64,000 bases of DNA. Source: Methylomarinum sp. Ch1-1 (GTDB lineage: Bacteria > Pseudomonadota > Gammaproteobacteria > Methylococcales > Methylomonadaceae). A program made the translations under genes and the position numbers. Location of the stretch: the NCBI RefSeq assembly GCF_030717995.2, contig NZ_CP157743.1:3870501-3934500 (forward strand). Reading direction: 5' to 3'. A model generated the notes under the pieces. That model was not told where the DNA came from, searched no databases, and saw nothing but the letters and a program-made list of their open reading frames with translations. Every line of letters begins with the position of its first letter. The stretch's first letter is position 1. Shown here one piece after another: positions 1 to 64,000 of this stretch.

Positions 1-79
1 GCTTTGTCCACATGCGTAGAGCCCTTCAATCGTGCTCGGAGCTTGTGGGCAAAGGGTGGATAACCCGGTTTTCATCGGC

Positions 80-1092
80 TTAGGCCATTTGTGGCACGTA
101 ATCGCCGCCACGCGTTGCCAGCGCCCAAATGATCCGGGCGTTCTTGTTGGCCAAAGCCACGGCCGCTTTGTTGAAGCCTCGCCGTTCAATCAAGCCTTTG
201 AGCCACAGGCTCAAGGGGTCGCTCTTGTCACCGCAGTATTTCAGCACCGCTCTTGCCCCGTGAATCAAGGATGTGCGCAATTGGCGGTTGCCGCGTTTAC
301 TGATGCCCAGTAATACCTGCTTATCGCCGCTGCTGTGCTGCCTTGGCACCACGCCCAAGCTGGCCGCGTAATCTCGGCTCGAATCATAACCCTTGCCATC
401 GCCGACGTCAGCCGTGGCCAAAATGGCGGTCAAAGGACCGATACCCGGTATGTCAAGCAATCGTCGGGCTAAGGCATTGTTTTGGCATACTGCCGTAATT
501 TCCGGTCCAGAGCCCGGATCGCTTCGTCCAAGGCTTTCAGCGCTTGATACTGCTCGGCAAACAGCTTCCGGCTCAGCGTGCTGAGGTCATTTTCCCCGTC
601 CTCCAGAATACTGGGCAGTTGTTTTCTGAACTGATTCACGCTACGCGGCAGCACGATGCCTCGTTCAGCCAGATAACCGCGCATTTGATTGACCAAGGCC
701 GTGCGTTCGTCCACCTTACCTCGCCGGACACCTTGCAGCATGGCTAAGTCTTGCTGCTCAATGCCTTTGATCGCCACGCTGCGTTTGTTCGGCTGGCAGG
801 CCGCCGTGTAAATCGCCTCGGCGTCGTTGTAATCGTTTTTATTGCCAACCACGAATGCCTTCACGAAGCGAGTATTCAACAGCACTACTTCGTGGCCCAG
901 GGCCTGAAATGCCCGGGCCCAATGATGAGCGCCGCCGCAGGCTTCCATCGCGATCACGCTCACCGGCATCTGAGCCACAAAGGCCAACAGTTCCGACCGT
1001 TTCAATTTCTTTTTCTTTGCTTTGCCGTCTTGCATCATGAACATATGAAACACTAGTTTTGCAATATCTAAACCCACTACGTTAAGATTCAT
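80..1092 (-). pseudogene. IS110-family transposase, frameshifted
   Basis: Transposase of the IS110 class, which uses a RuvC-like DEDD catalytic domain. The N-terminal part (1092 to 469) has the GLDIAK start, MEACGGAHHWAR and the KNDYNDAEAI acidic motif. It then hits a stop after YAKTMP. The C-terminal part (to 80) continues in another frame as NALARRLLDIPGIGPL, the conserved transposase_20 (helix-hairpin) region. One extra A in the AAAA run near 482-485 would restore YAKNNALARRL, so a single-base deletion explains the break. This could be real or a sequencing error. The 'NKND..DAEAI' style resembles the IS1111 subgroup, in which the guide (bridge) RNA region lies downstream of the gene; here that side is cut off by the window edge. 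Confidence 0.85.
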
Positions 1093-1154
1093 CTCGAACT
1101 CCTCTTTGTTCTGTTTAAGTTGTTAGTAGGTGTATTGTGACACCGTTAGAGGGT

Positions 1155-1348
1155 GGAGAGGAGTCCATATCATCACTTTGGAGTTCAAAAAGGGCATGGG
1201 GTGTGTTTGGCGAGGATGTCGGCAGCAAGGATGCCGCCGTCAAGCCCCCAGGGATGGGTTTACGGCGCTCCTCGACAGACACACCCCATGCCCTAAACCC
1301 CGCAAAAATACTCAAACTGGGAATTGCTGATGATATGGACTCCTCTCC
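1155..1348. mobile_element. Miniature inverted-repeat element, copy 1 (M1), inside a 21-bp inverted repeat
   Basis: The core 1175-1329 is the same non-coding element as 6582-6816 and 35723-35961 (shared blocks GGCATGGGGTGTGTTTGGCG, GTCGGCAGCAAGGATG, CAAGCCCCCAGGGATGGG). The right terminus TGGGAATTGCTG is intact. The left terminus CAGCAATTCCCA is missing and replaced by other sequence. The core is bracketed by a perfect 21-bp inverted repeat (1155-1175 and 1328-1348) whose right arm also occurs, slightly changed, at about 47906 at the edge of another repeat. This copy lacks the inner 67-bp palindrome of the other two copies, so it shows the empty site. It has no coding capacity. Confidence 0.75.
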
Positions 1349-1655
1349 TTTACCAGGAGTCCGACATGAATTAAATAACCCGGCCCCGCGTACACGGCCA
1401 ATTTTGCCCCGGAGGCGGTTTTTGGCGGCTTGCTTCGCGAAGCCGCCCTACGGGTGCGGGTAGGGTGCGCTGACGATAGGAAGCGCACCGGTTTTTGATG
1501 CGCTTCACGCTGTTCAACATCCGAAGGCAAGACGGTGCTTTGCGTAGGAGCACCGCCCCCCGGCGCGAAAAGAGCCATTCGGCCCGAGGGCGGGCCTCCT
1601 ACGGGCTCTCAATGGCTAAGCGGCGACGCATGCGCCCCCACCGACCGTGTGTCCG
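1349..1655. repeat. Dispersed repeat R1, copy 1
   Basis: About 300 bp of non-coding sequence nearly identical to 47906-48225 and, inverted, to 45690-45975. A shorter version lies at 62165-62350. It contains a short palindrome (GGCGGCTTGCTTCGCGAAGC then CGCC), a block around GGAAGCGCACCGG, and GTAGGAG...GGGCGGGCCTCC. It abuts the 3' side of the nhaA remnant, whose conserved reading stops at the repeat. Confidence 0.8.
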
Positions 1656-1675
1656 ACCAAATTCATATAGGGCGA

Positions 1676-1985
1676 CCAGAAAAAAGAACAAAGTCATTAA
1701 GGCGTCGTTGATCCATTCGCGCAGCGAACGGGTGAATTCGAACGCACCGATCTTAATACCCGCAGGCGTTTCTCAGGCTTCCAGGAACAGATGAGCCCAC
1801 GCTGAGTTGGATAAAACCAACGCGGCAATGGTAAACAGCAGAAGAACTGTGCCCGCAGTCGCCTCTATCCGCAAGAATCGTATAATGGGCTTTGTCAGCC
1901 AATCAATCAGTTCCGAGGGATGGGGAGTTCCTTCATTAATCTGTCGACCTTTATTCTTTTTTTCTGCCACCACATTTTGTTCCAT
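1676..1985 (-). pseudogene. nhaA: Na+/H+ antiporter NhaA, N-terminal remnant
   Basis: From ATG at 1985 the frame reads into RFLRIEATAGTVLLLFTIAA and LVLSNSAWAHLFLEA, the conserved first membrane segment of NhaA. The expected next residue, a tryptophan codon (TGG), is TGA, giving a premature stop at 1773. Beyond it the same frame still reads ETPAGIKIGAFEFTRSLREW then INDALMTLFFFLVAL, good NhaA sequence. Similarity ends abruptly at about 1676, where repeat-associated sequence begins. The gene has therefore both a nonsense mutation and loss of all but the first ~100 of roughly 390-450 residues. It is very unlikely to be functional. Confidence 0.85.
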
Positions 1986-2393
1986 CACTGATGGTATCCT
2001 AGAATTGCTTACAACAAGAATAATATTTAAATCAGCTGCAAGAATCTTATCGGATTGGCGGCAACACAAATTGTCATTCCATTTTAGATAGCTTACCTTT
2101 TCAAGGTATATCCATCGTTTTCCGGCCATTTTTGTTACAGCTTACGTTTTTTCGGCAGCGATTTCTTCGAATCACGGATATCCTTTCGGTATTTTTTTAA
2201 ACATTGCTGTGAGACGCCACGCGGCATAACCTCTGTGCAAAATCGTTGATCAAAAGAGTGATTAAGAACGAGCAATCGTCGTCTTCGCTCAGCACCGGTA
2301 TGGCCCGATCTTTTCGGCTATAAAAGAAGGGCGATGGACAACGACATACCGACCATCGGATAAATGCACATAGACGATCTTCGCCTATCACCC
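1986..2393. other. Intergenic, no gene seen
   Basis: About 400 bp between the nhaA remnant and the proton ATPase. Short open frames exist but none has recognisable protein character or a convincing ribosome site. No clear repeat was found. Confidence 0.5.
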
Positions 2394-5003
2394 CTATCCT
2401 TTCCGAATCTCCCGCTCCGCCTGGAGCCAGTCCTGATCCGCGCGGCCTTCGCTGCGGCCGCGCTGCTCGTAGAGTTCATAGGCTCGATCAGCGATCTGCT
2501 GCGGCGTCACAACGACAGCTTTCTTGTCCAACAGGGGGGCGGCAGTCGGATCGAACACCCGATAGGCCAGTATTTTCACGCCGTCATTCACCAGGAACCA
2601 TACCAGCGCATAGCCCCAGACGAACGCTGCCCAACCCCAGCCGAGCGGCGTCATAAACACCCCATACACCGCGATCAAGGTCGCCACCAGTTGTGTGCCG
2701 CACACCGCCAGTAGCAAAATCGGCGCGGGGCGTATCGACCAGAACGGACCGCGTGTGCGTGTCAGGAAAATCGTCAAATGTCCCGCCACGGACAGCATCA
2801 AATACATCAGGGTTTGGATGTGCTCACGATCCAGGTGATAGACACGTTCGCCGAGGTAAAACAAACCAAACGCAGCGACGGGGCCGATGATGCCCAACAC
2901 CGTAGACACGCCCAGCACCATGTGCATGTTCCAGGCCTCGGGCTTGTCTTTGTAATGCACGTTGTCATAGGCAATGGATAGAATGGCGCCATCGTTGAGC
3001 AAGGCCAGCATCACGATCATCACCGCCGTCAATGGATAAAAGTTAAAGATCAGGATCGCCAAGGTCATGAATAACAGTACGCGCAGTGTCTCGGCGATGC
3101 GGTAGATCGCGTAGCTGTTCATGCGCTGGAAGATTTTCCGGCTCTCCTTGATCGCGTCGATGATCACCGACAAACCCGTCGTCATCAGCACGATGGAGGC
3201 CGCCGCGCGCGCCGCGTCCGTTGCACCGGAAACGGCGATGCCGCAGTCGGCCTTCTTCAGCGCGGGGGCGTCGTTCACCCCATCGCCCGTCATGCCGACG
3301 ATATGACCACGTTTTTTCAGGACATCAATAATGTGGAACTTGTGTTCGGGGAACACCTGAGCGAAACCATCAGCTTTCTCGATGGACTCCGCCAACTGCT
3401 CCGTCTCGTGATGCTTGGTGTCGCCGAAACCGCCGGCATCGAGGATATTGGCCCCCAGCCCTAGTTTCTTGGCGGTTTCCTGGGCAATGGCCAGTGCATC
3501 GCCCGTCACCATCTTGACCTTCACGCCCATCTCGCGCGCGGTCGCGATGGTTGCCCTGGCTTCTTCCCGTGGCGGGTCGAACAGGGGCAACACGCCGAGA
3601 AACTGCCATTGGCCTTCCTGATCAGCCCGAGCCACGCCCAAGGAACGAAAGCCGCGCGCCGCGAACTCGTTGACGGCCTTGTCGACGGCGGCGGACTTGA
3701 CCTCACCGGCGTTGGAAGCCAACTCCAGGATCACTTGCGGCGCACCCTTGGTCACCTTAAACTCCTTTCCGTCCGTGCCCTTGACCGTGGCTTCGGTGCG
3801 CTTATGCACCGGGTCGAACGGCTGGAAATGAAGCACCTGATAATCCTGCAAGGCGGACAGATCGTTGTTCAGTCCGCCCAGCACAGCCAGGTCGATGGTA
3901 TCCTGGTTGTCCGCCCGTGACGCCAGCGCGGCGTTGAGGATGACTTGGTCGGCAGGGATGCCGTTCACGCTGAATGGATCGCCCAGCGTCAGTTTGTTCT
4001 GGGTCAAGGTGCCGGTCTTATCCGCGCACAGTATATCCACGCCCGCCAATTCCTCGATGGCCGCCAACCGAGTCACAATCGCCTCTTCTTTGGCCAGCAG
4101 GCGCGCGCCGACCGCCATGGTCACAGACAGCACTGTCGGCATCGCCACCGGAATCGCGGCCACGGTCAGCACTAAGGCGAACTGCAAGGTTGTGAGAATA
4201 GGATCGCCACGGAACAGCGCGACAGTAATAATCACCGCTATCAGAGTCACCGCGAGGATAATCAGGTAATTGCCGATTTTCAACACGGCGCGTTGGAAAT
4301 GGCTGGCTGTCTGCGCTCCCTGCACCAGTTGCGCGGTTTTGCCGAAGTAAGTGTCCTTACCCGTGGCGTACACCAGCGCATCGATTTCACCCGTGCGAAT
4401 GATCGAACCCGAGAACACTGCCTCGCCGCATTGGTGGTTGACGGGCAAAGATTCACCTGTCAGCGCAGACTGATCCACTTCTATGGGATCACCCTCCAGC
4501 AAGCGGGCATCCGCCGGCACGATGTCGCCCAGACGCAGATGGATGATGTCGCCCGGCACCAAATCGCGCGCTTCCGGGTTTGTCCATTCCCCATCACGTT
4601 TCACCTGCGTCTTGACTGCCAGCTTGGCCTTCAGCGCGGCGATGGCGTTGCCCGCCTGGTGTTCTTCCCAAAATCCGACCACGGCGTTGGCCATAAGCAG
4701 AAGCAGGATGATGCCAAAGTCCGGCCAATGTTGAGCTACCGCTGAAAGGATCACGGCCGCTTCGATCATCCACGGGATTGGGCCCCAAAAATAACTGAGG
4801 AATTTCAGAAAGGCATTGGATTTCTTTTCTTCAATCTCATTTGGCCCATATTCGATCAAGCGTTTCTGCGCCTCGGCCTGACTCAGGCCATTCGGCGACG
4901 CCCCCAATTTTGCCTGTAGTTCCGGCATGGGCAAGGATTTCAGGTCTTCCTTTGCATCAGGCTTTTGTTCTTTAGCCTTGGGCTGGTCGGTATTTGGTTT
5001 CAT
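2394..5003 (-). CDS. Proton-efflux type P-type ATPase (P3A)
   Basis: 869 residues. Integral inner-membrane pump of the plasma-membrane H+-ATPase type, which exports H+ at the expense of ATP. Visible: N-terminal cation-ATPase domain; actuator motif LTGES near residue 181; IPVAMPTVLSVTMAVGA in the ion-binding helix (about 284-300); phosphorylation motif DKTGTLT with Asp328; MTGDGVNDAPALKKADCGIA hinge; C-terminal membrane helices. The IPVAMPT form and lack of metal-binding cysteines favour H+ over Ca2+ or heavy metals. It is the most downstream gene of a minus-strand series with the SpoIIAA-like protein and PPK2. The function fits cytoplasmic pH control or acid stress. Substrate is inferred from family resemblance only. 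Confidence 0.9.
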   Translation of the reverse strand: MKPNTDQPKAKEQKPDAKEDLKSLPMPELQAKLGASPNGLSQAEAQKRLIEYGPNEIEEKKSNAFLKFLSYFWGPIPWMIEAAVILSAVAQHWPDFGIILLLLMANAVVGFWEEHQAGNAIAALKAKLAVKTQVKRDGEWTNPEARDLVPGDIIHLRLGDIVPADARLLEGDPIEVDQSALTGESLPVNHQCGEAVFSGSIIRTGEIDALVYATGKDTYFGKTAQLVQGAQTASHFQRAVLKIGNYLIILAVTLIAVIITVALFRGDPILTTLQFALVLTVAAIPVAMPTVLSVTMAVGARLLAKEEAIVTRLAAIEELAGVDILCADKTGTLTQNKLTLGDPFSVNGIPADQVILNAALASRADNQDTIDLAVLGGLNNDLSALQDYQVLHFQPFDPVHKRTEATVKGTDGKEFKVTKGAPQVILELASNAGEVKSAAVDKAVNEFAARGFRSLGVARADQEGQWQFLGVLPLFDPPREEARATIATAREMGVKVKMVTGDALAIAQETAKKLGLGANILDAGGFGDTKHHETEQLAESIEKADGFAQVFPEHKFHIIDVLKKRGHIVGMTGDGVNDAPALKKADCGIAVSGATDAARAAASIVLMTTGLSVIIDAIKESRKIFQRMNSYAIYRIAETLRVLLFMTLAILIFNFYPLTAVMIVMLALLNDGAILSIAYDNVHYKDKPEAWNMHMVLGVSTVLGIIGPVAAFGLFYLGERVYHLDREHIQTLMYLMLSVAGHLTIFLTRTRGPFWSIRPAPILLLAVCGTQLVATLIAVYGVFMTPLGWGWAAFVWGYALVWFLVNDGVKILAYRVFDPTAAPLLDKKAVVVTPQQIADRAYELYEQRGRSEGRADQDWLQAEREIRKG

Positions 5004-5125
5004 AAGGGGATTCCTTCACGTGTTGCTGTGCTGCCGGTTTTGTTAATTGCCGCATACTGGTTGTAATGCTCATGTATTTTCCATGACGGACTTGAATCGT
5101 GCTTTTCAGGGGCAACGCCCTGACA

Positions 5126-5488
5126 TTACGCGTCGTTCAACCACTTTTGCGCTTCGGCGGCGTCGGCCTGTTCGAAGTATCGGACCATCGCTTTTGTGAA
5201 CGGCTTGCAGAAAATCGCCATGCAGTGCTGCCACTGCCGGTCTCCGACCATCGCCAGCCGGTCTATGTCGGCAAAGTGTTCGATGCCGAACTTGAAGTCC
5301 TCCCAAGCCGCACTGGCTTCCCAGCCGTGGAAATCGGTCATATCGAACAGTAGCCGCAACTTCCCGTGTTGCGAGACGAGCCGCTCGAACTCCGGCACAA
5401 AATGTTCGTAATCCGCTTTTACCAGCTTGCCGCTGACGTGTACGACCAGCAGCTTGCCGCCGTTTTCTTCGATGAGCTGTATAGGCAT
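5126..5488 (-). CDS. SpoIIAA-like (STAS-type) stress protein
   Basis: About 120 residues from MPIQLIEENGGKLLVVHVSG; an earlier in-frame ATG at 5509 is possible, but the core begins here and an AGGAG lies just before it. Features: alternating strands, FERLVSQHGKLRLLFDMTDF, WEDFKFGIEHFADIDRLAMV, and an acidic C-terminus AEAQKWLNDA. This matches the small SpoIIAA-like/DUF3478 family, soluble single-domain proteins with an anti-sigma-antagonist-like fold. Their biochemical role is unknown. They often sit beside stress genes, as here between PPK2 and the proton pump. Confidence 0.8.
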   Translation of the reverse strand: MPIQLIEENGGKLLVVHVSGKLVKADYEHFVPEFERLVSQHGKLRLLFDMTDFHGWEASAAWEDFKFGIEHFADIDRLAMVGDRQWQHCMAIFCKPFTKAMVRYFEQADAAEAQKWLNDA

Positions 5489-5616
5489 TTTGGACTCCTT
5501 TGAAACCATTTAGGTTATGACTTGACCGGCGGAGAGCCAGGCTTGGGTGATAATGAATGACATAAAAGGCGTGTTGTAAGTGGCTGAATTTATCATTTAG
5601 ATCGTCAGCCACTTTC

Positions 5617-6492
5617 TCAACCTTGCTTCTCAAGCAGCTTGCGGATAACCTGCAATTCCTGCTGGCGCTTTGAGGAGGTTTCGGGGTAGCTCATGTTCAG
5701 CGCCTTAAAAGTATCGAGAACAATCTGGGAAATAATCAGCCGGGTGTTCCTCTTGTCGTCGGCTGGCACCACATACCAGGGCGCGTTTTTGGTACTCGTT
5801 GCACTCAGGCAAGCCTCGTAGGCTTGCATGTACTGTTTCCAGAAGCCCCTTTCCTCTATGTCGGCAACACTGAATTTCCAGTTTTTTTCCGGCTCGTCGA
5901 TGCGATCCAGAAAGCGCTTGCGCTGCTCTTCCTCGGATAGGTGAAGGAAAAACTTGATGATGCGGGTGCCGTTGCGATAAAGATGATTCTCCAAGTCGAC
6001 GATAGAACGGTATCGCTCCTTCCAGATGGTTTTTTTATTCAGCACTTCATCCGGCAAGCCTTGGCTGCACAGGATTTCCGGATGCACACGAGCGATCAAC
6101 ACCTCCTCATAATAGGATCGGTTAAAGATGCCGATGCGGCCGCGTTCCGGCAAACACTGGGAGGTGCGCCACAAAAAATCGTGATCCAGTTCCGTAGCGC
6201 TCGGATGTTTAAAGCTGAACACCTGGCAACCTTGTGGATTGACCCCGGACATGACATGCCGGATGGCGCCGTCCTTGCCGGCGGCGTCCATCGCCTGAAA
6301 AATCAGTAATACGGCATATCGGTTGGAGGCGTAGTGAAGACGTTGCAGCGTGCTTAGCTCATCTACGTGTTCTTCGAGAATTTTGTGGTACTTCTTCTTG
6401 GATTTGTAAACAGGTTCCACCCGCGTCGGCCACTGGTCGAGTTTGACCTTTTCGCCTTCCGGCACCTGGAAGTCTTTGACATTAATGTTCAT
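5617..6492 (-). CDS. ppk2: Polyphosphate kinase 2 family protein (PPK2)
   Basis: About 291 residues from [20 protein letters not shown]; the ATG at 6492 follows GGCAAG, and an upstream in-frame ATG at 6546 is less likely. The family transfers phosphate between polyphosphate and nucleotides. Visible motifs: Walker A-like [20 protein letters not shown], the [17 protein letters not shown] segment, Walker B-like [20 protein letters not shown], and the lid [20 protein letters not shown]. Length is typical of the one-domain PPK2 type. Class (AMP, ADP or NMP/NDP preference) cannot be settled from sequence by eye. Together with phosphoketolase and glucan phosphorylase it suggests reserve-driven energy supply under stress. 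Confidence 0.93.
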
Positions 6493-6581
6493 CTTCTTGC
6501 CTTGTGTTTGCCTTACCTGTGACATGGACATAAACGGGTCGGGCACACCGAGTCATAAACTATTCTCAGTTGGTTTCTTTC

Positions 6582-6816
6582 CAGCAATTCCCACTTTGGC
6601 GTTCAAAAAGGGCATGGGGTGTGTTTGGCGAGGATGTCGGCAGCAAGGATGCTGCCGTCAAGCCCCCAGGGATGGGTTTACCCAGCACCTAAATTCCATG
6701 GCTACTGGACTATATTTTACATTCCAGCATAATTTAGGTGCTGGGTGAACGGCGCTCCTCGACAGACACATCCCATGCCCTAAACACAGCAAAAATGCTC
6801 AAACTGGGAATTGCTG
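6582..6816. mobile_element. Miniature inverted-repeat element, copy 2 (M2)
   Basis: 235 bp with 12-bp perfect terminal inverted repeats CAGCAATTCCCA (6582-6593) and TGGGAATTGCTG (6805-6816); similarity of the ends extends imperfectly further in. It has no coding capacity. An inner 67-bp palindrome sits at 6680-6746. No direct repeat flanks the element, and the DUF389 gene is cut exactly at its right end, suggesting that a deletion or recombination accompanied or followed insertion. Confidence 0.85.
6680..6746. repeat. Inner palindrome nested in M2
   Basis: Perfect 16-bp inverted arms ACCCAGCACCTAAATT (6680-6695) and AATTTAGGTGCTGGGT (6731-6746) around a 35-bp loop. M1 lacks it and reads straight across at the equivalent point, so it appears to be a separate insertion. 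M3 carries the same unit at 35796-35863. Confidence 0.8.
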
Positions 6817-7361
6817 CGCAGGTTCGTCTTGAACGCGTCCCGGGCCAGTGTCAAATCGCCCAGCGTCGTCGCCAGCGCCAGCGCCACGTTCGGTCCTAGA
6901 TGCGGCGCAATTACCATGGCTCCGATGATGATCGTAACGCTGTTGTGGTATAGACCAACGGCGGCCACGATGGTGGACAATACCACCATCGTGAGATAGA
7001 CCCGTGAACACGACGCGCCGTTTTTGATGTCCTCAAATAACTCCTCCCGGCTGATCCGTTCAGGCTGTTTTTCCTCGGTCGACGGTTGTTCTGGCGTGGC
7101 TGCCGACTCAGGCTCGGGGCGCGGCAATGTCGCTTCGACAGCCAGAATCACTACCCGGTTGCCCTCCGCATCGGCGTAGCGTTTCTCCAACAAATCCAGT
7201 ACCGTTTCGCTTTGTTCCGCTTCCAACAAAATCCGTACCAGCACTTCCTCGTCAGATAAGCGGATCTGCCGGTGTTCGAGCAGCTTGTGCTCCTTAAGTA
7301 GCTCCAGAACTTCCTCGCCGTCCGACTCCGGTAATACCATCTCAATTAAACGTAGCGCCAT
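6780..7361 (-). pseudogene. DUF389 membrane protein, truncated by M2
   Basis: Starts MALRLIEMVLPESDGEEVLE at 7361, 7 bp after the phosphoketolase stop codon. The N-terminal soluble domain is followed by an acidic linker (PRPEPESAATPEQPSTEEKQ) and the DUF389 (TIGR00341) membrane core SRVYLTMVVLSTIVAAVGLY, IIIGAMVIAPHLGPNVALAL. After DAFKTNLRSNS the frame enters M2 and stops at 6780. Full-length relatives have several more helices, so at least half of the membrane domain is missing and no remainder was seen in the window. The function of DUF389 is not established. Confidence 0.85.
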
Positions 7362-7368
7362 AGTATGT

Positions 7369-9732
7369 TTACTCCTTCCACTGCCAGTTGCGGATTTCCG
7401 GCAGGTCCTGGCCATATTGATTGATGTACTGTCGGTGTTCTAACAGTTTATTCTGCAAAAGCTGCTTCAGGCTGATACCCTCGTTGCCGGTCTGCGGCAG
7501 GCGGTTGACGGCATCCATCGCCAAATGGAAGCGATCCAGATCGTTCAGCACCGTCATGTCGAAGGGCGTGGTGATAGTGCCTTCTTCCTTGTAGCCACGC
7601 ACGTGAATGTTGTGGTGATTAGTGCGTCGATAGGTCAGCCGGTGAACCAGCCACGGGTAGGCATGGAAGGCGAAGATGACCGGTTTATCGGTGGTAAACA
7701 ATGCATCGAAATCCGTGTCGCTTAAACCGTGCGGGTGTTCGCTTTGGGGTTGCAGCTTCATCAGGTCGACGACGTTGACCACCCGGATTTTCAGATCCGG
7801 CAGATACTGGCGCAGGATGGAAACGGCGGCGAGTGTCTCCAGCGTTGGCACGTCGCCGCAGCAAGCCATGACCACATCCGGCGCACCGTCAAAGTCGTTA
7901 CCGGCCCAATGCCAGATGCCGATACCTGCGGCGCAGTGCTTGACGGCGGCAGCCATCGTCAGCCATTGCGGTGCCGGGTGTTTGCCCGCGATGACCACGT
8001 TGACGTAATGGCGGCTGCGCAGACAATGATCCATGACCGACAATAGACAATTCGCATCCGGCGGCAGGTAGACCCGAACGACCTCAGCCTTTTTGTTGAC
8101 GACATGGTCGATGAAACCGGGATCTTGATGAGTAAAGCCATTGTGATCCTGCCGCCAAACGTGCGAGGCCAGCAGATAGTTCAGCGAGGCGATCTTCCGT
8201 CGCCAGGGCAGTTGCGAAGTCACCTTCAGCCATTTGGCGTGCTGGTTGAACATCGAATCGATGATATGAATGAAGGCCTCATAACAATTGAACACCCCAT
8301 GCCGCCCGGTCAGCAAATAGCCCTCCAGCCAACCTTCGCATTGATGCTCGCTGAGCATTGAGTCCAACACGCGTCCGCTGGGTGCAAGAAATTCGTCGTT
8401 CGGCACTGTCGCGGCATCCCATTGGCGTTTGGTTACCTCAAACAGCGCTTCCAGACCGTTGGACAGTGTCTCGTCAGGACCGAACACCCGAAAGTTGGCT
8501 TGCTCGCTGTTCAGCTTTGCCACGTCGCGCAGGAAAGGCCCGAGCACATGCACATCGCCAATGCCAAGAATTCCCGGCTGCCTGACATTCTGCGCATAGT
8601 CTCGAAAATCCGGCATCAGCAGATCGCGCAGCAATTTGCCGCCATTGGCGTGCGGATTCGCGCCCATGCGGCGTGCGCTCTTGGGCGCCAGTTCGGCGAT
8701 TTCCGGTTTCAGGCGGCCCCGTTCATCGAACAGTTCTTCGGGCCGGTAGCTTTTAAGCCAGTCCTCCAACAGTTTTAGATGTTCAGGTTTGGCATTCGGA
8801 TGCAGCGGCACCTGGTGGGCGTGGAAGGTGCCTTCGACCTGCACACCATCAACCTTCTTCGGTCCCGTCCAGCCTTTAGGTGACACCAGCACGATCATCG
8901 GCCAGCGTGGCCGCGTCAGATTGCCGTTGACTCGGGCGTCGTGGTGGATATGCTTGATCTGCTCCACCACCGTGTCGAGGGTTGCGGCCATGGCTTGATG
9001 CATGGCTTCAGGTTCGAATCCCTCGACAAAGTATGGCATCCAGCCGCAACCGCGCAGAAACTGTTCCAATTCCTCTCGAGAAATACGGGCCAGCAGCGTT
9101 GGGTTGGAGATTTTATAGCCGTTGAGATGCAGAATAGGCAGCACTACACCATCGTTGACCGGATTGAGAAATTTGTTGGAATGCCAAGCTGTGGCCAGTG
9201 GCCCCGTTTCCGCCTCGCCATCGCCCACCACGCAGGCGACAATCAGATCGGGATTGTCGAACACCGCACCGAAGGAATGGCTGAGCGAATAGCCCAGTTC
9301 ACCACCCTCGTGGATCGATCCGGGACATTCCGGCGAGGCATGGCTGGGTATGCCACCGGGAAACGAAAACTGTAGAAATAGCTTCTGTAGTCCTGCTTCG
9401 TCCTGACTGATGTGAGGATAAATCTCGCTGTAGGTGCCTTCAAGATAAGTATTGGCTACCACGGCCGGGCCGCCGTGGCCGGGGCCGGACACGTAAATCA
9501 TGTCGAGGTCATATTTTTTGATGACCCTGTTCAAATGCGCATAAATAAAATTCTGGCCGGGAGTCGTGCCCCAATGGCCCAGCAGCATATGTTTGACATC
9601 CGCCAGCGTCAGCGGCCGCTTCAATAGCGGATTATCGAACAGATAGATTTGGCCGACCGACAGATAGTTGGCAGCACGCCAGTAAGCATCTATCGTGGAG
9701 AGCTGTTCGGGGGCAAGTGTGGCGGTTTTCAT
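7369..9732 (-). CDS. xfp: Xylulose-5-P/fructose-6-P phosphoketolase
   Basis: 787 residues, full length for the family. Thiamine-diphosphate enzyme splitting xylulose 5-phosphate (and often fructose 6-phosphate) with phosphate into acetyl-phosphate and glyceraldehyde 3-phosphate (or erythrose 4-phosphate). Visible: [19 protein letters not shown], the [18 protein letters not shown] region, [20 protein letters not shown], ThDP-binding [20 protein letters not shown], and the C-terminal [14 protein letters not shown] signature. It is preceded closely by a HAD hydrolase and followed by DUF389. Phosphoketolase shunts are known in gammaproteobacterial methanotrophs with a pentose/RuMP metabolism, consistent with the suggested host. 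No acetate kinase is visible nearby. Confidence 0.97.
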
Positions 9733-9743
9733 GACTAATGATC

Positions 9744-10414
9744 CTAATTGAGGGACGATTGCGTACCGCTGTCACGCGGAGTTAGCGCCATGGCTGAGGT
9801 GCTCAAGCCGAAGGCAGCCAATTGCGCGCAGGTAAAGGTGTAATCGGTGTGATGAATGCCGTTCATGCCCAACTCTTCCGCGATCCGGACAAACATCGGC
9901 GTGTTGTCTATAAAGACTACTTGCCGAGCAGGCTGCTGGACGATGTCTAGCGCCAGCTGAAAAATGACCTCATCGGGCTTACGCAAATGCACAAAACAAG
10001 ACGAGATAAACGCATCAACCCAGTCACTAAGCTTGAACTGTTGGATACGATAGGCATTGAGTTCCCGCGCCTCGTTGCTGACGACAACGATCTTCAAACC
10101 GTACTTTGCCTTGAGTGTGCGAAGCAATTCGATCATGTCGGGAAAGGGATGTGACTGTGCGAACATGAATGCCCGGAACTGATCCACTGAGAAGGATCGC
10201 TGCTCATGAAAAATGATCCGGTCAGATAGCGGTCTAGGCTCAACTTACCCTCTTCGTAAGTGGCGAAATTCAGCTGATGCCGCTCCTCCATCTCCGCCCA
10301 ATCCAGTTTGAAGTGACTCGCAGCCTGTTTGCGGGTCAGATGATCCCAACCGTTGGTCAGTAAAACACCGCCGATATCGATACATAAGCAGGTGATTGCT
10401 GAGGGTGTATCCAT
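9744..10414 (-). pseudogene. HAD-superfamily hydrolase, frameshifted
   Basis: Start ATG 10414 has a strong GGAGG. The first part carries the nucleophile motif CIDIGGVLLTNGW and runs to RYLTGSFFMSSDPSQW. The rest is in another frame from about 10221 (RIIFHEQRSFSVDQFRAFMF), with motif II IVVVSNEARE, the motif III lysine region HLRKPDEVIF, and VVFIDNTPMFVRIAEELGMN as motif IV. Adding one G after CTG near 10221 would rejoin the frames, giving about 223 residues, a normal length. All catalytic motifs survive, so a recent mutation or sequencing error is likely. It ends 11 bp before xfp and may act on sugar phosphates in the same pathway (inference). Confidence 0.8.
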
Positions 10415-10615
10415 CTGTTTTTTCCTCCGCCGATTGGATTATCCCATCCGGTATCGGCGTCTTATAACGATTTAACGATGCCGTCGTAAAAATCAAAATG
10501 ACGGGTTTCATTGCATTCTACCCATCCTACCTTTTACGACACCCTCCGGAACGACGGTGTTTTGAATGGGGTATCCATTTAGGCTGAACTCGGGAAGTTA
10601 TTGCTAACCAGATCC

Positions 10616-10906
10616 TTAGTCGGCAGTCACTTCATGCACATTGGCCTCTTCGGCACTGTTTTGCATCAGAATATCCTTGGCCTTTGCCACTTCCTGCAGG
10701 GTTCCGTGAACAATGAGAATAAATTTGTCGGCCTTCAGTGCGGTTTCGTAGCGAATGACACTGTCATTCGGAATACCAATGCTGGCAAGCGCGCCGCCGA
10801 GAGCGGTGAGACCGCCGGTAATAACCGATATTTCAAGTGCGCCGATGATGTAGCTTAACCAAAGGGCCTCCGACCATGACCGGACCAATTCCCGGAATAT
10901 TGATCA
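10616..10906 (-). pseudogene. YflT/general-stress-type glycine-zipper protein, C-terminal remnant
   Basis: The last ~80 residues (GGLTALGGALASIGIPNDSV, IRYETALKADKFILIVHGTL, QEVAKAKDIL) match the C-terminal end of small membrane-associated stress proteins that combine a glycine-rich helix with a YflT-like domain. Just upstream, in a different frame, MINIPGIGPVMVGGPLV is the expected preceding piece, so a frameshift lies near 10860. Beyond that the 5' half is missing. A perfect copy of the palindromic motif lies 86 bp upstream (10992), as at other stress genes here. Confidence 0.6.
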
Positions 10907-10991
10907 TTCGCTGAGTTCAACAGCGAACAGCAGGATCATCCCTGGGTCGCTATCTAGGAGATTACTATGGCTTTAACCAGTAAGCCTGTCT

Positions 10992-11005
10992 GTTCGTTAA
11001 CGCAC
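10992..11005 (-). promoter_or_regulatory. Palindromic stress motif, site 1
   Basis: GTTCGTTAACGCAC, an exact match to GTNCGNTANCGNAC. Its outer flanks (GTC before, AT after) are as at the other sites, and it is oriented towards the minus-strand stress-protein remnant. Confidence 0.6.
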
Positions 11006-11134
11006 ATTGGTTTTGACTACGCGACGTTTAGGGTTGCCAATCTGTTTAATCGGCTTCGTGGCAAGCCAATGTTTCAAAGCGGTTTGACACGTCAGCGCAG
11101 CGCACATTGATTAAGGAAAAATGGCCCGTTCATC

Positions 11135-11959
11135 TCACAAGCGCTTGGGATCAAAATGTACAAGCCGGAAACCCAGTTGCTGCAGATAGCTGACAATTTC
11201 GTCGAGATGTTGGTAGGTGGTGGGACGGCTATCGTGGAATATTAATACGCAGGGGTAAGGCTTGCTCCATGCGGCCAGAATGGTTTGAGTCTTTTGCTTA
11301 ATCCCTTCGACCGTCATACCCGGTATTGTATCGCCTACCGACTCCCCCATAACGATCTGATAACCTAATCGGACTGCTGTTTCACGCACAGATGTGTTGA
11401 GAATAAAATATGGCGGTCGAAATAGCCGTATGTTTGATTCGCCTAAAACCCGTTTAGAAATGGCTTCCCACTCGGTAAATTCGCCAAGCACGGCCTCCGG
11501 CGTATCCAGCCAAGGCCATCGGAACCATGCGTGATGCGTCGAATGATTACCGATAACATGCCCGGCCAGCTTGATTCGTCGGGCAATATCCGGGTATTTT
11601 GCGATACTGCCCTTGTCGGTCCAAAATTCGTAGGGTGCGTAATAAATCCGCCGTTGCCAAAATTCATCGGGCGCATCGGCCAACAAAAAAAAACCGGCTT
11701 TTATCGGTGTGCCATCAATGGCCTTGAGTGTGGCCAAGATAGCCAGCACTCGCTCGGTTTTATCGGGCAGCGGCCCATCATCAAAGCTAAGCATAAACTC
11801 GGCACTTTCCGTCGAGGCTTGTCCACGCGGATAGCTGGCATCAAACCCGGTCATGCAACCTGTCATAAGGCTGGCAAGCACGGGAACAAGCCAAATAATC
11901 GCCTTCAGGGTTACCCTGGTTTTAAAAGTTTCGTTCAATTCAGTATCTTCCTCGCTCAT
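11135..11959 (-). CDS. Polysaccharide deacetylase-type (NodB-domain) lipoprotein
   Basis: 274 residues. The N-terminal hydrophobic stretch AIIWLVPVLASLMTGCM ends in a lipobox-like LMTGC, suggesting envelope anchoring. Carbohydrate-esterase 4 motifs are visible: SFDDGP (motif 1, metal-binding Asp pair), GNHSTHH (motif 2, His-x3-His), RPPYF (motif 3), and LIFHDSRP near the C-terminus (motif 5). It probably removes N-acetyl groups from a surface or cell-wall glycan. The substrate is unknown. The gene is isolated, with non-coding DNA on both sides. Confidence 0.85.
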   Translation of the reverse strand: MSEEDTELNETFKTRVTLKAIIWLVPVLASLMTGCMTGFDASYPRGQASTESAEFMLSFDDGPLPDKTERVLAILATLKAIDGTPIKAGFFLLADAPDEFWQRRIYYAPYEFWTDKGSIAKYPDIARRIKLAGHVIGNHSTHHAWFRWPWLDTPEAVLGEFTEWEAISKRVLGESNIRLFRPPYFILNTSVRETAVRLGYQIVMGESVGDTIPGMTVEGIKQKTQTILAAWSKPYPCVLIFHDSRPTTYQHLDEIVSYLQQLGFRLVHFDPKRL

Positions 11960-12033
11960 TTTTTAGGCCATCACATAAAGCCCCGCACACAACATAACCC
12001 GGAAACCGTTGAAAATCATCATCGACGTTTAAT

Positions 12034-12193
12034 AAAAAGAGCAGTTAAGCATCGAAAAATCCCGTTCGTCCTGAGCTTGTCGAAGGGCGAGCGGGATTTT
12101 TCAAACACCCTGCGGGTGATTATGTTGTAGGCCGTCCATGCTTCGACTTTGCTCAGCACGAACGGCCTACGACGCGCGCTAACTGCTCTTTTT
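12034..12193. repeat. Long inverted-repeat element with nested palindromes
   Basis: Ends AAAAAGAGCAGTTA (12034-12047) and TAACTGCTCTTTTT (12180-12193) are perfect inverted copies. Inside are two more palindromes, one built around TCCCGTTCGTCCTGAGCTTG (arms AAAAATCCCG/CGGGATTTTT) and one around GTAGGCCGT/ACGGCCTAC. The inner GTCCTGAGCTTGTCGAAGG type is a widespread extragenic repeat in bacteria. No coding capacity. Confidence 0.75.
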
Positions 12194-12258
12194 AATAGTG
12201 CCGGACCTCGACACCGATAGGGCTTGGCTCAATCGGTGCCTCACGCTCACAGAACAGG

Positions 12259-12298
12259 CTTTCGTCAGTCTGTGCGATAGCGTACAGACTGACGAAAG
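12259..12298 (+). promoter_or_regulatory. 40-bp hairpin containing palindromic stress motif, site 2
   Basis: Perfect 15-bp arms CTTTCGTCAGTCTGT and ACAGACTGACGAAAG surround a 10-nt centre. The centre of the palindrome, 12272-12285, is GTGCGATAGCGTAC, an exact match to GTNCGNTANCGNAC. It lies 367 bp upstream of the TRL-type lipoprotein. No T-run follows, so it is not an obvious terminator. The rest of 12299-12640 holds no gene I can support. Confidence 0.6.
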
Positions 12299-12652
12299 AC
12301 ACTACTGTAGTTTGCTACCTGAGTAGATGCCCTCGGCAAGATGATCTTCAACTTTGCGTGAGGCGGTATTGGCTGGCATGAAGGAAACGTAATGCCGGCG
12401 CTGCCACGGTGAAAGCCGAGATAGCAAAAAGGCCACACCCTACTCCTTACCGTGTTAAACGATCTGAGTCTTTTTCTGAAAGTAGCAGTCGGTATTTATA
12501 CGGTCATGGCAAACAAGAGCAGACAAGGGTGGACGCTAGTATCTTTTTCTTCTTCCAAGGAGAAAAGTAATGCGCCCAAACCTTGTCTACGAACCATTCA
12601 ATAACAATGGGCAATTAAACTCATTAAATATCTAATTTTTTGGAGAACGGCA

Positions 12653-13096
12653 ATGACTTGGGATCAAATTAAAGACCAATCGGTAGCGCCAAAAGAGCAA
12701 GTAGGGGTGAATTGGAAAGTCGATCGAAGCAATACACTCGACCGAGCCACAGGGCAAAAGCGAGTGCCCATGAGAACATTCCTGGCACTTGGCATGATGG
12801 GACTTGTAGTCGTTCTCAATGGGTGCATGATCGTCGATTCGCCGATCAAAGGTGTTTTGGGAACCGAGGTTATATGGGGCGACATAGCGACCAGTGAATC
12901 CTCCACCCCCGCCGGTACCTTGAAGGAGGGAAAAGCCTGCGCGGAATCCATTCTGGGCTTGCTGGCGCGCGGCGACGCCAGTGTCCGTGCGGCAAAGGAA
13001 AATGGCAACATCAAAGAGGTCACTTCGGTAGATCACTCGGCGAGAAACTTGCTCAACGTTGTCGGCGAATGGTGCACCATAGTGAGAGGCCGCTAA
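12653..13096 (+). CDS. TRL-like lipoprotein with CsbD-like leader
   Basis: The start ATG at 12653 follows GGAGA with good spacing. The first residues MTWDQIKDQSVAPKEQ look like the start of a CsbD protein (compare MSWNQIEGNWKQ at 33904), not like a secretion signal. At residue 40 (ATG 12770) begins a normal lipoprotein signal, MRTFLALGMMGLVVVLNGC, followed by a mature part CMIVDSPIKGVLGTEVIWGD... typical of the TRL-like family (GxLGTEV...KxGKAC...ILGLLARGDASV). Two readings are possible: a long chimera, or internal translation from 12770 to give a ~108-residue outer-membrane lipoprotein. No good ribosome site precedes 12770. Function unknown. Confidence 0.75.
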   Translation: MTWDQIKDQSVAPKEQVGVNWKVDRSNTLDRATGQKRVPMRTFLALGMMGLVVVLNGCMIVDSPIKGVLGTEVIWGDIATSESSTPAGTLKEGKACAESILGLLARGDASVRAAKENGNIKEVTSVDHSARNLLNVVGEWCTIVRGR

Positions 13097-13361
13097 GCAC
13101 CGTGTTCCTGATTCACGAGTTAGCAACTAAATGCGGGGTGGTAGGCGACAGACCCGGCAGATCTGTGCTATGTAGGACTGGCGGCGGTTCACTGAATTTG
13201 GCTGCGTTTCCACCGCTCCGCATCGTCCGACCAATGTGTACCCAATTCAAATCAAAATTCATGAAGCAACAGGCCGGCTACCGCGTGAACGATATGCCCC
13301 TATTAACTTACGCGACTCTCGGATGCTGGTCGGCCGTTAACATTTTCGAGATTGCGACACT

Positions 13362-14261
13362 ATGAAACAGGCCTGGCTAGAATTGCCGGAGCGGAGCAAT
13401 CTGTTCTGGTTAAATACCATCAACTGGATCTCCCTGCGGCTCGGGCGATGGCTATCCTGCCTGCTGCTATACCCGATCACAGCCTATTTCGTTATATTCT
13501 CATTCCGTACCCGCGCCGCCTCCCGTGCCTATCTGCGGCGTGTTTTGGGCCGTGAATGCGGCTGGACCGAGGTATTTCGACATTACCATACCTTCGCCAA
13601 CACGCTATTGGATAGGCTCTACATCTTTGCCGGGCAAGACCAGCAACTCGACATCAGTATGAACGGTGTGGAGATATTGGATAGTTACGTGCGCTCGGGG
13701 CGCGGTTGCCTGCTGGTAGGCGCCCATCTCGGCAGCTTCGAGATTGCTCGGGCGGTGGGAGTTCTAGGGAGCGGATATCGTATCAAGGCTCTGGTTTACG
13801 GAGAGGGTACGCCTCGCATTACCGAGATGTACCGGAAACTGAACCCGTCGCTGTTCAAAGATATAATCTACATGGGCAGCGGGACGGAATCCTTGGTTGG
13901 ACTCGACCAGCATGCGCGTCAAGGTGGCATTATCGCACTACTTGGAGACCGCAGTGTGCGCGCCAGCAAACGGATTCGCTGCGAATTTTTTGGCGAACAG
14001 GCTTGGTTCCCCGAGGCGCCAGCCCTTTTATCGCGCATTCTCGACATCCCGCTAGTTTTGTTCTTTTGCCTGCACCTAGGCAATGGGCGCTACGAGATCA
14101 GATTCGAACATCTGGCCGATCCGCCGCACGTCGGACGATACCGGCGTGCGGCTGCCGTCCATGACATCATGCAGCGCTATGCCAACCGCTTAGAACATTA
14201 CTGCAAACTGGCACCTTATAACTGGTTCAATTTTTATGATTTCTGGCAGTCGGACGAATAG
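13362..14261 (+). CDS. LpxL/HtrB-type lysophospholipid acyltransferase
   Basis: 299 residues. An N-terminal membrane segment (LGRWLSCLLLYPITAYFVIF) anchors it to the inner membrane. The catalytic HX4E motif is HLGSFE, within GCLLVGAHLGSFEIARAVG; LLGDRS and FFGEQAWFPEAPALLSRIL follow, as in late lipid-A-type acyltransferases. Together with the family-2 glycosyltransferase 90 bp downstream it matches a pair found in aryl-polyene and related lipid-linked pigment clusters. The rest of such a cluster is absent here, so it may be a remnant or an independent lipid-modification pair. The substrate is not determinable. Confidence 0.85.
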   Translation: MKQAWLELPERSNLFWLNTINWISLRLGRWLSCLLLYPITAYFVIFSFRTRAASRAYLRRVLGRECGWTEVFRHYHTFANTLLDRLYIFAGQDQQLDISMNGVEILDSYVRSGRGCLLVGAHLGSFEIARAVGVLGSGYRIKALVYGEGTPRITEMYRKLNPSLFKDIIYMGSGTESLVGLDQHARQGGIIALLGDRSVRASKRIRCEFFGEQAWFPEAPALLSRILDIPLVLFFCLHLGNGRYEIRFEHLADPPHVGRYRRAAAVHDIMQRYANRLEHYCKLAPYNWFNFYDFWQSDE

Positions 14262-14354
14262 GATCTTGGCTAACTAAGGATACTTTCCATGGCTCTGGAT
14301 GCCGGCATGACGACATTTGCGCATAATGCCGACTGAGTGAATTGGGTAGATGGC

Positions 14355-15113
14355 ATGAACGAACGAGACGAATACGCATTGGTGATTCCTGCCTACAATG
14401 AAGCTGCCACCATCCGTAAGGTGGTACTGGCTGCCCTACGGCATCTCGGCAGGGTAATTGTAGTTGACGACGGCTCCAGCGATGGCACGTCGGAACAAGT
14501 CTCGGATTTGCCGGTAACGCTACTGCATCATCCCGAGAATCTGGGCAAGGCGGCGAGTTTGTTCAATGGCATGCAAACGGCATTACAACTCGGTGCAAAG
14601 GGCGTCGTGACAATGGATGCAGACGGTCAGCACGATCCGGCCGATATTCCAAGGTTATTAATGGCAGCGGATGCTCACCCAGACCGACTGGTGATCGGCT
14701 CGCGCCTGTGGAACCGTGAGGTGATACCAATTGCCCGCTACCGCGCCAACCGTTTCGCCAACTTCTGGATCGCCTGGGCTTCGGGCCAGACAGTTGAAGA
14801 TAGTCAGTCGGGATTCCGGGTGTATCCGGCGCAACTTTTCAGGCACTGCCGGTTCAAACCCAGCCGTGAACGGAGCTTCGTTTTCGAAAGCGAAATCATC
14901 ATTGAAGCCGCTCGGCACGGATTTCTATGCGCCTTTGTGCCGGTTCAGACGACGTATCCCGAAAATGCCCGGCTCAGTCATTTCCGCCCAGTGAAGGACA
15001 TTGCTCGTATCACCCGCATGGTGGCATGGCGTCTTTTTATTCGCGGTTTTTTTCTGCCTGGCTTATGGCGAAGCCTGAGTAGGAATCAAAGCCTAAAGCT
15101 GGGAAAATATTAG
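14355..15113 (+). CDS. Family-2 glycosyltransferase
   Basis: 252 residues from ATG 14355; a GTG at 14337 would add six. GT-A fold: LVIPAYNEAATIRKVVLAAL, VIVVDDGSSDGTSEQV, VVTMDADGQHDPADIPRLL (DxD metal site), GSRLW, and SGFRVYPAQLF. It lacks the long C-terminal membrane region of polyprenol transferases; a single C-terminal hydrophobic segment (LFIRGFFLPGLW) is present. It probably transfers a sugar to a lipid intermediate. The 3' part from about 14758 is duplicated downstream (15574-15650 and 17044-17325). Confidence 0.88.
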   Translation: MNERDEYALVIPAYNEAATIRKVVLAALRHLGRVIVVDDGSSDGTSEQVSDLPVTLLHHPENLGKAASLFNGMQTALQLGAKGVVTMDADGQHDPADIPRLLMAADAHPDRLVIGSRLWNREVIPIARYRANRFANFWIAWASGQTVEDSQSGFRVYPAQLFRHCRFKPSRERSFVFESEIIIEAARHGFLCAFVPVQTTYPENARLSHFRPVKDIARITRMVAWRLFIRGFFLPGLWRSLSRNQSLKLGKY

Positions 15114-15573
15114 GATGTAGTGGTTTAATAAAAACAGCCCGCGCATTAGCGGTGCGACAGGCATGGTAGTCAGCAAGTTAGTGAAAGTCCAGCCATTGCC
15201 CTGTGAGAAGGGAAAATGTAGGCGAAGGCAAGGGTGCCCAAAGAAACGCGGTATTGCTTCCCAAGGGGGCTGACGGTAATGCAGAGCCAATGCGGAATCT
15301 GACAGATATTTGCTCCTGCAACAGGAAAATGAACAGGAAAATGGGGACAGATTTATTTATTGGCCTGATTTTCTCCAAAAATAAATCCGTCCCCTTTTCC
15401 CGTCCCCTTTTCCCACTCAGAATTGGCTCATGGTTCTACTGTTTCGTCCTGCAATGGCGCTGAAAACTTGACTATGGGTAAGCCGCTGGATCATCTGTCA
15501 TCGGGAGTAAATTTCGAAGTAGAATATTCCCTTATCGCTGAGGCGCAAAAAAATAAATCTGTCCCCTTTTCCA
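15114..15573. repeat. Intergenic region with repeat R2, copy A
   Basis: No gene. From about 15326 it carries repeated short blocks such as GGGGACAGATTTATTTATTG and AATAAATCTGTCCCCTTTTC and a ~130-bp spacer (ATTGGCTCATGG...) that recurs at 21433-21761. The GACAGATTTATTT/AAATAAATCTGTC pairs form hairpins and resemble the REP-type repeats common in proteobacteria. Confidence 0.75.
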
Positions 15574-15650
15574 TTCTGGATCGCCTGGGCTTCGGGCCAG
15601 ACAGTTGAAGATAGTCAGTCGGGATTCCGGGTGTATCCGGCGCAACTTTT

Positions 15651-17043
15651 GGCTCTCTAGGATTTCCCGTGGTAACCCCAATATCTAGTGTTCCGCAAAC
15701 AAGGTCCGGCGTCCCTGCACATCGAGCCAAATATGCTGAAACAATCGGCTCAGGTTATAAATACCGTAGCAGCGGCGCTTGATCACTTTGATTTTATTAT
15801 TCAACCCTTCAACAAACCCGCTGGTTTCACGCCGAATAAAATAGTTGGTGATGTGATCACGCCAGTTGTTTAGTGTGGTGACAAAAGACGTGAAACAATC
15901 CAATCCCAATTCCGTAATTCTGTCCAGCCACTGCGTTAACGCCTGTTCGGCCTGCGCTTTGGTCAGGTTCTGTTCAAAGAGACCGGTTAGGACTTCACGT
16001 TGAACATAGACCTCTTTCAGTACCGGTGCCTGCCGGAATAACGACAATAAAACGATTTGCTGTTCTTCGGTCAAGCGATTCCAAGGCTTTCGAAACGCCC
16101 ACATGGCGCCTTTCAGTTGAGCATACTCCGATTCCGGTAAGGTTTGTTTCAGTTGCTTCATTTCGGCTTTGCGCGCTTTATCGGCACAGTCACGATAATG
16201 TTTGGCGACATGAAAGCGGTCTACCACAACCTGAGCGTTGGGTAGGGTTTCTTGAGCGGCATTACAGTAACCTTCGTTCATATCGATGCAGACACGACGG
16301 ATGCTTTGGCATTGCCGAGGCGGCAGTGTCTTTAAAAAGGCCTTGACGGTTTCTTTTTTGCGATCCGGTAACACCGCCAAGAGATACTTTTCACGTTGCG
16401 CCGTCAGTCCGGACACGATGACGACAAAATCCTTATGGCCTTTCTTCAAGGCAATTTCATCAATTCCAATCAACTCTAAATCGGGCACTGTCGACCAGTC
16501 CACTTGGCGCTGAATATGCCGATCGAGGATGCCTTCAATACAACCGATGCTGAGATGCCGTTTCAGGCTGACGTCACTGAGCGTGCTATTGACCAACTCG
16601 CGTAAAATCCAATTCTCATAGGCTTTGGTATGCGGACTCTTGGGATCGTACCACTCGCAACGTTGCGTTGTCGTTGGCCCTTTGTCACAGTAGGGACATT
16701 GAAAACGCTTCGGCCGGATGCGAATCCAGACCGGTCGGTCAAAAATCGGCAGATGCCGTAGCGTAATCGCTTTGTCGTAACCGTGAAATTTGTCGATCGT
16801 CCGTCCGCAGTGACGACATACCGCCGTATCACGGGTACTGACAACAGTGATCACCAGACCCTTATCGGTTTGTTCGTATTTTTCGACGCTAACATTGGGC
16901 AAGTCTAACGGTATTTGTATCTGCGGTTGATTCATTGGCATTCAAAAAAAAGTCGTGTCGTTCTGGTATTTTACAAGAGGCTCCGGTTGCGGTCTTCTAA
17001 CATACTATATGTTGTGGTCTCCCACGGGAAATCCGGAAGAGCC
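15651..17043. mobile_element. Intact ISL3-family insertion sequence
   Basis: 1393 bp. Terminal repeats GGCTCTCTAGGATTTCCCGT... and (reverse complement of right end) GGCTCTTCCGGATTTCCCGT..., 22 bp with 3 mismatches. Flanked by a perfect 8-bp direct repeat CAACTTTT (15643-15650, 17044-17051), the duplication size expected for ISL3. The intact glycosyltransferase gene has this octamer once, which confirms the insertion. Confidence 0.95.
15685..16941 (-). CDS. tnp: ISL3-family transposase
   Basis: 418 residues, uninterrupted. N-terminal zinc-binding cysteines (CRHCG and, further on, CPYC) precede a DDE domain with IGIDEIALKKGHKDFVVIVS, VCIDMNEGYCNAAQETLP, VVDRFHVAKHYRDCADKAR and the C-terminal FVEGLNNKIKVIKRRCYG glutamate region. 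Length and motifs are complete, so it is probably active. It occupies most of the element. Confidence 0.95.
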   Translation of the reverse strand: MPMNQPQIQIPLDLPNVSVEKYEQTDKGLVITVVSTRDTAVCRHCGRTIDKFHGYDKAITLRHLPIFDRPVWIRIRPKRFQCPYCDKGPTTTQRCEWYDPKSPHTKAYENWILRELVNSTLSDVSLKRHLSIGCIEGILDRHIQRQVDWSTVPDLELIGIDEIALKKGHKDFVVIVSGLTAQREKYLLAVLPDRKKETVKAFLKTLPPRQCQSIRRVCIDMNEGYCNAAQETLPNAQVVVDRFHVAKHYRDCADKARKAEMKQLKQTLPESEYAQLKGAMWAFRKPWNRLTEEQQIVLLSLFRQAPVLKEVYVQREVLTGLFEQNLTKAQAEQALTQWLDRITELGLDCFTSFVTTLNNWRDHITNYFIRRETSGFVEGLNNKIKVIKRRCYGIYNLSRLFQHIWLDVQGRRTLFAEH

Positions 17044-17984
17044 CAACTTTTCAGGCACTGCCGGTTCAAACCCAGCCGTGAACAGAGCTTCGTTTTCGAA
17101 AGCGAAATCATCATTGAAGCCGCTCGGCACGGATTTCTATGCGCCTTTGTGCCGGTTCAGACGACGTATCCCGAAAATGCCCGGCTCAGTCATTTCCGCC
17201 CAGTGAAGGACATTGCTCGTATCACCCGCATGGTGGCATGGCGTCTTTTTATTCGCGGTTTTTTTCTGCCTGGCTTATGGCGAAGCCTGAGTAGGAATCA
17301 AAGCCTAAAGCTGGGAAAATATTAGCAAAGTATTGATGGGTGATGTGTTTTAAGAAGTAAATGTTTTAAGGGCTCTGATAATCCTCTAGCCAGCCTCCTC
17401 CAGCGCCGGTGCGTTACACTGGCGTTTGAGGAAAAACAAGAGGAGACTGACATGGCATTTTACTGCGGAATCGATTTGCATTCAAACAACCACGTTGTGG
17501 TCGTGATTGACGAGAACGACCAACGACTTGAAGAGCGGCGTATCGGTAATGATGTATCTCTAACCTTGTCGCTATTGGCGCCCTACCAGGACCGGCTAGT
17601 GGCTATTGCCGTTGAATCGACGTTTAACTGGTATTGGTTAGTGGATGGTTTACAGGCAGCAGGCTTCCGGGTTGAGCTAGTTAACCCGGCCGGGATCAAG
17701 CAATATGAAGGCTTAAAGTACACAGATGATCGTTAATGACGCTTTCTGGCTAGCCCATTTAATGCGCTTAGGGTTATTGAAAACCGGTTACATTTATCCG
17801 CGTGAACAACGAGCGATTCGGGATTTGTTACGACGACGTATGCAACTGGTCAGAACCGGTAGTCGTCAATTGATCTGTGTACTTCGCCAGATCTGGCGAA
17901 GTACCGGTATGCGGGTGAGTTGCAATCAGTTGAAGAAACCGGACGTGACCTTAGAGCTGCCTGATGAGGCCACGCAGTCATATC

Positions 17985-18612
17985 GCCCCCGCAAAGCGGG
18001 GGGGCTTGACGGTTGTTAGCAGCCCCAAGGGCTGCCAGTGTCAAAGTTGGTTAGCCCAATTAAAACTCACCGTTTTCATCAGTGCCCTTTCCTTCCAATT
18101 GTTCTTGATTTCGAATGTACTTGCGTATTTGCCCTTCTTCAAAACCAACTGTCGAAACCGCATATCCTCTTGCCCAAAAACTTTCGCCATTAAAGTTTGT
18201 CTTCCTGCCTGAAAATTGTCGGGCCACAGCTATCGCACTCTTTTGATGTAGCCTACTACTTCAGCCACCGAATATTTGGGTGGAATCTGAATCAACATAT
18301 GCACGTGACCTTGAACCATATACCCTTCCAGAATTTTGCTTCGTCGCTGTTGCGCTAATTCATGAAACACTGGACCTAAAAATTTCCGAATCTTCCCATA
18401 CAACACTTTTTTACGATACTTGGGTACAAATACCATATGATATTTGCAGTCCCATTTTGAATGACTTAAGCTTTCGTAAGACATGTAATTCTCCTCTTTT
18501 TATGGACCGCCAAGCCCTGAGGAGAAATTTACATGTCATTTAAAACTGAATCTTAAGGCAGAGCCTTGATAGTCTCACTGGTCAAACCAGTGGCTTACCT
18601 ATCAACGAGTTA
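17985..18612 (-). mobile_element. IS200/IS605-type element inside the IS110 copy
   Basis: The tnpA-side end near 18546-18612 has a hairpin (CACTGGTCAAACCAGTG), and the other end near 17990-18050 has hairpins around CCCCCGCAAAGCGGGGG and GCAGCCCCAAGGGCTGC, as expected for the single-strand transposition ends. The tnpA-side end recurs at 21168-21358 in opposite orientation. Exact borders are uncertain because the shared sequence extends a few bases into TATCAACGAGTTA. Confidence 0.75.
18060..18484 (-). pseudogene. tnpA: IS200-type Y1 transposase (TnpA), frameshifted
   Basis: MSYESLSHSKWDCKYHMVFV starts at 18484; the HUH metal motif is HVHM in YMVQGHVHMLIQIPPKYSVA. The frame stops after VVGYIKRVR. 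In a shifted frame the conserved end continues: KSAIAVARQFSGRKTNFNGE, SFWARGYAVSTVGFEEGQIR, then KYIRNQE with the likely catalytic tyrosine, to a stop at 18060. A four-base deletion or similar near 18240 explains it. No TnpB/IscB accessory gene is present. Confidence 0.85.
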
Positions 18613-19084
18613 GCCTTGGACAGTCATTTACGGGTTTACCATGCGATTGCTCAGGAAATCGGCCAATTGGAGCAAAAAGTGATGGCACAGATCAAACCAA
18701 AAGCTGAGTACGACATTCTGACCAGTATGACCGGCGTCGGACCGATTCTGGGGACAACGATCCTACTGGAAACCGGCGATATCACCCGATTTAAACAAGT
18801 AGGCCACTATGCGTCTTATTGTCGTTGCGTTAAAAGTGAGAAAACCAGCAATGGGCGTAGGCAATGCGAAAAGCGGCAATAAATACTTGTCCTGGGCGTT
18901 CTCCGAAGCGGCGCATTTTGCGGTTCGCTACGAGCCTTTGGCGAAACGGTTTTACGAACGCAAACAGCGCCGTACCAATGGTATTGTAGCCATTCGGTCG
19001 GTGGCGCATAAACTGGCCAGAGCAGCTTATTACATGCTAAGAGATCAAACACGGTTTGATGCGACACGGTTGTTTGCCAGTTGA

Positions 19085-19738
19085 GTTCGGCGGCTGCGGT
19101 AAGCCAGGTATTGGGGTTGGTGAAACCATGAGACTCTGATTGGATGCCGCAGTCCGCCATCGATTGACATCATTCGTCCGAACCGCGAACCACACTGGGT
19201 TGGACTGTTGAACAAACAGAACCATGAGATCTGTGATAAACATTTTGGACACGGTTCGGAACCAAGGTTTTTGTGGGGCGCTAAGGCGCCAGGGATGTTG
19301 AATGAATCGGTTGACTACGCCGACATCAACGACCTTGATCCAGATGGGTGACCGGTGCGGATGATTCATCCGACACCTGAGAAGAGAAATAAAGGGTGCG
19401 AATGCGATGCAACTGATGGCGTTATAGGGATGCTGCCTGAAAAAGCGTAGCATCGGGGACGGGTAATCAGGATAACGGTATTGAAAAAACCTATGGACGT
19501 GTGGACGCGTCCTTCGGAACGGCTCGAGCTAAAGCCGTGTGGATAAGCCGTGGACAACGTCCGTGTTGCCCACCGTTTATCCACACTCTCGGGCCTCGCG
19601 ACCACGACGACCACAGGTTCAATAACAAAGTTTTATTAAAACGATACCGAAAAAATCCAATATTTGCCCGAGGAATTTTTTGGCTTATTGACACCGGCTG
19701 GCTAATGGGTGACCCCTTTACTTCTGCTCTTAATTGAA
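19085..19738. other. Non-coding right side of the IS110 copy and IS debris
   Basis: About 650 bp with no credible gene. The proximal part presumably belongs to the IS110 element's end; in some IS110 relatives this side encodes the guide RNA, which I cannot verify. A pair of inverted blocks GTGTGGATAAGC (19539) and TTTATCCACAC (19576) could form a hairpin. Open frames here have no recognisable protein character. Confidence 0.45.
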
Positions 19739-19876
19739 AACAACGGGCTCAAGAAGCTACAAGCGCTCTGTGCCGTGATGCGAAAATTGTTGCACGCCAT
19801 CCATGGCATGTTGAAAACCAATAAGGAATTTGATGGAGCTCGTTTTTATTCGATGCCTGCCGATTCCGCTAACTGA
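19739..19876 (+). pseudogene. C-terminal remnant of another IS110-family transposase
   Basis: NNGLKKLQALCAVMRKLLHA, IHGMLKTNKEFDGARFY then a stop at 19874. This is the usual last ~45 residues of an IS110 transposase (VMRKLLHxIHGMLK...FD). The upstream part is missing. Confidence 0.75.
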
Positions 19877-19935
19877 GTTTTTAAGGTTTTTTGCAAAAGA
19901 TGACTTGTGTTTTAAGAGAGTATCTACGAGCTTTG

Positions 19936-20121
19936 TTAATCTTCGTCCGAAATATCCTTGATATTTTCCTTGAGATCACCAAAGCCCTTGCGAACTTTGC
20001 CGACGTTCTTTTGGACATTGCCTTCGATCTCCATCTCCTTGTCATCCAGTATGACGCCGGCGGCTTCCTTGACTTTTCCTTTGGCTTCTTCAATACGGCC
20101 TTTTACTTGATCTTTGTTCAT
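19936..20121 (-). CDS. CsbD family stress protein (copy 1)
   Basis: 61 residues from MNKDQVKGRIEEAKGKVKEA; AGGAG lies 8 bp before the ATG. Small, highly charged CsbD-like protein (GRIEEAKGKVKEAAG...GNVQKNVGKVRKGFGD), predicted helical and soluble. The family is induced by general stress in many bacteria; its molecular role is unknown. A near-perfect stress motif lies 107 bp upstream. It is divergent from the PRC-barrel gene at 20468. A close paralogue lies at 33046-33222 in the same arrangement. Confidence 0.93.
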   Translation of the reverse strand: MNKDQVKGRIEEAKGKVKEAAGVILDDKEMEIEGNVQKNVGKVRKGFGDLKENIKDISDED

Positions 20122-20228
20122 ATGCTTCTCCTGGTGTGTTAGCCATGACCCATTGGCCATACCCAAAGCGAGAAAAGGTATTTTCTATCGCTCAAATGAA
20201 ACGGTACGCACAAAAATAGACAGGGTCG

Positions 20229-20242
20229 ATGCGGCAGCGCAC
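20229..20242 (-). promoter_or_regulatory. Palindromic stress motif, site 3 (near match)
   Basis: ATGCGGCAGCGCAC, two mismatches to GTNCGNTANCGNAC, with flanks GTCG before and ATAG after as at other sites. 107 bp upstream of CsbD copy 1, oriented towards it. Confidence 0.55.
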
Positions 20243-20342
20243 ATAGCCCACGAACTAGTGAGTTAGGCATTTTCGCCGTTTTTCTAGCTCGAGAAACGGT
20301 TTCGGTTAAGTTGCCTCGTCAATTCACCAAGAGCCACATTAT

Positions 20343-20356
20343 GTTCGATAGCGTAC
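20343..20356 (+). promoter_or_regulatory. Palindromic stress motif, site 4
   Basis: GTTCGATAGCGTAC, exact match, with TTAT before and CGAC after. 111 bp upstream of the PRC-barrel start codon, oriented towards it. The identical 14-mer recurs at 33660. Confidence 0.65.
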
Positions 20357-20467
20357 CGACGACAACTGATGCGTGGGTTAAAGTTTGGTTGGGTTTGGGA
20401 AACACCACAGAGTCTCCAGATTCAAACCCTAAATTTACCGAATCTTTTTAACCCGTTGGAGGATAGT

Positions 20468-21007
20468 ATGAAAAAAATAATTCCCATCCTAGCCGTGTCT
20501 TTTCTGAGTGCGGCAACAAGTCCAATCTGGGCGGCTGATGACATCCAGGAGAAAAAACAAGAGCTTCTCAAAAAACAACAAGAAGTCAAGGAAATGCAGA
20601 CCGAAATCAGGCAAGACAGCAAAAAGGCAACGGACCTCCGCGCCCATGAGGCCAACAAGGCCATGCAACAAGTGAGCAGGGCCAGCAAGATTACCGGCAC
20701 CCAGGTGAAAAACACTATTGGAGACAGCCTCGGCGACATCATTGACTTGGTGCTCGACCCAGAAAGTGGCCAAGTGGTCTATGCCGTTGTTTCCTTCGGT
20801 GGTGTATTCGGCGTGGGTGACAAGCTGTTTGCCATTCCCTGGAGGGCCCTGCATTGGGCAAGTGATAAAGAGCATTACGTCCTAGATCTGGATAAGGAAA
20901 CCCTAAAAAATGCACCGGGTTTCGATCAGAAACATTGGCCGGAAAATTCCGAGAAATGGGAAGAACAAGGCCAGGCCCTCGGCCAGTTTTATCGTGTGAC
21001 GCCTTAA
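20468..21007 (+). CDS. Secreted PRC-barrel domain protein
   Basis: 179 residues from ATG 20468, preceded by GGAGG. Signal peptide MKKIIPILAVSFLSAATSPIWA, then a charged coiled-coil (DIQEKKQELLKKQQEVKEMQ onward), then the PRC-barrel (ASKITGTQVKNTIGDSLGDI, IDLVLDPESGQVVYAVVSFG, KLFAIPWRALHW). The end reads PGFDQKHWPENSEKW...FYRVTP. Probably periplasmic. PRC-barrel proteins of this kind are linked to envelope stress; the exact role is unknown. A decayed paralogue tail lies at 33743-33853. Confidence 0.9.
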   Translation: MKKIIPILAVSFLSAATSPIWAADDIQEKKQELLKKQQEVKEMQTEIRQDSKKATDLRAHEANKAMQQVSRASKITGTQVKNTIGDSLGDIIDLVLDPESGQVVYAVVSFGGVFGVGDKLFAIPWRALHWASDKEHYVLDLDKETLKNAPGFDQKHWPENSEKWEEQGQALGQFYRVTP

Positions 21008-21167
21008 CAGGGTATAGAAGGATTCAGACTCTGACGTCAATGCTGTAGACTTAAGAGCCTGAATCCCTTCGCTGATCCATCTACTACTGCCACGTTTTCT
21101 GAGCTCGGCCATTTTTAGCGTTTCTCGTTTTTTTGCCAAGCGCTTTCACGGCTTAGGATATGGTTAC

Positions 21168-21358
21168 AAATAACTCGTTGATAGGTAAGCCACTGGTTTG
21201 ACCAGTGACACTATCAAGGCTCTGCCTTAAGATTCAGTTTTAAAAAGACATGTAAATTTCTCCTCAGGGCTTGGCGGTCCATAAAAAGAGGAGAATTACA
21301 TGTCTTACGAAAGCTTAAGTCATTCAAAATGGGACTGCAAATATCATATGGTATTTCA
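21168..21358 (+). mobile_element. Truncated IS200-type element, tnpA-side end only
   Basis: Repeats the end of the element at 18430-18612 in reverse orientation: hairpin around CCACTGGTTTGACCAGTG, leader, GAGGAG, and the first ~18 codons of tnpA (MSYESLSHSKWDCKYHMVF), then unrelated sequence. No transposase is encoded. Confidence 0.85.
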
Positions 21359-21432
21359 ATAATTTGGACACATTTACGCCGCAATTGCCCCATAATCACT
21401 GAATTCGTCAAACACTTGGGCTATTTTTTAGG

Positions 21433-21761
21433 AAAATGGGGACATAGGAAAATGAAAAAGAAAATGGGGACAGATTTATTTATCGGCCTGATTTTCTCCA
21501 AAAATAAATCTGTCCCCTTTTCCCACGTGTCCCCTTTTCCCACGCACTCAGAATTGGCTCATGGTTCTACTGTTTCGTCCTGCAATGGCGCTGAAAACTT
21601 GACTATGGGTAAGCCGCTGGATCATCTGTCATCGGGAGTAAATTTCGAAGAAGAATATCCCCTTATCGCTGAGGCGCCAAAAAATAAATCTGTCCCCTTT
21701 TCCACTTATCGCTGAGGCGCCAAAAAATAAATCTGTCCCCTTTTCCAGTCCCCTTTTCCAA
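21433..21761. repeat. Repeat R2, copy B
   Basis: Same composite as 15326-15573: GGGGACAGATTTATTTATCG, a ~130-bp spacer and AATAAATCTGTCCCCTTTTC blocks, here with the last unit (TTATCGCTGAGGCGCCAAAA...) in tandem. No coding capacity seen. Confidence 0.8.
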
Positions 21762-21764
21762 AGG

Positions 21765-21890
21765 CAATGGCGATGGCTTGGGCAATGCCCTTGATACCGG
21801 TCAGTAATTCAAAACCACGCTTGAGTTCCGGATGCGCCTCAATCAAAGCCATTTCATTTCTGGCGATTTAAGGTTTGCCGGAAATGCTCC
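21765..21890 (-). pseudogene. Possible IS110 transposase scrap
   Basis: Reads ARNEMALIEAHPELKRGFEL then LTGIKGIAQAIAIAF on the minus strand, like the stretch before the helix-hairpin motif of IS110 transposases. It is short and without start, stop or ends. Confidence 0.45.
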
Positions 21891-21923
21891 CGCTTATTCC
21901 GGCCTACATGGCTGAAAATTACC

Positions 21924-23276
21924 TTACGGGGAAGCGTGTTCCTGAAACGGGTCTTTCAGAATGTGGGCTAGGCGAGCTAAGGAGGCTTCGATCTCTGCTC
22001 TATCGTGCGCTGAATTGATGGATCCCCGGGCCGTAGTGGTCATCAAATCCGCTTGTTTACTCAATGCTTGCCGGCGCCGCGTGGTAGTGGTCTGGCCGGC
22101 TATGATTTCCAGCGATTGCAGCAGGTGTGTCAGAACCGCGACATTACCTTCGGCATTCTGCCGAATTTGGTCAAAAGCTTCGGCCAGCAGACTATCGAAA
22201 CTCGGGCATCGGGCAATCACGCGCAGTTTCCCCTGATCCAGAATGAATGAGCTGGCAATACGCCGAGCCGAGAGCCTTGCCAAGATCGCCGTCAGGTAAT
22301 CCACGCACATCACCGCCGTTGTAGTGTCGTTGATGCCGGGTGACAGTGCTTTCAAGGCAATATCCACTATTTGCCGAATGCCAAAAACGGCGTCCTGTTC
22401 CACCGAGCGCTGTCGACCGATGAGGTAGGCCGCGTTCAGCTTGGCCGTCATGTCGTCGTCCACTCCGTCCGAGCCAGACGCGGAGACTAGCGGTGCGCCC
22501 TCGATGGCAAACTCGCCTATGCCGCGCTCCATCCGAAGAATGGTTCCTCTGTCCCGAGCCAGTGTCAGAAGCGCATTCCGGTCGATAGTTTCGATGTAAC
22601 CGGTCTGTTGCGCAGGAATAGCAGACCAAGTCCGCTCTGCAAGAAACATAGCCATGTCTCCATCGCCCTCTTCGTCCGCCGCTCCATCGGTGTTTTCACC
22701 CAGTTCCTGGGGAAATAGATGATCCACGGCGACGATAGCATCCTGTGCAACCGCGGCAAGAATGCTCGACGCTTGGATAGACATCGAAATGTGGTGAATG
22801 AAGTGGATTAAAAAGGCAATCCCGACGAACGCGAGGATCAAGCCGGCCAGCACCGCCAGCGCAGGGACGAACGTTCCCTCGTCCCCCCCTCGGATGGTTC
22901 TGAGCACCACAAGGCAATACGCGAAGATGCCGACGAACACGCCGAGCACCCATTGGTTAATACGGTCGCGCATAAAGTTCCGAAGAACCCGGGACGTGTA
23001 CTGACTGGATGTCAGCGCGAGGGCAACAATGGTAATTGAAAACACCACTCCGGCCACCGTGATCATCGAACTGGCAACGGTCGTCAACAGACCGCGGGCA
23101 CCGGCCGCACCGGCGCCGAAGAACAGCGGCCACCTCTTGACAATTTGCGGATCGACCAGCGTGTCCGCTGTAATCAGGACGATGGCAAGCGCCACGGCAT
23201 CCAGAACAAGCACTGCCGGTACAAACCAGAAGCTAGACCGTATCTGCTGCCACCAATGGTATAGTTTCGTTTTCAC
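21924..23276 (-). CDS. DUF2254 membrane protein
   Basis: 450 residues. N-terminal helices (SSFWFVPAVLVLDAVALAIV; STMITVAGVVFS-like MITVAGVVFSITIVALALTS; QWVLGVFVGIFAYCLVVLRT; VLAGLILAFVGIAFLIHFIH) form four membrane segments. The soluble C-terminal half includes ALSPGINDTTTAVMCVDYLT, a hallmark of DUF2254. Inner-membrane protein of unknown function. The stop lies 24 bp upstream-side of the Ca-type ATPase stop region, so the two may be co-transcribed (ATPase first). Confidence 0.9.
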   Translation of the reverse strand: MKTKLYHWWQQIRSSFWFVPAVLVLDAVALAIVLITADTLVDPQIVKRWPLFFGAGAAGARGLLTTVASSMITVAGVVFSITIVALALTSSQYTSRVLRNFMRDRINQWVLGVFVGIFAYCLVVLRTIRGGDEGTFVPALAVLAGLILAFVGIAFLIHFIHHISMSIQASSILAAVAQDAIVAVDHLFPQELGENTDGAADEEGDGDMAMFLAERTWSAIPAQQTGYIETIDRNALLTLARDRGTILRMERGIGEFAIEGAPLVSASGSDGVDDDMTAKLNAAYLIGRQRSVEQDAVFGIRQIVDIALKALSPGINDTTTAVMCVDYLTAILARLSARRIASSFILDQGKLRVIARCPSFDSLLAEAFDQIRQNAEGNVAVLTHLLQSLEIIAGQTTTTRRRQALSKQADLMTTTARGSINSAHDRAEIEASLARLAHILKDPFQEHASP

Positions 23277-23300
23277 TCTAAGATGCCTTTCTGTTAGGGT

Positions 23301-26063
23301 TTAAGGATTTCGCCGAATCGGAGGATCGTTTTGCCGCCAGCGGCGCCGCACCAGTTTCACCAGTTCCAGAATAAATAAGGGGATGGCGCCCAGCGCGAAA
23401 AGCAGGAGACAGTCGGTAAACGGCAGGTATGAAGTCTTCAGGAAGCGGCCCAGCATTTCGTTATGCTGACTCAGCACTTGCAGACCGAACGAAACGGCGA
23501 TCACCACGACCAGGTTGAGGTTGGTGAAAAGGGAAATACGCCAGACCGGTTTGGTTTCGCTACGGGCGCCAAAGGCTCGCAACAGCTCGGCGAAGACCAG
23601 CACGGCGAAAGCATAGGTCCGTGCGATTTCCGTGGTTTCCGTCTTCAGGATATAGAAGTAAACCGCGAATGCCACACTGGCCGTAAGCAAGCCCGTAAAA
23701 CCCATGGTGCGGAGAAAGTTAGCGGTGGTAATGCGCTCGGAACGGGCGCGCGGTTGGCGCTGCATTACGTCGGGATCGATGGGGTCGGTGGCCAGGCATA
23801 GGGCGGGCAAGCCATCGGTGACCAGATTGATCCACAGCAGGTGTATGGGCAGCAGGGGCGTCGGCAGACCCACGACCACGCAAACCGTCATCAGTAACAG
23901 CTCGCCGGTGTTGCCCGCCAGCAGGTATTGCAGGGTCTTACGGATATTGTCGTAGATGCCGCGCCCCTCTTCGACGGCGGCGACGATGGAAGCGAAGTTG
24001 TCATCGGTGATGATCATGTCCGCCGCCTGTTTGGTGACTTCCGTGCCGGCTTTGCCCATGGCGATGCCGATGTCGGCGCCCTTGATGGCCGGCGCATCGT
24101 TGACGCCGTCGCCGGTCATCGCCACCACCGCATCGTTGGCTTTCCAGGCGCGGATGATGCGCAATTTGTGTTCGGCGGTGACGCGGGCGTACACGGCGAT
24201 TTCGGCTATACGCTGCTGCAGCTCTTCATCAGACAGCTTGTCCAATTCGATACCCGCGACCGCTGTGTTATCGTCGGTGGCAATGCCGATTTCCCGAGCA
24301 ATCGCGGTCGCGGTGTGCGGATGATCTCCGGTAATCATCACCACGCGGATGCCGGCTGCGCGACATTTGCCGACGGCATCCTTGGCTTCCTGGCGCGGCG
24401 GATCAACCATGCCCGACAGGCCCACGAACACCAGATCCTGTTCAACGGCGTCGGCGACGAGCTCGGCGGATGAGTCGTTGTCCAGATCGCGATAAGCCGA
24501 ACCGAGCACGCGCAGGGCTTGCTGGGCCATCGCGGTATTTTGCGCCACAATGGCTTGACGATCCTGGTCCGTCAGTGGACGGACACCGGCGCTGGTATAG
24601 AGTTTTGTACAGCGCTGCAACAGCACATCCGGCGCGCCATTGATGAAGGCGCGACATTGGCCATCCGGCAGTTTGCGGACCACCGTGCTCAGTTTACGAT
24701 CGGAATCGAACGGTATTTCATGCTGTTTGGGCATCTCTCGCTCGATGCGTTCCCGGTCGCCGCCCGCTTTAGTCCCGCCCACTAATAACGCACCTTCGGT
24801 GGGGTCGCCCACGACTTGCCAGCTGCCTTTTTCCTGGGAAAGATGAGCGTTATTACACCCGAGTATGACCGTCGCCAGTTCAAGCAATGGCGCCTCGTGT
24901 TCCACGTCGATCTGCTTGCCGTCGATCAGCACTTCGCCTTCCGGCCCGTAACCTTCGCCGCTGACCTGATAACGCTGCCCGGCCACGAAAAGCGCGCGCA
25001 CGGTCATTTGGCCCACCGTCAAGGTGCCGGTCTTGTCGGTGCAGATCACGCTAGTCGAACCCAGGGTCTCGACGGCGGACAATTTGCGCATCAGCGCATG
25101 GCGGCGGGACATGCGCACCACGCCAAGCGACAGCGCCACCGTGACCACGGCCGGCAACCCTTCCGGCACCGCTGCCACGGCAAGGCTCACCGAGGTCATG
25201 AATAACTCGAACAGCTCCGTGCCGCGCAGCAAGCCTAGGCCGAACAATAGCGCGACAACGCCCAGCGCCGTCCAGACCAGTATCTGTCCGAACGACTCAA
25301 GCTTTTTCTCCAGCGGGGTCTGTTCCTCCTCACCCGCTTCTGCAATCAAACCGGCGATACGGCCCAACTCGGTCTGCATCGCCGTGGCGACAACCACGGC
25401 AAGACCGGTACCCGCCGCGACGCTGGTACCCATGAACACCATATTGTCGCGGTCGGCCAGCGGGACGTCGATCTGTTCCAAAGTCTCGGAATGTTTGGTT
25501 TGCGCTAACGATTCGCCGGTCAGCGTCGCTTCGATGCATCTGAGCGAGGCGGCCTCCAGCAGCCGGGCATCGGCGGCGATCAGGTCGCCGGCTTCCAATG
25601 CCAGAATGTCGCCGGTAACGATTCCGGAGGCTGGAATCGACATGACTTTTCCATCGCGCCACACCTTGGCCTGGGGCGCGGTCATTTTCTTGAGCGCCGC
25701 GATGGACTTCTCGGCGTTGAACTCTTGGTAGAAGCCGATGACGGCGTTGAGGGCGACAATGGCGAGGATGGCGCCGGCATCCATCATTTCGCCCAGCAGG
25801 CCAGAGACGACACCCGCCACAATCAGTATCCAGATGATCAGGCTCTTGAACTGGTCGAGGAAAATCTGTAGCGGGCTGATGCGCTTGCCTTCCTTCAGCA
25901 CGTTCGGGCCGTTGGCGGTAAGTCGAAGGGCCGCTTCTTGTGCCGACAGTCCTGTCGCTGAGGAATCGAGCTGTGCCAGCGTTTCCTCGACGGACAGCCT
26001 GTGCCAGGCTTGGGTTTTTGGCGGTTGTTCGGCGAGGGCGGGCGGTGGATTCATGTTAGGCAA
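23301..26063 (-). CDS. Cation P-type ATPase, Ca2+/type II-like
   Basis: 920 residues. Complete P2-type pump: N-terminal cation-ATPase domain, actuator LTGES near residue 182, membrane motif AVAAVPEGLPAVVTVALSLG (about 296-315; the PEGL form of type II pumps), phosphorylation site CTDKTGTLT with Asp343, MTGDGVNDAPAIKGADIGIA, and six C-terminal helices including LLWINLVTDGLPALCLATDP. Resembles bacterial PMR1/SERCA-like ATPases. The ion could be Ca2+, Mn2+ or Na+; sequence alone does not settle it. It starts 6 bp after the CheB stop, so it is probably in one operon with CheB and DUF2254. Confidence 0.92.
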   Translation of the reverse strand: MPNMNPPPALAEQPPKTQAWHRLSVEETLAQLDSSATGLSAQEAALRLTANGPNVLKEGKRISPLQIFLDQFKSLIIWILIVAGVVSGLLGEMMDAGAILAIVALNAVIGFYQEFNAEKSIAALKKMTAPQAKVWRDGKVMSIPASGIVTGDILALEAGDLIAADARLLEAASLRCIEATLTGESLAQTKHSETLEQIDVPLADRDNMVFMGTSVAAGTGLAVVVATAMQTELGRIAGLIAEAGEEEQTPLEKKLESFGQILVWTALGVVALLFGLGLLRGTELFELFMTSVSLAVAAVPEGLPAVVTVALSLGVVRMSRRHALMRKLSAVETLGSTSVICTDKTGTLTVGQMTVRALFVAGQRYQVSGEGYGPEGEVLIDGKQIDVEHEAPLLELATVILGCNNAHLSQEKGSWQVVGDPTEGALLVGGTKAGGDRERIEREMPKQHEIPFDSDRKLSTVVRKLPDGQCRAFINGAPDVLLQRCTKLYTSAGVRPLTDQDRQAIVAQNTAMAQQALRVLGSAYRDLDNDSSAELVADAVEQDLVFVGLSGMVDPPRQEAKDAVGKCRAAGIRVVMITGDHPHTATAIAREIGIATDDNTAVAGIELDKLSDEELQQRIAEIAVYARVTAEHKLRIIRAWKANDAVVAMTGDGVNDAPAIKGADIGIAMGKAGTEVTKQAADMIITDDNFASIVAAVEEGRGIYDNIRKTLQYLLAGNTGELLLMTVCVVVGLPTPLLPIHLLWINLVTDGLPALCLATDPIDPDVMQRQPRARSERITTANFLRTMGFTGLLTASVAFAVYFYILKTETTEIARTYAFAVLVFAELLRAFGARSETKPVWRISLFTNLNLVVVIAVSFGLQVLSQHNEMLGRFLKTSYLPFTDCLLLFALGAIPLFILELVKLVRRRWRQNDPPIRRNP

Positions 26064-26069
26064 CCTTAC

Positions 26070-26663
26070 CTAAACCATTGCAGCCGTTTGCGAAATTCTA
26101 ACAATTTCTTCAGCAATATCCGCAGGTGAAAGCACAAAATCGATATACCCGCTTGCAATTGCGCTCTCAGGCATATCAGGTTGTTTGGCGGTATCCAGTT
26201 TCTGTGCGATGGTAATACCCCCGGCTTGTTTTATCTGGGACAGCGCTGCGGCACCATCTCCATCATAGCCAGAGACAATGATAGCGATCAATTTACCGTC
26301 CCAATTTTCTGCCAGAGAACGAAGAAATACCGTAATCACGTCCGGCCATCCTCGCGGTTTTGAGATCGGTTTTAAATGGAATTCTCCATCAAGAATATGC
26401 AAATCACGCTTTTCCGGAATGATGAACACATGGTTGGGTACGATATCTAATTTCTCCTTGATCAGTTCAACCGGCATCTGGGTGTACCGCGGGAGAATTT
26501 CGTGCAGCAGGGTGGATACGGTTCTCAGGTGATTGACAATGACAATCGCAATACCCAAATCGGGCGGCAGACTCTGTAGTAATTGTCTATAGGCGTCGAG
26601 GCCGCCGGCCGAACCACCCACGCAAACGACAGGAAAATCTTTTGCACACGCATTAGCTTTCAT
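26070..26663 (-). CDS. Stand-alone CheB methylesterase-domain protein
   Basis: 197 residues from ATG 26663, chosen because GGAGA lies 8 bp before it; an ATG at 26678 has no ribosome site. CheB catalytic domain only, no receiver domain: VVCVGGSAGGLDAYRQLLQS (Ser), IVNHL (His), IVSGYDGDGAAALSQIKQAG (Asp). Without a CheR or chemoreceptor next to it, a role in chemotaxis is unlikely. Similar free CheB domains occur in stress-gene clusters with cation ATPases. Substrate unknown. Confidence 0.88.
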   Translation of the reverse strand: MKANACAKDFPVVCVGGSAGGLDAYRQLLQSLPPDLGIAIVIVNHLRTVSTLLHEILPRYTQMPVELIKEKLDIVPNHVFIIPEKRDLHILDGEFHLKPISKPRGWPDVITVFLRSLAENWDGKLIAIIVSGYDGDGAAALSQIKQAGGITIAQKLDTAKQPDMPESAIASGYIDFVLSPADIAEEIVRISQTAAMV

Positions 26664-26795
26664 TGACAATTTCTCCATTGCTATGTGACAGGTCTCCGAA
26701 CGGGCAGGCTGTAAAAGCACATTTTTTTAACATGTTGTGTAGCCCCTTTGTTTTCTCTGTGACTCGTTTTCCGAAACTTAATATTGTGTTCAGGG

Positions 26796-28817
26796 TTACT
26801 GGTTTATTTTCAACAATCGCGCGTTGATGGCTACGATTACCGTGCTCGCCGCCATCAGCACTGCACCCAGCGCGGGCGAGAGCAACACGCCCCATGCGTA
26901 AAGCGCGCCGGCCGCCAGCGGAATGGCCACGACGTTGTAGCCCGTGGCCCAGACCAGGTTTTGAATCATCTTGCCATAGGTGGCGCGGGAAAGCTGCACG
27001 ATGGCCACGACATCCAGCGGATTGCTGCGCACCAGAATCACGTCGGCGGTTTCCACCGCTACATCCGAACCGGCGCCGATGGCGATGCCCACATCAGCCT
27101 GGGCCAGCGCCGGAGCATCGTTCACGCCGTCGCCAGTCATGGCAACCAAAATGCCTCGGGATTGGACCTGTTTCACTTTGGCGGCTTTGTCCTGGGGCAG
27201 AACTTCGGCAAAGTATTCATCTAGTCCGATCTGGTCCGACACCCACTTGGCCGTTGCTTTGTTATCGCCGGTGAGCATCATGCAGCGGATGCCCAAAGCC
27301 TTGAGTGCAGCTATGGCTTGCTTGGCCTCGGGGCGGATGATGTCTGCCAGAGCCATCGCGCCTTGCAACTGCCCGTCAACCAGAACAAACACGACCGTCT
27401 TGCCCTGGGCCTGCAATGGCTCGACCCGCTCGTCGTTCATGCTGATAGCTTGTTCTTGAAGGTAGCCGGGGCTGACCACTTTGATGTCTTTGCCCTCGAC
27501 TCGGCCTTCCGCACCTTTGCCTGGGATGCTTTTAAAGTTTTCGACCGGCGACTTTTGCTCTGAAGATTCGGCAATAGCCTTGGCGATAGGATGTTCTGAA
27601 TTTGCGTCCACGGAAGCCGCATACTTGCGCAGCGTTTGTGCATCGATGCCCTGCGCAAACACCAGGGTGTCGGTCACGCCGAATCGGCCTTCGGTCAACG
27701 TGCCGGTCTTGTCAAAAATAATGGCTTGCAACTTCCGGGCAGCTTCGAAAGCGCTGCGATTGCGAATCAGCAGGCCGTTGCTTGCGGCCAGCGCGGTAGA
27801 AACGGCCACGACCAATGGCACGGCCAGGCCGAGCGCGTGCGGACAGGTAATCACCATCACCGTGACGGCACGCTCAATGGCAAAGGCAAATTCCGTACTC
27901 ATCAGAACCAGCCAGATGAAAAAGGTAATGCCGCCGCTGCCGAGCGCAATCAGGGTCAGCCACATCGCGGCAGTATCGGCCAGGTTTTGGGTTTTGGATT
28001 TGCTTTCTTGCGCCTGTTTGACCAGGTCGATGACCTGCGATAGAAACGAATCCTTACCGGTGCCCTTGACTTCTATGGTCAATGAACCTTCGCCGTTGAT
28101 GGCGCCGCCGATGACCTTATCGCTGGTTTTTTTGCTGACGGGATTTGATTCCCCGGTGAGCATGGCTTCATTGACCGAACTCTCACCCTCGACAATGACA
28201 CCGTCCGCGGGAACTTTCTCGCCCGGTTTGATCAGCACCTTGTCATTTACCACTAACTCGCCCAGAGGCACGTCTTTTACACTGCCATCCGGCAGGAGCT
28301 TGTGGGCGTCGGAGGGCATCAATTTAGCCAGTGCCTCCAGCGCCTTTGATGCGCCCATCACCGACTTCATCTCGATCCAGTGCCCCACCAGCATAATGTC
28401 GACCAGGGTGGCCAGCTCCCAGAAGAACATCTTGCCGGTCAGGCCAAACACCACCGCGCTGCTATATAGATAGGCGGTGGTAATGGCGACGGCGACCAGC
28501 GTCATCATGCCGGGCTGGCGGGATTTCAGTTCCTTGAGCAATCCCTTCAGAAACGGCCATCCGCCATACCAAAACACCGCCGAGGCAAAGCCAAACAACA
28601 CATAAAGGTCGCCGGAAAAACCAATGACTTCCCGCAGTCCCACCAGCTTTTGCAGCATCGGCGAGAGCAGCAAAATCGGCAGGGTCAGGACCAGCGAGAT
28701 CCAGAAGCGTTTCTGAAAATCGGCCGCCATGTGCGCATGGTGATCGTGATGATCGCCTCCTGCATGCGACATTTTGGTTTCAGGATTATTTTCAGTCGCG
28801 TGTTCATGATGCTTCAT
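26796..28817 (-). CDS. copB: CopB-type heavy-metal P-type ATPase
   Basis: 673 residues. Histidine-rich N-terminus (HHEHATE..., GGDHHDHHAHM) in place of a CxxC domain. The transmembrane metal site is CPH (VITCPHALGLAVPLV, Cys325-Pro-His), which marks the P1B-3/CopB group. Phosphorylation site DKTGTLT with Asp369; MTGDGVNDAPALAQADVGIA; LTGES near 221. Exports copper (Cu+ or Cu2+) or silver from the cytoplasm. A DUF302 protein and a 27-residue membrane peptide lie just upstream on the same strand. Copper handling fits a methanotroph but is not specific for it. Confidence 0.93.
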   Translation of the reverse strand: MKHHEHATENNPETKMSHAGGDHHDHHAHMAADFQKRFWISLVLTLPILLLSPMLQKLVGLREVIGFSGDLYVLFGFASAVFWYGGWPFLKGLLKELKSRQPGMMTLVAVAITTAYLYSSAVVFGLTGKMFFWELATLVDIMLVGHWIEMKSVMGASKALEALAKLMPSDAHKLLPDGSVKDVPLGELVVNDKVLIKPGEKVPADGVIVEGESSVNEAMLTGESNPVSKKTSDKVIGGAINGEGSLTIEVKGTGKDSFLSQVIDLVKQAQESKSKTQNLADTAAMWLTLIALGSGGITFFIWLVLMSTEFAFAIERAVTVMVITCPHALGLAVPLVVAVSTALAASNGLLIRNRSAFEAARKLQAIIFDKTGTLTEGRFGVTDTLVFAQGIDAQTLRKYAASVDANSEHPIAKAIAESSEQKSPVENFKSIPGKGAEGRVEGKDIKVVSPGYLQEQAISMNDERVEPLQAQGKTVVFVLVDGQLQGAMALADIIRPEAKQAIAALKALGIRCMMLTGDNKATAKWVSDQIGLDEYFAEVLPQDKAAKVKQVQSRGILVAMTGDGVNDAPALAQADVGIAIGAGSDVAVETADVILVRSNPLDVVAIVQLSRATYGKMIQNLVWATGYNVVAIPLAAGALYAWGVLLSPALGAVLMAASTVIVAINARLLKINQ

Positions 28818-28962
28818 AACGGTCTCCTGGCATTGTTTATGATTGCTTCCAAGCCCTGATTAACCGCCCTCCACAATACTTTGAGCGGGCTTCGACATAG
28901 CTTTCTGCCGGCAATAGTGGAGACTTGGAACCAATCCCGCAGAACGTTCAGGGCTCAGCCGA

Positions 28963-29349
28963 TCAAGCCGATGCCGTCTCGTTCATGATTTTAACGATGG
29001 TGTCTTCCACTTCCTGCGCCACTTCTGCCAGTTGCGGCGTGTTGAACATCGCCAGCAGCGTGCTGGGTTTCAATGTCGCCAACATGGTCTTACCGTCCTC
29101 CTCATAAACAGAAATGCGGCAAGGCAGTGCGGTGGAGACACTCATGTTTTCATTCAGCACTTTCTTCGCTTGTTGCGGTTGGCACACCTCAAAGATCAGG
29201 CATTCGTGGGCAAACTCCACGCCTTTCTTATTCATGGTCTCTTTCAGGTTGTGAACTTGCATGACACCGAAGTGATTCGCCTGGACGGCGGCCTGCAAGG
29301 CAGTCGCAGTGTCACTGACAGTTTTTTGCGTAGCACATTTAATCAGCAT
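28963..29349 (-). CDS. DUF302 domain protein
   Basis: 128 residues, start MLIKCATQKTVSDTATALQA with AGGAG upstream. DUF302 pattern: ANHFGVMQVHNLKETMNKKG, CLIFEVCQPQQAKKVLNENM, ALPCRISVYEEDGKTMLATL, with conserved Cys positions. Small soluble protein of unknown biochemical function that often accompanies metal-efflux ATPases. It lies about 145 bp upstream of copB, possibly in the same transcript. Confidence 0.88.
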   Translation of the reverse strand: MLIKCATQKTVSDTATALQAAVQANHFGVMQVHNLKETMNKKGVEFAHECLIFEVCQPQQAKKVLNENMSVSTALPCRISVYEEDGKTMLATLKPSTLLAMFNTPQLAEVAQEVEDTIVKIMNETASA

Positions 29350-29404
29350 AGGTGTTCTCCTTTAATGATTTACAGTTCGCGTCGAAATGACTCCGAGCCC
29401 CGAC

Positions 29405-29488
29405 TTATTTTTCGGTCAGTTTGAGAATAGCGACGACCAGCAAAATTACCAGCAACACGCCGGTCACAGGCCAAAGCCAAAGCCACAT
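29405..29488 (-). CDS. 27-residue membrane peptide
   Basis: MWLWLWPVTGVLLVILLVVA then ILKLTEK. One strong hydrophobic helix with tryptophans at one end and a charged tail, preceded by GTGGCGGG. It sits upstream of DUF302 and copB on the same strand. Such tiny hydrophobic proteins are common beside metal ATPases. The reading is plausible but rests on composition and context alone. Confidence 0.5.
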   Translation of the reverse strand: MWLWLWPVTGVLLVILLVVAILKLTEK

Positions 29489-29514
29489 CCCGCCACTTAG
29501 GATTAAGCTAAGAA

Positions 29515-29645
29515 TAACTTCCCGATATGGTTCCCATGCTCTGCGTGGGAACCCTGTCAGGGACGCTCCAGCGTCCCGAACCGCAGAGCGGTTCAGTCTT
29601 CATTCCCACGCAGAGCGCGGGAACGATAGTGCAGAGCCTGGAAGT
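29515..29645. repeat. Dispersed repeat R3, copy 1
   Basis: ACTTCCCGATATGGTTCCCA, then complementary blocks GCTCTGCGTGGGAAC and TTCCCACGCAGAGC and GGGACGCTCCAGCGTCCC. It folds on itself. A shorter relative lies at 59156-59240 (CTTCCCGATAAGGTTCCCAT). No coding capacity. Confidence 0.7.
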
Positions 29646-29747
29646 TATTCGAAAAAGTCACCAACATAACAGTACTCCTCAAATAAACAATTTAGTGACT
29701 ATCCGGCAACGACAGGAATGCAGTGTTCCGAACTTTTCCCACTCGAA

Positions 29748-32294
29748 TCATCGCTGCCATAAAATATGAGCCGCTTCCAGCGGAACCGCCACGTCGTTGC
29801 GCTGTGGAATCACGCGAGCGGTATAGTCCGTCGCCGGGCGGCCCGCGGGCACGTGTGCCCGATAGGCGTAGCCATTGATGGCCCCCACCAGCTGCCGCAC
29901 CTGCGCCATCTCCACGCGTTCAGGCGGCGTACCGTCAACGCCGTTGGCATAAAGCTCGACTCGCAGTGAAGCCGGGTCTAGGTCGTCGAAATACACTTGA
30001 ACCTCAAATACATGCTGCTCACCATCAGTTTCAAGCTTCACTTCGCCAAAGTGAAGAGCGCTCCACTTTTGCGCCAGATCTCGCTGCCAATTAACCATCT
30101 CTGTGCCGATTGCGCCTTTATCGGCAGCCCGCGCAAGGTAAGCCGAGGCCACCGGGAGGTAGTATTGCTCCGTGTATTCGCTGACCGCCCGATTGGTGGA
30201 GAAGTGGGGTGTCAACCGCGCCATACTTTCCCGCATGCGCGCCACCCAGGCCGTGGGAATGCCTTGTTCGTCGCGCGTATAGAATTCGGGAATCACCTCA
30301 TATTCCAGCAGGTCATAAAGGGCTTCGGCATCTTGCGCATCCCGAGCCGGATCGTCACCGTGCTCCTGGCCATCCCCCAATGCCCACCCCACTTCCGGTG
30401 TGTAGGCTTCCGCCCACCAACCGTCCAATTCCGATAGATTGATGCCGCCATTGACCAGCACCTTCATGCCGCTGGTTCCACACGCTTCCCAGGGACGGCG
30501 CGGCGTGTTGAGCCAAACATCCACGCCCTGCACCAACTGCTCGGTCAAATGCATGTCGTAGTCGCTGAGGAATATTACATGCGGATATACCTCGGGGCGC
30601 CGGATGAAATGCATCCATTGTTGGATTAGGGCTTGGCCGGCCTGGTCCTCCGGATGGGCTTTACCCGCCATGACGAGTTGTACAGGGCGTTGCGGATTGG
30701 TCAATAGGCGCAGTAGCCGTTCCGGATCGTGGAGCAGCAGATTCGGTCTTTTGTAGGTCGCGAAGCGGCGTGCAAAACCCAGCGTCAAGGTATTGCAATC
30801 AAACAGATGCTTCGCTCCCTCAACCCTCTCGGGTGGCGCGCCGGCAATGGCCAGTTGCCCGGAAAATCGTTCACGGACGTAGTCGACGAACGACCGGCTG
30901 GCGGCGGTGCGAAATCGCCATAGCTTGGCGTGGGAGACTTTGCGAATGTCTTGTTCCAGGGTTTCTGTTGCACCCAACCAACGATTCTTGCCACAGACTT
31001 CCGTCCAAAGATCGTCGGCCTCTGCCGAATCCCAGGATGGCATATGCACCCCGTTGGTTACGTAGCCGACCGGAAATTCATCCGCCGGCCAGTTTGGAAA
31101 CAGCGGTTCAAACAGCTGCCGACTGACTTTTCCATGCAAGCGACTCACGCCATTGACCGCCCCGCTGCCTCGGATTGCCAGATAGGCCATATTGAAAAGT
31201 TCCGATGAGTCGTTCGGATTCTGACGCCCCAGGGCTAGCAAATCATGGACTGTCATGCCAAGATTTTGCTCGGCATAAGCACCGAGGTATTGCTTGATGA
31301 GGGCCGGATCGAAACGGTCAAAACCGGCGGCCACTGCCGTGTGCGTAGTGAAAAGGTTCCCAGCACGGGTTACGGCAAGTGCGACTTCGAAGGATTGCGC
31401 GGTCTCCTGCATGTAACTGCGAGCGCGTTCCAACACGGCGAAGGCCGCATGTCCTTCATTCAGGTGACAGACTTCCGGCTGTATGCCAAGTGCGGCAAGC
31501 AGTCTCCATCCACCTATCCCAAGCAGTAGCTCCTGCTTGAGGCGCAACTCCGGCCCACCGCCATACAGCTCGCTGGTAATGCCGCGATGCGCCGGAAAGT
31601 TTGCTGCGTCATTGCTGTCCAGCAGATAAAGCTTCACTCTGCCAACCTGGACTTGCCAGGCGCGCAACCAGACCGAATAACCCGGCAAGTCTATCTCCAA
31701 GCGCAACCACTCGCCATTCGCTTGGCGCAATGGCGTGATCGGCAATTGTCCAGGGTCGTTATACGGATATAGAGCCTGTTGCCTGCCATTCGTATCAAGC
31801 ACTTGGCGGAAATAACCTTGCTGGTAGAGCAAGCCCACACCAACCACCGGCACACCCAGGTCACTGGCGGCTTTGAGTTGATCACCGGCGACATTGCCGA
31901 GCCCGCCCGAATAAATGGGCAAAGCCTCGCTCAACATAAACTCCATGCTGAAATAAGCGACACAGGTCAGGGAACCCTGCGAATGATTGCGCTGAAACCA
32001 CGCGGGCGTCTCGATAGATTGCCGCCTATTCTGCACCAGCTCATCAACGTTCTTACGAAAAACGGGATCAGCCAACACGCGCTCGATCCGGTCGCGCGCG
32101 ACCGTCTGCAGGACCACCCAAGGGTTCTGCGTAAGTTTCCACAGCGTAGGATCAAGCTGCCGCCATATCTGGTCGGTGGCATGGTTCCACGACCAGAACA
32201 CATCCAGGGCCAGTTCCGCCAGGGCATCGAATCCTTCGATTTCCGTGGGTAACAGATTGTAGAGCGGGTGACTGGCACGAGTTTGTTTGCTCAT
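29748..32294 (-). CDS. glgP: Alpha-glucan (glycogen) phosphorylase
   Basis: 848 residues from MSKQTRASHPLYNLLPTEIE; AGGAG lies just before ATG 32294. GT35 enzyme of the TIGR02094 type (with the N-terminal DUF3417 region ALAELALDVFWSWNHATDQI), releasing glucose 1-phosphate from glycogen or maltodextrin. Visible: AYFSMEFMLSEALPIYSGGL, HLNEGHAAFAVLERARSYM, GFARRFATYKRPNLLLHDPE, and the pyridoxal-phosphate region PWEACGTSGMKVLVNGGINL, SELDGWW. No glycogen synthase is nearby. Fits mobilisation of reserves. Confidence 0.95.
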   Translation of the reverse strand: MSKQTRASHPLYNLLPTEIEGFDALAELALDVFWSWNHATDQIWRQLDPTLWKLTQNPWVVLQTVARDRIERVLADPVFRKNVDELVQNRRQSIETPAWFQRNHSQGSLTCVAYFSMEFMLSEALPIYSGGLGNVAGDQLKAASDLGVPVVGVGLLYQQGYFRQVLDTNGRQQALYPYNDPGQLPITPLRQANGEWLRLEIDLPGYSVWLRAWQVQVGRVKLYLLDSNDAANFPAHRGITSELYGGGPELRLKQELLLGIGGWRLLAALGIQPEVCHLNEGHAAFAVLERARSYMQETAQSFEVALAVTRAGNLFTTHTAVAAGFDRFDPALIKQYLGAYAEQNLGMTVHDLLALGRQNPNDSSELFNMAYLAIRGSGAVNGVSRLHGKVSRQLFEPLFPNWPADEFPVGYVTNGVHMPSWDSAEADDLWTEVCGKNRWLGATETLEQDIRKVSHAKLWRFRTAASRSFVDYVRERFSGQLAIAGAPPERVEGAKHLFDCNTLTLGFARRFATYKRPNLLLHDPERLLRLLTNPQRPVQLVMAGKAHPEDQAGQALIQQWMHFIRRPEVYPHVIFLSDYDMHLTEQLVQGVDVWLNTPRRPWEACGTSGMKVLVNGGINLSELDGWWAEAYTPEVGWALGDGQEHGDDPARDAQDAEALYDLLEYEVIPEFYTRDEQGIPTAWVARMRESMARLTPHFSTNRAVSEYTEQYYLPVASAYLARAADKGAIGTEMVNWQRDLAQKWSALHFGEVKLETDGEQHVFEVQVYFDDLDPASLRVELYANGVDGTPPERVEMAQVRQLVGAINGYAYRAHVPAGRPATDYTARVIPQRNDVAVPLEAAHILWQR

Positions 32295-32574
32295 GGTTTC
32301 TCCTTTAATTCTGTCTCGAATGGAATTCCGAGCTCCTGCGGGAATGAAAGTGTCGCCGCGATCTGGGCGTCTATTAGGGCTGATCGACGGCAGTGGCAAA
32401 GCCGGGACAATATCATCGTTGTCTGTCGTCCAAACGCCGCCATTGAGCGTCTTAGGAACCGGAAAGTTTTGTGACCGGCTAATACGCTGCTGCCGTTGTC
32501 GAAAGATGCTGTCAGCTCATTGCGGAGTATTCTTAATGGCCGACGACTCTGCCGCAGTTAGCAGGCATAAAAGC

Positions 32575-32593
32575 GGCGGGTTATTCACCCGCC
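32575..32593 (-). terminator. Terminator hairpin of the SmbP-like gene
   Basis: On the minus strand GGCGGGT-GAATA-ACCCGCC is followed by GCTTTTATG. A 7-bp GC-rich stem with a short T-run 31 bp after the stop codon. Confidence 0.65.
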
Positions 32594-32623
32594 ACTCTAT
32601 GCAATATCGAACCCTAGGGTCTG

Positions 32624-32941
32624 CTATTGTGCAGCTTTCAGATGCGTTACGGCTTCTTCTGCGGCTTTCTTGGCTAAGTCGGCATGCCCCATCTTGCCGT
32701 GCTCGATGGCCCCTTCCAGGCTTGTGATTCCTGCATCCAGATGTTCATCGGCGGCTTTCGCATGGGTTTTCGCCACCTCCGCATGTTCGGCGATAGCCTT
32801 GCCATCGGCGGCTTTAACAGCGGCCTCAGCGTGCTTGAGCGCTTGCTCCATGTGGCTTTCCGCAGCGTAAGCGCCAAACGAACAGACGCTCAAAACGATA
32901 CCTGCCCATAAACCGGTGGGATTGATGTTGGTAAGTTTCAT
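32624..32941 (-). CDS. SmbP-like small metal-binding periplasmic protein
   Basis: About 105 residues. The start at 32941 (MKLTNINPTGLWAGIVLSVC) has AGGAA at good spacing; ATG 32947 is two codons earlier. Signal peptide cut after AYAA. The mature part is rich in Ala, His, Glu and Lys with a repeating pattern (MEQALKHAEAAVKAADGKAI, AEHAEVAKTHAKAADEHL...), like the four-helix small metal-binding protein first described in nitrifiers. The histidines suggest divalent-metal binding. Confidence 0.75.
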   Translation of the reverse strand: MKLTNINPTGLWAGIVLSVCSFGAYAAESHMEQALKHAEAAVKAADGKAIAEHAEVAKTHAKAADEHLDAGITSLEGAIEHGKMGHADLAKKAAEEAVTHLKAAQ

Positions 32942-33045
32942 ATTCATTTCCTGTAATTAAGAGTTTGAGGGTATCTCATTGCAATTGTGTAGCAGGCCAG
33001 CCAATGCAGACTCGGCTACACAGCTCAGTAGTGTTAGTGCTTGTT

Positions 33046-33222
33046 TTAGTCGTCTCCCTTGATATCTTCCTTGAGATCACTCAATCCTCCTTGCGCCTTG
33101 CCGACGTTTTTTTGAACTTTCCCTTCTAACTCCATACCTTTGCCGTCCAGTATCACGCCGGCAGCTTCCTTGACTTTACCTTTAGCCTCTTCGACTCGGC
33201 CTTTGATTTGATCTTTATTCAT
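33046..33222 (-). CDS. CsbD family stress protein (copy 2)
   Basis: 58 residues, MNKDQIKGRVEEAKGKVKEA... ending LKEDIKGDD, with GGAGG before the start. Close paralogue of copy 1 (19936-20121). Both upstream regions share a stress motif 107-112 bp before the ATG and blocks such as TTGAGCGAT and GGTCATGGCT. This indicates a duplicated locus, with the PRC-barrel partner decayed here. Confidence 0.93.
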   Translation of the reverse strand: MNKDQIKGRVEEAKGKVKEAAGVILDGKGMELEGKVQKNVGKAQGGLSDLKEDIKGDD

Positions 33223-33333
33223 GATTGCCTCCTGACAATTATTGAGCCATGACCGGATAGCCATAAATGAAGCAGTGAATGATGTTTCCCATCGCTCAAT
33301 AAAAAACAATACACTCAACATTGAATTCGGTCG

Positions 33334-33347
33334 GTGCGGCAGCGCAC
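33334..33347 (-). promoter_or_regulatory. Palindromic stress motif, site 5 (one mismatch)
   Basis: GTGCGGCAGCGCAC with GTCG before and ATAG after. 111 bp upstream of CsbD copy 2, oriented towards it. Confidence 0.6.
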
Positions 33348-33659
33348 ATAGACATAGAGCGGCCACTGTGAGATTTTCCGGTCAACCCTTTTATCCGATA
33401 GCGGCGTTAATACCTCAACGGTTCAGGTTAAGGCAGATATACTTTTGCGCGGTCATGTTTGCGGATTTTATGACGAGGCTATTTTGTTCGAGAGCAAGGC
33501 GCGAAAACAGGCGCATAGCAAGCTATGTAACTGTTTTCGCAACGCAGCTATCGGACAACAGAGCAAGTTAGAAAACCGCAAATGTGGCCGTGCGAAGTAT
33601 ATATACCCCTCGGTGAGCTGCTGCATTACCCTATTGTGTATCACTGATTGCGATCTTAT

Positions 33660-33673
33660 GTTCGATAGCGTAC
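33660..33673 (+). promoter_or_regulatory. Palindromic stress motif, site 6
   Basis: GTTCGATAGCGTAC, identical to site 4, with TTAT before. It precedes the PRC-barrel remnant, so the control region outlived most of its gene. The rest of 33360-33650 holds no recognisable gene. Confidence 0.6.
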
Positions 33674-33742
33674 GGACGTCATCTGTTGTTATGGTTAAAA
33701 TTAGCCCACGGTTTCTAAATCATTCCAACAAAAGGGGCTCGG

Positions 33743-33853
33743 GGATTTGATAAAAACCACTGGCCGGATAGTTCTAATAAATGGGACCAACAACGCGAAG
33801 AGCTGAATCAGCTTTATAACGTTAATCCTGACAGGGAATATACAAGTCAATAG
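33743..33853 (+). pseudogene. PRC-barrel protein, C-terminal remnant
   Basis: GFDKNHWPDSSNKWDQQREE then LNQLYNVNPDREYTSQ and a stop. It matches the last ~30 residues of the intact protein at 20468-21007 (GFDQKHWPENSEKW...FYRVTP). Signal peptide and barrel are gone. It lies about 70 bp after a stress motif. Confidence 0.8.
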
Positions 33854-33903
33854 CGCTGATTGAAACAGCGCGGCAATAAACCTTAAACAAGAGGACAACA
33901 GAG

Positions 33904-34104
33904 ATGAGCTGGAATCAAATAGAAGGTAATTGGAAGCAATTCAAAGGTAAGGCTAAGGAGACATGGGGCGACTTGACCGATGATGAACTCGATCAAATCG
34001 CCGGCAAGCGCGATATACTCCTTGGCAAAATCCAAGAAAAATACGGGATCGCGCAAGACGAGGCCGAAAAGCGTGTCAAAGAATTTGAGGACTCGCTTGA
34101 TTGA
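33904..34104 (+). CDS. CsbD family protein (copy 3)
   Basis: 66 residues, MSWNQIEGNWKQFKGKAKET... the canonical CsbD form with WGDLTDDELDQIAGKRDILL and a charged C-terminus. AGAGGACAACAGAG precedes the start. Different subgroup from copies 1 and 2. It is followed at 30 bp by a small membrane protein, probably in the same transcript. Confidence 0.95.
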   Translation: MSWNQIEGNWKQFKGKAKETWGDLTDDELDQIAGKRDILLGKIQEKYGIAQDEAEKRVKEFEDSLD

Positions 34105-34134
34105 GCGTTAGTTTCATTTTATGACTCTAGTAAA

Positions 34135-34356
34135 ATGAGCACAGTCAAAATCATGGCAATCGTGCTGATCATAGCCGGGATCTTAGGACTGGTGTATGGC
34201 GGTTTCAGCTATACCCGGGAAACCCAGGAAACCAAGATAGGTCCATTCGAGTTATCCATTAAAGACAAACAGACGGTCAATGTGCCCGTCTGGGCAGGTG
34301 TGATGGCGATAGCGGCAGGCGGCGGACTCCTGCTTTTTGCCAGCAAGAAGAGCTAG
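34135..34356 (+). CDS. Small two-helix membrane protein (DUF3185-like)
   Basis: 73 residues. Helices IMAIVLIIAGILGLVYGGFS and WAGVMAIAAGGGLLLFA flank an extracytoplasmic loop (TRETQETKIGPFELSIKDKQ). This form (GxVYGGFSYT...VPVWAGV) is common beside CsbD genes in proteobacteria. Function unknown. No strong ribosome site; translation may be coupled to the CsbD gene. Confidence 0.7.
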   Translation: MSTVKIMAIVLIIAGILGLVYGGFSYTRETQETKIGPFELSIKDKQTVNVPVWAGVMAIAAGGGLLLFASKKS

Positions 34357-34491
34357 CGGCTAAACCGATGAATCGTTCAACGGGTGACCCAGCCGTACTC
34401 ATATGAGCACTAGATTTCGGCACTCCCTGCCGGAATGAAAGCAGCTATTTACCATCGAACTTTCTGTTAGGCGCTTAGGAGGTAATAATTG

Positions 34492-35655
34492 ATGAACCAA
34501 CCTGTGGAAAAATTCGGGGCGCCGACCCACGACGGCTTCTATCGGCTGATTCAGAAGAAAATATCCGACTATCAGCTCAAAATCCCATTAGAAATACGCT
34601 TATGGGGAGGTCAAACTTATCGCTTTGGAAATGACGAACCGGCGGTCAAAGTTTTAGTGAACGATCGCAACGGCTTAAAAGCGTTGCACCAACTCGATGA
34701 ATTGAGAATCTGTGAGGCGTATATGAACGGCAGCTTAGATGTTGTGGGCGATATGCTGGGATTTGTCAGCCTCCGACGAGCGTTGCGCGACAGTCATCCG
34801 CTCCATACGCTGTGGCGGCGGATCGAGCCGTGGTTCATGGGGCGGGTTCCGACCGACCGCCAGGCCATCGCGGCCCACTATGATTTTCCCAGCGAGTTTT
34901 ATCTCAAGTTTCTGGACCCGACCCGCTGTTATTCCCAGGCTGTGTTCGAAAGCGACGACGAAACTCTGGAAACGGCGCAGCGCCGCAAACTGGATTTCGC
35001 CATCGAGTCCTGTCGATTGAAGCCGGGAGATCGCGTTTTGGATGTCGGTGGCGGCTGGGGCAGCTTCATGGAACACGCCGGGCAGCGCGGCATTCAGGTC
35101 ACCTCCCTGACCATTTCTCACGAATCGGAGAGATTTCTGACGGATTTGATTCATCGACGCCAACTGCCCTGTCGAGTGTTGAACCAGGACTATTTCGATT
35201 ACGTCTCGCCCGAACCCTACGATGCAATTGTCATTCTGGGGGTGATGGAACACCTTCCCGATTATCCCGCCGTACTGCGGCAGTTCCAGAGACTGTTGAA
35301 ACCCGGGGGGCGGGGGTATCTCGATGCCAGCGCTTTCCGGGAAAAGTATGCCAAGCCTTCTTTCATTGCCCAGTATGTGTTTCCGGCGGATCATGCCTAT
35401 TTTTGCCTGCATGATTTTCTGACGGCGGTGGCAAAAACGCCGCTCGAGGTGCTGACAGTCCACAACGATCGCCACAGCTACTTCCTCACCTGCAAGGCCT
35501 GGGCCGAGAAACTGGAACTCTCCCGAGATGAAATCATCCGCCGATGGGGCGAAACGCTCTACCGTCGTTTCCGACTCTATCTCTGGGGTTCGGCCTATGG
35601 TTTTCTCAGCCACAGTATAGAAGCATTTAGGGTGGTTTTAGAACGTCCTCGGTAG
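34492..35655 (+). CDS. Cyclopropane-fatty-acyl-phospholipid synthase family methyltransferase
   Basis: 387 residues from ATG 34492, preceded by AGGAGGT. SAM-dependent CFA-synthase-like fold: LDPTRCYSQAVFESDDETLE, SAM site VLDVGGGWGSFMEHAG, LTISHESERFLTDLI, VILGVMEHLPDYPAVLRQFQ. It probably methylenates or methylates membrane phospholipid acyl chains. CFA formation is a classic stationary-phase and acid-stress response, in keeping with the neighbours. Exact product unproven. Confidence 0.88.
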   Translation: MNQPVEKFGAPTHDGFYRLIQKKISDYQLKIPLEIRLWGGQTYRFGNDEPAVKVLVNDRNGLKALHQLDELRICEAYMNGSLDVVGDMLGFVSLRRALRDSHPLHTLWRRIEPWFMGRVPTDRQAIAAHYDFPSEFYLKFLDPTRCYSQAVFESDDETLETAQRRKLDFAIESCRLKPGDRVLDVGGGWGSFMEHAGQRGIQVTSLTISHESERFLTDLIHRRQLPCRVLNQDYFDYVSPEPYDAIVILGVMEHLPDYPAVLRQFQRLLKPGGRGYLDASAFREKYAKPSFIAQYVFPADHAYFCLHDFLTAVAKTPLEVLTVHNDRHSYFLTCKAWAEKLELSRDEIIRRWGETLYRRFRLYLWGSAYGFLSHSIEAFRVVLERPR

Positions 35656-35722
35656 CCTCTTGAAGAGCCCCAGGCAGAACAGGGGTTTATTACCCATACG
35701 CATCAAGCTAAGCGCAACTCGC

Positions 35723-35961
35723 CAGCAATTCCCATCAGTTTGAACGTTTTAGCGGTGTTTAGGGCATGGGGGGTGTCTATCGAGGAACGCCGTTCACCCA
35801 GCACCTAAATTATGCTGGAATGTAAAATATAGTCCAGTAGCCATGGAAATTTAGGTGCTGGGTAAACCCATCCCTGGGGGCTTGACGGCAGCATCCTTGC
35901 TGCCGACATCCTCGCCAAACACCCCCCAAGCCCTCTTTGTTATCTAAATTGGGAATTGCTG
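35723..35961. mobile_element. Miniature inverted-repeat element, copy 3 (M3), with 9-bp target duplication
   Basis: 239 bp, inverted relative to M1 and M2, ends CAGCAATTCCCA and TGGGAATTGCTG. Flanked by perfect direct repeats GCAACTCGC (35714-35722 and 35962-35970). The inner palindrome is at 35796-35863. The clean 9-bp duplication shows that it moved by transposition. No matching transposase is in the window. Confidence 0.9.
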
Positions 35962-36030
35962 GCAACTCGCCGTTGCTAAATCCCCGGCCTGAATCTTTCA
36001 ATCCTATGCCAAACTAAAAAACCAATACGT

Positions 36031-36064
36031 TCTGGGCGGGATGAATAACCCGCCCCGCCCAGAA
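36031..36064. repeat. Palindrome TCTGGGCGGG...CCCGCCCAGA
   Basis: GC-rich inverted repeat between M3 and the small membrane-protein genes. A related palindrome (GGGCGGGTTATTTAACCCGC) lies at about 45607. No T-run, so not a typical terminator. The rest of 35971-36248 holds no gene I can support. Confidence 0.5.
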
Positions 36065-36248
36065 TTGAAGGAAGCCATAGAGACCTTCCTATGACCACTT
36101 TTCGTCAGCTAACGGCGAAAACCAATCCACCATGAGGAAATTCCGGCATCATCAAGGTTCTATGCAATTGATAATAGCGGGATTGTGAAATCGCATTCAC
36201 TTACTCGATCCAAATACTTTGCTGCCTCTTGTCATTCTATGACTTCTA

Positions 36249-36398
36249 CTACATGGGCCTTCGACCTCGAATGATGCGAAGCACAATCACGATGACGGCA
36301 ATGACCAACAGAATGTGAATGAATCCTCCCAGCGTGTACGACGAGACCAAACCAAGCAGCCAAAGGATAATCAAGAGGATTGCTAGCGTTTCAAGCAT
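36249..36398 (-). CDS. lmo0937-type small membrane protein
   Basis: 49 residues, MLETLAILLIILWLLGLVSS YTLGGFI... with a second helix ILLVIAVIVIVLRII and a basic tail RGRRPM. GGAGA precedes ATG 36398. This is the short two-helix lmo0937 family, common in stress loci and of unknown function. Confidence 0.8.
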   Translation of the reverse strand: MLETLAILLIILWLLGLVSSYTLGGFIHILLVIAVIVIVLRIIRGRRPM

Positions 36399-36533
36399 GA
36401 TTGCTTCTCCGTAAGGGGCCGTCCATTGACGGCATTTGCATTTCATAGCCGGCAGCGCTGCCGCCGACCAAACACTGGCCAAAGAGGGCTTCCGAAATGA
36501 AACCTTATGAAAGCCCTCCGACTGAGATCAAGG

Positions 36534-36728
36534 CTACGGATTTCCGATATTAAACCTCGGAATTCCACTCAACACGCCAAAAGCACTCAGAAGCCACAAA
36601 ACCACCACGATAATCACTACGACGTTCAGAATCTGCTTGATGCGCGCATCCATGGGGATATAGCTGTTGACCAGCCACAACAGCAAACCGACGACGATAA
36701 GTACTACCACAAGTGAAATTAAATCCAT
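36534..36728 (-). CDS. Thivi_2564-type small membrane protein
   Basis: 64 residues from ATG 36728 (GGAGA 5 bp upstream): MDLISLVVVLIVVGLLLWLV, NSYIPMDARIKQILNVVVII, VVVLWLLSAFGVL. Two helices joined by the conserved N-x-Y-IPMD-x-IK turn of this family. Function unknown. A weak, degenerate relative of the stress motif (GCGGCGGCGCAC near 36781) lies just upstream, too diverged to count. Confidence 0.8.
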   Translation of the reverse strand: MDLISLVVVLIVVGLLLWLVNSYIPMDARIKQILNVVVIIVVVLWLLSAFGVLSGIPRFNIGNP

Positions 36729-36816
36729 AGTTTTCTCCAAAAAAATGATTGATGTATATTTCCATACCCAAGATTGAATCGCGGCGGCGCACGGAACAAG
36801 AAATCATGCCAAATGA

Positions 36817-39800
36817 TTAACCCAGCACCACCCGCACCTGATGCAACTGCTTGTCCTCCTGTAAAGTAATGCTATTACCGTTTGTCTGGCGTACTCCGTC
36901 CAGCTCTATCATGGCGATACCACGCGCCACCCCATTCGGATTTTCAACCGAGATTTCATAGCGGGTCGTTTCGTGCTGATAAACAATGCTGTAACCGCTC
37001 CAACTCTTGGGAATACAGGGATCAAAAACCAACTTGTCGGCGCGGACGTTTAATCCTAATATCCATTCCATGCCAGCACGATAAAACCACCCCGCGGCTC
37101 CCGTATACCAGGTCCAACCGCCTCGTCGGACGTGGGGTGGCTCGGCATAGATGTCCGCCGCCAGCACATACGGTTCGACTTTATAGGCATAAACGCCGGT
37201 CCGGGTGCTCGTGCGCTTGACCGGATTCAGTATGCGCAGCAATTCCGCCGCCTGATCACCTTCACCGAGCATGGCAAAGGCAATGACTGACCAGATGGCT
37301 GCGTGGGTATATTGCCCACCGTTTTCCCTTATGCCAGGCGGATAGCTTTTGATATATCCCGGATCCCGCTCGGTGTTGTCGAAGGGCGGGGTAAACAGCA
37401 ATATCAGGTCATCGCCATAGCGAACCAGGTATTCACGGACCGAAGCCATCGCTCGCCGCGCTCTTTCGGTCTCGGCGGCGCCGGACATAACACCCCAGCT
37501 CTGCGCGATCGAATCGATGCGGCACTCGGAATTGACGGCGGAGCCGAGAGGCGTACCGTCATCATAATAAGCGCGCCGATACCACGCTCCGTCCCATCCT
37601 TCAGCTTCCACCGCAGCCTTCAGTTGGCTGGCGTGTGCGCGCCAGCGGCTGGCCCGTTCCCACGCCCCCCTCCTCTCCGCCACGCTGGCGAATTCGGACA
37701 GCGTAGCAATCAGAAACCACGCCAGCCAAACGCTCTCGCCCTTACCCTGGTTGCCGACCCGATTCATGCCGTCATTCCAGTCGCCGCTACCCATCAGCGG
37801 CAACCCGTGCGAACCTGTTGCCAGGCTCAAATCGAGCGTCCGTGCGCAGTGCTCGAACAGGCTGGCTTGTTGCAGTGACTCGGTCGGCTGGTAATAAGCG
37901 TCATCCTGCTCCGGCTCCAGCATGGGCCCTTCCAGAAACGGAACCCTCTCGTCCAGTACCTCGAAATCGCCGCTCACCTTGATATAATGAGATACGGCAT
38001 AAGGCAGCCAGATTCGATCGTCGGAAAAACGGGTCCGCACGCCGCGCCCGGTCGGTGGATGCCACCAATGTTGCACATCGCCCTCGTTGAACTGGCGCGC
38101 AGCAGCGCGCAGAAGATGAGCGCGGGTCAGGTCGGGCCGGGCGACCGCCAAGGCCATGCAATCCTGCAGTTGATCGCGAAAACCAAATGCCCCGCCCACC
38201 TGATAAAAAGCGGCTCTGGCCCATAAGCGGCAACTCAGGGATTGATACAGCAACCAACGGTTTAACAGTAGATCGAGTTCCTGGTCCGGCGTTTTCACCT
38301 GAACCTTGCCTAGCACTTGTTCCCACGACTGCTTCACTTGGATAAAGATTGACGCCATATCGGTCGCTCGATAGCGCCGGACCAACTCACGAGCATGGCC
38401 GCGGTCATTGCCCTGCCCCAGCAGAAAGACGATCTCGGCGCGCCCGTTAGACTCGAGTTCGATCTCCGACTCCATTGCCGCGCAAGGATCCAGTCCGGCA
38501 CCTGCCCGATTTTTCAGCGCCTTGACAGCCAGCAAGCCCGCAGGTGCATCTAGGCAGCCGTTGCGGCCGATGAATTCGACCCGATCGGCAGTCCATCCGC
38601 TCTGCAGCCCGCCGAGATCGGCGAAGGCGATACGCTGGCCGAATTCCGCATCCCATGAATTATAAGCAAACAGGGCTCCCGTTTCCGGGTCATGTTCGGT
38701 GATGACATGCGCAGCGGTCACTGACCGCGAAGCGCCTAGCACCCATTCTACGTAAGCCGCGACTGTCAGCTTACGGGCTCGCCCGGAAACGTTCGTCAGC
38801 GTCAAAACCGAGATCTTGACCGGATCGTCCGGACTGACGAATTGCAGCAGCTCACTATGAATCCCGTGGGACGCATGCTCGAAACGGCTATAGCCTTGCC
38901 CGTGGCGAATCAGGTAACTGGCATTGTCGACCCGGATCGGCAGAACGGTCGGGCTCCATAATTCGTTCGTCTCATCGTCACGCAAATAGAACACTTCTCC
39001 AGGTGGATCGCTGACCGGGTCGTTCGACCAGGGCGTCAACTGATTTTCGCGGCTGTTACCGGACCAGGTGCAACCGCTGCCCAACTCCGAAACCATAAAG
39101 CCGAACTCGGCATTGGCGATCACATTGACCCAGGGGGCCGGAGTCCACTGGCCCTGATCGAGCACGATCACGTATTCGCTTCCGTTTTCGGCAAAACCGC
39201 CGAGTCCGTTGAAGCATTCTAGCGAAGGTAGCGCCAATGCGGGTGAATCGGCGTCGGGAGCGGACAACGCTTTAGGCGCGATGAAATCCCCCCCCGGTCG
39301 GCGGCGGCGCAACAGTTGTTCGGCCAAGGTACCCCGACTGCTGACCAGCTCCGCGCGCGCGGCCGTTTGCAGCAACCTTCGTTGTTCCGACGAAATCTGG
39401 TCGATCCGCAGCACAAAAATCCCGGCCTGGCCATTATGCTCATGATGGCCAGAATGCGCCTGATTTTCCCGCACCATACCCTCCAGCAGAGTCTGCAGAT
39501 CGTCGGCGTAAGACAACTCCTTTTCGTTCAAGATCACCAAGTCGACGGCAAGCCCCTTGATGCACCAATATTCGTGGGCGCGAAGCAACTGTTCAACGAT
39601 GGCGCGGTCTTCGGGCTCGGTGACCCTCAACAAGACAATGGGTCGATCGCCCGAGATACCAAACCGCCACAGCTCGGTGACGTTCAAGGTATTCATCCGC
39701 ATTAACTTATTGGGTGGCCGCAGCGAGGAATCGGCATAGATCAAATGGTTAGCCAGATCCTGAAATAGCTGAGCCTCATCCGGTTTGGTGCGCAAATAAT

Positions 39801-42800
39801 GCAACTGCACATGGGCGTGAGTCCAGGCCAAGGCGGACACGCGGTCCCATACAGACACGTTGTGGTATTTGTCGGCCAGTTCCTCCGCCGCTTGACGCGA
39901 GGCGGCGACCAGCGTGGTGAAAGTCACGTGTACGGTTGCACCCGCGGCGATGCTCACTCGCGTGCGGAGACTGAATATCGGATCGAGAACCGCGCCCACC
40001 GTATTGGTCAGCGGGCGGCCATCCATCACCGCAATCGGTTCCCGCAGGGTTTGTCCGCGCCCGACAAAGCGGGCCCGATCGGTTTCGTATTGGAGCCCGT
40101 CGCCGGTCTGGCGTTCGGCCAGCACATGAACCGCCCAAAGGTTAGGGCCGCTGGCCGCACGCTGGCGTCGCTGCGCAATCAGTGCATGGCTATGGGACAG
40201 AAACTCGGTGTGGACGAATAGATTGGAAAAGGCCGGATGCGAGATGTCTGCAGGCATAGCTGCAAGTACCACCTCCGCATAGGAGGTGATTTCGATTTCG
40301 CGTGTGCGCATGCCATTATTGGTCAAACTCAGGCGGCGGATTTCCGCATCATCCTCGGGAGAGACGACAATCTCCAACGTACTGACCAAGTCACCGTCGG
40401 TACGAGTGATGCGCGCACGGTCTTCGACAAAGAGCACTTCATAGCCGTCGGGAGGCTTCGCCGTCGGCTGGTAGCCAGCAGACCACACCTGGTTGCTTGC
40501 GACATCGCGCAGATAAAGATAACTGCCCCAAGCATCCTTTGTCACGTCTTCGCGCCAACGGGTTACCGCCAAATTACGCCAAAGACTGTAACCCGATCCG
40601 GCGGCGGTGATCATTACCGAGTAACGGCCGTTGGACAATAGGTGCGTGGAAGGCGCCGACGACATCGGCGAAGGCACGCGCCGAACCGGTGGTTGCACGG
40701 TTTCCTTGACTTCGGCGAGGGCCTGCAGCAACGGTAGGGTGCTGGACTCCGCACCGCGTGGGATGCGTTCCTGCAGCAACAAATCGGCCGCCTGGATCAA
40801 CGGCGCGCGATGGAAGCGATGCCGCATCGCACCGTCATGCACCGCATTAGTGAAAGCCACCAGCGACATACCCTGGTGGTGGGCCATATAGCAACGCACC
40901 ACCGCCACCCGCTGGCCTTCCGCAAGCCGGATCGGAGTATAATCGAGCGCCTCGTAGAAGCCAAAGCGACCCAGAGCCCCTTCCTTTTGCAAACGCGCGA
41001 AATTTTCCACTGCGGCATGCGGCAGGTACATCGCCGCTAAGGCCGTTGCATAGGGGGCAACCACCAATTCTTCGCCGAGTCCCCGCTTCATCCCGAGGCC
41101 GGGCACGCCGAAAGCGGCATACTGATAGGTGAGGAACAGGTCGCGGCCATTGAAAGCCGACTCCGAAATGCCCCACGGCACGCCCCGTTCCTGGCCATAT
41201 TCGATCTGCCGCTGCACCACCAAGCGGCAGGTCTGATCCAGCAGACTGTAACGTGGGGTAAAGGTCACCAGGGAAGGCATCAGATATTCGAACATCGATC
41301 CCGACCATGACAGCAACACGGCGCCATGCGCGGCGCGTGTCACCCGGCGGCCAAGATGAAGCCAATGGGCGCTCGGCACATCGCGCTTGGCGATCGCGAT
41401 GAAGCTGGAAAGGCGCGCCTCGGAAGCCAGCAGATCGTAATAGCTGGTATCGAGGGCTCCCTCCGTCACACGGTAACCGAGCGAGAACATGTGACAATCC
41501 GGGTCATAGAGAAAACGAAAATCCATCTCTTGGAACAAAGTTTCCAACTGGGCCGTCATGCCCTCCAGCCGTTTCGTGAGTTGATCCGCTTGCTCTCCGG
41601 CGCGCCGCAGCAGCACCGCCAGCGCATTTTTCTCATCGAGCGCCAGGATTCCCTCCGGCATTACCTCGAACTCAGCCAAAGCCAAAGCGTAACAGCCGGA
41701 GAAGTCACTCAGGCGGAGATCCAGGGTCAGCTGTTTCCTAAGCCCCGCAGGAAGAGGGCCCGCGAAATTGATCCAGGGAACCAGACTTTCCACATCGCGT
41801 GCGTGAGAACGAATATCATCGCGCAACAAGGTCGCCCATGCCAGCACTTCACTGTCGTCCGCATCGCCGCGTTCGTCGGCATAGGCGCGCGCCAGGTCTA
41901 GCTGAGTATCGGCGACCAGTGTCAACTGCCGCCACAGGTGACTCCAACCGGCCAGATCGGCTGGATGGCTTGCCAGCAGTTCTTCGAGCACGGTTCCTTG
42001 CTGACGCAGCTCTTTCAGAGTAACCGTATGCGTACGCCGGTCATCAGTGATTTCGGCGAGAGCCGCCATGAACAGTCGACACGTATCCGTCAGACCGGTC
42101 TGCGCGGTGGCCAACGCAAGCGGCCGTCTCAGCGTTTCCCGACAGACCTCGGCCAGCGCCAATAGATGCGCCGCCAGATTGCCGCTGTCCACGGTCGATA
42201 CATACCGGGGTTCCAGCATGTGCAGATCGCGGGTATCGTACCAATTATAAAAATGGCCGTGTAGACGCGGCAGCGCGTTGAGTGTCGTCAGCGTGGCTTC
42301 GAGCCGGTCGACGGTGTCGATCAGTCCGAGCCAGCCGAAATCCCGGGCGGCCGCCACGGACAGCAAGTAGAGGCCGAAATTGGTCGGCGAGCTGCGATGA
42401 GCAATGACGGGATCAGGGGTTTCCTGAAAATTATCCGGCGGCAGATGGTTTTCCTCCGCCGTTACGAAAGTGGTGAAAAAACGCCAAATACGCCGACCGG
42501 TCAAGCGCAATTGCACGGTATCCTCGGGCTGCAGGGACTCGGCCCGATCGAGTCCGGGCGGGAGACTCAGCCCGCGAGCAATAACCGGCGCCAACCACCA
42601 TAACAGCAGAAACGGTGCCGCGAACATGATTCCGGCCGGATTGAGAAACAAAACTATGCCGCCGGCGCCAATCACCACTATTGACGAGTGGCTTAAGGGT
42701 CGGATCAGGCTCGTTAGCGCATGACCGGCCGTTTCCTTTGCCTGCAGGGCGGTGACCCACCTCAACAATTGGCGCCGAGTAATAAACAGCCTCACTAATG

Positions 42801-45504
42801 TACTGCCGATGGCGTCCAGCATCATCCAGGCATGTTGGGCGAGTAAAGTCAGCGCCACCAGACTGTTGCCTAGCGCCCAAAGCACATTTTCAACCGCCGC
42901 TCGCAGATGGGTGCCCAGCGAGATGCCCGGCCGGGGCCAGATGAAGATACCCATGCTCGCCATAATCGCGGGTAAGCCTATTGCCGCCAACACAAATCCG
43001 ACTAGAAAAGCCTGCGGTGCATGCGGGATAGTCCAAGATGCGACCAACATAAAAAAGGCAGCCGGAGCCGATAGGGATCGGCGCAAATTGTCGAGCATCT
43101 TCCAGCGCCCGATCATCGGGAGATCCTTGCCGCGGGTTCCGAATATCCAAGGTAACAGTTGCCAATCACCCCGTGCCCAACGGTGCTCCCGTGATGCGGC
43201 GACCTCGGTGTGGGATGGGAATTCCTCGAAAAACTCGAGATCGTTTACCAACGCGCAACGCACGTAGACGCTCTCGAATAAATCATGACTGAGCTGAGTA
43301 TTGTCCGGCACTCGTCCGGCCAGCGCAGCTTCGAAGCTGTCGACGTGATACAGACCTTTGCCGCTGTAAGTGCCGAGTGCGAACAGATCCTGATAAAGTT
43401 CGGATACCGAGCTGGCGTAGGCGTCGGTGCCGGAAGCGCCGGCAAACATCCGGTGAAATAGCGAACGCTCCTGTCGCTGCGGCAGAGTGGACGTCACGCG
43501 TGGCTGGAGAATACCGTAGCCATTCACGACACGCTGGGATTTGGAGTCGAACACCGGCCGATTCAATGGATGGGCGGCCACCCCTACCAATTGAGCGACG
43601 ATACCCATCGGCAACTTGGTGTCGGCATCGAGGGTAATGACATAACAAACGCCGGGGGGAGCCACGGCAGGCTTGCCGTCAATCGGCAGGAAAGATGTAT
43701 CGACAGCGCCCCGCAATAGGCGATTGAACTCATGCAGCTTGCCGCGCTTGCGTTCCCACCCCATCCACTTGCCTTCGCCGGGATTCCACAAGCGTTTACG
43801 GTGGAACACAAAAAAGCGCTGTTCGCCATACTTGGCATTGAGTGCGGCGACTGCGCTAGTCGCTATATTCAATAACTGCTCATCGTTGGGCAGGGTTTCC
43901 TGCTCCGCATCTCGCCAGTCGGACAACAAGGCAAAGCGCACCTCACCATCCGGATTGGACAGATAGCGTATTTCCATCTGCTCGACCTGTTCCTTAACCC
44001 CGGACTCACTGGTGAATAGCGTCGGGACGACGACATAGGTGCTCAAACTCTGTGGCACACCACCATCCTTCAGGTCGAGCCTTGGCAGATGGAATGGCGG
44101 AAAGCCGGCAATGATGAGCCGGTTCAGCAGGCCGACGGCGATATCCGATGCCGGAAACGCGCCGAGCAGCATCAGCAGGAACAGCTGAAAGCCGCTGAGC
44201 CCGGCGGCGATACAGACACTCGAAAGCAGTGTCATCAGCAACAGTGTCGCCAGGCCGAGACTGCCCACATAAGCGAATTCAGTGTGAGCGATATAGGCGC
44301 GCAGCAGCCATTGCTTGAACGAAGGTCGAAAGCCGACTTCCGGTTCGAACGCGTAACGGCCGGCACTGATCAAGTAGTAGCCCGGTTCCTGCAAGCGTTC
44401 GTCGCTGGGGAATTGTTCTTTGGCGCCCTGAACCTTGGCGATCACCCTGCGGGCGATCTCCACCTCCGAATACGGCGAGCGCTTGGCGAGATCTTCAATG
44501 GCGTGGCGGTAACGATCGCGGGTCAGAAAATCCATTGCCGCGTAACCTTCGTGAGTGCGCAGACAGGCATCCACCAGGCTCGCCTCCTCGACGAACCGAG
44601 GCCATTCGAACGCGGTGATGGCGCGCATGCTGATGATGATGTTACGGACCGTCCAGTTATCTGCGATCTGGCCGGCGTGTTCCCGGTGCACGATTTCATC
44701 GAGACTGACGCCTTGCTCGTCCAACCAGTCATTCAGGAAATCGAGGGACAACGCGGTGCCCGAATGAGGATCGTGCGAACGCTGCAGAATTTGAACCGCG
44801 TAGGCTTGACGCAATTCGGCGGCGGGCAATTCCGGCACAGGAAGCGGCAATTCCGCCTTATCGCTTTGAGCGGCGTGCTGCTCGACCTGATCGACATACT
44901 CATCCGCCAACCGACGGCCGTTTTGGGAGCGCATGATGCGAACCGCCAAACGGCGCAGATTCTCGACCAGCAATACCCGCAGCGTAATCGGTATCGCCCA
45001 TAATTCGCCCAGCGTCAGAGGTTGAACGTTTTGATAGGCCCGTACGAAATGCGTCAGCAACCCCGGGTCGAAGCGACTGTCAGTATGGGCCACCAAGGCC
45101 CAGGCGATGCCGTAGATGCGAGGATAACCAGCCAGTACGCCCTCTGCCAACTTGGGCAGTTCCCGATAATAGGATTCCGGCAAATCGATTTGAATGTCAG
45201 CGACCTGCTCTTCGATCACATGAAAATTATCCAGGAGCCATTCGGCCGCCGGCGTGATGGAGTGTTGCCCACGGACCTCCTTGGCGACGGCTTGGTAAGC
45301 TTCCAGCAACACCCAGGAATTCTCGCGCACCCTAGGGATCAGTTGCTTCCCTTTATTACGGTCACTGATTTTTTGCGCTTTCGCCAAACTCACCGCATGC
45401 TGTTCCAGTCGTTCGGTGCTAAACAACTCGAAACGGATGGGCGCTTCGTCACCTCCCGGATGATCGAGCCTAACACGTCGCCTTTGATCTCGTCGCCTAG
45501 CCAT
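36817..45504 (-). CDS. ndvB: Cyclic beta-1,2-glucan synthase (NdvB/ChvB type)
   Basis: 2895 residues, full length for the family. Inner-membrane enzyme that starts, elongates, cyclises and trims beta-1,2-glucans for the periplasm. Order: N-terminal soluble region; membrane helices near 410-460; GT84 transferase domain with VVPTLF, LDADTKLP (DxD-like) around 640; helices around 830-980; glycoamylase-like domain (YNWYDTRDLHMLEPRYVSTV DSGN; AHHQGMSLVAFTNAV); then GH94/GT36 phosphorylase-like repeats with GSGDWNDGMNRVG and GGWTWYTGAAGWFYRAGMEW near the C-terminus. Periplasmic glucans protect against low osmolarity. No export ATPase (NdvA) is in the window. The reading frame is unbroken over 8.7 kb, so the gene is under selection. 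Confidence 0.95.
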   Translation of the reverse strand: MARRRDQRRRVRLDHPGGDEAPIRFELFSTERLEQHAVSLAKAQKISDRNKGKQLIPRVRENSWVLLEAYQAVAKEVRGQHSITPAAEWLLDNFHVIEEQVADIQIDLPESYYRELPKLAEGVLAGYPRIYGIAWALVAHTDSRFDPGLLTHFVRAYQNVQPLTLGELWAIPITLRVLLVENLRRLAVRIMRSQNGRRLADEYVDQVEQHAAQSDKAELPLPVPELPAAELRQAYAVQILQRSHDPHSGTALSLDFLNDWLDEQGVSLDEIVHREHAGQIADNWTVRNIIISMRAITAFEWPRFVEEASLVDACLRTHEGYAAMDFLTRDRYRHAIEDLAKRSPYSEVEIARRVIAKVQGAKEQFPSDERLQEPGYYLISAGRYAFEPEVGFRPSFKQWLLRAYIAHTEFAYVGSLGLATLLLMTLLSSVCIAAGLSGFQLFLLMLLGAFPASDIAVGLLNRLIIAGFPPFHLPRLDLKDGGVPQSLSTYVVVPTLFTSESGVKEQVEQMEIRYLSNPDGEVRFALLSDWRDAEQETLPNDEQLLNIATSAVAALNAKYGEQRFFVFHRKRLWNPGEGKWMGWERKRGKLHEFNRLLRGAVDTSFLPIDGKPAVAPPGVCYVITLDADTKLPMGIVAQLVGVAAHPLNRPVFDSKSQRVVNGYGILQPRVTSTLPQRQERSLFHRMFAGASGTDAYASSVSELYQDLFALGTYSGKGLYHVDSFEAALAGRVPDNTQLSHDLFESVYVRCALVNDLEFFEEFPSHTEVAASREHRWARGDWQLLPWIFGTRGKDLPMIGRWKMLDNLRRSLSAPAAFFMLVASWTIPHAPQAFLVGFVLAAIGLPAIMASMGIFIWPRPGISLGTHLRAAVENVLWALGNSLVALTLLAQHAWMMLDAIGSTLVRLFITRRQLLRWVTALQAKETAGHALTSLIRPLSHSSIVVIGAGGIVLFLNPAGIMFAAPFLLLWWLAPVIARGLSLPPGLDRAESLQPEDTVQLRLTGRRIWRFFTTFVTAEENHLPPDNFQETPDPVIAHRSSPTNFGLYLLSVAAARDFGWLGLIDTVDRLEATLTTLNALPRLHGHFYNWYDTRDLHMLEPRYVSTVDSGNLAAHLLALAEVCRETLRRPLALATAQTGLTDTCRLFMAALAEITDDRRTHTVTLKELRQQGTVLEELLASHPADLAGWSHLWRQLTLVADTQLDLARAYADERGDADDSEVLAWATLLRDDIRSHARDVESLVPWINFAGPLPAGLRKQLTLDLRLSDFSGCYALALAEFEVMPEGILALDEKNALAVLLRRAGEQADQLTKRLEGMTAQLETLFQEMDFRFLYDPDCHMFSLGYRVTEGALDTSYYDLLASEARLSSFIAIAKRDVPSAHWLHLGRRVTRAAHGAVLLSWSGSMFEYLMPSLVTFTPRYSLLDQTCRLVVQRQIEYGQERGVPWGISESAFNGRDLFLTYQYAAFGVPGLGMKRGLGEELVVAPYATALAAMYLPHAAVENFARLQKEGALGRFGFYEALDYTPIRLAEGQRVAVVRCYMAHHQGMSLVAFTNAVHDGAMRHRFHRAPLIQAADLLLQERIPRGAESSTLPLLQALAEVKETVQPPVRRVPSPMSSAPSTHLLSNGRYSVMITAAGSGYSLWRNLAVTRWREDVTKDAWGSYLYLRDVASNQVWSAGYQPTAKPPDGYEVLFVEDRARITRTDGDLVSTLEIVVSPEDDAEIRRLSLTNNGMRTREIEITSYAEVVLAAMPADISHPAFSNLFVHTEFLSHSHALIAQRRQRAASGPNLWAVHVLAERQTGDGLQYETDRARFVGRGQTLREPIAVMDGRPLTNTVGAVLDPIFSLRTRVSIAAGATVHVTFTTLVAASRQAAEELADKYHNVSVWDRVSALAWTHAHVQLHYLRTKPDEAQLFQDLANHLIYADSSLRPPNKLMRMNTLNVTELWRFGISGDRPIVLLRVTEPEDRAIVEQLLRAHEYWCIKGLAVDLVILNEKELSYADDLQTLLEGMVRENQAHSGHHEHNGQAGIFVLRIDQISSEQRRLLQTAARAELVSSRGTLAEQLLRRRRPGGDFIAPKALSAPDADSPALALPSLECFNGLGGFAENGSEYVIVLDQGQWTPAPWVNVIANAEFGFMVSELGSGCTWSGNSRENQLTPWSNDPVSDPPGEVFYLRDDETNELWSPTVLPIRVDNASYLIRHGQGYSRFEHASHGIHSELLQFVSPDDPVKISVLTLTNVSGRARKLTVAAYVEWVLGASRSVTAAHVITEHDPETGALFAYNSWDAEFGQRIAFADLGGLQSGWTADRVEFIGRNGCLDAPAGLLAVKALKNRAGAGLDPCAAMESEIELESNGRAEIVFLLGQGNDRGHARELVRRYRATDMASIFIQVKQSWEQVLGKVQVKTPDQELDLLLNRWLLYQSLSCRLWARAAFYQVGGAFGFRDQLQDCMALAVARPDLTRAHLLRAAARQFNEGDVQHWWHPPTGRGVRTRFSDDRIWLPYAVSHYIKVSGDFEVLDERVPFLEGPMLEPEQDDAYYQPTESLQQASLFEHCARTLDLSLATGSHGLPLMGSGDWNDGMNRVGNQGKGESVWLAWFLIATLSEFASVAERRGAWERASRWRAHASQLKAAVEAEGWDGAWYRRAYYDDGTPLGSAVNSECRIDSIAQSWGVMSGAAETERARRAMASVREYLVRYGDDLILLFTPPFDNTERDPGYIKSYPPGIRENGGQYTHAAIWSVIAFAMLGEGDQAAELLRILNPVKRTSTRTGVYAYKVEPYVLAADIYAEPPHVRRGGWTWYTGAAGWFYRAGMEWILGLNVRADKLVFDPCIPKSWSGYSIVYQHETTRYEISVENPNGVARGIAMIELDGVRQTNGNSITLQEDKQLHQVRVVLG

Positions 45505-46084
45505 GGTTTACTTCTCCAAGCTCAAATAAAAATACGCGAGCGCCTACTTTGTGATTGATCGACTCACTAAAGCGATAACCTCATATTGCTTTAGGGGCTG
45601 GGCGGGGCGGGTTATTTAACCCGCCCCAAACGTTTAACTTACGCTAGTCACGGCTGAATCGTTCAGGACCTCGTTGACCCGCATTTCGCATAGCGATATG
45701 CGGACTACTTGCGCCGCGGCTCCGCCAAAGTCTGCCCGTAGGAGGCCCGTCCTCGGGCCGAATGGCTCTTTTCGCGCCGAGGGCGGCGCTCCTACGCAAA
45801 GCACCGTCTTGCCTTCGGATGTTGAACAGCGTGAAGCGCATCAAAAACCGGTGCGCTTCCTATCGTCAGCACACCCTACCGCATCGTAGGGCGGCTTCGC
45901 GAAGCAAGCCGCCAAAAACCGCCACCGGGGCAAAATTGGCCGTGCACGCGGGGTGGGGTATTTAACCCGCCCTAAACGTTTAACTTACTTTAGGCGTATT
46001 TTTTGCCACTCATTCATTTAATGAGGTAGCCCTGGTCTCTCAGCGCCCGGTAGTTGACCCGCATAGCGGAAAAGCCCTTCGCGG
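45505..46084. repeat. Repeat R1, copy 2 (inverted), and GC palindrome upstream of ndvB
   Basis: A palindrome around GGGCGGGTTATTTAACCCGC lies at about 45607. From 45690 to 45975 the sequence is the reverse complement of R1 as at 47906-48225. No gene seen. Confidence 0.8.
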
Positions 46085-46243
46085 CTAGATTACGCCCAAT
46101 AAGACCAGGATCAGTAAGATGATCAGTATTGCCCCGAGTCCGCCGCTGGGCCCATACCCCCATCCCCGGCTATACGGCCAGACAGGAATAACGCCAACGA
46201 GGATCAGGATAAGAATGACGAGTAAGATTGTACCGATTGACAT
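46085..46243 (-). CDS. DUF3309 small membrane protein
   Basis: 52 residues: MSIGTILLVILILILVGVIP, VWPYSRGWGYGPSGGLGAIL, IILLILVLLGVI. Two helices around the conserved P-x-WPYS-x-GWGYGPSG loop, diagnostic for DUF3309. AGGAG lies 7 bp before the ATG. Short, unknown function, often stress-induced. Confidence 0.88.
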   Translation of the reverse strand: MSIGTILLVILILILVGVIPVWPYSRGWGYGPSGGLGAILIILLILVLLGVI

Positions 46244-46386
46244 GACAGACTCCTGTTAGGATAAAGATTCTTGGATAGCGCCTCACGTAAGATTCTGGTG
46301 CATGAGCCCAGGATCCGACGAGGATCAAATACACCGATGCCGGCGTCACCCCGAGCCCGGCTCCCGGACACTCCCTCGTCATTGGC

Positions 46387-46482
46387 TCACTTGAATTTGG
46401 AAGCCGCATTGGCTATGCCGGACCTGAGGTCATCCCAAACCTTATCCGCGGTTTGGTTGACCGCCGCCCAAGCCTTTGGTTT
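46387..46482 (-). pseudogene. Coiled-coil stress protein, C-terminal remnant
   Basis: KPKAWAAVNQTADKVWDDLR then SGIANAASKFK and a stop. This is the usual C-terminal end of small coiled-coil proteins (..AWDDLKSG...AASKFK). An in-frame stop lies immediately before it and nothing longer survives. Upstream (46483-46800) no gene is recognisable. Confidence 0.6.
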
Positions 46483-46809
46483 TCATGGAATTCCCGTTGT
46501 TATTGATAGGGACTGTCGGGCTGGCGCCGGTTTAAGTTCGATGTAACTATTCAGTATCTTTCGGGTTTTAGGCAGTAGGTCATTGATTTCTCGGGACGCG
46601 TGAATACTTCCCTGTAAGCTCTGACTGCAACGTCCTGTTGCAGACAGCCCGATAAATCAATAACCTACTCCCTCTTATAAAACTACGCTGAATAATTACA
46701 GTTCGATTAAGCCGATATCATCTGGCAAGAAACCCGTTTTGTGGTTAAGCACCCCGCTCATCTCTTCGCTATCTGGAAAATAATTTAACAGCAATATTTA
46801 GCATCGTCG

Positions 46810-46823
46810 GTACGGTAACGCAC
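46810..46823 (-). promoter_or_regulatory. Palindromic stress motif, site 7
   Basis: GTACGGTAACGCAC, exact match, with GTCG before and ATAA after. Orientation points to the minus strand (coiled-coil remnant, DUF3309), but it also lies about 170-220 bp upstream of the Crp-like regulator on the plus strand. Confidence 0.6.
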
Positions 46824-47044
46824 ATAAAACCGCAGTCGCTGCCCTATAGGGATTGGTAAGCTGCAAGGCGCCGTCCCTCACAGTTTTCTAAGACCGGCTT
46901 GCCGGGGTAACGCACGGACTTCCCCTGAACCAAACATCATGTGCTACAATTTATTGACTGTATCCCATACGTTTAACCAGGAATTTTTCGTTGATCGCAA
47001 CGATTGAACCGTTCGAACTTAACCTACAAATTCTGAGATTGCCG

Positions 47045-47857
47045 ATGACGAGTCAGGATGCTAACAGACAAAACCTCCTTCTCAACTTACTGCCCGCAGC
47101 CGTTTACGAACGCCTTGCCCCTCATCTAGAAGAGGTCGCGCTACCGCTCGGAGAAGTCATTTACGAGTCCAGCGACATTTTGAGTCACGCCTATTTCCCG
47201 ACAACCAACATCGTATCGTTGCTTTATGTCTTGGAAAATGGCGCGTCAGCCGAAATCGCCGTGGTCGGTAACGATGGCATGCTCGGCGTCGCCCTCTTCA
47301 TGGGTGGCGAAACCATGCCTAATCGGGCCGTCGTGCAAAGCGCAGGCCACAGCTACCGACTGCGGAAGCATTTGCTGCTGAAGGAGTTCGACCGCTCCGG
47401 GGGACGCCGTACCGGCGCATTGAATAATTTGTTGCTGCGCTATTCCCAGGCGCTGATTACCCAGATGGCACAGACGGCGGTCTGCAATCGCCATCATTCG
47501 GTGGATCAGCAACTTTGTCGCTGGCTACTACTCAGCCTAGACCGACTCTCATCGAACGAGTTAGCCATGACCCAGGAACTGATCGCCAATATGCTGGGCG
47601 TGCGCCGCGAAGGCGTCACCGAGGCCGCCATAAAATTGCAGAAAGCGGGCTTGATTCATTATTGCCGAGGCCGTATCACGGTGCTGGATCGGCCGGGATT
47701 GGAAGCGCGCGTCTGCGAGTGTTACCGCGTGGTTAAAATGGAATTCGATCGTCTGCTCCCCCCCCCCCACCCTGACACAGGGGGCGACCGGGCGCACTCG
47801 GACAGTTTCCATGTCACCGATATATTCCTGGCCACTCAGGGCTACCTCATTAAATGA
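47045..47857 (+). CDS. Crp/Fnr-family transcription regulator
   Basis: 270 residues from ATG 47045 (MTSQDANRQNLLLNLLPAAV); a TTG at 46991 would add 18. Cyclic-nucleotide-binding-like N-terminal domain (PLGEVIYESSDILSHAYFPT), but without the classic cAMP-binding Arg-Ser motif. C-terminal winged helix TQELIANMLGVRREGVTEAA, with recognition-helix arginine and glutamate at the usual places but Glu instead of the second Arg, so its site probably differs from CRP's. It ends in a tail LLPPPHPDTGGDR... after the domain. The tail contains an 11-bp C run (47758-47768). A stress motif lies in its upstream region. Confidence 0.9.
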   Translation: MTSQDANRQNLLLNLLPAAVYERLAPHLEEVALPLGEVIYESSDILSHAYFPTTNIVSLLYVLENGASAEIAVVGNDGMLGVALFMGGETMPNRAVVQSAGHSYRLRKHLLLKEFDRSGGRRTGALNNLLLRYSQALITQMAQTAVCNRHHSVDQQLCRWLLLSLDRLSSNELAMTQELIANMLGVRREGVTEAAIKLQKAGLIHYCRGRITVLDRPGLEARVCECYRVVKMEFDRLLPPPHPDTGGDRAHSDSFHVTDIFLATQGYLIK

Positions 47858-48238
47858 ATGAGTGGCAAAACAGAAAATTAACAACAAATACGTCAGGCAG
47901 GATGATGATATGGACTCCTTTCCTTTACCAGGAGTCCGACATGAATTAAATAACCCGCCCCGCGTACACGGCCAATTTTGCCCCGGAGGCGGTTTTTGGC
48001 GGCTTGCTTCGCGAAGCCGCCCTACGGTGCGGGTAGGGTGTGCTGACGATAGGAAGCGCACCGGTTTTTGATGCGCTTCACGCTGTTCAACATCCGAAGG
48101 CAAGGCGGTGCTTTGCGTAGGAGCGCCGCCCTCGGCGCGAAAAGAGCCATTCGGCCCGAGGGCGGGCCTCCTACGGGCAGACTTTGGCGGAGCCGCGGCG
48201 CAAGTAGTCCGCATGTCGCTATGCGAAATTAGAAAACG
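47858..48238. repeat. Repeat R1, copy 3
   Basis: R1 from about 47906 to 48225, nearly identical to copy 1 at 1349-1620. It shares the flanking GATATGGACTCC...ACCAGGAGTCCGACATG segment. No gene. Confidence 0.85.
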
Positions 48239-50452
48239 CTATTCGGCTTGAAATAACTTTTCAAACTCCTCGGCAGACACCGGACTGGAAAACAGACAAC
48301 CTTGTCCGTAATCACAACCCGCTTGCATCAGCAAATCGCGCTGCTCCGCCGTCTCTATCCCTTCGGCGATAACCTTCATGCCCAGCTTGTTGGCCATCAG
48401 GATCATCGCCTCGCATAACACCAAATCGGTGGAGTTCGCGGTCAGATTGCTGACAAAAGATTGATCGATTTTCAGGTAATCGATGTCGAACTTTTTCAGG
48501 TAGGAGAGTGACGAATAGCCGGTACCGAAGTCGTCGAGCGATACCTGTATGCCGGCGTCTTTGAATGCGAGCAATTTTTCCGAGACCATGGCCGAAGCAT
48601 TCAGCAACAGCCCTTCGGTAATTTCCACCAAAATGGAATCACCCGACAAGTCGAGCTGTTGCAAGTAATCTAGCCAGTAGATCAGGCTGTCGCTGTTGCT
48701 GTAGAACTGTGCCGGGGATTTATTGATACTGATCTGAAAGTTCGGGCAGTGCTTGCTGCGCCACAGGGCTACTTGATGGGCCGCTTGATGGAACACCCAG
48801 TTGCCTATCTCAATAATCATGCCGGTATCTTCGGCGATGGGGATAAATTCCGCTGGACTGATCAGACCGCGCGTGGGATGCTGCCAGCGTATCAGCGCTT
48901 CGGCTTTTTGAATAACGCCTGTCGCCAATTCCACAATGGGTTGGTAAGCCAACCAGATTTGCTTATCGGCCAGTGCGTAGCGTAAATCATTGGTCAACCG
49001 CAAGCGATTCTCCGCCGATTCTTGCATGGCTGGCGTGAAGTAACAAAAACGGCTGCGTCCCTGTTGCTTGGCGGTATACATGGCCTGGTCGGCTTTCTTG
49101 AGCAATTCCTCCAGGTTGCCGGCATCATCCGGAAACAGTGCTATGCCGATACTGACCGACACACAGCAGCGTTCATTTTTCAATTGAAAGGGCGCCGTCA
49201 TGGATTGCAGAATACACTGGGCGACACGATCGATACTACCGAGTCCATCCAGTTCGCTCATAATCAGGGTGAATTCATCGCCCCCCGGACGCGCCAGGGT
49301 ATCGGTTCCGCGTATGCAGCTTTTCAAGCGTTCGGCGGCTTCCCTGAGCAGACAGTCCCCCGCATCGTGCCCCAAGGTATCGTTGACATCTTTGAAATAG
49401 TCAAGGTCGAGAAACATCAATGCTAATTTCTGATGCTCGCGCTGGGATTTGTTGACGGCCCGCTGCAACCGGTCAAGGAACAAACGCCGATTAGGCAGTT
49501 CGGTAAGAGGGTCGATATTTGCCTGTTTGCTAATGATTTCCTCCATCCGTTTTTTTTCAGTGATGTCGTAACCCATAGCCACTCGACGGATCGCCTCGCC
49601 GCTGTCACTGTAAAGCGTGCTGATGGATAACCTGACAAGGTATTCATCGCCGTTCTTACGCCGGTTCCATAGCTCGCCCTGCCAGTGGCCGGTATTTTTA
49701 AGCCTATCCCACAGTTCCCGGTAAAAGGCTTGATCATGACGTTCGGATTTAAGCAGAGAGGCCGGCCGGGCGATGGCTTCTTCCGCCGTGTAACCGGTCA
49801 ACTGGGTGAAGGCCGGATTAACGGCCACAATTCGGTTATTGTCATCCGTCACCATCATGGCTTCTTCGAGCACCCGATATATGGCCGCCGCCAGTTGCAG
49901 TTCTTGTTCGCTGCGTTTCCGTTCACTGATATCCAAGACCGCCGCAAGACAACTTTGGCAAGTGGTATCGGCAGTCGCCTCGATGCTCACCCAGCGGACA
50001 ATATCGCCAGCTTTTAGGATTATCTCACAGCGCAGGGGACCGTCACTCGCAAACACTTGTTCCAGAAAGCGCTTGAAAACAGGCCGATATTCGTTGGCTA
50101 CGCTATCGGTAAAATGTTGCCCGGTCAGCCTAAATCGCTCGCTACCCAGCAGCAATCCGCCGCGGAAATTGGTCTGCCGAATGAGGCCGTCAGTCCCTAA
50201 AATAAAATAAGCGATCGGCGCAAATTCGAACAGATCGGCATAGCGTTCCAACGCCAGTTCAGCGGTCGCGCGCGCTTCCCGCAAGGCTTCGTTCTGCAGC
50301 TCCAGCTCAATCTTATGAACTTGCAATTCGTGCACCAGCCTGTTTGGGTCGATCGGCTTGTCCGGCGCGGCCTCCGGTTTGACGGCGAGCTTCCGTTCCG
50401 CACATTGTCGCAGTTCCTCCGCATTTTGATTAATGTCGGATGACTTGTTCAT
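48239..50452 (-). CDS. PAS-PAS-GGDEF-EAL cyclic-di-GMP enzyme
   Basis: 737 residues. Short coil (VHKIELELQNEALREARATA), PAS1 (DLFEFAPIAYFILGTDGLIR), PAS2 (YRVLEEAMMVTDDNNRIVAV NPAF, PAC region), then GGDEF with intact active site (LARPGGDEFTLIMSEL) and EAL with KAEALIRWQHPTRGLISPAE, DDFGTGYSSLSYLKKFDIDY and the C-terminal AEGIETAEQRD. Both domains look catalytically competent, so it could make or break c-di-GMP. Its ATG overlaps the CheB-CheR-PAS stop by 4 bp, so the two are translationally coupled. Confidence 0.95.
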   Translation of the reverse strand: MNKSSDINQNAEELRQCAERKLAVKPEAAPDKPIDPNRLVHELQVHKIELELQNEALREARATAELALERYADLFEFAPIAYFILGTDGLIRQTNFRGGLLLGSERFRLTGQHFTDSVANEYRPVFKRFLEQVFASDGPLRCEIILKAGDIVRWVSIEATADTTCQSCLAAVLDISERKRSEQELQLAAAIYRVLEEAMMVTDDNNRIVAVNPAFTQLTGYTAEEAIARPASLLKSERHDQAFYRELWDRLKNTGHWQGELWNRRKNGDEYLVRLSISTLYSDSGEAIRRVAMGYDITEKKRMEEIISKQANIDPLTELPNRRLFLDRLQRAVNKSQREHQKLALMFLDLDYFKDVNDTLGHDAGDCLLREAAERLKSCIRGTDTLARPGGDEFTLIMSELDGLGSIDRVAQCILQSMTAPFQLKNERCCVSVSIGIALFPDDAGNLEELLKKADQAMYTAKQQGRSRFCYFTPAMQESAENRLRLTNDLRYALADKQIWLAYQPIVELATGVIQKAEALIRWQHPTRGLISPAEFIPIAEDTGMIIEIGNWVFHQAAHQVALWRSKHCPNFQISINKSPAQFYSNSDSLIYWLDYLQQLDLSGDSILVEITEGLLLNASAMVSEKLLAFKDAGIQVSLDDFGTGYSSLSYLKKFDIDYLKIDQSFVSNLTANSTDLVLCEAMILMANKLGMKVIAEGIETAEQRDLLMQAGCDYGQGCLFSSPVSAEEFEKLFQAE

Positions 50453-53064
50453 CGCCGCTTGCTCCTTAATTCCGCTTCCAGCTTTTTGGTCTCGGAGATG
50501 TCGATGAAGGTGATAACCACACCATCAATCAGGTTGTCCTGAGTACGATACGGCATGATGCGCACCTTGAACCAACGGTCATCGCGAGCCCTGACCTGTT
50601 TTTCCACAAATACCAGAGTCCGCAGTACTTCCTGTGCATCCTGTTGTAATTGCGGATAATCCAGGTCGGTGGAGATATCGGAAAGCGGACGGCCTACATC
50701 GCCCGCAATCAGCTTGAACAAATGGGTGATGGGACTGGTGAACCGCCGGATGTTGAGCGCGTCGTCCAGAAACACGGTGGCGATCTCCATGCTGTTGAGC
50801 AGATTATTCATATCATTGCTGACCCGCGACAGATCGTCTAATTTAGCCTGCAGTTCCGCATTCACGGTTTGCAGCTCCTCATTCAACGATTGCATCTCTT
50901 CCTTGGAGGTCGTCAATTCCTCATTAGAGGACTGCAATTCCTCGTTAGTCGATTGCAATTCTTCATTGGAAGATCTGAGTTCTTCCTGCGAGGTCTGCAT
51001 TTCTTCGCGCAACGTTTGTATTTCTTCGTGAGCTTGTTGCAGTTCGACCTGCAACAATTTCTGTCCCGCATTCGAGGATTTACGGGAGGCTTTCCCGGCC
51101 GTTGGCATCGCCACATCGGTAAATACGACAAGCACTAAACCGCTCAACGCTTCGGGGTGAGCGATCGCCTGCACCGTAAGATCGATCGCTTGGGTTCCGC
51201 CGTCAGTGGCTACCGTCAAGCCGGGCAGATGAACGGCTTCTGCTTGTTGTTGGGCTTTCTTTAACGCGCCGGCGAGCTCATAGCGCAGGCCTTCGCGCGC
51301 CATCGCGTGAATATTCCAATTGGCTTTGCCGGCCGCCGGCTCCAGATATTTGCCGGTGCGGCCGTTGATGTAGAGAATATCGCCGGCGGCATTGACCAAT
51401 ACTGCGGCCGGTGAGAACTGTTGCAACAGTAGCTGGTCTGCCAACGTTTGCAAATTGTCGATAGCGTTGATTTTGTTGTTGGCTCGTTGAGCCATGGGCG
51501 CTGCTGGAAAATACTGGGTGGGAAAATCAACATCGGTCGAGAAAGTCTGATCAAGGTGCTGGTATAAGCGTGATTTGTTATCGATCACCTTAAACAAATG
51601 GCTAAAACCGTTAATCGTTTCGGCATTGCCGAGCAGCAGAATGCCGTGAGCAGTCAACGCATAGTGGAACAGCGGGATCAGTTTTTTCTGCAATTCATGA
51701 CTCAGATAAATCAGCAGATTACGGCAGGAGAGGATGTCCAGTCTGGTAAATGGCGGATCCATGATGACGTTTTGAGTCGCAAAGAGCACCATCTCTCGAA
51801 TTTCTTTGTTAATTCGGTAGCCGTCGCCATCGACGCTAAAGAAACGGTCAAGACGTTCAGCTGAAACATCGCCGGCAATGTTAGCCGGATAGAATCCTTG
51901 CCGAGCCTTCTCAATCGCATCCCGGTCAAGGTCAGTGGCAAAAATTTGCAAGGTAAACCGGTGTTTGAGTTGGCTTTGCGCCAATGCCTCCTTGAACACG
52001 ATGGCCAATGAATAAGCCTCTTCTCCCGTCGAGCAAGCCGGAACCCAGGCCCGCAATGCCTTGCCGGCCGGATACTCTGCCAACAACGCAGGAATGGCGT
52101 CGGCCTTCAGGGTCTCCCATATAGCCTGGTCGCGAAAAAAATTAGTCACACCAATCAGCAGCTCCTTGAACAATAGCTCCAGTTCCTGGGAATTTTCGCC
52201 CAGATAGCGCGCGTATTTGGCAATGCTGCTGATTTGGTGCAGCCCCATGCGTCGTTCGATGCGGCGGCAAATGGTGCTCTTTTTGTAGAGTGAGAAGTCG
52301 TTGCCGGTTTGCTCCCGCAGCAGGATAACAATCTGCTCCAGAGCGCTTTGCGATTTAAGTTCCAGGATCGGTTCAGGGACGGCATGAACGCCCCTCGGAT
52401 TGTGCTTGAGATAGGCCAATATCCGGGCCCACATTTCTTGCGGCGGCGCAATGATATCGGCCAGTCCGGCCTCGATCGCACTGCGCGGCATGGCATCGAA
52501 TTGGGCGGAATCCGGGGATTGCACCAGCGCCAGGCCTGCGTTCTCCTTGATGGCGCGCAGACCTAAGGTTCCGTCGGAACCCATCCCGGAGAGGATCACG
52601 CCGATGGCTCGTTCGTGCTGGTCGTCGGCCAGTGCCCGGAAGAATGAATCAATCGGCAGATGCAACCCTCGTGGTGCGACCAGATCAAGCAGTTGAAGCT
52701 TGCCTTGCAGGATCGACAAATCTTTATTGGACGGAATCACATACACACAACCCGGCTTGACCTTACTGCGGTTGGCGGCCTGGGAGACCTTCATCGGCGT
52801 GGCGCGCTGCAACAATTCCGGCAGAATGCCTTGATGCGTGGGATCGAGGTGCTGAATGACGACAAAAGCCGTGCCGCTGTCTGCCGGGACAGGGGCAAAA
52901 AATTGTTCCAAAGCGTCCAGCCCTCCGGCCGACGCGCCTATGGCTATAATGGGGGGCGTGCCATCAACATTGATACATGCCTTGCTGGCCGGTGCAGGCT
53001 CGGACTTATTGCCGGTTGGCTTTAACGAAGACGAACTTGGCTTCGCAGGGTTGGATTTGTCCAT
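50449..53064 (-). CDS. CheB-CheR-PAS fusion protein
   Basis: 871 residues. CheB methylesterase (IAIGASAGGLDALEQFFAPV; VIQHLDPTHQGILPELLQRA; SGMGSDGTLGLRAIK), then CheR methyltransferase (ELLIGVTNFFRDQAIWETLK; WVPACSTGEEAYSLAIVFKE; FATDLDRDAIEKARQGFY), a PAS-like segment, a long coiled coil with EELRSSNEELQSTNEELQSS repeats (about 660-740), and a C-terminal PAS (NNLLNSMEIATVFLDDALNI). Such fusions sense signals and control downstream c-di-GMP enzymes or kinases, consistent with the overlapping GGDEF/EAL gene. Not a classical chemotaxis protein. Confidence 0.94.
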   Translation of the reverse strand: MDKSNPAKPSSSSLKPTGNKSEPAPASKACINVDGTPPIIAIGASAGGLDALEQFFAPVPADSGTAFVVIQHLDPTHQGILPELLQRATPMKVSQAANRSKVKPGCVYVIPSNKDLSILQGKLQLLDLVAPRGLHLPIDSFFRALADDQHERAIGVILSGMGSDGTLGLRAIKENAGLALVQSPDSAQFDAMPRSAIEAGLADIIAPPQEMWARILAYLKHNPRGVHAVPEPILELKSQSALEQIVILLREQTGNDFSLYKKSTICRRIERRMGLHQISSIAKYARYLGENSQELELLFKELLIGVTNFFRDQAIWETLKADAIPALLAEYPAGKALRAWVPACSTGEEAYSLAIVFKEALAQSQLKHRFTLQIFATDLDRDAIEKARQGFYPANIAGDVSAERLDRFFSVDGDGYRINKEIREMVLFATQNVIMDPPFTRLDILSCRNLLIYLSHELQKKLIPLFHYALTAHGILLLGNAETINGFSHLFKVIDNKSRLYQHLDQTFSTDVDFPTQYFPAAPMAQRANNKINAIDNLQTLADQLLLQQFSPAAVLVNAAGDILYINGRTGKYLEPAAGKANWNIHAMAREGLRYELAGALKKAQQQAEAVHLPGLTVATDGGTQAIDLTVQAIAHPEALSGLVLVVFTDVAMPTAGKASRKSSNAGQKLLQVELQQAHEEIQTLREEMQTSQEELRSSNEELQSTNEELQSSNEELTTSKEEMQSLNEELQTVNAELQAKLDDLSRVSNDMNNLLNSMEIATVFLDDALNIRRFTSPITHLFKLIAGDVGRPLSDISTDLDYPQLQQDAQEVLRTLVFVEKQVRARDDRWFKVRIMPYRTQDNLIDGVVITFIDISETKKLEAELRSKRR

Positions 53065-53331
53065 TTTTTCAACGCGATCGGATTTTGATTAGATGGCTAC
53101 ACTGCTTTCACCACATTATTCCTATCCACAAACGGCAGGAATGAGAGCAGCCGCCTTAAGATATTTCTGACTCAATCCTCCGGCCTACCGCTACAAGGAT
53201 AATAGCGGTAGGTGTGTCGAGGGTTGCTGTGAAAGTCGCGAAGCGACACACCGTAACCTCCTGTGCCCTTTGGGAGAGGGAACGGACACTTTCATTGGCT
53301 AGGGTGGCGCTCTAGCGCCATGATCGTTAGG

Positions 53332-54468
53332 TTAAAAGAAATAATGCGCTCCCAAGCCGACATATTCCACTTTATCATTATAAAACTGCCCACTCGGAGA
53401 GAAGCCGTTATAGTATTCCACAACAATCTGCAGCTTCCGGCCTAAAACTGTTGAATTTTCGAATTCAACACCGGCTCTGGCCGATACATCGGTATTCCAT
53501 TTGTTTTCTTCAAAATTCTTGATATCGACCGCAGCAACCGGACGCATGGCGGCAAAGTCAATGCGCCAAGGACTTCGAAATTCAACGCCGTATTGCGTCG
53601 ACCAAATCTTTAGATCCGAAGGCTCTCTGTGAAACAACCCGCCTCCACCGCCATAGATGCGCACACCGAAGGGAAGCTCATAAGACAGTCTCAGATCCAG
53701 GCCTTCGTAGCTAAGGTTCACGCGCTCGAATTTTGAGTCGATCTTGCGCAACAAAAATTCGTCGCCAAGATGTGAACTCTGATGGAAGATGCGGGCAAAA
53801 GCCGAAAATTGGCCTACACGCAGACTGGAATATAACGATGCAATAAAATCGGTATTGACCAGATCGGACGAAGAAGCGCCCAGATTGAAGTCGCTGAAGA
53901 CCCCTGCCTGAAGCCCTGCTTCCCATTGCGCCGTCGATTGTCCTATGTTTGCTCGATAAAACGGGATGGTTTCACCGAAACTGACTGCGCCTATGTCCTT
54001 GCCATCAAAATTATTATTCTGGTGATTTCGGTAAGCGGCCGAGAAATGAGCCCAGCGCGGGTCCGCCAGTAACGGCTTGAAAAGATGGCCACTCGGTAGC
54101 AGTCCTGTCGGCAACATGATCGTCTCGGTTCCCGACACAGTCTCATCACCGGGAACCTGGAAAGCGCCTGAAGTGTCGTCCTTGGACTGTGTACGGGTTG
54201 CTTGAGATATTTTTACCGCATTCACCCCGGGAATTTCAGATAATAACTGTACGGCTTCGGCCTGTTCGGCGGCTTTCAGACTGCCAGACGGCAAAGTAAT
54301 GACGCCATCCCGGACATTTAGTGGCGGCATATCAAGCTTTAAGCCATGTTTCAATACGCCGGCGGCATAACCGGCAATGTAAGCATCATCCTGAGCCGAT
54401 GCATGAGCAAGAGCCACCGGCATCAGCATTATGGCCAGCGCAAACCTTAATCGACGATAGGCCATCAT
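53332..54468 (-). CDS. DUF1207 outer-membrane protein with BON-like N-terminus
   Basis: 378 residues. Signal peptide MMAYRRLRFALAIMLMPVAL AHASA. An N-terminal BON-like stretch (LKLDMPPLNVRDGVITLPSG, AVQLLSEIPGVNAVKI) is followed by a beta-rich DUF1207 region (GHLFKPLLADPRWAHFSAAY, EAGLQAGVFSDFNLGASSSD) ending in a phenylalanine, typical of outer-membrane barrels. The start overlaps the BON lipoprotein stop (ATGA), so the two are one operon. Function unknown. Confidence 0.85.
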   Translation of the reverse strand: MMAYRRLRFALAIMLMPVALAHASAQDDAYIAGYAAGVLKHGLKLDMPPLNVRDGVITLPSGSLKAAEQAEAVQLLSEIPGVNAVKISQATRTQSKDDTSGAFQVPGDETVSGTETIMLPTGLLPSGHLFKPLLADPRWAHFSAAYRNHQNNNFDGKDIGAVSFGETIPFYRANIGQSTAQWEAGLQAGVFSDFNLGASSSDLVNTDFIASLYSSLRVGQFSAFARIFHQSSHLGDEFLLRKIDSKFERVNLSYEGLDLRLSYELPFGVRIYGGGGGLFHREPSDLKIWSTQYGVEFRSPWRIDFAAMRPVAAVDIKNFEENKWNTDVSARAGVEFENSTVLGRKLQIVVEYYNGFSPSGQFYNDKVEYVGLGAHYFF

Positions 54469-55058
54469 TCATTACTCCGCGAATCTACATTGACGATCAG
54501 ATCGGTTGCCACCGATTTCACATTTTCCTGGCTTTTAGCAAGTTCTACGGCTCGGCCGATGCTTTGCTCGGAGTCCACGGTCCCGCTTAACTTGACGATG
54601 CCATCGACCGTAGTCACTTCTATTTGAAAAGCCTTGAGCAAAGGATCCGCTAAAAAAGCCGCCTTAACCTTTGCGGTAATCATCGAATCATCGATGTATG
54701 CTCCGGTCGTTTCAGCTTTTTCGCTTAACGCCTCCTTTGCACTTTCAAGTTCTTTTCCTGCGGCCTCTGTCGTTTGATCAATTTTTTCTCCGGCCTTTTC
54801 TAACCCTTCTCTAGAGGCGTCGGCCGATTCATCGATGTATTCGCCGGCTTCGCTGGTCTTCTGATCCAATGACTCCTTTGCCGCATCAATTTTCTGACTG
54901 GCCTTTTCAGTCGCACGATCGATTTTTTTTCCAGCTTTTTCTGCTGTTCCTTCTTCTTGTTGTTGGCAACCCGCCAGCCCGAGCGTAGCGGATAAAAAGC
55001 CGATCACGAGTACTCTCTCTGCTAATTTATTTTGTTTGCAATCATTCGTCGTTTTCAT
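54465..55058 (-). CDS. BON-domain lipoprotein
   Basis: 197 residues. Lipoprotein signal VLVIGFLSATLGLAGCQQQE (lipobox LAGC). A long charged helical linker with repeating KAGEKID/KASQKID units precedes one BON domain (DDSMITAKVKAAFLADPLLK, VDGIVKLSGTVDSEQSIGRA). BON domains are thought to bind membranes; OsmY-like proteins protect the envelope in osmotic shock. A stress motif lies 144 bp upstream. Confidence 0.9.
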   Translation of the reverse strand: MKTTNDCKQNKLAERVLVIGFLSATLGLAGCQQQEEGTAEKAGKKIDRATEKASQKIDAAKESLDQKTSEAGEYIDESADASREGLEKAGEKIDQTTEAAGKELESAKEALSEKAETTGAYIDDSMITAKVKAAFLADPLLKAFQIEVTTVDGIVKLSGTVDSEQSIGRAVELAKSQENVKSVATDLIVNVDSRSNE

Positions 55059-55201
55059 GGTTTATCCCTTGGTGTTGAGTTGTTAAAAGCGCACCAAATG
55101 ACAAATTGGCGCTTACGGCAGTAAAAAGGCCAGAGACAAGAATCTACGCTGAGTCGTGCACAAACTGTTAGGAATTTTAACGACATGCCACGATGCGGTC
55201 T

Positions 55202-55215
55202 GTTCGGTATCGTAC
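55202..55215 (-). promoter_or_regulatory. Palindromic stress motif, site 8
   Basis: GTTCGGTATCGTAC, exact match, with GTCT before and ACAA after, 143 bp before the BON lipoprotein start, oriented towards it. Between 55059 and 55380 no gene is supported. Confidence 0.65.
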
Positions 55216-55380
55216 ACAAAGCCTTAAGCCGTGGATATTCGTGCCGCGACTGGTTGGCATATAAACCCGCAATGTAAAGCTGGTTTTCATAGATGGCGCT
55301 CAACAAGTTCCAGCCCGTTTTCCGGTATTGGTGTCTCCCCGGCATAGCCGGGGGATTACTCATTATTTGTTAAATCCTCA

Positions 55381-56424
55381 TCAGTCGTCAAGCCAGATCA
55401 ATTCGATACGGCGGTTTGCTGATCGGCCCGATTCGGTATGGTTGTCGGCAATGGGTCGGGTTTCACCGTAGCCTTTCGCAATTAGCTTGTTGGTTACACC
55501 TTTCCTTTTAAGATAATCAACAACGGATGCCGAACGCCGCTCCGACAGCCTCATATTGTAGTCGTCGGAGCCTTCGCTGCTGGCGTGGCCCTGGACTTCA
55601 ATATCGTTTTTCTGAGGATAGGCGACAAGGTTTTCCGCAACACCCTCCAGAATGCCCAAGGCCGTCGGCGTCAACTCGGCCGAATCATATTTGAAATTGA
55701 CACCCTTTAGCACCAGCCTGACGATGCAACCGTCGGCGTCAACAGTGGCATCTTTGAGGGTTCCAGGGCATTGATCCAGACAGTCGTTTACACCGTCGGC
55801 ATCCGAATCCAGGGTGGAACAAGCGGCAACCGGGACTGGTGCGGTAAAGCTCTCAACCTTTGCTAGGCGTTTCGGCTTGTCACCGAACGGAATCACAAAA
55901 CCCACGTTAACCGTCATGTCATGAAATTCGTCTGTACCGGGTTGTACGTGAGCATTGAGATTGTTATTGTAACGATAACGGACATCACTGCGGAGCAGGA
56001 AGTTGTCGTGAAGCTCATAGGTAAAACCCACACCGGCTTCGCCAATCAAGCCCGCACCGCAGTTAGCGGAAGCACAACTGTTCATGCCCCCTATGCCGAC
56101 GACAGTATAGGGAGAAAATTTATCGCGGAAGAAGTAATACTGGACATCCGCCGTACCGCCAGTCAAGCTCCAGGGGCCGTTAGTACCGCCGAAGTCTTGA
56201 TAAAATCCCCTCAGCTCGACATTGAAATGTTGATCGATGATCTTACCTAAGCCCATCCCGCCTCCCCAGCCGTCGCTTGCTTTACGATCGCCGCCGGTTT
56301 TGATGAATGAAGCAAAAGGCGCTATATACCAACGATCATCTTGAATTTGATCGGCGGCCTGGGCCATCGGCAAGGAACTGACGCTAGTTAACGAGGCAAT
56401 AGCGAATAACATTTTTTTCAGCAT
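55381..56424 (-). CDS. OmpA-family outer-membrane protein
   Basis: 347 residues from ATG 56424 (AAGGAAAATATT before). Signal peptide MLKKMLFAIASLTSVSSLPM AQA; N-terminal beta-barrel (DRWYIAPFASFIKTGGDRKA ... VGFVIPFGDKPKR); calcium-type linker DSDADGVNDCLDQCPGT; C-terminal peptidoglycan-binding OmpA domain (VEVQGHASS-like DIEVQGHASSEGSDDYNMRL SERRSASV, GYGETRPIADN, NRRIELIW). Links outer membrane to cell wall. Confidence 0.92.
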   Translation of the reverse strand: MLKKMLFAIASLTSVSSLPMAQAADQIQDDRWYIAPFASFIKTGGDRKASDGWGGGMGLGKIIDQHFNVELRGFYQDFGGTNGPWSLTGGTADVQYYFFRDKFSPYTVVGIGGMNSCASANCGAGLIGEAGVGFTYELHDNFLLRSDVRYRYNNNLNAHVQPGTDEFHDMTVNVGFVIPFGDKPKRLAKVESFTAPVPVAACSTLDSDADGVNDCLDQCPGTLKDATVDADGCIVRLVLKGVNFKYDSAELTPTALGILEGVAENLVAYPQKNDIEVQGHASSEGSDDYNMRLSERRSASVVDYLKRKGVTNKLIAKGYGETRPIADNHTESGRSANRRIELIWLDD

Positions 56425-56732
56425 AATATTTTCCTTACTCAAGTAATAAAAAATTGGGAATCCATAAAACACATGACATTGCCGCCATATCCAAATAACT
56501 TGCAGCCGATTCGCAGCAGCGTTGTTAAAAACTCTCAAGCCGTAGCTTAATAACAACATTAGTGGGTCGTCTGTGCGTCACCGTACATTGCCGTCTTGCA
56601 AAACAAAATACTGCATAATTTTTTCTAATAGACGATCAGTTCATCGCGCATCAGGTATTCGCCATGATCCAATCATGCCAAGGAACAGCTCCCCTTCTCA
56701 TCGTATACAGGACTCCTTCCGCCCGCCATTAT

Positions 56733-56746
56733 GTACGCTACCGAAC
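56733..56746 (+). promoter_or_regulatory. Palindromic stress motif, site 9
   Basis: GTACGCTACCGAAC, exact match, with TTAT before and CGAC after. It lies about 310 bp from both the OmpA start (minus) and the BON start at 57063 (plus); the orientation favours the plus-strand BON gene. The remaining intergenic DNA 56560-57062 holds no gene. Confidence 0.6.
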
Positions 56747-57062
56747 CGACTGCGACGTGTTTTACGGCTAAAGTGTTTTCAGGGATTTAAGACAACTGTC
56801 AGTCTCGCCCCGACGTTTGTTTGTTGGCCGTGATGAATTGCCGGTCTTTAGTCTCTCTTGATTTCTTTAGCTGAAAGTTGCTGTCAAATGGTGAGTACTT
56901 GGCAAGGAATAAGAGTTTTCAGGAACAAATCCCGATCTTTGGTCGAATTTTAGTCAGCTTTTCTTTTTTGTAAATAAAATCTAATCCAAATAGACCGTTT
57001 ATCCCGAAGTATCGGAAGGTTTCACGGCCTAATGGAATTAGTGCTTAACTGGAGATTTTGTT

Positions 57063-57377
57063 ATGAAACACCTTATTAGATTACTTTCCGCATTCTGTTT
57101 GGCCCTGACGTTAATGACTGCCGCAGGTTGCGCATCGACGCAAAAGCACGAGGGAACCGGCGAATACGTTGACGACAGCGTCATCACCACCAAGGTCAAG
57201 GCGCAGTTATTGAATGAGCCCAACCTGAGTTCTGCCCAGATCAATGTTGAAACCTTCAAGGGCGTGGTTCAATTGAGCGGATTCGTGAACTCTCAGGCCG
57301 GTATAGACAGAGCGGTCGAAATCGCTCGCGACGTCGCCGGCGTGAAGTCGGTCAAGAATGCCATGCGTCTCAGATAG
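57063..57377 (+). CDS. BON-domain lipoprotein (small)
   Basis: 104 residues. Lipoprotein signal ending LMTAAGCAS; one BON domain (YVDDSVITTKVKAQLLNEPN, FKGVVQLSGFVNSQAGIDRA). GGAG precedes the ATG. OsmY-like envelope stress protein; short version of the protein at 54465. Confidence 0.92.
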   Translation: MKHLIRLLSAFCLALTLMTAAGCASTQKHEGTGEYVDDSVITTKVKAQLLNEPNLSSAQINVETFKGVVQLSGFVNSQAGIDRAVEIARDVAGVKSVKNAMRLR

Positions 57378-57428
57378 TCGAGGAATCTCTCATTGAAAGA
57401 GTAGGCAAAGTATCCAATTCGGCAGCGA

Positions 57429-57684
57429 GAGACAACCCCGATCCTTAGCGAAAACCGTTTCGGCCGGTATGCCGGCATCGCCATGATCATCGCTTTGATC
57501 GCAGGCTGTTTCGTCATGCTGCGCCCTTTTCTCTCGGCCATCTTATGGGCCCTGATTCTGTCCTTTCTACCTGGCCGATCTTCCATTGGGTCGAACGAAT
57601 CGTTGCGGGAAGAAGAGGGCTCGCTGCCGGGATAATGGTATTGCTGGTGACGGCCGTGCTGAGTGAGAGTGAGAATACGACATG
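57429..57684 (+). pseudogene. AI-2E/PerM-type transporter, N-terminal remnant, frameshifted
   Basis: FGRYAGIAMIIALIAGCFVM LRPFLSAILWALIL in one frame, then, after a one-base loss near 57565, STWPIFHWVERIVAGRRGLA AGIMVLLVTAVL in the next. This is the start of an AI-2E family exporter of about 350 residues. It ends at 57684, overlapping the PAS gene start. Over two-thirds of the gene is missing. Confidence 0.75.
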
Positions 57685-58251
57685 AACCTAATATGGGATG
57701 GGATTGAGCGGCGTAAGTCACTAAGAGCAAAGGCTGAGGCCCTAGTTGCAAGTTTGTCTACCGAAGAAATTAAGACCAAACCGGCCGAAATGCTGCTACA
57801 TGAACTACTGGTACACAAGATCGAGCTGGAGATGCAGCACGAGGAGTTGCAAAGTGCCCACAACGCATTGCAAGAAGCGCGAGATCACTATAGGGATCTT
57901 TATGAATTCGCTCCGGTCGGCTACCTCACCATCACCCAGGAAGACCTGATTAGCGAAATTAACCTGACAGGGGCTGCATTGCTGGGTGATGAACGCACCA
58001 AACTGATCAATCTTCGTTTCTCGACGTTTGTCGCTCCCCAGGACAGCGACCATTGGTATAGCCTGTTACCAACCATGATGGAATCTGCCAACTCTGGAAA
58101 ACAAGCCTTCGCTCTGGTGATGAAACGCTCCGATGGCTCCCAGTTTCATGCCCATCTTGATTGCCTGCGCAGGGAATCTTCGGACGCACCGCCGATGTTG
58201 CGAGTCGCGATGACCGATATCAGCAAAGGCAATCTGGCAAAGAAGAATTAA
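57682..58251 (+). CDS. Single PAS-domain protein
   Basis: 189 residues. A coil (LLVHKIELEMQHEELQSAHN) and one PAS domain (DLYEFAPVGYLTITQEDLIS EINLTGAALLGDER) with PAC end, closely like the N-terminus of the GGDEF/EAL protein at 48239-50452. There is no output domain, so it is either a free sensor or a truncated signalling protein; stop at 58249. Confidence 0.82.
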   Translation: MNLIWDGIERRKSLRAKAEALVASLSTEEIKTKPAEMLLHELLVHKIELEMQHEELQSAHNALQEARDHYRDLYEFAPVGYLTITQEDLISEINLTGAALLGDERTKLINLRFSTFVAPQDSDHWYSLLPTMMESANSGKQAFALVMKRSDGSQFHAHLDCLRRESSDAPPMLRVAMTDISKGNLAKKN

Positions 58252-58321
58252 GCTAACGCTGCTATCGCATATCGCCAAAGCGACAGCGCACCGCCACCAA
58301 GAAATTTTTTCCTGTCATTTT

Positions 58322-58770
58322 TTAACCGAGCGTATCCAGGCGGATTGCCTGGCGGCGAAGATATTCGGTCTTGGGCCCACAAATTCGCGTAGGGCGGCTT
58401 CGCGAAGCAAGCCGCCAAAACCCGCCACCGTGGCAAAATTGGCATTGTGCGTATCCAGGCGGATTGCCTGGCGGCGAATCCACCCTACGGTTGCGATGCC
58501 AATGTAAGCAATGTAGGGCGGCTTCGTGTAGGGTGGCTTCGCGAAGCAAGCCACCAAAACCCACCATCGCGGGCAAAATTGGCATTGTGCGTATCAGGCG
58601 GATTGCCTGGCGGCGAATCCACCCTACGGCTGCGATGCCAATGTAAGCAATGTAGGGCGGCTTCGTGTAGGGTGGCTTCGCGAAGCAAGCCGCCAAAACC
58701 CCGCCACCGGAGGCAAAATTGGCGTTGTGCGTATCAAAGGCGGATTGCCTGGCGGCGAATCCACCCATTG
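58322..58770. repeat. Tandem array of REP-like units, period 140 bp
   Basis: GTGCGTATC recurs at about 58447, 58587 and 58727 (140-bp period), after a shorter first unit at 58330. Each unit has a GGCGGATTGCCTGGCGGCGA block and an inverted AGGGCGGCTTCGCGAAGCAA block. The same blocks occur singly in R1 and at 62113-62450. No coding capacity is likely despite open frames through it. No gene lies between 58252 and 58859. Confidence 0.85.
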
Positions 58771-58859
58771 ATCATCGGTGAAGGTCTTGAAGAAACGGCA
58801 TGAAGGCCGCGCCCTATGTAGGGCGCAGCCAAACAAGAAGAGAGATAGGAGGAGAAAAA

Positions 58860-59027
58860 CTATTTGTTTCTATATGCGGAATTACTGGAATCTTCGGCAA
58901 TCAGTTGGGCTGCCCTGTCATATTTGTCACTCTCTGAATTTTTTACCATGAAAATAGCACCGGCAAAGAACACGATACCAATAACGATATAGAGCCAAAA
59001 ATTGTCTTTTTCTTGTACTTCACTCAT
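58860..59027 (-). CDS. Small single-helix membrane protein
   Basis: 55 residues, MSEVQEKDNFWLYIVIGIVF FAGAIFMV... then a charged tail SESDKYDRAAQLIAEDSSNS. TAAGGAAAAT precedes the ATG. One membrane helix. I do not recognise a family. Confidence 0.65.
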   Translation of the reverse strand: MSEVQEKDNFWLYIVIGIVFFAGAIFMVKNSESDKYDRAAQLIAEDSSNSAYRNK

Positions 59028-59479
59028 TGTATTTTCCTTACTGTTGTTTAGTAAAAATGCTGAATTAGCTTCAACGGCAATAACTATACAATAAGTAAGG
59101 TTATGGCTTTTGACCTAGATCAAAAAATGTTTACTATCCAACTAAGGATTTTGCTAATCATAACTTCCCGATAAGGTTCCCATGCCGTGAGGGAACCCTA
59201 TCAGGAACTCTAGGGCATCCCGAACCGCAGAGCGGCTGCCGTTTCGTAGGTTGGATTGAGCGATAGCGAAGCCCAACATTTCCGGCGCGCCTCAATATGT
59301 TGGGCTTCATTTTATTCAGCCCAACCTACACAAACTCAAAGCCGGACGGAGTTTGCAACCTATATGTCATAAGGCCATTGATGGGTTTCGCGTTGCCCTA
59401 CCTCCTGCATCCTTGCCGTCGCCCCACCCTACATAAGAATTAGTGTTTACTAACCTATACGGTATCGATACAAACTGTT
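59028..59479. repeat. Repeat R3 copy 2 and a GTAGGTTGG palindrome
   Basis: 59156-59240 is like 29515-29645 (CTTCCCGATAAGGTTCCCAT; CCCGAACCGCAGAGCGG). 59249-59331 has GTAGGTTGG...GCCCAACAT / ATGTTGGGC...CCAACCTAC inverted arms. No gene. Confidence 0.7.
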
Positions 59480-60334
59480 TTACCAGCGCTCCACCCGATA
59501 ACCCCGGCTTTTCAATTGCTCGATGACGCCTTCGTTCGCCACCAGATGCAAGGCGCCGACCAAGACAAGCTCCGTTTCCGGGGTCGCCAATAACGCTTCA
59601 ATTTTCGGCATCCAACTGTTGTTACGTTCAACCAGCAATGAATCATATAAAGATGGGAATTCCTCTCGCATCGGCACGATCCCGATTTCCTCTAACTTAT
59701 CCATATCGCCGTTACGCCAAGCCCTCTTCATGTCGTTCATCATCACCGGCAATTCGCTCAATTCCTGGAGGGTGCTTAGGATCATCTCATCTTCCTGACC
59801 CTTGCCCATGTCGGCAATGATCTTCATCTGCAATTCGACCGACTCCAGCTCCCCCAGTCTTTTACCGTCCTGCAAGGCTTTGGCGTGAAAATAATGGTCC
59901 ACGCCGGTATCGCCCATGCCTAAGCGCTGCAGCTCGGCCATGGTCAAGGTAATCACCAACATCGGCGGCTTGAAGCGTTCTAATGCCGCCATCGACAAGT
60001 TGATCGACGAAACATAGTCAACGAGCTTACGATAGGTCTCCGGACGCAAGTCGTCTTGCAGCGATCGACCCTCTGGATACATGACTTGTTGCAATAATCG
60101 CTGCTGGGCCTCGGGTTGGGCCATCGCCGCCAAATCGGTTTCCAGTATCACTAGGTCGGCTTGCCGATAGGCTTGCTCAAACTCCTCCGGCAACGGATAA
60201 TCTTGTCTGCTCAACACATGGATGGTGCCGCCAATGAACAATTCGGAATGGCCGTCGCTGACTTTCCAAACGGAACTGTCCGCCCAACCCTGTATAGGCA
60301 ACAACAGCCATAGTAAAATCAATTTTCGCATCAT
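59480..60334 (-). CDS. TraB/GumN family protein
   Basis: 284 residues. Signal peptide MMRKLILLWLLLPIQGWADS. GumN/TraB pattern: LFIGGTIHVLSRQDYPLPEE, LVILETDLAAMAQPEAQQRL, GDTGVDHYF, ELVLVGALHLVANEGVIEQL. The conserved GTIH and GALH motifs belong to a Tiki-like metalloprotease-type family. Periplasmic; substrate unknown. It diverges from fetB. Confidence 0.88.
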   Translation of the reverse strand: MMRKLILLWLLLPIQGWADSSVWKVSDGHSELFIGGTIHVLSRQDYPLPEEFEQAYRQADLVILETDLAAMAQPEAQQRLLQQVMYPEGRSLQDDLRPETYRKLVDYVSSINLSMAALERFKPPMLVITLTMAELQRLGMGDTGVDHYFHAKALQDGKRLGELESVELQMKIIADMGKGQEDEMILSTLQELSELPVMMNDMKRAWRNGDMDKLEEIGIVPMREEFPSLYDSLLVERNNSWMPKIEALLATPETELVLVGALHLVANEGVIEQLKSRGYRVERW

Positions 60335-60350
60335 TTAAACCTTGTCTTCG

Positions 60351-61058
60351 ATGAATAATATACAAACCATTCCGCTACAGAATCTGGCATTTATCTTGAT
60401 ACCGGTGCTGGCAGTACTCGTCATCCTGTTCAAATGGGGCCAGGGCGCCGGCCACGCCAGCTACGCGATACTCAGGATGCTGGTGCAGTTGCTGCTGATC
60501 GGTTATGTATTGAACTATCTTTTTGCCTCGAATTCGGCGCCGGTCACGCTGTTAATCTTAGCGGTGATGATTATTTTTTCCAGCTGGATAGCGCTCGGCA
60601 CGGTAAAATCGATGCGAAATAAGTTGTTGTGGAAAGCGATGCTGGCGGTGCTGACGGGGGGAGGACTGACCTTGTGGATGGTTGTTCAGCCGGTGTTGGA
60701 ATTGCATCCCTGGCATCAACCTCGCTTTGTGATCCCGCTAGCCGGTATGATATTCGCCAGCGCTATGAACAGCATCAGCCTGGCCGCAGACCGTTTTCAG
60801 GCGGACAAGCTGAATGGCGCAGCCTATGCCGAAGCAAGAAACCGCGCCCTTCATACCGCGATGATCCCGACCATTAACGGCCTGTTGGCGGTTGGTCTGG
60901 TCTCATTGCCGGGGATGATGACCGGACAGATTCTGTCCGGCGTTTCACCTTTTATCGCCGCCCGATATCAGATCATGGTCATGACGATGATCTTTGCCGC
61001 TTCGGGCTTATCGGCGGCGTGTTTTCTATCCCTGTTAAAAACGAATGAACGGAATTAA
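60351..61058 (+). CDS. fetB: UPF0014/FetB-type ABC permease
   Basis: 235 residues from ATG 60351. Seven hydrophobic segments, with GASYAILRMLVQLLLIGYVL-like core (HASYAILRMLVQLLLIGYVL) and RNRALHTAMIPTINGLLAVG, LVSLPGMMTGQILSG as signature. FetB of E. coli works with the ATPase FetA in iron export or resistance. No FetA gene is in the window, so the partner lies elsewhere or the gene is an orphan. It overlaps the SlyD stop by 4 bp, convergently. Confidence 0.88.
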   Translation: MNNIQTIPLQNLAFILIPVLAVLVILFKWGQGAGHASYAILRMLVQLLLIGYVLNYLFASNSAPVTLLILAVMIIFSSWIALGTVKSMRNKLLWKAMLAVLTGGGLTLWMVVQPVLELHPWHQPRFVIPLAGMIFASAMNSISLAADRFQADKLNGAAYAEARNRALHTAMIPTINGLLAVGLVSLPGMMTGQILSGVSPFIAARYQIMVMTMIFAASGLSAACFLSLLKTNERN

Positions 61059-61534
61059 TGCTGATGTCCACCTTCGCCATGAATATGGCCATGAGCCACC
61101 TCTTCTTCGGTCGCCTCTCTGACATCCATCACTTCGACATCGAAGGTCAACGATTCTCCGGCCAGCGGATGATTGCCGTCGATCGTCACTTCGTCGCCCT
61201 CGATATGAACGACGGTGATGATACCGGGACCATGACTGACTTCGGCTTGAAATTGCATGCCGACTTCCACCGGCATCCCTTCGAACAAGTCTTTGGAAAC
61301 AACTTGAATCATCTCCGCGCGTTTTTCGCCATAAGCATCTTCCGGTTCAATGGTGACATTAAACTTATCGCCGGCGTTTTTTCCGCTTAACGCATCTTCC
61401 AGACCGGAGATGATATTTCCGGCCCCGTGCAGATAAACCAGAGGTTCCGCCCCCATGGAACTATCCAGTGTCTCGCCGCCGGCATTGGTTAGAGTATAAT
61501 GTATGGACACCGCCATATTGTCTGAAATTTGCAT
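61055..61534 (-). CDS. slyD: FKBP-type peptidyl-prolyl isomerase SlyD
   Basis: 159 residues: MQISDNMAVSIHYTLTNAGG, EPLVYLHGAGNIISGLEDAL, EPEDAYGEKRAEMIQVVSKD, the IF-type insert, and HPLAGESLTFDVEVMDVREA. A histidine-rich tail (HGHIHGEGGHQH) binds metals such as nickel, though it is shorter than in E. coli SlyD. Cytoplasmic chaperone and isomerase. Confidence 0.95.
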   Translation of the reverse strand: MQISDNMAVSIHYTLTNAGGETLDSSMGAEPLVYLHGAGNIISGLEDALSGKNAGDKFNVTIEPEDAYGEKRAEMIQVVSKDLFEGMPVEVGMQFQAEVSHGPGIITVVHIEGDEVTIDGNHPLAGESLTFDVEVMDVREATEEEVAHGHIHGEGGHQH

Positions 61535-61595
61535 GTAACAACCTTAATGCTTTACTAAAAACTCACTATCATATAACTTTTTAGCACAAATTAAC

Positions 61596-62090
61596 ATGTC
61601 GCGTTGGAGACCCCCCCGCCCAAAATCGTCCCCCTATATCACTCCGGAAGGCTATCAACAGCTGGAGTCGGAGCTGAAACAACTTTGGGAAAAACGCAAG
61701 GATGTGACCGCCGCGTTAGCGGCAGCCGCTGCCGAAGGCGATCGCTCGGAAAACGCCGAGTACATTTATCGGAAAAAAGAATTGCGCGGTATAGACCGGC
61801 GCATCCGTTATTTGCAAAAGCGGCTACCGTCATTGACCATCGTGTCGGAGAAACCGGGCAATCGCGAACAGATTTTCTTTGGCGCCTGGGTCACGCTGGA
61901 AAAAATGGATGGCTCCGAAGTCACCTATCGCATCGTCGGTCCCGATGAGATAGAACCGGGGAAAGGCTATATCAGCCTCGACTCGCCGTTGGCCCGGGCC
62001 TTGCTGAAGAAAACCGTTGACGATGAAATCGTCATCCGCAATGAATTGCAGGAAAGCCGTTATTACGTGACCGAGATTGAATACCGCTGA
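61596..62090 (+). CDS. greB: Transcription elongation factor GreB
   Basis: 164 residues. N-terminal coiled coil (YITPEGYQQLESELKQLWEK RKDVTAALAAAAAEGDRSEN AEYIYRKKEL) with the acidic tip residues D and E, then the globular domain (VTLEKMDGSEVTYRIVGPDE, YISLDSPLARALLKKTVDDE). The KELR-GIDRRIRYLQKRL form is typical of GreB rather than GreA. Rescues backtracked RNA polymerase. Confidence 0.95.
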   Translation: MSRWRPPRPKSSPYITPEGYQQLESELKQLWEKRKDVTAALAAAAAEGDRSENAEYIYRKKELRGIDRRIRYLQKRLPSLTIVSEKPGNREQIFFGAWVTLEKMDGSEVTYRIVGPDEIEPGKGYISLDSPLARALLKKTVDDEIVIRNELQESRYYVTEIEYR

Positions 62091-62463
62091 CGGCTTGGGA
62101 TTGATCGTAGCGTCGAATCCCTTTTGGCGGCATCCAGGTGGATTGCCTGGCGGCGAATCCACCCTACGACTTGCCTTCGGATGTGCTTCACAGCGTGAAG
62201 CGCATCAAAAATGGTGCGCTTCCTCACGTCAGCACACCCTACCCGCACCGGTAGGGCGGATCAAGCGCAGCGGATCCGCCATCGTAGGGCGGCTTCGCGA
62301 AGCAAGCCGCCAAAACCCGCCACCGGGGAAAAATTGGCCGTTGTGCGTATCCAGGTGGATTGCCTGGCGGCGAATCCACCCTACGGGAAATCATCTGCCA
62401 ACCCCGCCTCCGGGGGCAAAATTGGTGTTGTGCGAATCCCTACATTGTTGTTGAATTGACCTC
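62091..62463. repeat. R1-like and REP-like repeat cluster
   Basis: Two GGTGGATTGCCTGGCGGCGA units (about 62126 and 62354), an AGGGCGGCTTCGCGAAGCAA block at 62285 and part of R1 (GCGTGAAGCGCATCAAAAA, 62191). No gene. Confidence 0.8.
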
Positions 62464-64000
62464 TCAAGAAACCAGCTTCAAGCCGGGCGGCAATGCTTCG
62501 CCGAAGATCTGTTTCTCTTCCTGTTCATCCAATTCCTTGAACTCTTCGACCATGCCGACCCAGGAAGACGGCGCCTTGCTCGCTTTCAGTTTGTCGATGA
62601 CTTTTTGCCGCATGGCATCGTCAATATCGCGCGCCCTGTCGCCGCTCATCCTGGCGATCATCGTTGCGGCAAAGCCCGCCTGGGGCACTTTCTTCCAATC
62701 GACGGTCAATACTTGTTCCAGCCATAACTGCACGACATCGGCCGGCACGACATTATGGCTGCCGCCATGAAACGGCACCCGCGAGCCGATGCGGCCGACC
62801 GCCCACCAGGTCTGATTCGGTTCGCTAGCCTTGCGCAGCCTTTTCAGCAGCCACTCGCCCAGCTCGATCTTCTTGTCGACCGGTAAGCGTTCCAATACGC
62901 CGGCCAGCCGCACCATATCGTCGTAACCGCGAATTTTGATTTGTTTTGCGACCCCGGCTTGTCTGGCCGCCGCCGGATTCAGGAATTTGGCGATATCGCC
63001 GAGCAAGCGCTGTTGAGCCTCGCCATCGAGCCCCCCCGCGATACGGCGCCATAATGTCCACCACTCCGTCCAGTTTTGCCGTTCGTTGACAAATTGTATG
63101 CCGTGCGGATAGCTTTTCCACAATTGTTCGACGCGCCAGTCATCGAGCGGATAACCGAATCCCGGCCGCAGGCAGAAACCGATCAGACTCAGCCAGACCC
63201 GTTCATGATTTTCCGATCGACGCCGGTTCTTCATGCCTTCCAACAAGGTCTCGAACAACGCCCGCAATAGCGGCGTATCCCACTCGGCGCGCCCCATGCC
63301 CAGCACTTTCTCCAGATCGGCGCGCAGGCTTTTAACCGACTTGGGATTAACCCGCTTAGATTTCGAGCCGAACACTTGCTGAATTTTATCGACAGCCTCG
63401 TCGAACTGGGCAGGCAGCTGAGCGGATGTCGACGGCGTCAGGCCTTTCTTGCGGATCTGGAATTCGACGTCCCAACGCCGGCTTTCATCGTTGACCGAGA
63501 CGCATTGAATGTTCAGCGTACCCACCTCGGTATGGCTGACGGCCAGCTGCACGATCACTTCACCCTTGTCTTCCCCCTCAAAGGCGACGGCTAACGGCGG
63601 CAACGAATGAAAACGCTCATCCGTCACCTCGGTCAACTCGCCTGGCTGAAAGTCGCCGTCGCCGCTGCAGGAAACCAGATGAAAACGCACCGGCTGGCCG
63701 ACGCGCAAGGCGAATTGTTGTTGGGTCAAACGGATTTCATTGCCCTCTTCGCTGCCTTTAGGCAGGATGCAAACCCCTTGCTGTTGTCCCGCCTCGCTCT
63801 CGACCAGCAGGAAATAACTGCGCGCGGCTCCCCCGCCGATACGGACCTTTTTATCGCGTCGCGCCAATGCATAACTGACCGCGCCATAAGCCACCGCCAG
63901 TTCGGGATGCTTGTTTTCCAACAGTCGCGGCGCCTTATCACGCCACTTGTTCAGCAAATCGATCACCCGCTGGGTAATGGTTTTGCTGCGAAACACCCCG
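62464..64000 (-). CDS. Hsp70-related protein, C-terminal part (DUF3731)
   Basis: Over 510 residues are visible and the frame is open to the window edge; the GTG at 63996 is likely internal. It ends SSWVGMVEEFKELDEQEEKQ IFGEALPPGLKLVS. The region VNPKSVKSLRADLEKVLGMG RAEWDTPLLRALFETLL, GFGYPLDDWRVEQLWKSYPH GIQFVNERQNWTEWWTLWRR IAGGL is the DUF3731 domain that follows a DnaK-like ATPase in 'DNA-K related' proteins. The ATPase part would lie beyond position 64000. Function unknown. Confidence 0.82.
   Translation of the reverse strand, partial: GVFRSKTITQRVIDLLNKWRDKAPRLLENKHPELAVAYGAVSYALARRDKKVRIGGGAARSYFLLVESEAGQQQGVCILPKGSEEGNEIRLTQQQFALRVGQPVRFHLVSCSGDGDFQPGELTEVTDERFHSLPPLAVAFEGEDKGEVIVQLAVSHTEVGTLNIQCVSVNDESRRWDVEFQIRKKGLTPSTSAQLPAQFDEAVDKIQQVFGSKSKRVNPKSVKSLRADLEKVLGMGRAEWDTPLLRALFETLLEGMKNRRRSENHERVWLSLIGFCLRPGFGYPLDDWRVEQLWKSYPHGIQFVNERQNWTEWWTLWRRIAGGLDGEAQQRLLGDIAKFLNPAAARQAGVAKQIKIRGYDDMVRLAGVLERLPVDKKIELGEWLLKRLRKASEPNQTWWAVGRIGSRVPFHGGSHNVVPADVVQLWLEQVLTVDWKKVPQAGFAATMIARMSGDRARDIDDAMRQKVIDKLKASKAPSSWVGMVEEFKELDEQEEKQIFGEALPPGLKLVS

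Follow-up and report, generated by a model that had tools for sequence, protein, structure and literature searches.

A TRL-family lipoprotein gene with an N-terminal extension

The window, by which we mean the whole 64,000-nucleotide stretch of Methylomarinum sp. Ch1-1 DNA analysed here, contains a gene for a lipoprotein of the TRL family (Table 1). Its reading frame opens with an ATG directly preceded by TTTTTTGGAGAACGGCA and encodes 147 amino acids, the first 39 of which are hydrophilic and, as the initial annotation had described, stand ahead of a complete lipoprotein signal beginning at residue 40 (M40). The layout of a signal peptidase II signal (charged n-region, hydrophobic core and lipobox) is present on inspection of the alignments, the lipobox cysteine (Cys58) being encoded at 12824-12826 and the span from M40 to Cys58 comprising 19 residues. 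Behind the predicted signal and its lipobox LNGC lies the TRL domain, whose match to PF13146 (76.9 bits) exceeds the curated cut-off of 25 bits. PROSITE-type rules expect the cysteine of a lipoprotein signal within about the first 15-35 residues; the cysteine lies beyond this span when residues are counted from the ATG at 12653, and at residue 19 when they are counted from M40. Since the residue at +2 is Met and not Asp, the predicted destination of the TRL lipoprotein is probably the outer membrane.

At the upstream start, the pattern TTGGAGAAC-N4-ATGA occurs a single time in the 64 kb window (mean of 0.01 per shuffle, 100 shuffles), and a GGAG-type site before this start is retained in all 13 family carriers in the alignment. 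Structure modelling gave a poor result for the full-length protein (pLDDT 42) and a fair one when begun at M40 (pLDDT 67); the latter model had no match in the PDB at E <= 0.001 (best E 1.2), and a PDB sequence search gave no relative up to E 1.

Table 1. Coordinates and basis of the features discussed, in positions of the window.
Feature	Position	Strand	Basis or remark
TRL-family lipoprotein gene with N-terminal extension	12653..13096	+	147 codons plus stop; ORF list, Pfam PF13146, 15 close orthologues
Inverted repeat AATGGGC..ACTCATT with imperfect pairing in the window and better pairing in several relatives	12606..12625	+	5' untranslated; putative tie to the working of the gene
T-rich stretch and Shine-Dalgarno site (GGAGAAC) for the upstream start	12636..12652	+	sequence, alignment, single occurrence in the window
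39-codon N-terminal extension (leader), possible CsbD-derived segment	12653..12769	+	open in 14/15 orthologues; profile match to CsbD residues 1-37
M40, on or close to the start-codon position of leaderless TRL genes	12770..12772	+	ATG in 8/15 orthologues
Conventional lipoprotein signal: MRT, hydrophobic core, lipobox LNGC to Cys58	12770..12826	+	sequence, alignments
TRL domain PF13146, residues 76-146	12878..13090	+	Pfam, E 1.5e-21
CsbD genes above the Pfam cut-off	19954-20112, 33058-33213, 33913-34071		window

Distribution of the extension

Ten relatives came out of a scan of genome contigs, in records of Methylomonas lenta, several Methylobacter, Methylotuvimicrobium buryatense and a Methylococcaceae bacterium. 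The strains that carry the gene include Methylotuvimicrobium buryatense 5G and Methylobacter tundripaludum SV96, the latter without an ATG at the M40 position. When 237 genomes of the family were searched at E <= 1e-20, 13 matches were found, the window's own included, each with an ATG, a GGAG-type site and an open extension 5' of the conserved signal; the distribution is patchy, 224 of the 237 genomes having no match at this threshold. The order-wide search (311 genomes, E <= 1e-15) returned 16 matches, namely the same 13, G024, L125 and L127. G024 is a distant leaderless TRL protein (49% identity over query residues 75-146), and both remaining genes belong to a different family within the order. 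L125 carries an extension resembling that of L094 (MNYEQSE versus MNHEQSE), with an ATG and a ribosome site of its own, and L127 (G303) has three in-frame stops just upstream of an intact TRL frame that begins exactly at the residue-40 position. A search of a plasmid collection gave no match.

The extension, in frame and with an upstream ATG and its Shine-Dalgarno site, is carried by 14 of the 15 close orthologues (the window's gene among them) in several genera, L127 being the exception. Its length varies from 29 to 41 codons up to the R41 position in the 11 distinct genes; L085 and L086 form a near-identical pair, as do L092 and L093. Judged from these comparisons of sequence, the extension is a normal part of the TRL gene in this methanotroph clade, and is old and shared; it did not arise by a recent accident of this one genome. 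The initial annotation had envisaged, as the finding that would speak against its proposals, orthologues with the same leader as a normal, protein-level conserved part of the family; such is the leader in this clade, its residues being only loosely conserved. L127 lacks the extension and has an intact TRL frame, so that the extension appears dispensable, at least where M40 remains.

Upstream sequences and gene neighbourhood

The inverted repeat upstream of the gene takes the form AATGGGC-N6-GCYCATT about 27 bases 5' of the start in nine of the 10 aligned orthologues and nine of the 13 carriers, L085, L086 and L094 having been omitted from this alignment because the repeat is absent in them. 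Riboregulation by a 5' hairpin was considered and rejected: the minimum-energy fold has the hairpin in six of seven folded sequences, the window's own being the one without it, and z-scores range from -2.85 to 0.39. A possible weak hairpin covers the Shine-Dalgarno site.

All three CsbD genes of this genome that clear the Pfam cut-off fall within the one 64 kb window, about 7, 20 and 21 kb away from the TRL gene. In the regions of 3.7 to 20 kb examined around the TRL gene of 12 relatives, CsbD genes are present in four (L083, L084, L085 and L086), at about 1.5 kb in L083 and L084. The nearby CsbD genes inspected are of the other CsbD type, starting MNKDQ or MNEDQ, with the exception of the one at 33904. 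In L089, a CsbD gene survives as a remnant (12854-13048, minus strand) at a distance of about 2.5 kb from the TRL gene: its N-terminal half is gone, while the C-terminal half and the upstream motif are still there. Only a locally built model detected it.

The sequence GGTCATGGC stands about 30 bases 5' of MNKDQ-type CsbD starts (window 20139-20150 and 33243-33254, both on the minus strand), and a similar ATGGC copy lies a further 14 bases or so upstream; the same holds for several CsbD genes of relatives. At up to one mismatch the window has five matches to it against 1.43 expected, lying upstream of two CsbD genes and the TRL gene and, for one match (at 47561), inside another coding frame. 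A promoter shared with CsbD genes was considered and rejected. Of 13 carriers, 4 have a fitting motif no more than 250 bases from the TRL start, and its distance from the start is much greater than in CsbD genes.

Downstream of the TRL gene, an acyltransferase-like and then a glycosyltransferase-like motif occur in seven of 13 loci (window, L083, L084, L088, L089, L092 and L093); in L085, L086 and L087 this short-motif search found the glycosyltransferase motif alone, and in L090, L091 and L094 neither motif. In 7 of 13 loci there is also a polysaccharide-deacetylase-like motif on the upstream side, in divergent orientation. These three names express what we take the neighbours to be from the look of their sequences. 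The C-terminal part of the glycosyltransferase-like gene at 14337-15113 recurs nearly identically at 16915-17325, beyond a transposase-like gene (15685-16941, minus strand), as if duplicated with the insertion.

Selection on the extension

Substitution rates were compared by the NG86 method over the 11 distinct genes, a set from which the near-duplicates L086 and L093, and also L125 and L127, are absent. Of the 55 gene pairs, 53 were usable for leader residues 2-41 and gave a median dN/dS of 0.64; the hydrophobic core with the lipobox stood at 0.32 (52 pairs), and the mature part at 0.085 (all 55). With the codon positions of the 11 leaders differing little as well, the leader sequence is barely constrained. 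In a neutral simulation with substitutions only on a UPGMA tree, which ignored indels and whose outcome depends on the chosen tree and ancestor, 2 of 5000 runs ended with none of the 11 leaders interrupted by a stop, and 7.5 leaves were broken on average; the frame-broken L127 was found after the simulation and is hence outside its 11 leaders. The length differences among leaders are frame-preserving. An open frame with a loose sequence fits an n-region that has to be read through and in which the exact residues matter little.

Resemblance of the leader to CsbD proteins

The initial annotation had recognised a CsbD-like gene start, and the first codons are indeed CsbD-like, if over a short stretch. 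The sequence ATGANNTKGRAYCARATH occurs exactly twice in the window's genome, at the start of the TRL gene and at that of the CsbD gene at 33904-34104; over 13 genomes it has nine occurrences, comprising five TRL leaders, this one CsbD gene and three implausible gene starts. At E up to 10, the Pfam CsbD model matched neither the window protein nor any of five orthologues and three leaders taken by themselves, and the curated cut-off of PF05532 (40 bits) is reached by none of them. A leader profile searched at E up to 1 recovered no CsbD gene in 13 genomes, all of which have CsbD genes.

Profile-to-profile comparison gave a longer match. In hhalign, 10 leaders (the L094-type leader left out, and L125 never included) aligned without gaps, residues 1-37 to residues 1-37, with five MxW-type CsbD proteins (score 28.3, probability 84); none of 500 column permutations reached this score (maximum 17.6), and leaving out each of the 10 leaders in turn kept it at 26.9-30.4. 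Against all 27 CsbD proteins, which were drawn from the carriers' loci, the score was 24.4 (maximum of 500 permutations 18.6). The first residues contribute the bulk of the score, leader columns 1-12 alone scoring 19.3. When columns 1-7 were fixed, one in 200 permutations of the remainder attained the observed score, and columns 8-41 alone kept the same diagonal with a score of 11.8, which two of 200 permutations reached.

A consensus leader scored 12.2 bits on the five-protein CsbD model (0 of 5000 shuffles as high) and 7.2 bits on the 27-protein model (10 of 5000). Leaders were also scored singly on two CsbD models, with 1000 shuffles each, most but not all of which were scored. L021 alone stands clear (14.1 and 12.1 bits, equalled by no shuffle) and the other leaders are weaker or mixed, that of the window reaching 4.1 and 5.7 bits (15 of 938 and 5 of 974 shuffles as high) and those of L092 and L094 (L023 and L025, respectively, in this test) giving no CsbD signal. 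The 85 real N-termini in this test included the leaders themselves and so form no clean null, and a null of real protein families, with only two clusters, one being TRL itself and the other scoring 7.8, was too small for use.

The CsbD-like character noted initially has thus gained some backing from profiles and permutations, but the likeness of the first codons is short and there is no Pfam match; a CsbD ancestry of the leader is plausible rather than proven, the chances for and against being about equal. Not far short of an even chance is also what we would give to a long-signal protein whose extension arose from untranslated sequence or the start of an unrelated gene, its CsbD look being a chance match of the first six to seven residues. 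This reading differs from the explanation favoured below in the donor only, and the probabilities of the two overlap. The absence of a Pfam match, the concentration of the profile score in the first columns, the failure of the leader profile to recover any CsbD gene and a leader of the MN[HY]EQSE kind (L094) with no CsbD signal all suit an unrelated donor; the permutations, the diagonal kept by residues 8-41 and the presence of the start motif in both TRL leaders and a CsbD gene are harder to reconcile with it.

The original start codon

Thirteen leaderless TRL genes of other genera in the order (a fourteenth, incomplete at a contig end, was excluded) have a Shine-Dalgarno-like site at their start and the lipobox cysteine at residue 18-24, and the ten that were aligned with the family start within a few residues of M40. 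Because these genes and L127 begin at or near this position, M40 is likely to be the original start of the TRL gene. Its codon is ATG in eight of the 15 orthologues (window, L083, L084, L085, L086, L090, L125 and L127) and another in seven (AAT in L087, GTC in L088, ACG in L089, CTG in L091, ATC in L092 and L093, ATA in L094). A restart at 12770, on which the initial annotation had made normal export depend, is therefore no general requirement for making the protein, and the window sequence has no clear Shine-Dalgarno site before 12770.

These observations bear on a second alternative, in which the working lipoprotein of this genome starts at M40 and the upstream ATG and extension serve chiefly to control translation, being read by a share of the ribosomes. 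An ATG retained in eight orthologues at the start position of leaderless genes, the evident use of M40 by L127, the weak protein-level constraint on the leader and an AAGGA-like site before M40 in L125 would agree with such a start. We nevertheless regard it as unlikely: in addition to the lack of a clear Shine-Dalgarno site before 12770 in the window, the genes without ATG40 have a nearest downstream ATG, if any, that by eye leaves no charged n-region, and a leader not read into TRL would need no frame, yet the frame is kept.

Proposed origin and processing of the extended protein

The explanation that we favour, and hold to be rather probable, is an old in-frame 5' fusion that yielded a single polypeptide with an unusually long lipoprotein n-region and moved the start codon upstream, a CsbD/YjbJ-type gene being the best candidate for the donor. 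We infer a single origin, in which another gene would have contributed its 5' part (ribosome site and about 37 codons), joined in frame to the TRL start codon before these methanotroph lineages split; the old start M40 would then have become dispensable and been lost in several lineages. Full-length translation from the ATG at 12653 would give one polypeptide, the first 57 residues of which may act as one long lipoprotein signal, made of a hydrophilic n-region of about 41 residues, the hydrophobic core and the lipobox. The export route, processing and outer-membrane location that we infer follow general lipoprotein biogenesis: Sec export, lipid attachment at Cys58 and cleavage by signal peptidase II, which would cut off the whole extension, and transfer of the mature TRL lipoprotein, with its Met at +2, to the outer membrane by Lol transport.

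It is improbable that the extension instead blocks processing and leaves the protein fixed in the inner membrane, its tail in the cytoplasm; such a length is unusual for a lipoprotein signal, but the 13 aligned carriers show no variation in the lipobox cysteine or the residues that follow it, which suggests that lipidation is kept. Moreover, long Sec signals exist: autotransporters and two-partner secretion proteins have an extra N-terminal part before a normal signal, the whole exceeding 50 residues in some (PMC2805444), and the TRL extension need not, as had initially been supposed, stand in the way of export.

Still more doubtful is the idea that a CsbD-type cytoplasmic segment has been retained and delays TRL export or makes it conditional, for example under envelope or osmotic stress; if this were true, a fragment of a stress protein would form the n-region of a lipoprotein signal and have a role of its own before or after cleavage. 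A recent deletion of a CsbD gene in this genome that left its start fused to TRL and driving the lipoprotein, as the initial annotation had suggested from the CsbD-like first codons, would also suit the CsbD genes in the same region, but we reject it as scarcely credible because the extension is shared among orthologues of several genera, and three CsbD genes are still in the window.

The gene structure is real, conserved and mildly unusual. It indicates that a lipoprotein can keep a hydrophilic extension of about 30-40 residues before its signal across several genera; length rules of lipoprotein prediction would reject an extension of roughly this size. Under the favoured in-frame fusion, the steps by which a gene acquires a new start codon from a 5' fusion, and afterwards gives up the old one, seem to be traceable at this locus.

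Comparison with known systems

Among the titles and opening lines of abstracts that were searched, no description of a CsbD-TRL fusion was found, and a literature search for TRL-like protein, TRL-like family and PF13146 found no paper. The long signals of autotransporters and two-partner secretion proteins (PMC2805444) likewise place an extra part before a normal signal; the TRL signal instead ends in a lipobox, and the two are likened by layout and not by sequence. With the CsbD/YjbJ family (PF05532) the leader shares a gapless alignment to CsbD residues 1-37 in the profile comparison, but it has no Pfam match, lacks the second half of the domain and continues into a signal peptide. With the TRL-like family (PF13146) the protein shares the domain over residues 76-146 and the lipoprotein layout; the 13 relatives from other parts of the order begin at the signal itself, whereas this clade adds the extension.
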